33,645 nucleotides of DNA from Thalassobaculaceae bacterium (GTDB lineage: Bacteria > Pseudomonadota > Alphaproteobacteria > Thalassobaculales > Thalassobaculaceae), in contig JARGOG010000023.1 in the NCBI GenBank assembly GCA_029212785.1, positions 1 to 33,645 of the forward strand. The letters are read 5' to 3'. The first letter of the stretch is position 1; every line of letters begins with the position of its first letter. Positions 1-33,645 of the stretch are shown here, in pieces. The position numbers and the translations under genes are program-made. A model generated the notes under the pieces. It did not search any database. It was not told where the DNA came from and worked only from the letters and a program-made list of their open reading frames with translations.

Positions 1-487
1 AGAACTGGAAGCTCCGGCGGGCCTTGGCCTTGCCGTACTTCTTGCGCTCGACCATACGCGAGTCACGGGTCAGGAAGCCACCCTTCTTCAAAGTCGGGCG
101 CAGGCCCGGCTCGAACAGGGTCAGCGCCTGGGAGATACCGTGACGCACCGCGCCGGCCTGACCGGACAGACCACCGCCGGTCACCGTGCAGAACACGTCG
201 AACTGGCTGGTCCGCTCGGCAGCCTCGAACGGCTGGTCGATGATCATCTGCAGCACCGGACGGGCGAAATACTCGGCCGACGGCTTGCCGTTGACGGTGA
301 TAATGCCCTGGCCGCGCTTCACCCAAACTCGGGCGATCGCGTTCTTACGACGGCCGGTCGCATAGGAGCGACCGAACTTGTCGACCTTCGGCTCCACCGG
401 CGCGGCGACATTCTCCGCCTGCAGCTCGGCCAGCTTGTCGAGGCCCTGGGCCTCTTCAGTCGACGCGGTCTCGGTTTCCATCGACAT
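1..487 (-). CDS. rpsI: 30S ribosomal protein S9 (partial, 3' end beyond the left edge)
   Basis: S9 of the small ribosomal subunit, whose C-terminal tail reaches the decoding centre. The minus-strand frame opens with ATG at 487 and runs off the window without a stop, giving 162 residues. The S9 core is plain: [14 protein letters not shown], then [21 protein letters not shown], and finally [22 protein letters not shown]. Only the last few residues are missing. An acidic N-terminal extension of about 35 residues precedes the core, as is usual in alphaproteobacteria. The start lies 3 bases after the rplM stop, and a GAGG ribosome-binding site overlaps that stop codon, so the two are co-transcribed and probably translationally coupled. 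A second ATG at 481 is possible. Confidence 0.97.
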
Positions 488-490
488 CGC

Positions 491-949
491 TTACCTCGCG
501 TTCTTCGGGTTCATGGCCGCAACGTCCAGCACCTCGGGCTGCTGCGCCTCATGCGGATGCTCCGCACCGGCATAGACCCGCAGGTTGGACATCTGCTGAC
601 GACCGAGCGGGCCGCGGGTGATCATCCGCTGCACTGCCTTGGTCACCACGCGCTCGGGATGCGCGCCGGCGAGCACCTGATCGGCCCGGCGCGACTTGAT
701 GCCGCCCGGATGACCGGTGTGCCAGTAATACTGCTTCTGCGTCAGCTTGTTGCCGGTCAGCTTGACCTTCTCCGCATTGACGATGATGACATTGTCACCG
801 CAGTCCATGTGCGGGGTGAAAGTCGGCTTGTGCTTGCCGCGCAGGTATTTCGCGACGATCGAGGCGAGCCGGCCGAGGACGAGACCTTCGGCATCGACCA
901 CAAGCCACTTCTTCTCGATCTCGCTCGGCTTTGCCGAATAGGTCCGCAT
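491..949 (-). CDS. rplM: 50S ribosomal protein L13
   Basis: L13 is an early-assembling protein of the large subunit. The protein is 152 residues. It begins [15 protein letters not shown] and carries the family signatures [60 protein letters not shown] and the terminal [13 protein letters not shown]. The frame stays open upstream to 1078, but ATG 949 aligns with the E. coli L13 start and has an AAGGGG Shine-Dalgarno upstream, so the longer start is rejected. rpsI follows 3 bases downstream, the standard L13-S9 operon. The transcript probably starts in the 172-bp leader between 950 and 1121. Confidence 0.97.
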
Positions 950-1117
950 CACGGTCCCCTTGCTCGAGCGGCCATGTGCGCAAGGCACAGAGCCAGGTTC
1001 ATGGATATCTGGAGCCGACACGGGAAACAGCCCGGCCGACGGAGCGCGGGTTATGCCGTGCGATGGGGTCGAAATCAAGCGGAAAAAACGTCGAAAAATC
1101 AGAGACCTTGTGTATGC

Positions 1118-1131
1118 GGTATTATAATACC
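1118..1131 (-). promoter_or_regulatory. 14-bp perfect palindrome with a -10-like core, candidate rplM-rpsI promoter or operator
   Basis: GGTATTATAATACC is a perfect palindrome containing TATAAT on both strands. It overlaps the TAA of the aldose-epimerase gene (1122-1124) and lies 170 bp upstream of rplM. Read leftward it could be the -10 of the ribosomal-protein promoter, but I see no good -35 at 16-18 bp, so this is a weak assignment. The symmetry could instead be an operator. Confidence 0.3.
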
Positions 1132-2030
1132 TCTATCGTAAACCTCACTGAAACCGACAACTCCGCTCCGACCGCCAGCATGCGGTGGCCGGTTCCCGCA
1201 AGCCCCTGATTCTCCGCCAGATTCGCGGCGTCGATCGCATGGGTCACCGGTTCGATGCAGAAGTAGTCGCGGTGCGACGGCGTATAGACGATCACGTGTT
1301 CGAGCGGCCCCTCGCCGGTCATTGTCACGGCCATTCCCGCTTCGGGCCAGGCGATGGTCGCCGTGCGCGCCCATCCCCCGTACCCCTGATCGAGGCCGAG
1401 CGGCACCGGTGCGGGATTGCGCAAATCTTGTTCCACCGGGACCGGCTGTCCTCCAGCGACGGGAAATTTTCCTGCCTCGGTCGGCGGCCACGCGGTCTCG
1501 ACCGGCAGGGTCACGCGCATCCCGGCGGTCCTCGGAAAATAAGGATGCAAGCCAAGGCCGGCGGGCATCGCCCCCTCGCCCGTGTTCAGCACCGACAGCG
1601 TGACCGTCATACCGTCGCCATCCACCGCGACGATCTGCGCCGCCCGATAGGACCAGGGCCAGCCCTGGACCCCAGCCGTATGGGCGTAGTGCATCCGGGC
1701 GACGGAGTTGTCCGATTCCGCGCTCCAGATCCGGCGCAGGCCGTGGCCGTGGATTGCGTGACCGGCCGGTATCTCGGTCGCGGCCAAGTCGAAGGTCTCG
1801 CCTTCCAGGCTGAGACGCGCGTCGCGGATCCGGTTCGACCAGGGCGTCAGCGGGAAGCAGCCGCAGGAGGCCGGCGCCGCCAGATCGCGCGATCCATCCG
1901 CGGGAACCGGCGCGAATATGTTCTTGTCGCCATGCCGGAACGCGGTGATCCGCCCACCGAAAGCCGGTTCGACGACGACGCTGACGGCGCCGCTGGAGAG
2001 GGTGATGGGACCGCTCATCGTTCCGCTCAT
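1122..2030 (-). CDS. Aldose 1-epimerase family protein (galactose mutarotase-like)
   Basis: Cytosolic mutarotase-fold enzyme expected to interconvert alpha and beta anomers of an aldose or sugar phosphate; the substrate cannot be read from sequence. The product is 302 residues. Visible signatures are the early [10 protein letters not shown] segment, [11 protein letters not shown], the [10 protein letters not shown] histidine motif and, near the C-terminus, [11 protein letters not shown] with the glutamate that acts as general base in the family. The frame extends to 2075, but ATG 2030 overlaps the TGA of the upstream thioesterase gene as ATGA and has GAGGAG just before it, so I chose it. The pair is one operon. 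The 3' end carries the palindrome at 1118-1131. Confidence 0.88.
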
Positions 2031-2458
2031 CGCTCCTCTGCGGGTGGGATCGAATAGGTGCCGGTCACGTGACAAACCGGGTCGTCCGGACGACCGTCAA
2101 TATGCAGCAGCACCTCACCATAGGCGAGCCGCTGGCCGCATTTTATCAACGTGCCGACCGCCATCAGGTCGCCGGGCTTGGGGCGGCGCAGGAAATTGGC
2201 GGTGAGGCTCGTGGTCACCGCCAGCTTCACCATGCCGATGCGCGACAGCACGACAGCGTATAGAACGGCATCGGCCAAGCCCATCATCGCCGGTCCGTTG
2301 ATCGTGCCGCCGGGACGCAGCAGAACATCCGAATACGGCAGACGGGCGATCACATGGCCGTCGGTCATCTCCTCGAACCGGGCGCCCAGATTGCCCATGA
2401 ACGATAGGTCCTCCTGCAGAACCTGGTTCATTTCCGCGACAGACACCTTTGCCGTCAT
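2027..2458 (-). CDS. PaaI-family hotdog-fold thioesterase
   Basis: Single hotdog-domain acyl-CoA thioesterase of the PaaI/YdiI type, 143 residues, probably cytosolic and tetrameric. The family signature LLRPGGTINGPAMMGLADAVLYAVV contains the residues that form the active site on the long helix (N-G-P-x-M-x-G-L-A-D). NFLRRPKPGDL and the central strands follow. A strong GGAGG lies 8 bases before ATG 2458. Its stop overlaps the start of the aldose epimerase, so the two are translationally coupled, although their reactions have no obvious link. It diverges from the Old Yellow Enzyme gene across 72 bp. The natural acyl-CoA substrate is unknown. Confidence 0.85.
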   Translation of the reverse strand: MTAKVSVAEMNQVLQEDLSFMGNLGARFEEMTDGHVIARLPYSDVLLRPGGTINGPAMMGLADAVLYAVVLSRIGMVKLAVTTSLTANFLRRPKPGDLMAVGTLIKCGQRLAYGEVLLHIDGRPDDPVCHVTGTYSIPPAEER

Positions 2459-2530
2459 GGCACTTCCTCCCCCTGGCGGGACCCGTTACGTTCGCCCGGC
2501 CTGGGAGGCAGGACAACAAGAGGGAACCCA

Positions 2531-3637
2531 ATGAGCCAACTGTTTTCGCCGATCTCGATGCGCGACGTCACTCTGTCGAACCGCATCGTGGTGGCACCGA
2601 TGTGTCAGTATCTCTCCGAAGATGGAAATGCCAACGACTGGCATCTCATGCATCTCGGTCAGTTCTCCATGGGCGCCGGCGGTCTGGTGATCACCGAAGC
2701 GACCCATGTGTCGCCGGAAGGCCGCATCACACCGGGATGCCTGGGTCTGTGGTCGGACGAGAACGAGCGTACGCTCAAACGCGTTATCGATTTCTGCTAC
2801 GCCCACGGCACCGCCGTCATGGGCATCCAGATCGCCCATGCCGGGCGCAAAGCGTCCAACCGCATCCCTCTGAACGGCGGTGGCGCGTTGCAGCCGGATG
2901 AAAACCCGTGGCAGACCCTCGGCCCGTCCGACCGGGCGTATGGCGACTGGCCGGCTCCCAAGGCGCTCGACGCCGACGGGCTGGAGCGGGTAAAGGCGCA
3001 GTTCGTCGAGTCGACCAAGCGCGCCGACCGGATCGGCTTCGAGGTCGCCGAGGTTCACGGCGCCCACGGCTATCTGCTGCACCAGTTTCTCTCGCCGCTC
3101 TCCAATACCCGCAACGACGGGTATGGCGGCTCCATCGAGGGCCGGATGCGCTTCCCGTTGGAAGTCTTCAAGGCGTGCCGCGCGGTCTGGCCGGAAGGCA
3201 AGGCGATGGGCATGCGCCTGTCGGCGACGGACTGGGTCGAGGGCGGCCTGACTCCGGAAGAGACCGTCGAGGTCTGCAAGGCGCTGAAGGAGGCCGGCTG
3301 CGACTTCGTCGATGTCAGCTCCGGTGGCAATGATCCGGCGCAGAAGATCAGCGTCGGACCGGGCTATCAGGTTCCGTTCGCCGAGACGATCAAGGCAGAG
3401 GTCGGCATTCCGGTGATGGCCGTCGGCATGATCACCCAGGCCACCCATGCCGAAGAGATCGTCGCCACCGGCAAGGCCGATATGGTCGCCGTCGCCCGCG
3501 GCGCCATGGACGACCCGCATTGGGCCTGGCATGCGGCCCAGGCACTCGACGTCAAGATCGAGTACCCGCCGCAATATGTCCGCTGCCGCCCCGACATCTG
3601 GCGTGCCGGCCACGGATCGTTCGTGCCGAAGCGCTAG
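2531..3637 (+). CDS. NADH:flavin oxidoreductase, Old Yellow Enzyme of the YqjM class
   Basis: FMN-dependent ene-reductase that reduces activated C=C bonds with NAD(P)H. The product is 368 residues, a full TIM barrel. Class-specific residues are visible: Cys25 in APMCQY (the redox-tuning cysteine of YqjM-like enzymes), the AHAGRK segment near 102-107, and the substrate-binding pair His176/His179 in VHGAHGYLLHQFLSPLSN. The usual NDGYGGS motif follows. Near the C-terminus GMITQ and VAVARGAMDDPHW form the phosphate-binding end of the barrel. A GAGGG Shine-Dalgarno precedes ATG 2531. A methyltransferase gene starts 22 bp after its stop and may be co-transcribed. The physiological substrate is not evident. 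Confidence 0.93.
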   Translation: MSQLFSPISMRDVTLSNRIVVAPMCQYLSEDGNANDWHLMHLGQFSMGAGGLVITEATHVSPEGRITPGCLGLWSDENERTLKRVIDFCYAHGTAVMGIQIAHAGRKASNRIPLNGGGALQPDENPWQTLGPSDRAYGDWPAPKALDADGLERVKAQFVESTKRADRIGFEVAEVHGAHGYLLHQFLSPLSNTRNDGYGGSIEGRMRFPLEVFKACRAVWPEGKAMGMRLSATDWVEGGLTPEETVEVCKALKEAGCDFVDVSSGGNDPAQKISVGPGYQVPFAETIKAEVGIPVMAVGMITQATHAEEIVATGKADMVAVARGAMDDPHWAWHAAQALDVKIEYPPQYVRCRPDIWRAGHGSFVPKR

Positions 3638-3659
3638 TCCCACTATCGCCGGCGACACG

Positions 3660-4490
3660 ATGGAACCCTGGAACCAATCTCCGACGTTTCCAGTCGGACG
3701 TCGTGTCGCCGACGAAAGTCTCAAGCTATTGAAGGAAGCGGTCGGAACCGGCGAGGATCCGGCCGCCATGCTGCCGGCGTCGCTCGTCGGCGTGAACTTC
3801 CGGCGCGAGCTGGTCGATGCCTATGTGCGCCGGACCTTCGGCGACACGGTCCGGAGCGGCCCGTTCAAGGGTATGGCGTATCCTGAGATATTCGGCTTCG
3901 GCTCGCTGCAGTCGCCGAAACTACTCGGATGCTATGAAGCCGAACTACATCCGGTCTTCAACACCCTGTCCGCCTACAACCGCTTCGTGGATGTCGGTTG
4001 CGACGAAGGGTATTACCTGGTTGGCGCGGCCCTGGGCTGCCCGGGCCTGGAATTGCTCGGTTTCGACGTGAGCGAAGCCTCCCGCGATGCCTGCCGACGG
4101 CTTGCCGAGTTCAACGGTGTCGCGGACCGGATCGCGATCGAGGGTCTGTGCACACCCGATCGTCTGCGCAGTCTGTCGGCGCCCAGAACGCTCATCCTGA
4201 TCGATATTGAAGGCAGCGAAGTCGAGCTTCTGGAACAAACCGGGACAGGGTCACTGGCCGCGGCGGATGTCATCGTCGAGACTCACAGGGTCGGTCCGAC
4301 ATCCACCGCCGACGCGGTCATCGACCTGCTCGACCGCACCCACGACATAACGGTCGTGACCCAACAGGTTCGAGATCCCGCCGAGTTTCCGGACCTGTTG
4401 GTGTTGAGCCAATTACACAGGTTCCTGGCCCAGTGGGAGGGTCGGACGGCCGAGCCCTGGATCGTCGCCCGCGCCCGCCAAACTCCCTGA
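3660..4490 (+). CDS. SAM-dependent methyltransferase, FkbM-like
   Basis: Class I methyltransferase of 276 residues with no recognisable substrate. A non-catalytic N-terminal region of about 105 residues precedes motif I (FVDVGCDEGYYL, 109-120). LGFDVSEASRDACRR (133-147) is motif II, and LILIDIEGSEVELLE (178-192) matches the DIEG motif typical of FkbM-type O-methyltransferases. The frame is open far upstream inside the oxidoreductase gene in another frame. ATG 3660 is chosen because homology-like sequence begins there and it follows the upstream stop closely. The gene converges on the chemoreceptor gene with only 17 bp between stops. Assignment to a methyltransferase is firm; FkbM membership is inference. 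Confidence 0.75.
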   Translation: MEPWNQSPTFPVGRRVADESLKLLKEAVGTGEDPAAMLPASLVGVNFRRELVDAYVRRTFGDTVRSGPFKGMAYPEIFGFGSLQSPKLLGCYEAELHPVFNTLSAYNRFVDVGCDEGYYLVGAALGCPGLELLGFDVSEASRDACRRLAEFNGVADRIAIEGLCTPDRLRSLSAPRTLILIDIEGSEVELLEQTGTGSLAAADVIVETHRVGPTSTADAVIDLLDRTHDITVVTQQVRDPAEFPDLLVLSQLHRFLAQWEGRTAEPWIVARARQTP

Positions 4491-4507
4491 AGCCGGCTCC
4501 GGGTGCG

Positions 4508-6847
4508 CTACGCGGCCCGTGTCAGGATCGGGTCGGTCGCGCTGATCGGTGTCGTGAACACCAGCCGCGTCGCACCGCCGTCGACCTCCACAACCGTGGC
4601 GTCGATCGCCGAACGACCGGCGATCTGCAGGGTACAGGGCTGCCCGCTGGTAGCATTCGCTTCCCCGGATATCCGCGCGCCACTGGTCGAAATGTCCATC
4701 AGATCGCCGTCTAACGTCGACCCGTCGGCAGTCAGCCGGACGGAGGTTCCCGACACCATCACCCTCGGCTCGCGGCGGCGGTCGACATCCTTGTCCGATG
4801 TCCGGATGATCTCGTTCAGTTGGTGCTGCAGGCTCTCGATCAGTTCGAGCACCTGGCGTGACGCGTCGACATTCCCTTCTGCGATACTGCGCGTCCCCTG
4901 TGCCTCTCCGGAAACGCGGGCGATCGACTGGGCGACCTCGCGTGAGGCGTCGGTCGACTGATGAACGTTCTCCGTGATCGCGCTCGTCACCGAGGACTGC
5001 TCGTCGATCGCGTCGCCCACGGCATCCGAGATCCTCGCCATCCGCTCGATCACCTCGTTGATCTCGCCAATCGCGGTGACGCTGCTCCGCATCGCCTGCA
5101 CCATGTCGCCGACCTGCTGGCGGATGTCGTCGGTTGCCTTGCCGGTCTGGGTCGCCAGGCTCTTCACCTCGGACGCAACCACGGCGAAACCCTTGCCGGC
5201 ATCGCCGGCGCGCGCCGCTTCGATGGTCGCGTTCAATGCCAAGAGGTTGGTCTGCTCGGCAATCCCGTGAATGAGGGACACGACCTCCTCGATCCGCGAG
5301 GCGGCGGCATTGAGCCCGTCGACCGTCTCTCGGGTCTGGGCGGCTGAGACCTGGGCCTCATGAGCGATTTGGCGCTGTTCGCCAACCTGCTGACGGATAT
5401 CCGCCGCCGACTGGCTCAGCCGATCGGTGGCGCTCGCCATCGCCTCGGAATTCCGCAGCGACTCCTCCGCCGCCGCCGCGACGCCTTCGGACTCCTCACT
5501 GACCTTCAACGAGGACTCGCTCACGCCGTTGGAGGAGTCGACCAGCCCCTTGGTGATCGGCAGGACTTTCGAGACCACAGAATGGGTCGACTTCTCGATC
5601 GTGTCGGCCAGGGTCATCAAGGCCAAGCGCCGTTGCTCGTCTGCGATCACCCGCTGCTCGGCGGCTTCGGCCTGCAGGCGCTGCTGCTCATTGATTGCCG
5701 TAATGAATGAGAAGGCGCTTCGGTTGAGTTCCCGCACCTCGCGGCCGCCCGGAGAATTCTGGTTGAAGCTCACTGCGGACTCGCCGGACGCCAGTCGTCC
5801 GAGGCCGGAGGATACCGAGAGCAGCGGCCCGAGCGTCGCACGGCTCACCAGCCAATAGACCAACAGCGCCAGGATCAGAATGGCGGCCTGAATACCGAGA
5901 GCGAGCGCCATTTCCCGTGTCAGTTGGTCGGTCTTCGCGACACCGGCGGCGACCGCATCGGCCGAAAGCCGATGATAGAAATCATGCAGGGCATCGATCC
6001 TGGACGTCGCCGCATCGAACCAGTCGGTCGCGCTGACCCCGCCGGTATCCTGCGTGCCGGCGAGATCGAGCAGAATGACCTGCCAGTCCCGGTAGTTCAC
6101 AGTCTTCTTACTGCCGATGAGCGTGCCCCAGGCCGCCGCCTGGGCGGGCGTCAGGAAGGCAGCGAGATCGACCAGATACGCGGATTGCGCACCGACGAGC
6201 GACACGAACACCCGGTGACGCTCGGCCGGAAACGGCGACATGCCGGCATTGAACAGGGCCGCACCGTTGGCGCGCTCCAGCCCGGCCTTTTCCTTGGCCC
6301 AACCAAGGGCACGGACGGCCCCCAGGTGACGAGTCACCGCGCCGTCCGGGCTGCGTTCCCCGATCACCACGGGCACATCCAGCAGGTTGCCGATGATAGC
6401 AGTGTAGTAACGCAGGTGGTCCGGGATCGAGACCGACGCCGTGTCCACGCTGGAGCGATGGGCTGCGAGTTTCGCCAACCCGGCATTCGCCGTCCCAAGA
6501 AATTCGACGATCGGCGCGAACTCGGGCGCGTCGGGCAATTCATCCAGGGACCGGCGGTAGGCCTCAAGCGCCTTGTCCGTCAGCTTGCGCTGATCGGCGA
6601 CACGCGCCTTGAAGGCGTCGTCGCCCTTGCTCGACAGGTAGCCGACCGACCCGCCACGCTCCTTCTGGAGCTCATGCACCAGGTCTCCAGCGATGGTCGA
6701 CAGCCCGATCATCGGCTCAATGTCCGTCAGCTCGGAATAGGTCCGGTACTTCTCGTAGGCCAGTTCCCCGGTGGCTATGACGATCCCGACGATCGGCACA
6801 AGCGCGATAACGAGCATCCGGGTACGCAGGCTATCGAACAGACGCAT
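4508..6847 (-). CDS. Methyl-accepting chemotaxis protein with NIT sensor and C-terminal PilZ domain
   Basis: Membrane chemoreceptor of 779 residues. TM1 is near 11-29. The periplasmic part (about 50-300) begins with LVHELQKERGGSVGYLSSKG, the signature of the NIT nitrate/nitrite-sensing helical domain. TM2 is about 314-334, followed by a HAMP-like linker and a coiled coil. The CheA/CheW-contacting hairpin tip is EQTNLLALNATIEAARAGD (531-549), with GKGFAVVASEV after it. The C-terminus adds PilZ (about 689-770) with RxxxR (RREPR, 691-695) and DxSxxG (DISTSG, 718-723), both c-di-GMP contacts. Azospirillum Tlp1 also ends in PilZ, so cyclic-di-GMP may tune signalling here; that is inference. No C-terminal CheR-binding pentapeptide is seen. 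It stands alone, with no che genes in the window. Confidence 0.93.
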   Translation of the reverse strand: MRLFDSLRTRMLVIALVPIVGIVIATGELAYEKYRTYSELTDIEPMIGLSTIAGDLVHELQKERGGSVGYLSSKGDDAFKARVADQRKLTDKALEAYRRSLDELPDAPEFAPIVEFLGTANAGLAKLAAHRSSVDTASVSIPDHLRYYTAIIGNLLDVPVVIGERSPDGAVTRHLGAVRALGWAKEKAGLERANGAALFNAGMSPFPAERHRVFVSLVGAQSAYLVDLAAFLTPAQAAAWGTLIGSKKTVNYRDWQVILLDLAGTQDTGGVSATDWFDAATSRIDALHDFYHRLSADAVAAGVAKTDQLTREMALALGIQAAILILALLVYWLVSRATLGPLLSVSSGLGRLASGESAVSFNQNSPGGREVRELNRSAFSFITAINEQQRLQAEAAEQRVIADEQRRLALMTLADTIEKSTHSVVSKVLPITKGLVDSSNGVSESSLKVSEESEGVAAAAEESLRNSEAMASATDRLSQSAADIRQQVGEQRQIAHEAQVSAAQTRETVDGLNAAASRIEEVVSLIHGIAEQTNLLALNATIEAARAGDAGKGFAVVASEVKSLATQTGKATDDIRQQVGDMVQAMRSSVTAIGEINEVIERMARISDAVGDAIDEQSSVTSAITENVHQSTDASREVAQSIARVSGEAQGTRSIAEGNVDASRQVLELIESLQHQLNEIIRTSDKDVDRRREPRVMVSGTSVRLTADGSTLDGDLMDISTSGARISGEANATSGQPCTLQIAGRSAIDATVVEVDGGATRLVFTTPISATDPILTRAA

Positions 6848-6945
6848 GCAACACTCTCGAGCGAAGGCTTAGAAAACTCAATGCGAGCACCATGGTCGGC
6901 GGCTCACGCTGAAGAAATCGTTAACCCAGTGCGGACAAGCATTGG

Positions 6946-7608
6946 TCAGCGCATGACGCCCAGCAGTTTGGGAAGGTCCGCCATGTTCTCGAAGGTCTCG
7001 TGCGCCCCCGCCTCCTTCAGCCGGTCGACCCCGGAGTCGCGGCCATAGCCGAAAACCCGCATTCCGGCCGCCACTCCGGCGCGCACGCCCGGCGGGCTGT
7101 CCTCGACAACCGCCACATCGCCCGGCGGTACGTCGAAATTGGCGGCGGCATGGAGGAAGAGGTCCGGCGCCGGCTTTGGTTCCGGCACCATGTCGGCGGA
7201 AAAGATCCGATGCTCCAGGCGCTCATACAGGCCGGTGACGCCGAGCGACACGTCCATCTTGTAGAGCGGTCCGTTCGAGCCGACGCAGTACTGGACCCCG
7301 GCGAGATCGAGAGCGTCCAGGGCATCGACGATGCCCGGGATCGCCTGTAGCTCGGCGCGGAAGGCGGCGAACTGTTTCTCGTAAATACCTTCGACCCACC
7401 CGTCGCCGAGATCGACGCCGAGATCTTCCTCGACCTTGATCTTGATGCGGGTGAGCTTGCCGCCGAGATACTGATGCAGGGCGGCCTCGCCGCTCATGGC
7501 GAGACCGGCCTTGGTCAGCGCCGCGGCAATGATGCGGGTCGCGATCGGCTCACTGTCGACGAGAACCCCGTCGCAGTCGAAGATTACCAGCGCCGGCTTC
7601 CAGACCAC
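6946..7608 (-). CDS. HAD-superfamily hydrolase (beta-phosphoglucomutase / phosphatase-like)
   Basis: Haloacid-dehalogenase fold phosphatase of 220 residues with all four motifs: I FDCDGVLVDSEP with nucleophile Asp11 and Asp13, II CVGSNGP, III lysine in PEPKPAPDLF, IV VVEDSPPGVRAG. A helical cap sits between motifs I and II (about 15-90), subfamily I. Such enzymes hydrolyse or isomerise small sugar phosphates; the substrate is not deducible. The start is GTG at 7608, with GGGGAG upstream lying in the gap after the alpha/beta hydrolase stop (7621). The two minus-strand genes are 12 bp apart and form an operon. ORF length is normal for the family. Confidence 0.88.
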   Translation of the reverse strand: MVWKPALVIFDCDGVLVDSEPIATRIIAAALTKAGLAMSGEAALHQYLGGKLTRIKIKVEEDLGVDLGDGWVEGIYEKQFAAFRAELQAIPGIVDALDALDLAGVQYCVGSNGPLYKMDVSLGVTGLYERLEHRIFSADMVPEPKPAPDLFLHAAANFDVPPGDVAVVEDSPPGVRAGVAAGMRVFGYGRDSGVDRLKEAGAHETFENMADLPKLLGVMR

Positions 7609-7620
7609 CGAACTCTCCCC

Positions 7621-8430
7621 TTACAAACTCTTTGCAAAATCCAACAGCGCGTCCGTAAAGGCGCCCGGCCGCTCGATCGGGATCAGGTGACCGGCATCCG
7701 GGAAGTCGATCCTGGACGTGGTCGGAATCCGGGCCGCCAATGCGTCGACGTCGTCTGCGACGTAGAATACACGGTCATGCAGTCCGACCATGATCTGCGC
7801 CGGAATGTCGAGCGTCTCCCACGGAAAATCCCAGTCGGTCGCCACCGACTCGACCATCAACCGGTAGCCGCCATCGCCCGGATCGATCGGCGCGTACGGC
7901 GCGCCGGTCTGCACGTCGGCCCGCATCTTCGCCAGTTGGTCCGGGTTCACCAGCATCGGCAGGTTCAATTCCATGATCAGCCGGAACCCGCCTGCCGCCA
8001 CCCCATGGGCCATAGCGGTGTTGATCCATTCCAGGCGCTCGGTCGGCTTGCGCAGTGTATTGACCAGCACGATCCCGTCGGCCGCCGCGCCCATGGCATA
8101 GGCCTGGGCGGCGAACAGCCCGCCGATGGACAGACCGACCAGCACCGGGCGGGCCGGCTGCACCGCCGCGCAGAGCCGATGCAGGTCCTCGACGATCTGG
8201 GTCGGCGTCGGTCGGGTGTTCGATCCTGTCCGGCTCTCGGCCTGGCCGCGGAAATTGTAGACCAGGGTGCCGTGTCCCGCCGCGCGCAGCGCCGGGGCGA
8301 TCTCCGCCTCCCACATCGTGTAGCTGCCGGTCAGCGCATTCACGAACACGAAGGTCCGGCCCGCCGGATCGGTCGGGGGCTGATGCTCGTGATACAGGCT
8401 TTCGCCGTCGGCGATTTCGAGATGCGGCAT
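7621..8430 (-). CDS. Alpha/beta-fold hydrolase
   Basis: Cytosolic serine hydrolase of 269 residues. The nucleophile elbow is GLSIGG with Ser101, the acid is Asp219 (VGLHDRVF) and the base His248 (FPDAGHLIPIERP). The oxyanion loop region is FVNALTG near 29-35. This is a complete triad with a lid between about 125 and 190. The reading frame is open to 8940, but the upstream part is antisense to the AEC gene. ATG 8430 has GGGAGG 7 bases before it and gives the normal family length. It is the first gene of a pair with the HAD phosphatase and diverges from the AEC transporter across 108 bp. Ester or lactone hydrolysis is likely, substrate unknown. Confidence 0.87.
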   Translation of the reverse strand: MPHLEIADGESLYHEHQPPTDPAGRTFVFVNALTGSYTMWEAEIAPALRAAGHGTLVYNFRGQAESRTGSNTRPTPTQIVEDLHRLCAAVQPARPVLVGLSIGGLFAAQAYAMGAAADGIVLVNTLRKPTERLEWINTAMAHGVAAGGFRLIMELNLPMLVNPDQLAKMRADVQTGAPYAPIDPGDGGYRLMVESVATDWDFPWETLDIPAQIMVGLHDRVFYVADDVDALAARIPTTSRIDFPDAGHLIPIERPGAFTDALLDFAKSL

Positions 8431-8538
8431 GGAAGACCTCCCGGAAGCGTTTTTTGAGTTGGCCGTGCGCGGCATGTTTCGCCGTCGGGACGAGATTAGC
8501 ATCTGGCGCTGCCGTGCCGCGCCCCTTAAGCCGTTCGC

Positions 8539-9477
8539 ATGGAGATCCTTCTCGAGATCATCGTGCCGGTCTTCGGCATCGTCGCGCTTGGATACGGGGC
8601 GGCGCGCACCGGCCTCTTCCCGCACGATGCGACCAAGGGCCTGTCGCGCTTCGTCTTCGATTATGCGATCCCGGCCATGCTGTTCCGCACCATGGCGACC
8701 ACGGCGCTGCCCGAGACGATCCAGTGGGGATACCTCGTCTCCTATTTCGGTGGTGGCTATATCGCCTGGATCATCGGTACCCTTGTCGCCACCGTCGTGT
8801 TCAAGGCCAAAGGCGCCGAACCTTCGATCGCCGGCATGACAGGCGCCTTCTCCAACACCGTCATGCTGGGCGTACCGCTGGTGCTGACCACCTATGGCGA
8901 CGTGGCGACCTTGCCGCTGTTCCTGATCGTCGCCTTCCATTCCTGGCAGCTGCTCTCCGTCGTCACCGTTCAGGCCGAGGTCGGGCTGGGCGCACGTCAG
9001 GAGATGCGGCAGCTTCCGGTCAACGTGCTGAAAGGCCTGGTGACCAATCCGATCATCATCGCCCTGCTGCTCGGCGTCCTGGCCAACCTGCTCGGCATCA
9101 AGCTACCCGGCTTCGTCGATACCCTGACCAGCACCCTCGGCCGAGCCGCCCTGCCCTGCGCGGTGTTCGCCATGGGCGCGTCCATCGCCGCCTACCGCAT
9201 CGCCGGCGCGGTCCGACAGGCCACGGTCGGCACCGTGCTGAAACTGACGCTGCATCCGCTCCTGGTATGGCTGCTGGCGACCCATGTCTTCACGGTCGAG
9301 CCGCTGTGGCGCGACGTGGCGGTGATCCTCGCTTCGCTGCCGGTCGGGGTGAACGTCTACCTGATGGCCCAGCGCTACCAGGCGGCGGTCGCGCAGTCGG
9401 CGACGGCCATCCTGCTGTCGACCGGACTGTCGGTCTTCACCGTCGCCGGCGTGCTCTGGCTGCTCGACGTCCGCTAG
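8539..9477 (+). CDS. AEC (auxin efflux carrier) family transporter
   Basis: Inner-membrane permease of 312 residues with about ten hydrophobic segments in the 5+5 arrangement of the AEC family. The opening segment IIVPVFGIVALGYGAARTG, the FVFDYAIPAMLFRTMA stretch, and the mid-protein TNPIIIALLLGVLANL and ALPCAVFAMGASIA helices are typical. Bacterial members export or import carboxylates such as malonate or malate; the substrate here is unknown. The ribosome-binding site before ATG 8539 is weak. It lies upstream of the crotonase gene on the same strand with an 87-bp gap, so co-transcription is possible but not shown. Confidence 0.88.
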   Translation: MEILLEIIVPVFGIVALGYGAARTGLFPHDATKGLSRFVFDYAIPAMLFRTMATTALPETIQWGYLVSYFGGGYIAWIIGTLVATVVFKAKGAEPSIAGMTGAFSNTVMLGVPLVLTTYGDVATLPLFLIVAFHSWQLLSVVTVQAEVGLGARQEMRQLPVNVLKGLVTNPIIIALLLGVLANLLGIKLPGFVDTLTSTLGRAALPCAVFAMGASIAAYRIAGAVRQATVGTVLKLTLHPLLVWLLATHVFTVEPLWRDVAVILASLPVGVNVYLMAQRYQAAVAQSATAILLSTGLSVFTVAGVLWLLDVR

Positions 9478-9564
9478 AGCTATGGACCCTTGAAATTCGG
9501 GTCCGCGGGCGCATTGTGGGTCGAATGCGGGCACGCGCATAAAGACCACCCGAGGGAGATTGAC

Positions 9565-10377
9565 ATGGCCATGCCACAGGCCACGACACCGGACACCGAC
9601 GCCCTGCCGATCCTGGTCCGCGAAGACAACGACGGGGTCGCGACCCTGACCCTGAACCGGCCGAAGCAGCGCAACGCCCTGTCCCGCGCGCTGATGGCCG
9701 CGCTGCTTCGGGAGCTGGAGGCGATCGGCGGAGACCGCTCGGTCCAGGTTGTCGTGCTCGCCGCCGCCGGCCCCGCCTTCTGTGCCGGCCACGACCTGAA
9801 GGAAGTGCGCGACAACGACGGCGAGCCGTTCTTCAAAGCGCTGTTCGAGCAATGCTCGGATCTGATGATGGCGATCAACCGCCTGCCGCAGATCGTCATC
9901 GCCAAGGTGCACGCCATGGCGACCGCGGCCGGCTGCCAGCTCGTCGCCGCCTGCGATCTCGCCGTCGCGTCCGACACCGCGAAATTCGCCACGCCCGGCG
10001 TGAATATCGGCCTGTTCTGCTCGACCCCGATGGTGGCGATCAGCCGGAATGTCGGGCGCAAGAAGATGATGGAGATGCTGGTCACCGGCGAGCCGCTGGA
10101 CGCCGCCACGGCCGAGGCCGCCGGGCTGCTGAACACGGTGGTGCCGGCAGAGGAACTGGATGCCGCCGTCGACGCGCTGGCGGCCAAGATCACCTCGAAA
10201 TCCCCGCTCACCCTCTCCATCGGCAAGGAGGCGTTCTACCGCCAGCTCGAGCAGCCGATGGAAGACGCCTATGCCTATGCCAGCGCGGTGATGACCCGCA
10301 ACATGCTCGCCCGCGACGCCCGCGAAGGCATCGACGCCTTCATCGAGAAGCGAACACCCGTCTGGAAGGGAGAATAA
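9565..10377 (+). CDS. Enoyl-CoA hydratase/isomerase family protein, ECHDC3-like
   Basis: Crotonase-fold protein of 270 residues. It closely resembles the ECHDC3 branch: AFCAGHDLKEVR (oxyanion-hole strand, 71-82), MATAAGCQLVAACDLAVAS (118-136) and FATPGVNIGLFCSTP (141-155). Both catalytic glutamates of classical hydratases appear replaced, by Gln125 (GCQL for GCEL) and Gly145 (TPGV for QPE), so ordinary hydration of enoyl-CoA is unlikely. ATG 9565 follows CGAGGGAG; an upstream in-frame start at 9490 is rejected. The CoA-binding/MetY gene begins only 5 bp after its stop, which suggests a joint operon with a role near acyl-CoA or sulfur metabolism. Confidence 0.88.
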   Translation: MAMPQATTPDTDALPILVREDNDGVATLTLNRPKQRNALSRALMAALLRELEAIGGDRSVQVVVLAAAGPAFCAGHDLKEVRDNDGEPFFKALFEQCSDLMMAINRLPQIVIAKVHAMATAAGCQLVAACDLAVASDTAKFATPGVNIGLFCSTPMVAISRNVGRKKMMEMLVTGEPLDAATAEAAGLLNTVVPAEELDAAVDALAAKITSKSPLTLSIGKEAFYRQLEQPMEDAYAYASAVMTRNMLARDAREGIDAFIEKRTPVWKGE

Positions 10378-10382
10378 ACCGC

Positions 10383-12221
10383 ATGGCCGACATCGATCCG
10401 AAGCGCGCGACCGACGCCCATGGTGGCCTCGTCTACGACGACGACGTGATCCGCGACATCCTGCGCGATGTGAAGACCATCGCCATGGTGGGTGCCAGCA
10501 CCAACTGGAACCGGCCCAGCTACTTCGCCATGAAGTATCTGCAGCAGAAGGGTTACCGCGTCTATCCGGTGAACCCGAAGGTGGCCGGTGCCGGTGGCGA
10601 GATCTTGGGCGAAAAGGTCTATGGCGACCTCGCCGAGTTGCCGGAGACCGTCGACATGGTCGACGTGTTCCGCAACTCCGCCGCCGCCGGACCGATCGCC
10701 GACGCCGCCATCGCCCATGGCGCCAAGGTGCTGTGGATGCAGCTTGGCGTGCGCAACGACGCGGCCGCCGGTCGGGCCGAGGCCGCCGGCCTGACCGTGG
10801 TCATGGACCGCTGCCCGAAGATCGAGTTCTCCCGCCTGTTCGGCGAGCTCGGCTGGCACGGCTTCAACAGCCGGGTGATCTCGTCCAAACGCCGCATCCC
10901 CGGCCGATCGGACCGGGTGTCGAAGCAGGATGGTGTCGGCGACGGTTTCATCCCCACCGGCTTCGAGACCATGGCGGTACATTCGGGTGCCGCCCCGGAC
11001 CCGACGACGGGTGCCCGCGGCACGCCGATCTATCAGACCACGGCCTATGTGTTCGACGACGCCGACCACGCCGCCTCCCTGTTCAACCTGCAGACCTTCG
11101 GCAACATCTACTCGCGCCTGTCCAACCCCACCGTCGCGGTGCTGGAGGAGCGGATCGCCGCCCTAGAAGGCGGACGCGGCACCACCTGCACCGCGTCCGG
11201 CCATTCCGCCCAGATGCTGGCCCTGTTCGCGCTGATGAGCCCGGGCGACCGGTTCGTCGCGTCGCGCCGGCTCTATGGCGGGTCGATCACCCAGTTCGGC
11301 CGCACCTTCCAGAAGTTCGACTGGCACTGCGACTTCGTCGATGCCGAGGATCTGGACGCGGTCCGCGCCGCCGCCACGCAGGACACGTGCAAGGCGATCT
11401 TCGCGGAATCCCTCGCCAATCCCGGCGGCGTGATCACCGACATCGCGGCACTCGCCCGCATTGCCGAAGAAGCCGGCGTGCCGCTGATCATCGACAACAC
11501 GATGGCCACGCCCTACCTCTGCCGGCCGTTCGAGCACGGCGCCGACCTGATCGTGCACTCCACCACCAAATTCCTGTCCGGCCACGGCAACGCCATGGGC
11601 GGGGCGGTGGTCGACAGCGGCACTTTCGACTGGTCGCAGAACGACAAGTTTCCGTCACTCGCCCAGCCGGAACCGGCCTATCACGGGCTGACCTTCTACG
11701 AGACCTTCGGCGACCTCGCCTTCACCACCTACGGCCATGCGGTCGGCCTGCGCGATCTGGGGCCGACCATGGCGCCGATGAACGCCTATCTGACCATCAC
11801 CGGCATCGAGACCCTGGCCCTGCGCATGGAACGCCACGTGGCCAACGCCCAGAAGGTGGCGGAATGGCTGGAGGCGCACGACAAGGTCGCCTGGGTCAGC
11901 TATGCGGGCCTGCCCGGCAACAAGTACAAGCAGCTCGCCGAACGCTACCTGCCCAAGGGAGCCGGGTCGGTCTTCACCTTCGGGGTCAAGGGCGGCTACG
12001 AGGCCGGCATGGCGGTGGTCGAGCGCTGCCGCCTGCTGTCGCACCTGGCCAATATCGGCGACACCCGCTCGCTGATCCTGCACCCGGCCAGCACCACCCA
12101 CCGCCAGCTCACCGAGGAGCAGCGGACGGCCGCCGGTGCGGGCGACGACGTCATCCGCCTCTCCATCGGCCTGGAAACAGCCGAGGACATCATCGCCGAC
12201 CTGGAGCGGGCGCTGGCCTGA
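10383..12221 (+). CDS. metY: Fusion of a CoA-binding (YccU-like) domain with O-acetylhomoserine sulfhydrylase
   Basis: A single 612-residue frame. Residues about 22-150 are a CoA-binding Rossmann domain of the YccU type: [45 protein letters not shown] and [10 protein letters not shown]. Residues about 190-612 are a complete PLP enzyme of the Cys/Met family: [21 protein letters not shown] (241-250), Asp371 in IIDNTMATP and Schiff-base Lys396 in [11 protein letters not shown]. This half matches O-acetylhomoserine aminocarboxypropyltransferase, making homocysteine from O-acetylhomoserine and sulfide. No stop or ATG separates the halves; the only possible internal starts are GTG 10875 and GTG 10917, the latter giving a MetY-sized 434-residue product, without a clear ribosome-binding site. 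GGAAGGGAG precedes ATG 10383. Confidence 0.9.
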
Positions 12222-12231
12222 GCAGCCTGCG

Positions 12232-12852
12232 TCAAGTCCGGTACGTCGCCACCTTGTAGGCGGCGACAGTGAAGAACACGCCGAGCGCGCCGTCGATCCA
12301 GCGCCGCGCCCGGCGGTAGAACCGAACCACCGGTCGGGTCGAGAAGGTCACCGCATAAGCCAGGTGACCGGCAAGCGACAGCAGCGTGGTCGCGGCGATC
12401 AGCGTCAGCCCCATCCACAGGGGTGCGTCGGCGCCGAGGCCGAGGCCGACGATCGCCACCCAATGCAGGGCCGCCTTCGGGTTGGTCATCTGGATGAGAA
12501 GGCCGTGGGCGTAGAGATTCCGCCCCCGGACGGCGGTCGGCCGAACCTCCGCGTCGGCGGTGGCGGCGGATCGGAAGGCCTTGTAGGCGAGCCAGAGCAG
12601 ATAGGCCGCGCCAAACACCTTCAGCACCGTGATGACCGCCGCATAGGTCGTGATCAAGGCGGTCAATCCCGCCACGGCCAGCGTCGCCCAGAGGCCCGAT
12701 CCGGTACCGACGCCGAGAGCAAGCCGCACGCCCTCGTCCCGTCCGCGCTCCATCGACGTGCCGATGATCGCCAGGATGTTCGGCCCGACGCTGACGAAGC
12801 CCAGGGCAAAGATGCCGAGGGCGAGGATGAGATTCGACAAATTTCCGTCCAT
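12232..12852 (-). CDS. LysE/RhtB-family amino-acid exporter
   Basis: Inner-membrane exporter of 206 residues with about six hydrophobic segments. The opening LILALGIFALGFVSVGPNILAIIG contains the conserved G-P-N turn of LysE/RhtB proteins, and GLLIQMTNPKAALHW holds the family NPKA motif. The C-terminal RRARRWIDGALGVFFTVAAYKV segment is also typical. The longer frame to 12969 is rejected: ATG 12852 has GGGAGG 5 bases upstream and begins at the first transmembrane helix. It converges on the metY gene with 10 bp between stops and diverges from the NIF3-like gene over 89 bp. The amino acid exported is unknown; context does not settle it. Confidence 0.87.
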   Translation of the reverse strand: MDGNLSNLILALGIFALGFVSVGPNILAIIGTSMERGRDEGVRLALGVGTGSGLWATLAVAGLTALITTYAAVITVLKVFGAAYLLWLAYKAFRSAATADAEVRPTAVRGRNLYAHGLLIQMTNPKAALHWVAIVGLGLGADAPLWMGLTLIAATTLLSLAGHLAYAVTFSTRPVVRFYRRARRWIDGALGVFFTVAAYKVATYRT

Positions 12853-12941
12853 GGAAGCCTCCCGGGTTTCGATGCCGTGCCATCGGTTGACATTATGCCA
12901 TGAAAAAGAACAAATAGAGAACAATATAATGGAGAGCATCC
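12853..12941. promoter_or_regulatory. AT-rich divergent promoter region between lysE-like and NIF3-like genes
   Basis: This 89-bp gap holds a sharp AT-rich tract (about 12887-12930). A consensus TTGACA lies at 12887-12892 on the plus strand but has only poor -10 matches at normal spacing. TATAAT at 12925-12930 is 32 bp further on and directly abuts the GGAGAG ribosome-binding site at 12931-12936. No leftward promoter stands out. Divergent transcription from here is expected from gene layout. Confidence 0.35.
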
Positions 12942-13400
12942 ATGGCAGATCTGTCGGAATACAAGGCACGCACCGGCCGCGTCATGCCGGTCTGGACCTT
13001 GGAGATCCAGACCCTGGCCGAGGATACCGACCGGATCCTTGACGCGGTGATGCAAGTGCACCCGCTCAGCTTTGGGCGGTATCAGCGCAATGCCAGCGTC
13101 TCGGCCGTCGGCAAGGAAACCGCTCAGCCGGAACCCGGCTCGACCACCACGACCCATGTGGCGGGATTCGAGGCCGGATCGACCGAGACCTATCCGATGG
13201 TCGAGCTGAAGATCTCGATCGAACGCGATCTCGCCGCCCTGGAGAAGGTGATGGATGCGATCATTGACGCCCATCACTACGAGGAACCGGTAATCTTCCT
13301 GCGCGAGGACTGGGCCAGCCGGGCCACCTACGACCCGACCAGCAACAACCCGAACCGCTGGTGGAACAACGGCAAGGGCCTGCCGGACCGGATCGACTGA
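12942..13400 (+). CDS. Small NIF3/YqfO-insert-like (CutA/PII-fold) protein
   Basis: A 152-residue cytosolic protein of uncertain function. The C-terminal half reads VELKISIERDLAALEKVMDAIIDAHHYEEPVIFL, resembling the HPYEEP-containing domain inserted in NIF3/YqfO proteins, which has a CutA/PII-like ferredoxin fold. The first half (VWTLEIQTLAEDTDRILDAVMQVHPLSFGRYQRN) fits the first beta-alpha-beta unit of that fold. No NIF3 metal-site domains are present, so it is a stand-alone insert-type module. The tail RWWNNGKGLPDRID is unlike the rest. GGAGAG precedes ATG 12942 at good spacing. It is flanked by an exporter and an amidase on the other strand, so context gives no role. Confidence 0.6.
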   Translation: MADLSEYKARTGRVMPVWTLEIQTLAEDTDRILDAVMQVHPLSFGRYQRNASVSAVGKETAQPEPGSTTTTHVAGFEAGSTETYPMVELKISIERDLAALEKVMDAIIDAHHYEEPVIFLREDWASRATYDPTSNNPNRWWNNGKGLPDRID

Positions 13401-13417
13401 CCCGACCCGGCGGACGG

Positions 13418-14872
13418 TTACTCATACCCCTTCGGCGCGATGAAGCCGCCGATCTCGCGTTCCATCATCTTGGCGAAGGCAATGGCCCGCTTGTCGTGGC
13501 CGTGCGGGGCGACGATCTGCAACCCGACCGGCAGCCCGTCACTGGCGAGCCCCACCGGCGCCACCGTGCTCGGCAGGTAGAAGGCACCGGTATAACCGGC
13601 CCAGAAGAGCTGGTCGGTGACCGGCACCGGCTTGTTGTTGATGATGATCTTGCGGTGGATGCGCTCGCCCTCCTGGTCGTGCGGGAAGGCGGTCGACGCC
13701 GCGATCGGGCAGAGCAGCAGGTCGACCTCCTCGAACAGTTCCTGCCAGGTCTCGCGCATCTGGTTGCGGCGGTTGTTCAGCTTCAGCCAGTCGCGGTGCA
13801 GCATGGTGTTGCCGCGCGCCATCTCGGCGATGTAGCTGTCGTCGTCGTCGCCCAATTCGGCCAGGACCGCGCGCTGCTGCTCCATGTCCGCGTCGGACAC
13901 CCGGCCCGAGGTTGCCGCGCGCAGCAGGCGAATATAGAGCCGGTGCGCCTCCTTGGTGTCGAAGGCCGGCTTGGCGCCGGAGACGACCTTCATCCCCTTC
14001 GCCGCCAGGGCGTCGATCGCCTTCTGCAGCGCATCGGTCAGGACCGTGTCCTGGTCGCAGTTCGGGTCCTCGAGAACCACCGCCACCTTGAAGTCGCCCG
14101 GCTCGCGCTGGGTCGCCTGCGGCAGGTTCAGGCTCCAGCACGCGGCGTCGAGACCATGCGGACCGGCCATGATGTCGAGCGAGATATCCAGATCCTCGGC
14201 CGAACGGGCAAGCGGGCCGATCACAGAGATATCCGCCGGCGTGATCGTGCCCGGCAGGGCGTGGCCGCGCGGTGGCAGAATGCCCCAGGTCGGCTTGTGG
14301 CCGTAAACACCGCAGTAATGCGCCGGATTGCGAATGGACGCGCCGATATCGGACCCCGCTTCCAGCCCCGTCAGCCCGGCCGCGAGCGCCGCCGCCGATC
14401 CACCGGAAGACCCGCCCGGCGTGCGGCTCAGATCCCAGGGGTTGTTGGTGCTGCCATAGACCGGGTTGAAGCTCTGCCAGTCGGCCAGCATCACCGGAAC
14501 GTTGGTCTTGCCGAACACCACGGCCCCCGCCGCCTTCATCCGGGCCACCGGAACGCTGTCCACCGTGGCGATATTGTCGGCCAGGTGCTCAAGCCCCCAG
14601 GTGGTCGGCATGCTGACCGCGTCGTAGCTCTCCTTGAAGGTCATCGGCACGCCGTGCAGCGGGCCCAAGACCTCGCCGCGCGCCAGCGCCGCGTCCGCGG
14701 CGTCCGCTGCCTGCCGGGCACCGTCGTAGTCGGTCGCGATGATCGCGTTCAGCGGTGGGTTGTACTTCTCGACCCGCGCCAGATAGTGCTCAAGCAGTTC
14801 CCGTGCGCCGACCTCCTTCGAGCGAATCTTGGCGGCTAGGTCACGCGCGGACGCGAAAGCGATGTCGGTCAT
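13418..14872 (-). CDS. Amidase signature family hydrolase
   Basis: Ser-cisSer-Lys amidase of 484 residues, full family length, probably cytosolic. Catalytic residues are visible as Lys80 (GVPMTFKES), the cis-Ser156 in TPGGSSGGSAAALAAG and nucleophile Ser179 in GSDIGASIR. PVARMKAAGAVVFGKTNVP and the C-terminal GLPVGLQIVAPHGHDKRAIAFAKMME are also standard. The family cleaves amides and sometimes supplies Glu-tRNA(Gln) amidotransferase activity, but no gatB or gatC lies nearby, and the sequence looks like the metabolic amidase branch. The frame runs on to 14962; ATG 14872 is chosen for the normal N-terminus, though its ribosome-binding site is unclear. It converges with the NIF3-like gene. Confidence 0.9.
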   Translation of the reverse strand: MTDIAFASARDLAAKIRSKEVGARELLEHYLARVEKYNPPLNAIIATDYDGARQAADAADAALARGEVLGPLHGVPMTFKESYDAVSMPTTWGLEHLADNIATVDSVPVARMKAAGAVVFGKTNVPVMLADWQSFNPVYGSTNNPWDLSRTPGGSSGGSAAALAAGLTGLEAGSDIGASIRNPAHYCGVYGHKPTWGILPPRGHALPGTITPADISVIGPLARSAEDLDISLDIMAGPHGLDAACWSLNLPQATQREPGDFKVAVVLEDPNCDQDTVLTDALQKAIDALAAKGMKVVSGAKPAFDTKEAHRLYIRLLRAATSGRVSDADMEQQRAVLAELGDDDDSYIAEMARGNTMLHRDWLKLNNRRNQMRETWQELFEEVDLLLCPIAASTAFPHDQEGERIHRKIIINNKPVPVTDQLFWAGYTGAFYLPSTVAPVGLASDGLPVGLQIVAPHGHDKRAIAFAKMMEREIGGFIAPKGYE

Positions 14873-15074
14873 GGGACGGCTCCGAAAGCGAGAGGACGGG
14901 CGGCTCGAGGCGGCAAGTCGAGGTCGGTCCGCAAGCGTGGCCCAGTCCCGCACGGGGATCAACTCACCGAAAGACGGCGCACCGACTTCGTCTATTTCAG
15001 CATCATCAAAAATATCATAGGGTGTATGTTAACCAATAATCTTCAGTTGACGGAGGATATATACATACGTTTGT
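14873..15074. promoter_or_regulatory. Divergent intergenic region upstream of amidase and PAS_5 gene
   Basis: This 202-bp gap has an ordinary GC-rich left half and an AT-rich right half from about 14996. TTGACG at 15047-15052 looks like a -35 but the best -10 is only TTGTAT at 15071-15076, which would overlap the annotated PAS start. GGAGG at 15052-15056 is 18 bases before ATG 15075, too far for a normal ribosome-binding site. I see no gene here. Confidence 0.4.
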
Positions 15075-15079
15075 ATGTA
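15062..15079 (+). promoter_or_regulatory. Inverted repeat overlapping the PAS_5 start codon
   Basis: TACATACGTTTGTATGTA has perfect 7-bp arms around a 4-base centre and includes the ATG at 15075-15077. As DNA it could be an operator; as RNA a small hairpin would hide the start codon. No binding protein is known from the sequence. Confidence 0.4.
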
Positions 15080-15587
15080 CGACTTAGGGACCAATCACTG
15101 GCACGGGCATGATCCCATGGATGGAGACCAAAGCTGGCCACTCGAGCTAGAGCTCTGTGCCTCCGCACATATCGCCGCTTACGCCTATTGGCAGGCGCGC
15201 AAGCCCAGCATGGCCCTGCTGCCGTCGCGCCAGGATCTCGACCCGCTTGAGATGCCGCGCAGCCTGCTGCCCTGGATCAACCTCATCGAAGTCCACACCA
15301 CCGGCCTGCATCGGCGCTACCGCCATCGTCTGGTCGGCACCGGCATCGTCGATATGCGCAACCGCGACGGGACCGGACGCTGGTTCGAGGAACTTTACGA
15401 CGAAGCCCGCTCGGCCCGTGTGCGCCGCATCCTCGACCTCGTGGTCAATGACGGCCATCCCCGCATCCTGGAGGACGATCTCGGCAATACCGGACGCTCC
15501 TACCGTACCCTGCATTCCCTCGTGCTGCCGCTGGCCACCGACGGGGTCACGGTCGATATGCTGATGGCGATCGCGCATTACGACTGA
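15075..15587 (+). CDS. PAS_5-domain protein
   Basis: A 170-residue single-domain protein of the PAS_5 type that is common in Rhodospirillales-like alphaproteobacteria. The diagnostic run is YAYWQARKPSMALLPSRQDLDPLEMPRSLLPWINLIEV followed by RRYRHRLVGTGIVDMRNRDGTGRWFEELYD, the expected beta-helix order of the domain. No output domain is attached, so it may be a soluble sensor or partner; ligand unknown. The start is ambiguous: ATG 15075 sits inside an inverted repeat and lacks a well-spaced ribosome-binding site, and ATG 15117 (MDGDQSW) is an alternative. Its 3' end overlaps that of the convergent MFS gene by 10 bases. Confidence 0.75.
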   Translation: MYDLGTNHWHGHDPMDGDQSWPLELELCASAHIAAYAYWQARKPSMALLPSRQDLDPLEMPRSLLPWINLIEVHTTGLHRRYRHRLVGTGIVDMRNRDGTGRWFEELYDEARSARVRRILDLVVNDGHPRILEDDLGNTGRSYRTLHSLVLPLATDGVTVDMLMAIAHYD

Positions 15588-16822
15588 GTGGAGGCGGGCG
15601 GGCGGCGTCGCGCCGCCATCTCAGGGACGACCCAGAAGACCGTCATTGCCACCAGAATACAGGCGCTCGACGTCATGAAACCGGTGGTGTAGCCGCCGGT
15701 GAAGTCGTGCAGGAAGCCGGCGAGCCAGGTTCCGGTCGCCGCGCCCAGGCCCTGCCCCGTGGTGATCGTTCCGTAAATCACGCCGATCCCGCGCCCGGCG
15801 AACAGGGTGGTCGATAGGATCGAGATGATCGGCCCGCGCGCGCCCATGGATCCACCGAAGAAGATCACGAAACCGACGACGAAGGCGAAGCCCGGATGCA
15901 CCTGGACCAGCGCAAGCGACAGGATCCCGAGCAGCGTCGCCACGTAGCTCACCGTGACCGTCACCCGGTTGCCGAACCGGTCGGCCGCCGCCCCCACCAC
16001 CAGCATGCCAACGATCGACAGCATGCCGGCGAAGCCGAAAGCCCCGGCCGCCTCGATCGGCTTGAACCCATGCTCGACCAGATAGGCGACGGTCTGCAGG
16101 CTGATGCCGTACCCGCCGACCGCCGTGCCGAAGAAAACGAAGAACAATGCCCAGAACGGCCGGGACCGGACGGCGCGGGCCAGTCCCTCCGACTGCAATC
16201 CCCGGTTCGCTGGGACACTGCGTTGTACCGCACCAGCGGTGATACGGGCCCAGGGCAGCAGAGCGATCGGCAGGGCGAGCATCAGAATCCCGCCGCCCAG
16301 CAGCCCGTAGCCGCCGCGCCAACCGACGCTGTCGACCAACAACTGCGCCATCGGCGCCAGCAGCAACGTCCCGGTGCCGAGCCCGGTCGACGCGATCGCC
16401 ATGGCCGTGCCCATGCGGGCGTCGAACCAGCGGCTGATCAGGATCGACCCGGGGATCATCCCGAGCGAGGCGATACCGAGCCCGCCCATGATCCCGACCG
16501 TCATCGAGAGATGCCAAAGATGCTCCATGTGACCGGCCAGCCAGAACCCACCCCCCAATGAGACCAGGCCGAAAGCATAGAGCGCCCGTCCGCCGAACCG
16601 ATCGAACGCCGCCCCGACGAAGGGCGAGGCCAACCCATTCGCCAGCATGTAGACGGAATAGACCGAGGTGAGCGCGGCGCGGTCCCACCCGGTCTCCGCC
16701 CCGATCGGTAACAGGAAGACCGCGTAGGTCTCGCCGGCTCCGCGGGCCAGGGCGTTCAGAAGAAAGCAGAGGGCAAGGACACCGAGAGCGGCCCAGCCAG
16801 TGGATGAACCGGTCATACGCAT
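15578..16822 (-). CDS. Major facilitator superfamily transporter
   Basis: Inner-membrane MFS permease of 414 residues with twelve hydrophobic segments in two halves. The inter-helix 2-3 loop GAAFDRFGGRALYAFG and its pseudo-repeat GAAADRFGNRVTVTVSY show the usual D-R-x-G signature. GPIISILSTTLFAGRGIGVIYG and TGQGLGAATGTWLAGFLHDFTGGYTTGF resemble the monocarboxylate/oxalate:formate antiporter-like branch. Substrate unknown. The start may be ATG 16822 or 16816; neither has a clear ribosome-binding site. It lies 62 bp downstream of the TauE gene on the same strand and may be in the same transcript. Confidence 0.87.
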   Translation of the reverse strand: MRMTGSSTGWAALGVLALCFLLNALARGAGETYAVFLLPIGAETGWDRAALTSVYSVYMLANGLASPFVGAAFDRFGGRALYAFGLVSLGGGFWLAGHMEHLWHLSMTVGIMGGLGIASLGMIPGSILISRWFDARMGTAMAIASTGLGTGTLLLAPMAQLLVDSVGWRGGYGLLGGGILMLALPIALLPWARITAGAVQRSVPANRGLQSEGLARAVRSRPFWALFFVFFGTAVGGYGISLQTVAYLVEHGFKPIEAAGAFGFAGMLSIVGMLVVGAAADRFGNRVTVTVSYVATLLGILSLALVQVHPGFAFVVGFVIFFGGSMGARGPIISILSTTLFAGRGIGVIYGTITTGQGLGAATGTWLAGFLHDFTGGYTTGFMTSSACILVAMTVFWVVPEMAARRRPPASTQS

Positions 16823-16884
16823 CCGGCAACTTTAGTGGCCGACGGAAGCGATTGGTAGCCACTGATAAGCCGGCCTGGGGCTGC

Positions 16885-17646
16885 CTAGCCGCCCCAGAGG
16901 CGCACCATGTAGACGACGCTCAGCACCAACCCGAAGATGACCACCAGCCACTTCAGGAGTCGCTCGTCGACCCGCCGGGCGTACCGCCCGCCGAGATAGC
17001 CTCCAGCGGCGCTCCCCGCCATCATCACGGCTGCCTCGGGCCAGGCGATCAGGCCGCCGACGCCGAAGACCAGAATGCTCAGCAGCGTGAAACTCGTGGC
17101 CAACAGGTTCTTCAGGCCGTTGGCGACATGGAACGAGGCGTAGCCCATGACCTGTACGATACCCAGCAGGATGATCCCGAGCCCGGCGCCGAAATAGCCG
17201 CCATAGATCGAGAGAACGAACAGCACGGCTAGAGACAGGGTCCGACTGGCATCCGCTCCCGCGGCCGACAGGAGCTTTCTGCGCAGACTGTCGCCGAACG
17301 CGAACAGCCCGGTGGCGAGCAGGATCAGAAACGGGATCAGGATCATGAAGAGTCCGGGATCCGACACCGTCAGCAGTCCGGCGCCGACCAGCGCGCCGGC
17401 GCCGGAGGTGACCAGCAGCGGCCAGATCGCCGGGCCGACCTCCCGCAGCTCCCGGCGATAGGCCGGCAAGGCGGCGGCGTTCGACGGAAGCAATGCGAGG
17501 TAATTCGTTGCGTTCGCAATAACCGGCGGCAACCCGACCGCCATAAGCGCCGGAAAAGTGAACAGCGTCGCGCCGCCCGCCACCGCATTCCAGGCACCGC
17601 CAAAGATGCCGATCACGAACAAGGACAATCCTGTTTCCAAGGGCAT
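16885..17646 (-). CDS. TauE/SafE-family sulfite exporter-like permease
   Basis: Inner-membrane protein of 253 residues with about eight hydrophobic segments. The first repeat FVIGIFGGAWNAVAGGATLFTFPALMAVGLPPVIANATN carries the G-G-x-x-N/G and P-x-x-A-N-A-T-N signatures of TauE/SafE proteins, and the second repeat IYGGYFGAGLGIILL with HVANGLKNLLAT mirrors it. Members move sulfite, sulfoacetate or other organosulfonates. The frame is open upstream to 17775, but ATG 17646 has AAGGAG at proper spacing and opens on the first helix. A LysR gene diverges 68 bp away and is the likely regulator. The cargo is not proven. Confidence 0.87.
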   Translation of the reverse strand: MPLETGLSLFVIGIFGGAWNAVAGGATLFTFPALMAVGLPPVIANATNYLALLPSNAAALPAYRRELREVGPAIWPLLVTSGAGALVGAGLLTVSDPGLFMILIPFLILLATGLFAFGDSLRRKLLSAAGADASRTLSLAVLFVLSIYGGYFGAGLGIILLGIVQVMGYASFHVANGLKNLLATSFTLLSILVFGVGGLIAWPEAAVMMAGSAAGGYLGGRYARRVDERLLKWLVVIFGLVLSVVYMVRLWGG

Positions 17647-17683
17647 ATGCACTCCTTCCATCCGGTGAGACGTCTGGGATAAT

Positions 17684-17713
17684 TCAAGAATTGAGTTCGA
17701 TAAAATGAATTGA
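17684..17713. promoter_or_regulatory. Candidate LysR operator between tauE-like and lysR-like genes
   Basis: The 68-bp divergent gap holds TCAA-gaa-TTGA (17684-17694), an inverted repeat. A second GAATTGA at 17707-17713 repeats the one at 17688-17694 with 19-bp spacing, close to two helical turns. This is the layout expected for a LysR-type dimer-of-dimers site. The assignment is inference from pattern and position. Confidence 0.35.
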
Positions 17714-17714
17714 T

Positions 17715-18593
17715 ATGAACTTTGGCATGCAGGAAATCGAACATACGGCTCCCAACAGCGACCATCTGCGGACATTCGTCGCGATCGCGGATTGCGGAAA
17801 TCTCACCCAGGCAGCGGCCCGGCTGAACCGCACGCAATCCGCCATCAGTGTCCAATTGAGAAAACTTGAAGACCGCCTGAACGTCACCCTGTTCGAGCGC
17901 CAGGCACGGGGCATGCGGCTCACCGCCAGTGGCGAGGTTCTGCTGCCCACCGCACGACGCGCCCTGGCGGAACTGGACAGAACGGCGCGCCTGTTCGCAA
18001 CGCCGCTCGCCGGACGGGTTCGCGTGGGTCTGCCCGACGATTTCGACGACACGGTTCTTGAAAGCACGCTGGCGATGTTCTCGGCACGCCACCCCGGCGT
18101 CGAGATCGTGGCCACCTCCGGGTGCACAGCGCGCTATCCCGATGCCGTCGCGAGGGCGGAACTGGATGTCGCCATCAGCTCCGGGCCGGATCGCAGGGAC
18201 GGAGACATCCTGAACTCGGAATCGACGGTCTGGGCCTGCGGACCGTCGCTGCACCTGGACGCCACGGCTCCGGTCCCGCTCGCCCTGCTGGACCGGAACT
18301 GCTGGTGGAGGGCCTTGGGGCCGGACGCCCTGGACGTCATCGGCCGTCGCTGGAAGGCCGTCTACAGATGCGGCAGTTTTTCCAGTCTTCGGGCGGCGGT
18401 GCGTGCCGGCCTCGCGGTCGCCCCGCTCCCGGCAGGCAGTGTCGAGACGGGTATGCGCATTCTGGGCGACGCCGACGGAATGCCGCCGCTGGCGACCGCG
18501 CACCGTGCAATTCTGGTCTCCGACAAAGCGCCGCCGGTTCTGGTGACGGCCATGGTCGATGCGCTCCGCGAAACGATGATCGCCAGGCAATAG
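17715..18593 (+). CDS. LysR-family transcriptional regulator
   Basis: LysR-type regulator of 292 residues. The N-terminal winged helix-turn-helix (about 15-75) reads HLRTFVAIADCGNLTQAAARL, then NRTQSAISVQLRKLEDRLNV and LFERQARGMRLTASGE, all canonical. The C-terminal co-inducer domain from about 100 (GRVRVGLPDDFDDTVLES) has the periplasmic-binding-protein-like fold; CGSFSSLRAAVRAGLAVAPLPAG is the usual hinge-proximal part. It diverges from the TauE gene, so it probably controls the TauE/MFS pair and itself. ATG 17715 abuts a repeat element; ATG 17727 is an alternative start. The effector is unknown. Confidence 0.92.
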   Translation: MNFGMQEIEHTAPNSDHLRTFVAIADCGNLTQAAARLNRTQSAISVQLRKLEDRLNVTLFERQARGMRLTASGEVLLPTARRALAELDRTARLFATPLAGRVRVGLPDDFDDTVLESTLAMFSARHPGVEIVATSGCTARYPDAVARAELDVAISSGPDRRDGDILNSESTVWACGPSLHLDATAPVPLALLDRNCWWRALGPDALDVIGRRWKAVYRCGSFSSLRAAVRAGLAVAPLPAGSVETGMRILGDADGMPPLATAHRAILVSDKAPPVLVTAMVDALRETMIARQ

Positions 18594-18682
18594 ACTGCGC
18601 GGGCCGAGGAAGCCGACCGTCGGTTGGCAAGAGCCGCCCGCCACTCCACCATGACCGCCCGATCAATTGACCGGCAAGAGCC

Positions 18683-19723
18683 ATGCCCCTGATCTCCGTT
18701 CTCGACCAGTCGCCGATCCGCGCCGGAGCCACGCCGAGCGACGCGGTGGCCGAAACCATCGAGCTTGCCCGTCTGGCCGACCGGCTCGGCTTTCATCGTT
18801 ACTGGGTGGCGGAACATCATTCCTCCGAAGGTCTTGCCGGGTCGGTGCCGGAGATCCTGATCGCCCGGCTGGCGAACGAGACGACGCAGATCCGGGTCGG
18901 CTCGGGCGGCGTGATGCTGCCGCACTATGCGCCGCTCAAGGTGGCGGAGACGTTCCGGATGCTGGAGGCGATGTATCCGGGGCGCATCGACCTTGGCCTC
19001 GGTCGGGCGCCCGGCTCCGACCAGCACACCGCCCAGGCATTGGCGTATACCCGTGGCGCCATCGGCATCGAGTACTTCCCGCGACAGGTTCAGGACCTGA
19101 GGGACTGGATGGACGGGACGCTGGAGGACGACCACCCGTTCCGCGGCGTCACCGCCCAACCCGCCGGCCCCGCTTCTCCGCCGATCTGGCTGCTCGGCTC
19201 CAGCGATCAAGGCGCTCAGGTGGCGGCTCATTTCGGCACCGCCTTCTCCTTCGCCCATTTCATCACAGAGGGCGGCGAGTCGATCGTCGAGATGTACAAA
19301 CGCCGCTTCCAGCCGTCGAAGACGGTCGCCGAACCACTGGCCAATATCGGCGTCTTCGTGATCTGTGCGGAGACCGAGGAGGAAGCGAAGTACCACGCCG
19401 CATCGCGCGACCTCTGGCGGGTGCGCCTCGACCAGGGACACATCACCCCGATCCCCACGCCGGAAGAGGCGCTCTCCCACGACTTCACCGAGACCGAGCG
19501 GCAGCGCGCCGCCTTCCACCGCCGCCGCAACATTGTCGGCACACCGGATCAGGTGCGCGAAAAACTGGACGAATTGCTGGCGCGCTACGGCGTGGACGAG
19601 GCGGTCGTCGTGACCATCACCCACGACCACCAGGCGCGGCTGAAATCCTACGAGCTGCTGGCGGCGGCCTATGGCCTGGCGCCACATGAGCCCATGGCGA
19701 CCTGGACAAGCGCCGCTCGCTAA
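18683..19723 (+). CDS. LLM-class flavin-dependent oxidoreductase (YhbW-like)
   Basis: Bacterial-luciferase-like FMN or F420 monooxygenase of 346 residues. It follows E. coli YhbW closely in several blocks: FHRYWVAEHHSSEGLAGS, GSGGVMLPHYAPLKVAE, MYPGRIDLGLGRAPGSDQ and PIWLLGSSDQGAQVAAHFG. The C-terminal NIVGTPDQVREKLDELL and HDHQARLKSYELL are also shared. The TIM-barrel is complete. GGCAAGAG lies before ATG 18683. It follows the lysR gene by 89 bp on the same strand, so it could be co-transcribed or under LysR control. Substrate unknown. Its 3' side carries the hairpins at 19742-19805. Confidence 0.9.
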   Translation: MPLISVLDQSPIRAGATPSDAVAETIELARLADRLGFHRYWVAEHHSSEGLAGSVPEILIARLANETTQIRVGSGGVMLPHYAPLKVAETFRMLEAMYPGRIDLGLGRAPGSDQHTAQALAYTRGAIGIEYFPRQVQDLRDWMDGTLEDDHPFRGVTAQPAGPASPPIWLLGSSDQGAQVAAHFGTAFSFAHFITEGGESIVEMYKRRFQPSKTVAEPLANIGVFVICAETEEEAKYHAASRDLWRVRLDQGHITPIPTPEEALSHDFTETERQRAAFHRRRNIVGTPDQVREKLDELLARYGVDEAVVVTITHDHQARLKSYELLAAAYGLAPHEPMATWTSAAR

Positions 19724-19741
19724 GCCATATCCCGTGGCTGA

Positions 19742-19763
19742 AAGCGCACGCGAAGGGGCGCTT
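19742..19763 (+). terminator. Weak hairpin after the flavin monooxygenase gene
   Basis: AAGCGC and GCGCTT form a 6-bp stem around a 10-base loop, 18 bp after the stop codon. No T-run follows, so intrinsic termination is uncertain. Confidence 0.3.
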
Positions 19764-19782
19764 CCCGCCGGCCGATACTGCA

Positions 19783-19805
19783 GGCGCATGACCGGAACAT
19801 GCGCC
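19783..19805 (+). promoter_or_regulatory. Perfect 8-bp inverted repeat upstream of the diguanylate cyclase gene
   Basis: GGCGCATG and CATGCGCC flank a 7-base spacer (ACCGGAA). It is 117 bp upstream of GTG 19923 and 59 bp after the previous stop. It could be a terminator stem without a T-run, or an operator dyad for the cyclase gene. Confidence 0.4.
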
Positions 19806-19848
19806 CGTAACCGGATGTTAACCTGACTGAGTGATCTCATAGGGAATA

Positions 19849-19872
19849 CGGCAACCCTCAAGGGTGTCGCCG
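19849..19872 (+). promoter_or_regulatory. Possible leader hairpin of the diguanylate cyclase gene
   Basis: CGGC (19849-19852) can pair with GCCG (19869-19872), and ACCCT (19854-19858) with AGGGT (19861-19865), giving an imperfect hairpin about 50 bases before the start. The motif does not match a c-di-GMP riboswitch. Confidence 0.25.
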
Positions 19873-19922
19873 TCCGGTCGGGCCGAGGGTCGAGCACCGA
19901 TATCTCAAGGAGACGCGTTCGA

Positions 19923-20882
19923 GTGCGCAGCAGGATCCTCATCTGTGAAGACGAGCCGTTGACGGCCTCCATGCTGGAGTTGTTCGTTCAGACCCTCGGC
20001 GAGGTGACGATCGCCAATACGCGGGAAGCCGCGCTCGTGGCCGCCGACCGGTTCAAACCGGATATCATCCTGATGGATATTCAGATCGCCGGGAGCGACG
20101 GGCTCGACCTCTGCCGAGAGCTCAAGGCGAAACCTGAAACGGCCGACATCCCGGTGATCTTCATCACCGCTCTCGAGGACTCGAAGGATGAAGAAGCCGG
20201 CTTCGAGGTCGGTGGCGTCGACTACATCCGCAAGCCCGTGAACCCGTACACGACGCGCGCGCGCATCAAAACGCATCTCGAGTTGAAGGCCGTAAGGGAC
20301 AAGCTGGCGTCGCTCGCCCTGCGGGATGGACTGACCGGCGTGCTGAATCGTCGGGCGTTCGATCAGAAACTCGAGGCCGACGTCCTCAGATCGGCCCGCC
20401 ATACCCAGCCCCTGGCGGTGGCAATGATCGATGTGGATCATTTCAAGGCCTTCAACGACCAGTATGGCCACCTGGCGGGAGACGACTGCCTGAAAACGAT
20501 CGCCCAGACCCTGCAGGCCGGCGTTCGCGATTCCGAGGACACGGTCGCGAGATACGGCGGCGAAGAATTCGCCGTCATCCTCTACGGCGGAACGTCCTCG
20601 TTGGCTTTCGAACGCTTGAACCAGCTCCGAGCCGCGATAAGAACACTCGAGATTCCGCACGAAAAGTCGCCTGTGGCGCCGGTCGTCACGATCAGTGTGG
20701 GAGTGGCCTGCGGGCAGCTCGACGGTATGTGCGCGCCCACTGATATTCTCGCGGTGGCCGATGCGGCTCTCTACGACGCCAAGACGTCCGGCCGAGACCG
20801 CGTCGTTATCCGGGAATTGGGCGCCCCGGGCGGGGCCGAAGATGGGGCCGCCGGCGCTCCTCCAGGGCAGCGCCCGATCTGA
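19923..20882 (+). CDS. Response regulator with REC and GGDEF domains (diguanylate cyclase)
   Basis: A 319-residue soluble signal protein. REC (about 3-120) has acidic Asp10/Glu11, phospho-acceptor Asp52 in ILMDIQIAGSDG, Thr82 and Lys104 (YIRKPVNP). GGDEF (about 132-297) has metal-binding Asp170 and an intact GGEEF at 212-216, so it should make c-di-GMP when phosphorylated. The product-inhibition I-site, RxxD with the Asp five residues before GGEEF, is absent: the sequence is DSED (203-206) with Arg one place off. The start is GTG 19923 with AAGGAG about 10 bases upstream. No partner histidine kinase is adjacent, so its input is not seen. The C-terminal 20 residues are a Gly/Ala/Pro-rich tail. 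Confidence 0.93.
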   Translation: MRSRILICEDEPLTASMLELFVQTLGEVTIANTREAALVAADRFKPDIILMDIQIAGSDGLDLCRELKAKPETADIPVIFITALEDSKDEEAGFEVGGVDYIRKPVNPYTTRARIKTHLELKAVRDKLASLALRDGLTGVLNRRAFDQKLEADVLRSARHTQPLAVAMIDVDHFKAFNDQYGHLAGDDCLKTIAQTLQAGVRDSEDTVARYGGEEFAVILYGGTSSLAFERLNQLRAAIRTLEIPHEKSPVAPVVTISVGVACGQLDGMCAPTDILAVADAALYDAKTSGRDRVVIRELGAPGGAEDGAAGAPPGQRPI

Positions 20883-20895
20883 CCCGCAGCGGGTC
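20881..20895. terminator. Hairpin between convergent diguanylate cyclase and RsmI-like genes
   Basis: GACCCGC-A-GCGGGTC is a perfect inverted repeat that begins in the TGA of the cyclase gene and fills most of the 19-bp gap between the two stops. It could act in both directions, but it has no T-run. Confidence 0.4.
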
Positions 20896-20901
20896 GACGG
20901 G

Positions 20902-21600
20902 CTATTCGACGTCGAACCAGTCGTCGGGAACCTCGGCGCCGGCGATCACCAGACAGCACTCGCCGGTCGGCTGATTGCCGCGGCCTTCCAGGAACGCCTT
21001 CACCTCCGACAGGCGCCCGCGCACCACCTCCTCGTGCAGTTTGGTGAGTTCACGGGCCAGTGCCGCCGGACGGTCGCCATAGACCTCCATCGCCGCATCC
21101 ACCAGCTTGCCGATCCGGTACGGGCTCTCGTACAGCACCAGGGTATGCGGGCTGGCGATGTCGACCTCCAGGAACCGCGCCCGCTGACCCGACTTCTTTG
21201 GTGGGAAGCCGCGGAATGTAATGCCGTGCACCGGCAGGCCGGACAGCACCGCCGCCATCACGAAGGCCGCCGGCCCCGGCACCATGGTCACGGCAACGCC
21301 GGCCTTGGCCGCCGCGCGCACCAGGGTGAAGCCCGGATCGCTGACCCCCGGCGTGCCGCCATCGGTCGCCACCGCGACCCGCTGGCCCTGCCCGGCCCAG
21401 TCGACCAGGGTGGCCGCCATCTGACGCTCGTTGTGCTCATGATAGGCAACCATGCGCTTCTTCAGACCCGCCGCCTGCAACAGCCGGCCGGTGCGCCGTG
21501 TATCCTCCGCCGCCACCACGTCCGCCTTCTCGAACGCCTCCTTGGCGCGCGGGCTCAGGTCGTCGAGGTTGCCGATCGGTGTGGCCACCAGTTCGATCAT
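20902..21600 (-). CDS. rsmI: RsmI-like tetrapyrrole-methylase-fold RNA methyltransferase, short form
   Basis: SAM-dependent methyltransferase of the RsmI family, which 2'-O-methylates C1402 of 16S rRNA. Key blocks are LVATPIGNLDDLSPRAKEA, DVVAAEDTRRTGRLL, VAYHEHNER, the TDGGTPGVSDPG loop and MVPGPAAFVMAAVLSGLP. Also conserved are FRGFPPKKSGQRARFL, LYESPYRI and the ARELTKLHEEVVRG strand. It is only 232 residues: the chain stops at GECCLVIAGAEVP and lacks the roughly 45-residue C-terminal helical domain of E. coli RsmI. It may thus be a short paralogue, and the exact target is uncertain. ATG 21600 overlaps the upstream TGA as ATGA. Last gene of the methyltransferase cluster. Confidence 0.82.
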   Translation of the reverse strand: MIELVATPIGNLDDLSPRAKEAFEKADVVAAEDTRRTGRLLQAAGLKKRMVAYHEHNERQMAATLVDWAGQGQRVAVATDGGTPGVSDPGFTLVRAAAKAGVAVTMVPGPAAFVMAAVLSGLPVHGITFRGFPPKKSGQRARFLEVDIASPHTLVLYESPYRIGKLVDAAMEVYGDRPAALARELTKLHEEVVRGRLSEVKAFLEGRGNQPTGECCLVIAGAEVPDDWFDVE

Positions 21601-22568
21601 ACGGTCTCTCCAGTGGGCTGTTTCCTGATCCGGCAGACGAAGAACGCCTCCAGGAAGTCGCTCGGCACCACGCGCATGGCGTGGACCAGATCCGGATGGT
21701 AGCCGCGACCCTCCCAGCGCGCGAGGCCGGGGCGGCCTTCCGGCACATCGATACCGATCGGCTCGATCACCGCATCCGCGTTGTGACGCACCAGATGGTC
21801 GACCGGCGCCTCGTTCTCCTCCGGCGCGATGGTGCAGGTCGAATAGACCAGCACGCCGCCGGGCCGGAGCTTCTTGAACGCCGCCACCAACATGCGCTGT
21901 TGCAGCCGGCTCATCTTCTCGATGCGGTCCGGCGTCCAGAATTTCAGCGCGTCGGGCCGCGAGAGATCCGCCATGCCCTCGCCGGAACATTGGGCGTCGA
22001 GCAGGATGCGGTCGAAATCCGCCGCGAGAAACTTATCCAGATACTGGCCCTGGATTTCGGTCATATCGGCAACATCAACATTCAGTAAATCAATAACTTC
22101 CCGAAGTTTCTTCAACCGAACTCTAATTCCATCATTGACGTGCAGGCGCGCCTTGTTGCCGGTCAGGGCCGCGATATGCGCGGCCTTGCCGCCCGGCGAG
22201 GAACAGACGTCGAGAATGTCCTCGCCGATCTCCGGCCGCATGGCGAGGCCGGGGATCAACGAGGAGGCATTCATCACATAGACCTCGCCCGCCGCATGAA
22301 TCGCGCTCTCGGTCACCGCCTTGCGGTCGCCGAGGATGTGGAAGGCGTTTTCGCACCACGGGATCGCCACCACTTCGGTCAAACCTTCGAGATCGGCGCG
22401 GATCGCGTCGACGGATCGATCCTTCAGCGGATTGATCCGAACACTGGAGCGCAGGCCGCCGCTTGCCAGCCGTTCCGCCTCATGGGGTTTCACCGCCCAG
22501 ACCGCGGCGGCGCGGGCGAGGAAGGCATCACGGCGGCGTTGATCGGCCGGATGGAGACGTTTGGCCAT
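21597..22568 (-). CDS. RsmB/NOP-family RNA (cytosine-5) methyltransferase
   Basis: Class I m5C methyltransferase of the RsmB/RsmF/NOL1 type, 323 residues. SAM motif I is ILDVCSSPGGKAAHIAAL (118-135). The two catalytic cysteines are Cys194 in LLDAQCSGEG (motif IV, here Gln in place of the normal proline of DAPCSG) and Cys245 in VYSTCTIAPEENE (motif VI). There is no NusB-like N-terminal domain as in RsmB and no clear PUA domain as in RsmF, so the target could be rRNA or tRNA. ATG 22568 directly follows the TrmH-like stop at 22570; the 10-residue longer start is rejected. Bases 22063-22138 are strikingly AT-rich with rare codons. Confidence 0.85.
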   Translation of the reverse strand: MAKRLHPADQRRRDAFLARAAAVWAVKPHEAERLASGGLRSSVRINPLKDRSVDAIRADLEGLTEVVAIPWCENAFHILGDRKAVTESAIHAAGEVYVMNASSLIPGLAMRPEIGEDILDVCSSPGGKAAHIAALTGNKARLHVNDGIRVRLKKLREVIDLLNVDVADMTEIQGQYLDKFLAADFDRILLDAQCSGEGMADLSRPDALKFWTPDRIEKMSRLQQRMLVAAFKKLRPGGVLVYSTCTIAPEENEAPVDHLVRHNADAVIEPIGIDVPEGRPGLARWEGRGYHPDLVHAMRVVPSDFLEAFFVCRIRKQPTGETV

Positions 22569-22569
22569 C

Positions 22570-23379
22570 CTATTCCAGCCCCCCAGCCCCACCGGCAAGC
22601 GCGTGCAGCATGATCGCCGTCGCCGCGGCCAGGTTCAGACTGTCGGCGCCGGGCCGCATCGGGATGCGCACAAGCGTGTCGCAGGCTTTCGCAATTTCCG
22701 GCGGCAGTCCGGCCTGCTCATTGCCCATCAGCAGCACGGTCGGCGTGCTGGCACGCAGTCCCTCCGGTCGGTGCGGTCCGGCAAGATGGGTGCCGACGAC
22801 CCGACCCGGCCAGGACGCGCGCCAGGCCAGGAACGCCGCCGCGTCGCAGCGGATCATCGGCACATTGACGATCGCGCCCATGGTCGCGCGCACGGCCTCG
22901 ACCGAGAACGGGTCGACGGTATGGCCGATCAGGATCACGCCCCGGGCGCCGAAGGCATCGGCGCTGCGCATCACCGATCCGAGGTTGCCGGGATCCCGAA
23001 CGCTCTCCAACGCCACCCACAGCGCACCCGGCCCGGCCGTCACCGAGGCGAGCGGGCTGGTCTTCTGCTCGATCACGGCGATCACGCTCTGGGCGTTGTC
23101 GCGTCGGGCGATGCGGGTCATGAGCTCGCCGCTGACGGTGATCACCCGCCCTCCAGCATCGAGGCAGGCCAGCCGGGCCTCCTCCAGCACCGGACTAGAA
23201 GTCTGTTGGTCGGCGACGACGAGTCGGCGGATCATCCAGCCGGCGCGCGCGGCCTCGACCACATGGCGCAGCCCCTCGGAGAGGAAGGCGTTCTGCTCTT
23301 GCCGGCCCTTCTTGGTACTGAGCGCGCGGATCGCCTTGATCTCGGGGTTGGCGGCACTGGTGATGACGGTGTCAGCCAT
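22570..23379 (-). CDS. TrmH/SpoU-family RNA 2'-O-methyltransferase
   Basis: SPOUT-fold RNA ribose methyltransferase of 269 residues. A substrate-binding N-terminal domain (TSAANPEIKAIRALSTKKGR, about 7-26, and FLSEGLRHVVEAARAG) precedes the three SPOUT motifs: motif 1 RDPGNLGSVMRSADAFGA (128-145) with Asn132 and Arg138, motif 2 LLMGNEQAGLP (216-226) and motif 3 IPMRPGADSLNLAAATAI (239-256). The target could be 23S rRNA (as in RlmB or TsnR) or tRNA. ATG 23379 overlaps the end of the RlmI-like gene by 8 bases; the next gene starts immediately after its stop. This overlap pattern indicates tight co-translation in the cluster. Confidence 0.9.
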   Translation of the reverse strand: MADTVITSAANPEIKAIRALSTKKGRQEQNAFLSEGLRHVVEAARAGWMIRRLVVADQQTSSPVLEEARLACLDAGGRVITVSGELMTRIARRDNAQSVIAVIEQKTSPLASVTAGPGALWVALESVRDPGNLGSVMRSADAFGARGVILIGHTVDPFSVEAVRATMGAIVNVPMIRCDAAAFLAWRASWPGRVVGTHLAGPHRPEGLRASTPTVLLMGNEQAGLPPEIAKACDTLVRIPMRPGADSLNLAAATAIMLHALAGGAGGLE

Positions 23380-24262
23380 GCCGGTCCCAGCGCACATAGA
23401 GAGAGGTTGGCAGCAGGCGCCCGCTGCCCTCCTCGCGGATCGTCATCTCGCCATGGACGATCGCCCCGCCGAGCCCGCCCAGCGCATCTTCCACGAGCCG
23501 CCTGAGCGTGATCGCCGAGAGGTGGGTGGCATAAGCCGTCAACACCATGAAGGACGAGCCGTCATCGAGCATCGCCCGCACGTCGGCGAGCAGTCCCGGC
23601 AATTGCTCCTCCAGTCGCCAGACCTCGTTCTTCGGGCCGCGACCGTATTTCGGCGGGTCGAGGACGATCCCGTCATAGCGGTTGCCGCGTCGGACCTCAC
23701 GGGCGGCGAACCGGGCGGCGTCGTCGCAGATCCAGCGCAGCGGCGCTGCCTCCAGGCCAGAGGCCTCCTGGTTCGTTCGCGCCCAGGCGATCGCCTTCTT
23801 GGAGGCGTCCACATGGGTCACCATCGCCCCTCTGGTCGCCGGGATCAGCGAGGCGAGGCCGGTATAGCCGAACAGGTTCAGCAGGCTGAACCCGGCGCCC
23901 ACGCGGTCGGCCATGAAGTCCCAGTGCACCCGCTGCTCGGGAAACAGGCCGACATGACGGAAGGTGGTAAGCTGAGCTTCGCAGCGCGCGTCTCCGTAGG
24001 AGAGCGGCCACACGCCTTCGGCATGCGGCGTCACGATGTCCCAGCGCCCCTGCCCCTCCTCGTCCTTGCCACCGAGAAAACGGGCATCGGCGGCAGCCCA
24101 GGCGTCGGCATCCCGGCTGCGCGCCCACAGCGCCTGGCTGTCCGGGCGGTCGAGCAGGCGCGAGCCGAAGCGTTCGAGCTTGCGCCCCGCGCCGCTGTCC
24201 AGCAGGGCGTAGTCGCTCCAGGGCTCGGCAACGAGCGTTTCGGAGGGCAGGACGTCCGACAC
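23372..24262 (-). CDS. Class I SAM-dependent methyltransferase, RlmI-like
   Basis: About 296 residues. The N-terminal DYALLDSGAGRKLERFGSRLLDRP matches the RlmI/RlmK-related methyltransferases found beside SpoU genes. Motif I is LLNLFGYTG (about 128-136), motif II THVDASKKAIAWARTNQEASG, and catalytic motif IV is IVLDPPKYGRG (about 199-209). The PUA domain of E. coli RlmI is missing. There is no ATG near the front: the frame opens at GTG 24379, but homology starts about 14 residues after GTG 24262, so I use that; the true start could lie anywhere between them. It is the first of four overlapping or abutting methyltransferase genes, with m5C-type modification of rRNA likely but unproven. Confidence 0.82.
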   Translation of the reverse strand: MSDVLPSETLVAEPWSDYALLDSGAGRKLERFGSRLLDRPDSQALWARSRDADAWAAADARFLGGKDEEGQGRWDIVTPHAEGVWPLSYGDARCEAQLTTFRHVGLFPEQRVHWDFMADRVGAGFSLLNLFGYTGLASLIPATRGAMVTHVDASKKAIAWARTNQEASGLEAAPLRWICDDAARFAAREVRRGNRYDGIVLDPPKYGRGPKNEVWRLEEQLPGLLADVRAMLDDGSSFMVLTAYATHLSAITLRRLVEDALGGLGGAIVHGEMTIREEGSGRLLPTSLYVRWDRHG

Positions 24263-24448
24263 GGCGGCAAACTCGTCAGGTTGCGAAGCGCGCGACAATA
24301 GCGCCGGCGTTCCGCAATTCCAAACCTCCACGACACGGACCGGTCCCGCCCCCTTCCCCAACCCGCGGGGCGGCGTCACAGTCGGCCGTCGAGACTGGCG
24401 GCGGACACTGACTCGGGCTCGGGATGACCGGATGGGAAATACGCGTCC

Positions 24449-25186
24449 CTATCCGTCCGGACAGAGCCTTGGTTCCGGGATGCCGTCGACCGCAGCCTGG
24501 ATGCCTTCCGAATAGCGCGCCCTCAGGTCGATGAAATACGGATCGTTATTCTTGTATTTCATCAGGTTTCGGGTCGAAAAACTGTCCGTCTCATAGCATA
24601 GGATATCGATCGGCGGCCCGACCGAGAGATTGCTTCGGATCGTGGCGTCGAAGGATACCAACGCCAGCTTGGCCGCCCGGGCGAGCGAACAATCGAAACG
24701 CAAAGCCCGATCGAGGATCGGCTTGCCGTATTTCATCTCTCCGATCTGGAGATAGTTGTTACGCGGTGTCGCCTCGACGAAATTGCCGGGGGAATAGATC
24801 TGGAACAGGCGCGGCGGCTCGCCCCGGATCTGACCGGCCAGCAGGAACGTCCCGTTCGGGTCTCCAAACTTCTCTACGTACTGGCCGTCGCGCTCGAGAA
24901 TCCGGCGAAGCAGGCCGCCGACGGTCTGGGCGACATCGAACATGGAATTGTGCAGAAACAGATCGCGCTCCGGCGTCCCCGTCCCCGCCGCCTGTTTCAA
25001 CGTTGTGACCACGGTCTGGGTCGTCGCCAGATTGCCGGCGGACAGCAGGGCGATCACCGCCTTGTCCGGGTCCTCGAGGATCGAAAGTTTGCGCACGGTG
25101 GCGATCTGGTCGACGCCCGCATTGGTGCGGGAGTCCGAAGCAAGCACAAGACCCTCCGGCAATAGGATGCCAAGGCAGTAGGTCAT
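24449..25186 (-). CDS. Anbu: proteasome-type beta-subunit-like protease
   Basis: Anbu (ancestral beta subunit) family member of 245 residues, the usual length. It begins MTYCLGILLPEGLVLASDSRT and has the Ntn-hydrolase residues Thr2, Asp18 (ASDSRTNAG) and Lys33 (ATVRKL). The SAGNLATTQTVV stretch corresponds to the substrate-side loop. Anbu forms large rings and is thought to be a self-compartmentalised protease, but its substrates are unclear. The frame extends to 25588, but ATG 25186 must be the start because Thr2 is the catalytic residue. Anbu usually sits with alpha-E, ATP-grasp and transglutaminase genes; none is here. Instead it lies 186 bp upstream of the methyltransferase cluster on the same strand. 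Confidence 0.88.
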   Translation of the reverse strand: MTYCLGILLPEGLVLASDSRTNAGVDQIATVRKLSILEDPDKAVIALLSAGNLATTQTVVTTLKQAAGTGTPERDLFLHNSMFDVAQTVGGLLRRILERDGQYVEKFGDPNGTFLLAGQIRGEPPRLFQIYSPGNFVEATPRNNYLQIGEMKYGKPILDRALRFDCSLARAAKLALVSFDATIRSNLSVGPPIDILCYETDSFSTRNLMKYKNNDPYFIDLRARYSEGIQAAVDGIPEPRLCPDG

Positions 25187-25285
25187 GGGTGTCCCCCGTA
25201 TGGCCCCGATCTTCATCCGCCACTTCCAGCGGGCCGGGCGACAACACGTTGACCCCACCCGCTTCGGGATGCAATGCCGTCGCAT

Positions 25286-25756
25286 ATGACCGAGCGCAAA
25301 TGCCTGCTGATCGTTGCTCACGCCCCGTCGCCGAACACGCGACGGCTGCGGGACGCGGTGGCTGACGGCGCGGCGAGCGAGGATGTGGACGGGGTCGATG
25401 TCGTCGTGCTCTCCCCCTTCGACACCACGCCGGAGCATGTGAAGGCCGCTGACGCCATCGTTCTCGGCACCACCGAGAACCTGGGGTACATGAGCGGCGC
25501 GCTGAAGGACTTCTTCGACCGCTGCTACTACCCGTGCCTGGAGGAGACCCAGGGACGGCCCTACGGCCTCTATATCCGCGCCGGCCATGACGGCACCGGG
25601 ACCCGGCGTGGGGTCGAAACCATCGTTACCGGACTGCGCTGGAAGGCGGTGCAGGCGCCCCTGCTCTGCCGCGGCGATTGGGACGATGCCTTCATCGCCC
25701 AGGCGCGGGAGTTGGGCCTCTACATGGCCGCGGGCCTCGAAGCGGGCATCTTCTAG
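25286..25756 (+). CDS. Flavodoxin-fold NAD(P)H-dependent oxidoreductase
   Basis: Single-domain flavodoxin-like FMN reductase of 156 residues. The phosphate-binding loop is AHAPSPNTRRL (about 9-19), and GTTENLGYMSGALKDFFDR is the second FMN loop typical of NADPH-dependent FMN reductases and WrbA/flavodoxin-type proteins. GLYIRAGHDGTGTRRGVETI forms the third loop. An alternative ATG at 25274 would add MPSH. It diverges from Anbu over 99 bp and converges with the isochorismatase-family gene with 6 bp between stops. Substrate unknown. Confidence 0.8.
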   Translation: MTERKCLLIVAHAPSPNTRRLRDAVADGAASEDVDGVDVVVLSPFDTTPEHVKAADAIVLGTTENLGYMSGALKDFFDRCYYPCLEETQGRPYGLYIRAGHDGTGTRRGVETIVTGLRWKAVQAPLLCRGDWDDAFIAQARELGLYMAAGLEAGIF

Positions 25757-25762
25757 CCGGGC

Positions 25763-26371
25763 CTAGCGCTCCTTGACGATCGACAGGGCCTCGCGGAAGT
25801 CCGGGTGATCGGCACTCTCCAGCCACTCGAAGATCAGCGCCTCCACGGTGACCGGCACGGCACCGGCGGCCCGCAACCGGGCGAGACCGGCCGCGCGGTC
25901 CTGATCCCGCCGACTGCCGCAGGCATCCTCGACCACCACGACCCGCCAACCTGACCGACCGAGCCCGAGCGCGGTCTGAGCGACGCAGACATGCGCCTCC
26001 ACGCCGGCGATCACGGCGACCGGCCGCGCCAGCACGGACAGTGCGGCCGTGACCGCCGTCTCGCGCGTCGCGTCGAAGTGGCGTTTCGCCAGGATCCGCG
26101 CGGATCCCAGCCGCTCGGCAAGCACCGGGACCGTCCCACCGATTGCCTCCGCGCAATGCTCGGTCGCCCGCATCGGGACCCCCAGCAGATCGGCGGCATG
26201 CGCGAGATGCGCGAGGCCCGCGAGCACCTCATCCGTTTGCGCAATCGCCGGCATCAGCCGCGCCTGAGCATCGACCAGCAGAACGAAGCACGACTCAGCC
26301 GGGGCCGACATCGCATCGAAACTGTTAAGGTCCAGTGAAACCGCGCGTTTCAGCCTGTCTTCGATTGACAT
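25763..26371 (-). CDS. Isochorismatase-family cysteine hydrolase
   Basis: Cytosolic hydrolase of about 202 residues with the family triad: Asp34 (VLLVDAQARL), Lys96 (ILAKRHFDA) and Cys129 (GVEAHVCVAQTAL). Isochorismatase-like members hydrolyse nicotinamide, N-carbamoyl amides, ureidoacrylate or isochorismate; which applies is not evident. Start choice is uncertain: ATG 26371 lies on the -35 of the opposite rhlE promoter, TTG 26374 is possible, and ATG 26311 (MSAPAESC) would give a protein starting just before the catalytic strand. It converges on the flavodoxin-like gene. Confidence 0.82.
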   Translation of the reverse strand: MSIEDRLKRAVSLDLNSFDAMSAPAESCFVLLVDAQARLMPAIAQTDEVLAGLAHLAHAADLLGVPMRATEHCAEAIGGTVPVLAERLGSARILAKRHFDATRETAVTAALSVLARPVAVIAGVEAHVCVAQTALGLGRSGWRVVVVEDACGSRRDQDRAAGLARLRAAGAVPVTVEALIFEWLESADHPDFREALSIVKER

Positions 26372-26392
26372 CAAGGGTTTTGTCCTTATAGT
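26365..26392 (+). promoter_or_regulatory. Near-consensus sigma-70 promoter of rhlE
   Basis: TTGACA (26365-26370), a 16-bp spacer and TATAGT (26387-26392) make the best promoter in the window. Transcription would start near 26399, giving a leader of about 47 bases before ATG 26446. The -35 overlaps the presumed start of the isochorismatase gene on the other strand. Confidence 0.65.
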
Positions 26393-26445
26393 CCGCTCGC
26401 ATCTCGACCGGGTTCATACCGGAAGAGTCCACAACCTAAGTCGAC

Positions 26446-27990
26446 ATGTCAGACATTAAAAAATCATTTGCCGATCTCGGCCTCTCGGACGGGATCGTTG
26501 AGGCGGTTACCTCAGCCGGTTACACAACCCCAACGCCTATTCAGGAAAAGGCGATCCCTTACGTCCTGATGGGGCGCGACGTCCTCGGATGCGCGCAGAC
26601 GGGTACCGGCAAGACCGCATCCTTCACCCTCCCGATGATCGACATCCTGTCCGCAGGCCGCGCCAAGGCGCGAATGCCGCGCTCGCTGATCATCGCCCCA
26701 ACCCGTGAACTCGCCGCCCAGGTGGCCGAGAACTTCACGAAATACGGGGCCAACACCAAGCTGACGATGGCCCTGCTGATCGGCGGCGTCTCGTTTGACG
26801 AACAGTTGTCCAAGCTGGATCGCGGCGTCGACGTTCTGATCGCCACACCGGGCCGCCTGCTCGACCATTTCGAGCGCGGCAAGGTGCTGCTGACCGACGT
26901 CAAGGTTCTGGTCATCGACGAAGCCGACCGCATGCTGGACATGGGCTTCATCCCCGATGTCGAGCGGATCGTCTCGCTGCTGCCGACCATTCGCCAGACC
27001 TTGTTCTTCTCGGCCACCATGGCGCCGGAGATCAAGCGGATCGCCGACAAGTTCCTGATGAACCCGAAGGAAGTGACGGTCGCTCCGCCCGCCTCGACGG
27101 CGGACACGGTCGCCCAGCATCTCGTGCGCTGCGCCGCCAAGGACAAGCGCGACGTTCTGCGGTCGATCATCAACCGTGAGAATGTCGAGAGCGCGCTGAT
27201 CTTCTGCAATCGCAAGCGCGACATCGGCATTCTGCACCGGTCCCTGGTGCGTCATGGCTTCGATGCGGTTCAGCTGCACGGCGATATGACCCAGCCGGCG
27301 CGTATGGACACGCTGAAGAAGTTCAAGAACAACGAAGCCCGCATGGTGGTGTGCAGCGACGTCGCGGCACGAGGCCTGGACATCAAGGGGCTGAGCCACG
27401 TCTTCAACTTCGATGTTCCCTCGAATGCCGAGGACTATGTCCACCGCATCGGCCGCACGGGCCGTGCCGGCATGACCGGGCGGGCCTTCACGCTGTCGAC
27501 CCCCGACGACGCGAAATTCCTGTCGGCGGTGCAGCGTCTGATCAAGACCGACATTCCGGAAGTCGATCTCGACGGCAATACCGTGGGCGGCGCCAAACCG
27601 GCCCGCGTCGCGAAAGCCAAGGTGGCGCCGGAAGCCGACGCGGTCGAGACCCAGAGCGAGACCGTGAGCGAGACGGTTCCGGTCAAGGAAACCACCAGCG
27701 AGAAGCCCGAAGGCGAGAAGCGGTCGCGCCGGTCACGCGGTGGCCGCAGGTCGGCGACCAAGGATACGGCCCCGGCCGTGGAAGCCAGCCGGGAAACCGC
27801 CAAGGAACCGGCCGAGCCCAAGGTCGAGAAAACCACCGAGCAGTCGGTGACCGGCGGCGGCGTGGTCGAGCAGTTTCCGGACAAGCGCCGTCGCGGCGGC
27901 CGGAACGACAGCTCGCGCGTGGTCGGTTTCGGCGACGATGTGCCGGCATTCCTGCTGCGCCCGGTCCCGAAGAAGGCGATGGGCGGCTGA
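26446..27990 (+). CDS. rhlE: DEAD-box ATP-dependent RNA helicase, RhlE type
   Basis: RNA helicase of 514 residues acting on ribosome assembly and RNA turnover. Motifs: Q motif with Phe8 and Gln33 (TPTPIQEKAIP), Walker A AQTGTGKT (50-57), APTRELA (84-90), TPGR, DEAD (158-161), SAT (189-191), then in RecA2 IFCNRKRD, VCSDVAARGLDI and HRIGRTGRAG. From about 375 a low-complexity tail alternates acidic and Arg-rich stretches (EKRSRRSRGGRRSATKD), ending in VVGFGDDVPAFLLRPVPKK, an RNA-binding-type end typical of alphaproteobacterial RhlE. It is driven by the promoter at 26365-26392; the ribosome-binding site is weak. A small AsnC-like gene follows 103 bp later. Confidence 0.95.
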   Translation: MSDIKKSFADLGLSDGIVEAVTSAGYTTPTPIQEKAIPYVLMGRDVLGCAQTGTGKTASFTLPMIDILSAGRAKARMPRSLIIAPTRELAAQVAENFTKYGANTKLTMALLIGGVSFDEQLSKLDRGVDVLIATPGRLLDHFERGKVLLTDVKVLVIDEADRMLDMGFIPDVERIVSLLPTIRQTLFFSATMAPEIKRIADKFLMNPKEVTVAPPASTADTVAQHLVRCAAKDKRDVLRSIINRENVESALIFCNRKRDIGILHRSLVRHGFDAVQLHGDMTQPARMDTLKKFKNNEARMVVCSDVAARGLDIKGLSHVFNFDVPSNAEDYVHRIGRTGRAGMTGRAFTLSTPDDAKFLSAVQRLIKTDIPEVDLDGNTVGGAKPARVAKAKVAPEADAVETQSETVSETVPVKETTSEKPEGEKRSRRSRGGRRSATKDTAPAVEASRETAKEPAEPKVEKTTEQSVTGGGVVEQFPDKRRRGGRNDSSRVVGFGDDVPAFLLRPVPKKAMGG

Positions 27991-28029
27991 TCGGCCGCCC
28001 TCCTCTCTCCGCCCACCCTTGATTCAAAA

Positions 28030-28042
28030 CGGCCTCTGGCCG
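28030..28042 (+). terminator. Hairpin after rhlE
   Basis: CGGCC-TCT-GGCCG is a perfect 5-bp stem with a 3-base loop, 40 bp after the rhlE stop. A second hairpin lies at 28054-28068 (GCCCG-TTTCG-TGGGC, one G-T pair), and CGGGCGCCCG at 28049-28058 is a palindrome. None has a T-run. Confidence 0.3.
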
Positions 28043-28093
28043 ATCCTGCGGGCGCCCGTTTCGTGGGCAGGCGGCAACGCGCGGTGATCCGAC

Positions 28094-28336
28094 ATGCAAA
28101 CCATCTTCATCCAGGTCAAGTGCGAGCTCGGCAAGGCCTATGACGTGGCCGACGCCGCAGTGCTCGATGTCGAGGAGATCTCCGAGGTGTATTCGACCTC
28201 GGGCCAGTACGACCTGCTGATGAAATGCTATCTCGGCGACCAGACCGATATCGGCCGCTTCGTTACCGAGCAGGTGCAGACCCTGCCGGGGGTGAAGGAC
28301 ACCTTCACGCTGATCACCTTCAAGGCCTTCAGCTAG
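28094..28336 (+). CDS. Stand-alone Lrp/AsnC ligand-binding (RAM) domain protein
   Basis: An 80-residue protein consisting only of the C-terminal RAM domain of Lrp/AsnC regulators, without the DNA-binding helix-turn-helix. The sequence QTIFIQVKCELGKAYDVADAA and IDE-like VLDVEEISEVYSTSGQYDLLMKCYL follow the fold, and VQTLPGVKDTFTLITFKAF is the usual final strand. Such stand-alone modules form ring oligomers and bind amino acids in the dimer interface. It follows rhlE by 103 bp but has two hairpins between, so it may have its own promoter. No clear ribosome-binding site stands out. Confidence 0.87.
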   Translation: MQTIFIQVKCELGKAYDVADAAVLDVEEISEVYSTSGQYDLLMKCYLGDQTDIGRFVTEQVQTLPGVKDTFTLITFKAFS

Positions 28337-28430
28337 AGCATATTGCCATGTGACGGGATCACGTCGCGATCACGGCTTGGGGTGAAAATTTTCTCTATCA
28401 CATTGTTTTAGAGTGAAATTCACCAATCGC
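28337..28430. repeat. Candidate dispersed intergenic palindromic element
   Basis: The gap after the AsnC-like gene is full of symmetry: GTGA-CGGGA-TCAC (28350-28362), two GATCACG copies 11 bp apart (28357-28363 and 28368-28374), the palindrome GAAAATTTTC (28384-28393) and GTGAA-A-TTCAC (28413-28423). It starts TAGAGCATATTGCC, a style of opening I associate with dispersed elements in alphaproteobacteria. One copy only is in the window. Confidence 0.4.
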
Positions 28431-28454
28431 TTGGCGATGGTGCTCGGGGTGGGG

Positions 28455-29342
28455 TCACCCGGCATGTTCGCGCCAATGCGCCGCGATCTCTCCGGCCTCG
28501 CACAGCCAGATGTCGTCGCGGTTCCGGGCGATGTGCTCCAGCGCCGCGCGCAGCGGGCGCAGGCGGTGCGGTTGGCCGACGATATAGGGATGCAGCGCGA
28601 TGCCCATCACCAGCGGCTGCTTGGCCGATTGCGCCAGTTGCTCGTCGAAGCCGTCGATGATCATCTCGGCGAAGGCGCGGCCCTCGACCTTGCGGGCGAC
28701 CACCGCCGGGATGTCGTTCAGCTCCTGGGGATAGGGTACCGACAGGATGCGGCCGCCGTCGCGGGTCGCCATCCAGACAGGCTGGTCGTCATGGCACCAG
28801 TCCAGCAGATACTCGTAACCCGCCTCCGCCAGCAGGTCCGGCGTCGTTCGGCTCTGTGAAATCCACGGACCGAGCCACCCCTTGGGGCGTCGGCCTTCCT
28901 CGCGCGCGATCACCGCGGTCGTCTCGGCGATCAGGTCCCGCTCGCCGGCCTCGTCCAGCATGCCCTGGCGTTCGGAATTGGTGCGGCCATGGGCGACGAC
29001 CTCGTCGCCGCGCTTGCGGAACGCCTCCATGATGCCTGGCGTGGCGGCATAGGTCTCGCTGTTGGCGAGCACGCTGACCGGCAGTTCCAGGCGGTAGAAC
29101 TCGTCCAGCAGGCGCCACACGCCGACCCTGTTGCCGTAGTCGCGCCACGCGTAGTTCAGCACGTCGGGCTGCGGAATGCCGGCCGACGCCCCTGGCGCCA
29201 GTTCCGCCCCCAATCCCTCGCCGAAGCCGAACACTTCCACGTTCAACGCGATATAGACGGCCAACCGCTTGCCGCCGGGCCAGTCCGGGGTGGTTCGGCC
29301 GTCGATCGGGGAATAGGTGTAGCGGCCGTGATCGGCGAGCAC
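28455..29342 (-). CDS. Polysaccharide-deacetylase-family protein, PuuE/allantoinase-like
   Basis: NodB-fold hydrolase of 295 residues. It resembles the PuuE (metal-independent allantoinase) branch: DYGNRVGVWRLLDEF, VSVLANSETY in place of the metal-binding DD motif, VVAHGRTNSER and GRRPKGWLGPWISQSRTTPDLLAEAGYEYL. These members act on cyclic amides such as allantoin. The start is GTG 29342 (no ATG nearby), 14 bases after the stop of the hydantoin-racemase-like gene. Together they suggest handling of a hydantoin- or allantoin-like ring. No separate amidohydrolase or transporter is in the window, so the pathway is not proven. Confidence 0.8.
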   Translation of the reverse strand: MLADHGRYTYSPIDGRTTPDWPGGKRLAVYIALNVEVFGFGEGLGAELAPGASAGIPQPDVLNYAWRDYGNRVGVWRLLDEFYRLELPVSVLANSETYAATPGIMEAFRKRGDEVVAHGRTNSERQGMLDEAGERDLIAETTAVIAREEGRRPKGWLGPWISQSRTTPDLLAEAGYEYLLDWCHDDQPVWMATRDGGRILSVPYPQELNDIPAVVARKVEGRAFAEMIIDGFDEQLAQSAKQPLVMGIALHPYIVGQPHRLRPLRAALEHIARNRDDIWLCEAGEIAAHWREHAG

Positions 29343-29356
29343 CGGCGGACGCGCCC

Positions 29357-30055
29357 TTACTCGGCCGCCATCGCCGGTGCCGCGGCGAGGCCGTTGGTCT
29401 GGCGCAGCATCACCGCACCGATCGCCATGGACACCGCCGCCTGGGTCGGATCGACAACGGGAATGCCGAGCCTGTCGGCCAGCCGCTCGCGGTAGCGCGC
29501 CATGCCGGCGCAGCCCATGACCAGGACATTGGCGCCGTCGGTGTCGCGCAGCGTGGTGCCGACCTGGACCATGCGCTCGAAGGTCTTGCCCTCATCCGAC
29601 AGCTCGACCACGCCGAGCTCGATGCCCCGGTCGCCGGCGATCCGACCCTCGACGCCGATGCCTCGGAAGTAGCGCATGTGACGCGGCACCGAGCGGCTGA
29701 GGATGGCGATCACGCCGACCTTGGCGCCCAGCGACATGGCGGTCAGCACGCCGCTCTCGGCGATGCCGAAGACCGGACGGCTGGTCGCCTCCCGCGCGGC
29801 GTAGATGCCCGGATCGGAGAAGCAGGCGATGACGAAGGCGGAAGCGTCGGCATCGCGCTCGGCGATGATGCGGCGGATGTCGCGGGACACGTCGTCGGAA
29901 TGGGCCTGGCACTCGATACCGGGCGGACCGTTGGCGTTGGTCACGCTCTCGATCTGCGGCGCCCCGACCATGCGCAGCGGATCCAGCGCCCGGTCCATCG
30001 CCTCGGTCACCGCCTCGGTCGAATTCGGGTTGATGACGATGATGCGTCCGGTCAT
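29357..30055 (-). CDS. Aspartate/glutamate (hydantoin) racemase-family protein
   Basis: Cofactor-independent racemase of 232 residues with the two catalytic cysteines: VIACFSDPG (first) and VLVMGCAGM (second). The N-terminus IIVINPNSTEAVTEAMD and GIAESGVLTA resemble hydantoin racemases. It interconverts D- and L-hydantoins or Asp/Glu; the PuuE-like gene directly downstream favours a cyclic ureide. ATG 30055 is preferred; the frame is open to 30085. It lies 48 bp downstream of pepN on the same strand, so it could be co-transcribed with it. Confidence 0.83.
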   Translation of the reverse strand: MTGRIIVINPNSTEAVTEAMDRALDPLRMVGAPQIESVTNANGPPGIECQAHSDDVSRDIRRIIAERDADASAFVIACFSDPGIYAAREATSRPVFGIAESGVLTAMSLGAKVGVIAILSRSVPRHMRYFRGIGVEGRIAGDRGIELGVVELSDEGKTFERMVQVGTTLRDTDGANVLVMGCAGMARYRERLADRLGIPVVDPTQAAVSMAIGAVMLRQTNGLAAAPAMAAE

Positions 30056-30103
30056 GTCCGTCTCCTCACGGGATTCTGTCGGCACGGAAAGCGGGCCGTC
30101 CGC

Positions 30104-32764
30104 TCAGGACAGCCCCTTGGATGCGATCTCGTACACGTCCTTCGACAGCTTGGGCTCCTCCACAATGCGGCGCAAGGCACCAGTCATCGCCGCGGCCCGG
30201 TCGCTGTCGAACCGCCGCCAGCGCACCAGCGACTGGCAGAGCCTGGAAGCGATCTGCGGGTTCAGGCGATCGATCCGCAGGACCTCGTCGGCGATGAAGT
30301 TGTAGCCGGATCCGTCACGGGCGTGGAAGCGCACCGGATTGCCCATGGTGAATCCGCCGACCAGCGCGCGGATACGGTTCGGGTTTTGCGGATCGAAGCG
30401 CGGATGGTCCTGCAGCTCCTTCACCCGGGCCAGGGTGCCGGGCAACGTCGAGGTCGCCTCCAGGGTGAACCATTTATCGAGGACGAGCGGGTTCGCCTGC
30501 CAGCGATCGTGGAATGCCTGCAACCCCGCCGTCCGCTCTGGGCAGTCGGTGTCGTTCAGGGCGGCAAGCGCCCCCATCATGTCGGTCATCGAGGCCGAAC
30601 CGCGAACCTGTGCCGCCGCCCGGGCCACGCCATCCGTCCGACCGGAGCCCACAAGATATTGCAGCGCGCGGGCTCGCAGCGCCCGGCGTCCCATGGCGGC
30701 GGTCGAGAGGTCGTCGGCCGCGGTATCCGCCGATAGCCGGTCGTAGAGGGCGGCCCAGGTGTCGAACAGCGCATCGCCCAAGGCACGGACCGCCGCGTCG
30801 CGGGCCGCATGCACCTCGTCCACGTGCCATACTTCCATCGCCTGTCCCAGCATCGACTCGCCCGGCAGGGTCAGCAGTTCCGCCAGAAAGGCGGGCTCGA
30901 GGCGATCGTCGGCCAGACCGTCGCGCACCGCGGTGACGACGGCCGCATCGAGCGAGGCGGGTTTGCCGGATCGCAGCGCTTCGACCATCGCGAGGATCGC
31001 GCGGGTCGACAGGGTCTGGAGCGCCTCCCAGCGCGAGAACGGGTCATCATCGGTCCCCGCCAGGAAGGCGAGATCGGCATCGCGCCATCCGGCACTGAGC
31101 TTCACCGGCGCCGAGAACCCGCGCAGCAGCGACGGCACGGCACCCGGCGGGACGTCGTCGAAGACCACCGAGCGGCGGGGCTCGTCAAGCACCAGTACGG
31201 TCTCCTCGCCGGCCTCCTCGCCGTCCACGGTCAGCGGCAGGCGCTGGCCGTTATCGCCGATCAGGGCGGTGCGGACCGGGATGACGACGGGGAGCTTGTC
31301 CGGCTGACCGGGCGTCGCCGAGGTCTCCTGGGCGAGATCCAGGGTCATCCGCCGGGCGGCTTCGTCGTACCGCCAGTCGGCGGTCACCTTCGGCGTGCCG
31401 GCCTGGGCGTACCAACGTTTGAAGCGGGTCAGGTCGATGCCGGACGAATCCTGCATGGCGGCGACGAAATCGTCGCAGGTCACCGCTTGGCCGTCATGGC
31501 GTTCGACATAGAGATCCATGCCCCGACGGAACCCGTCCGGGCCGAGCAGCGAGTGGATCATGCGCACCACCTCGGCCCCCTTCTCGTAGACCGTCACGGT
31601 GTAGAAGTTGTTGATCTCAATGTAGCTGTCCGGGCGCACGGGATGGGCGGTCGGCCCGCCGTCCTCGGGGAACTGCATGGCGCGCAGCAGACGCACGTCG
31701 CCGACGCGCTTCACGCCGCGGTCATGGGTGTCGGCGGAGAATTCCTGATCCCGGAAGACCGTCAGCCCCTCCTTCAGGGAGAGCTGGAACCAGTCGCGGC
31801 AGGTGATCCGATTGCCGGTCCAGTTGTGGAAATACTCGTGCGCGACGATCGCCTCGATGCGCTGAAAATCGGCATCCGTCGCCGTATCGAGATCCGCCAG
31901 AATGAATTTATCATTGAATATATTCAGACCCTTGTTCTCCATTGCTCCCATATTGAATGAAGAAACGGCGACGATCATGAAGATGTCGAGATCGTATTCG
32001 AACCCATAGACCTCCTCGTCCCAGGCCATGGAGCGCTTGAGCGAGTCCATGGCATGGCCGGTGCGGCCTTCATTGCCCGGCTCGACATAGATCTCCAGGG
32101 CGACCTCACGCCCGGAACGGGTGGTGAAGCTGTCGCGGTCGACCATCAGATCGCCGGCGACCATGGCGAAGAGATAGGCCGGCTTGGGAAACGGGTCGTG
32201 CCAGACGGCGAAATGGTGTCCGCCCTCCAGGTCGCCGGTCTCGATCCGGTTGCCGTTGGACAGCAGGACCGGGAAGCGCGCCTTCTCCGCCTCGATGCGC
32301 ACGGTGTAGACCGCCATCACGTCCGGGCGGTCGGGGAAATAGGTGATGCGCCGAAAGCCTTCTGCCTCGCACTGAGTGCAATACAGGCCGCCAGCCTTGT
32401 AGAGGCCCTCCAAGCGGGTGTTGTCCTGCGGCCGGATGCGGCCCGCGACCTCCAGCGTGAAGCTCTCGCCGACGCCGGGAATGACGAGGCCCTCCGGCAT
32501 CTGGCGCCAGTCGCCGGCGGCCAGCGCACGGCCATCCAGGGTCAGCGACACCAGATCCTGGTCCTCGCCGTCGAGATACAGGTCGGCGGGGCCGCTGCCG
32601 GAAGCCGGATTGCGGCGTCCGATCAGCGTGCTTCTGACCTCCGTGACGTCGTCGCCAAGGCGCACCGTGAGCTCGATCGTGTCGATCAGGTGGCTCGGCG
32701 GGGTGTAGTCCTTCAGGAAGATCGTGCTGGGTCCGGTGATCGGAGCGGCGTCGGCGCGGTCCAT
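30104..32764 (-). CDS. pepN: Aminopeptidase N (M1 zinc metallopeptidase)
   Basis: Cytosolic M1 aminopeptidase of 886 residues, full PepN length, releasing N-terminal amino acids from peptides. The exopeptidase motif GAMEN is at 273-277, and the zinc site HEYFH (His309, Glu310, His313) is completed by Glu332 (LKEGLT). QCEAEGFRRITYFPDRPDVMAVY (131-153) is the usual substrate-groove segment, and a long helical C-terminal domain follows. GAGGAT precedes ATG 32764. Bases 31895-31965, coding the GAMEN region, are AT-rich with unusual codons compared with the rest. An upstream SDR gene is 66 bp away and a racemase gene follows. Confidence 0.96.
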   Translation of the reverse strand: MDRADAAPITGPSTIFLKDYTPPSHLIDTIELTVRLGDDVTEVRSTLIGRRNPASGSGPADLYLDGEDQDLVSLTLDGRALAAGDWRQMPEGLVIPGVGESFTLEVAGRIRPQDNTRLEGLYKAGGLYCTQCEAEGFRRITYFPDRPDVMAVYTVRIEAEKARFPVLLSNGNRIETGDLEGGHHFAVWHDPFPKPAYLFAMVAGDLMVDRDSFTTRSGREVALEIYVEPGNEGRTGHAMDSLKRSMAWDEEVYGFEYDLDIFMIVAVSSFNMGAMENKGLNIFNDKFILADLDTATDADFQRIEAIVAHEYFHNWTGNRITCRDWFQLSLKEGLTVFRDQEFSADTHDRGVKRVGDVRLLRAMQFPEDGGPTAHPVRPDSYIEINNFYTVTVYEKGAEVVRMIHSLLGPDGFRRGMDLYVERHDGQAVTCDDFVAAMQDSSGIDLTRFKRWYAQAGTPKVTADWRYDEAARRMTLDLAQETSATPGQPDKLPVVIPVRTALIGDNGQRLPLTVDGEEAGEETVLVLDEPRRSVVFDDVPPGAVPSLLRGFSAPVKLSAGWRDADLAFLAGTDDDPFSRWEALQTLSTRAILAMVEALRSGKPASLDAAVVTAVRDGLADDRLEPAFLAELLTLPGESMLGQAMEVWHVDEVHAARDAAVRALGDALFDTWAALYDRLSADTAADDLSTAAMGRRALRARALQYLVGSGRTDGVARAAAQVRGSASMTDMMGALAALNDTDCPERTAGLQAFHDRWQANPLVLDKWFTLEATSTLPGTLARVKELQDHPRFDPQNPNRIRALVGGFTMGNPVRFHARDGSGYNFIADEVLRIDRLNPQIASRLCQSLVRWRRFDSDRAAAMTGALRRIVEEPKLSKDVYEIASKGLS

Positions 32765-32776
32765 GGGTATCCTCGA

Positions 32777-32788
32777 TTCAGGCCTGAA
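32777..32788. promoter_or_regulatory. 12-bp palindrome upstream of pepN
   Basis: TTCAGGCCTGAA is a perfect palindrome 13 bp upstream of the pepN start, in a 66-bp gap. Possible operator; no protein can be assigned. Confidence 0.25.
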
Positions 32789-32830
32789 CGGGTCTCGGTA
32801 TCTTACGGGGACAGAGTTGGGGCCGCAGCC

Positions 32831-33607
32831 TCAGTTTGCCATCCAGCCGCCATCGACCATCAGATTCTCCCCGGTGATGTAGCTCGCCTCGTCACTCGCC
32901 AGGAACAGGGCGGCGTTGGCGACGTCCTGCGGACGGCCAAGCCGGGGCCAGGGCGCGCGGCTGTGGGAATAGTCGAGCATCTCCGGTGCGATCGCCCGGC
33001 CGGTCTTGCCGGTGAGGATCTTGCCGGGCGCTACGGCGTTGCAGACGATGCCGTACTCGGCGTAATCGCCGGCAATCTGCCGCGTCATATAGACGACCGT
33101 GGCCTTGCCCACCCCATAGGCGAAGTCGTGAGGCGCGCGGATCATGCCGTGCTGGGAGGAGATGTTGACGATCCGTCCCCGCACCTCGCCGTCGCCGAGG
33201 GGCTCCTGCCCCATCATCTGCCGCACGGCCGCCCGGCAGCCGAGGAACACGCCCTTGGCGTTCACCGCCATCACTCGATCGAAGTCCTCCTCGGAGGTCT
33301 CGTGCAGCGGCGTGTCGCTGCCGATGGCGGCATTGTTGACGATGATGTCGAGCCGGCCGCCGATGGTCACAGCACGGGCGACGGCGGCCTCCAGGTCGGA
33401 CGCCCTGGTGACGTCGCATTTGAGGAACTCTGCCGTGCCGCCGGCCTCGATGATCGCATCGACCGTCGGTTTGCCACCCTCGCGTGGTTCCTCGGTGACA
33501 TCGGCGACGATCACGCCGGCCCCCTCCTGGGCGAAGCGCAGGGCAATCGCCTTGCCGATGCCGCCGGCGGCCCCTGTGACGATGGCGGTACGATTGGCAA
33601 GACGCAT
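32831..33607 (-). CDS. Short-chain dehydrogenase/reductase (SDR, classical)
   Basis: NAD(P)-dependent oxidoreductase of 258 residues. Rossmann motif TGAAGGIG (11-18), NNAA (91-94), Asn116 and the catalytic Ser151/Tyr164/Lys168 (NISSQ and YGVGK) are all present. Asp36 after the second strand (VIVADV) suggests NAD preference. AAGGAG lies 7 bases before ATG 33607. Product and substrate are not deducible; 3-oxoacyl or sugar-alcohol dehydrogenases are typical. It is the most upstream gene of the leftward series pepN, racemase, deacetylase, with a 66-bp gap to pepN. Confidence 0.92.
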   Translation of the reverse strand: MRLANRTAIVTGAAGGIGKAIALRFAQEGAGVIVADVTEEPREGGKPTVDAIIEAGGTAEFLKCDVTRASDLEAAVARAVTIGGRLDIIVNNAAIGSDTPLHETSEEDFDRVMAVNAKGVFLGCRAAVRQMMGQEPLGDGEVRGRIVNISSQHGMIRAPHDFAYGVGKATVVYMTRQIAGDYAEYGIVCNAVAPGKILTGKTGRAIAPEMLDYSHSRAPWPRLGRPQDVANAALFLASDEASYITGENLMVDGGWMAN

Positions 33608-33645
33608 GGGGAACTCCTTTCCCTCATTTCAACACCGTCATCCGG

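Follow-up and report, generated by a model that had tools for sequence, protein, structure and literature searches.

A YccU-type CoA-binding domain fused in frame to O-acetylhomoserine sulfhydrylase in the Thalassobaculaceae, and the repeated origin of the fusion

Known MetY enzymes (TIGR01326; PRK05994/NF004650; 8sf5, 7kb0 and 2ctz) share a catalytic domain and PLP lysine with the protein described here, which differs from them by about 190 additional N-terminal residues made up of a CoA-binding domain, a tail and a linker. According to passages in two reports (PMC5069961, PMC6302742), MetY is able to use methanethiol. YccU-type, or CoA_binding_2, proteins (2duw; 2d59, PH1109; 1iuk, TT1466) have the whole Rossmann domain and the Cys motif in common with the fused protein, but the solved ones are stand-alone chains of 138–149 residues. 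A short stand-alone form that ends soon after the Cys motif marks the E. coli-like YccU subgroup, not the CoA_binding_2 domain family, and the fused protein lacks that trait. As late as 2024 E. coli yccU was described as uncharacterised, and a coevolution study predicts SdaB (L-serine dehydratase) as its partner (passages in PMC10933411), so caution is due over a MetY-specific role for the whole YccU family. No fusion of a CoA-binding domain to MetY, and no link between YccU and MetY, appeared among the papers listed in searches of the freely accessible literature. The domains were already known; their combination is new, and of interest chiefly because it arose more than once.

The window, meaning the whole stretch of DNA analysed, is 33 645 nucleotides of contig JARGOG010000023.1 (assembly GCA_029212785.1, Thalassobaculaceae bacterium). 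Its features of concern here, with the basis of each call, are as follows.

9490..10377, + strand: ECHDC3-like crotonase-fold gene, NF006008 (NCBIfam, structure matches, alignment)
10383..12221, + strand: fused gene, 612 aa, comprising CoA-binding domain, tail, linker and MetY (open frame, Pfam, NCBIfam)
10473..10829, + strand: CoA_binding_2 (YccU-type Rossmann) domain, residues 31–149, with Cys144 (Pfam, alignments)
10839..10895, + strand: conserved tail, residues 153–171 (alignment of 28 fused proteins, dN/dS)
10896..10958, + strand: variable in-frame linker, residues 172–192, containing GTG 10917 (Val179) (alignment, dN/dS)
10965..12218, + strand: MetY / O-acetylhomoserine sulfhydrylase domain, residues 195–612, PLP Lys396 with codon 11568–11570 (Pfam, NCBIfam, alignment)

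The fused gene runs from ATG 10383, preceded by an AAGGGAG stretch that resembles a ribosome-binding site by eye, to TGA 12219–12221, giving 612 codons with no internal stops. Both domains are full length in Pfam: CoA_binding_2 matches residues 31–149 with 140.3 bits against a cut-off of 22.8 (profile positions 1–115 of 116), and Cys_Met_Meta_PP covers residues 195–611, the full-length catalytic domain, with 417.5 bits (profile 1–380 of 381). The MetY part also exceeds the curated NCBIfam cut-offs of NF004650 (705.4 bits, cut-off 667) and TIGR01326 (593.6 bits, cut-off 495.1), NCBIfam naming it O-acetylhomoserine aminocarboxypropyltransferase. By these matches the C-terminal part is a complete MetY, predicted to act on O-acetylhomoserine and sulfide; the 50 matches listed by Foldseek were MetY-type and related PLP enzymes. 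Lys396, in an STTKF motif, is invariant in the alignment of 28/28 fused proteins, and we take it to be the PLP-carrying lysine. The N-terminal domain aligns over its full length with the solved 2d59 and 2duw, the latter a putative CoA-binding protein that matches the fused protein to residue 152 only and lacks the tail. All 28 fused proteins have Cys144, and so do the five solved chains aligned, in effect two proteins. The domain is a candidate CoA binder by homology, some homologues being named CoA-binding in the PDB. The first-pass annotation had described one continuous 612-residue frame holding two complete domains; frame, Pfam and NCBIfam agree with it, and its coordinates, Lys396 and linker are correct.

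It had also proposed looking in relatives for a conserved joint frame. The window's family offered 36 genomes for searching, to which the window's order adds none. The CoA-binding domain was matched at E ≤ 1e-15 in 28 of them, and in 28/28 of these the frame continues into MetY; 26 of the frames are complete, and two (G033 and G019) leave the contig end inside MetY. Since we scored as fused any pair in the same frame without a stop, in-frame linkers are partly a matter of definition, but the unbroken frame in every domain-bearing family genome is independent of it. Full-length identity to the window protein falls from 95% to 72%. The eight genomes with no domain match comprise five that are 62–77% complete, G013 (93% complete), G001 and G005. 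The last two, of 1.5 Mb, bear the same genus label as the 4.9-Mb window genome and have little of the fused protein in common with it, which is probably an oddity of labelling or placement. A sequencing error or frameshift is ruled out because the frame runs into MetY in all 28 domain-bearing family genomes; it is also kept in 17 further named loci.

CoA_binding_2 as such is common, with a Pfam match in some protein context in 11 of 14 control genomes. The window's own genome has three more matches (contigs C49, C132 and C151), which lie in open frames of 737–822 codons and, given these much longer frames, probably belong to other kinds of protein. It also has further MetY-type genes; one (C70, 77069–79304) is 45% identical, and a second MetA-type gene comes immediately after it, which suggests a separate MetY–MetA pair.

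Outside the family the two domains are often encoded by separate neighbouring genes. Among the unfused loci of the class search, the 28 closest (L067–L094) include 25 in which a separate metY follows on the same strand within 300 bp; another has metY 802 bp away, and the remaining two show none in the ~1.5 kb examined. The separate pairs of other Alphaproteobacteria keep the same gene order, mostly with the tail, but each partner has a start and a stop codon of its own. At locus L032 the two genes share a frame and a single stop codon lies between. The statement that these domains are known as neighbouring genes therefore holds for many Alphaproteobacteria. Relatives with two genes and an intergenic ribosome-binding site had been named as a sign against the fusion; they do exist in other families, but what they show is the ancestral state, separate adjacent genes from which the fused frame is derived, not an error.

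Fusions also occur beyond the family. The scan of named genomes gave at least 18 fused loci among the best 80 of 588; one of them (L202) is the same gene as in the family's G010, and the other 17 lie outside the family. Rhodopila globiformis DSM 161, Roseospira marina DSM 15113 and Paramagnetospirillum marisnigri SP-1 are among the members of a second fused clade. Among the matches listed we checked the large non-family open frames, G162, G370, G143, G071 and G122 (~600 or more) and seven of 410–539, and found two fused, G143 and G071 (L097 and L098). Altogether 47 distinct fusions were compared (28 family, two from other class genomes, 17 named).

In a concatenated FastTree tree of 145 rows, 45 of them fused, the fusion label needs three changes, two of which are forced by well-supported branches; this tree omits 13 short, duplicate or truncated rows as well as every locus with no metY inside 600 bp. 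A 64-row mixture-model tree needs two changes. The small group of G143 and G071 may represent a third origin, the larger tree giving at least three changes and the smaller two. Joining the two large fused groups as one clade gave −87 log-likelihood units in the AU test (p-AU 0.0023), and joining all fused rows cost 74 units (p 0.0068), the groups having been chosen after the first tree was seen. With a single fused clade thus rejected, the two genes must have been joined on at least two separate occasions.

Both tail and linker show selection. Six of the 19 tail positions are invariant in the 28 fused proteins and five more are at least 90% conserved. Pairwise dN/dS against eight relatives is 0–0.10 in the tail (19 codons), 0.05–0.20 in MetY, 0.15–0.30 in the CoA-binding domain and 0.18–0.80 in the linker (21 codons); single values for these two short segments are rough. 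The tail is at least as constrained as MetY, and the linker appears to be translated under loose constraint. Measured from a fixed landmark, linker length ranges over 16–43 residues in the 47 distinct fusions, and one linker (L019) contains an AKAG-type repeat.

The tail is likely a coupling element between the CoA-binding domain and MetY. Outside the family, tailed domains are fused to metY or lie within 300 bp of it in 110/156 cases and untailed ones in 8/42; tails could not be typed in L099 and L179, and the tail pattern missed one visible tail (L108). Relatives picked as untailed (L142–L181) end at most 22 residues after the Cys motif; they and a set of tailed loci (L182–L201) were picked by hand from the list and are not a random sample. 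Once phylogeny is allowed for, the association of tail and adjacency is not significant, there being three independent pairs only, so we do not take the tail as proof of MetY coupling: the raw counts are strong, but common descent can explain them. Moreover, 46 of the 156 tailed domains have no metY inside 300 bp, which counts against a MetY-dedicated tail; the tail may have some other role. In one family of the class (f23) the tails of CoA-binding proteins end in NTGIISSKL or a close variant, and no metY was present in the 6–6.5 kb examined at these loci (L184–L186, L190, L191, L194–L198); in G057 of this family the CoA-binding gene and metY are ~12 kb apart.

An AlphaFold2 monomer model built on an 80-row alignment has two mostly confident domains (mean pLDDT 83.5, pTM 0.76) and no confident contact or docking between the CoA-binding domain and MetY. 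pLDDT falls to 41–54 for residues 161–190 and to 47–59 for residues 201–250 inside MetY, the latter presumably a subunit-contact region. Channelling, which the first-pass annotation offered as an alternative to regulation, finds no backing in this model.

The stop codon of the upstream gene ends at 10377, five bases before the ATG of the fused gene, and the two are probably in the same operon. Its call as ECHDC3-like is borne out by NF006008 (417 bits, cut-off 313) and by its best solved matches, 3myb and 2vx2, which place it in the ECHDC3/crotonase superfamily; the gene is not part of the fusion. In the 295-aa reading from TTG 9490, Gln150 and Gly170 align where canonical hydratases have catalytic Glu; since both crotonase glutamates are replaced, its product probably does not act as a hydratase by the usual mechanism. 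DmdD-type methylthioacryloyl-CoA hydratase, unlike this protein, uses two catalytic glutamates (passages in PMC3660561). Among testable loci, an ECH gene is present no more than 300 bp upstream in 24/26 of the family, in 46/96 unfused neighbour pairs and in 0/18 non-family fusions. The first-pass annotation took this neighbour as support for a CoA link; it does adjoin the fused gene, but the lost glutamates and the absence from 18/18 non-family fusions weaken that support. In 17 of 75 non-family loci where no metY was found within 1 kb downstream, the CoA-binding gene likewise has an ECH gene no more than 300 bp before it, a second, MetY-independent neighbourhood link.

Elsewhere in the window, a LysE-type exporter gene on the − strand (12232–12969) is convergent with the fused gene; it scores 118 bits with TIGR00949 (homoserine/threonine efflux subfamily), below the cut-off of 184 bits. 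A TauE/SafE-type gene (sulfite exporter family) lies at 16885–17775, also on the − strand. Riboswitch control was considered and set aside: neither the window nor any of 17 named fused loci (all 18 except L231) gave an Rfam match above the gathering score.

Several readings of the fusion have to be weighed. That it is an artefact, through a missed stop or frameshift, or that MetY is made mainly from GTG 10917, is scarcely credible. The GTG is in frame within the linker, and a start codon with a Shine-Dalgarno-like motif of at least four bases precedes MetY in 80 of 106 separate pairs. Among fusions, however, the figure is just 3 of 47 (with scanned stretches of somewhat unequal length in the two sets), no Shine-Dalgarno-like motif was found before GTG 10917, and the frame persists in the family and in the named loci given above. 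The earlier suggestion that this GTG could yield a MetY-sized product thus finds no signal at the site, and a separate MetY product from the fused gene is predicted to be unlikely. The main rival to a regulatory module is a pure tether, in which proteins of a tight operon were joined and go on working separately, the CoA part keeping its own job, perhaps with the ECHDC3-like protein, and MetY staying as it was. The metY-less loci in which an ECH gene adjoins the CoA-binding gene are consistent with this, as are the linker, variable and of low confidence in the model, the single stop codon that separates the in-frame genes of L032, and the prediction of SdaB as partner of E. coli yccU. Against it, no domain-bearing family genome lacks the fusion, a second clade acquired it independently, and the tail next to the linker is under at least as much constraint as MetY. 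Adjacency to metY holds in 144 of 224 rows (a partly chosen sample) despite 25 changes on the domain tree. We consider the tether rather unlikely.

Two further readings turn on sulfur chemistry. The domain might, through Cys144, hold a CoA thiol, persulfide or disulfide near MetY and supply or protect the sulfur nucleophile, an idea to which the invariance of this residue in the fused proteins, its presence in the solved chains and the use of methanethiol by MetY lend something. It is improbable, for the Cys is common to untailed relatives mostly not beside metY, nothing puts Cys144 near a CoA thiol and the model has no docking. Very improbable is a methanethiol-capture route, with a DmdD-like crotonase releasing methanethiol from methylthio-acyl-CoA, the module holding or recycling CoA and MetY making methionine directly. 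The order ECHDC3, CoA domain, MetY in the family loci and unfused pairs counted above fits such a route, and Pelagibacter lacks dmdD, its enzyme for the last DMSP step being only hypothesised (PMC5069961). The release step is weakened because Gln150 and Gly170 replace the DmdD-type glutamates; in addition, no DmdD-named entry appeared among the matches listed (60 of 163 solved), and the 18 testable non-family fusions have no ECH gene in reach.

The reading we favour, which on balance seems somewhat better than even, is a single-chain MetY with a CoA-responsive regulatory or scaffolding module. The polypeptide would combine an ordinary PLP-dependent MetY with an N-terminal YccU-type module, a conserved 19-residue tail and a loose linker. 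The module would bind CoA or acyl-CoA and, via the tail, alter the activity or assembly of MetY, and homocysteine or methionine synthesis would then follow CoA status. We infer that the domain touches MetY and that CoA regulates it; the latter is plausible. A broader version, possible but doubtful, is that the tailed YccU subgroup as a whole is a MetY-dedicated CoA or acyl-CoA sensor, working in trans where the genes are separate and in cis where they are fused.

The acyl donor of the homoserine ester is a point against the regulatory-module reading: strong MetX matches are few in the family and MetA matches many. No family genome has MetX over the 500-bit cut-off, which speaks against MetX as the partner; this cut-off is strict, since none of the 14 controls reaches it either. 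MetX matches over 400 bits occur in 2/36 family genomes (G018 and G009; 466 and 472 bits), and the window's genome has a match of 121 bits that covers part of the model. MetA exceeds its cut-off in 28/36 family genomes, that of the window included.

Kept in one lineage and regained in another, the fusion points to MetY as the partner and to the tail as the element, and a joint so conserved and repeatedly gained suggests a role for the module in controlling or organising the assimilation of sulfur. Should MetY be tuned by CoA or acyl-CoA, this assimilation would be tied to CoA status at the enzyme level in a large bacterial class. CoA_binding_2-type domains are widespread, but E. coli yccU is called uncharacterised in PMC10933411; if the sensor reading is true, the orphan YccU family would gain a physiological role, and CoA state would be a direct allosteric input to methionine synthesis.
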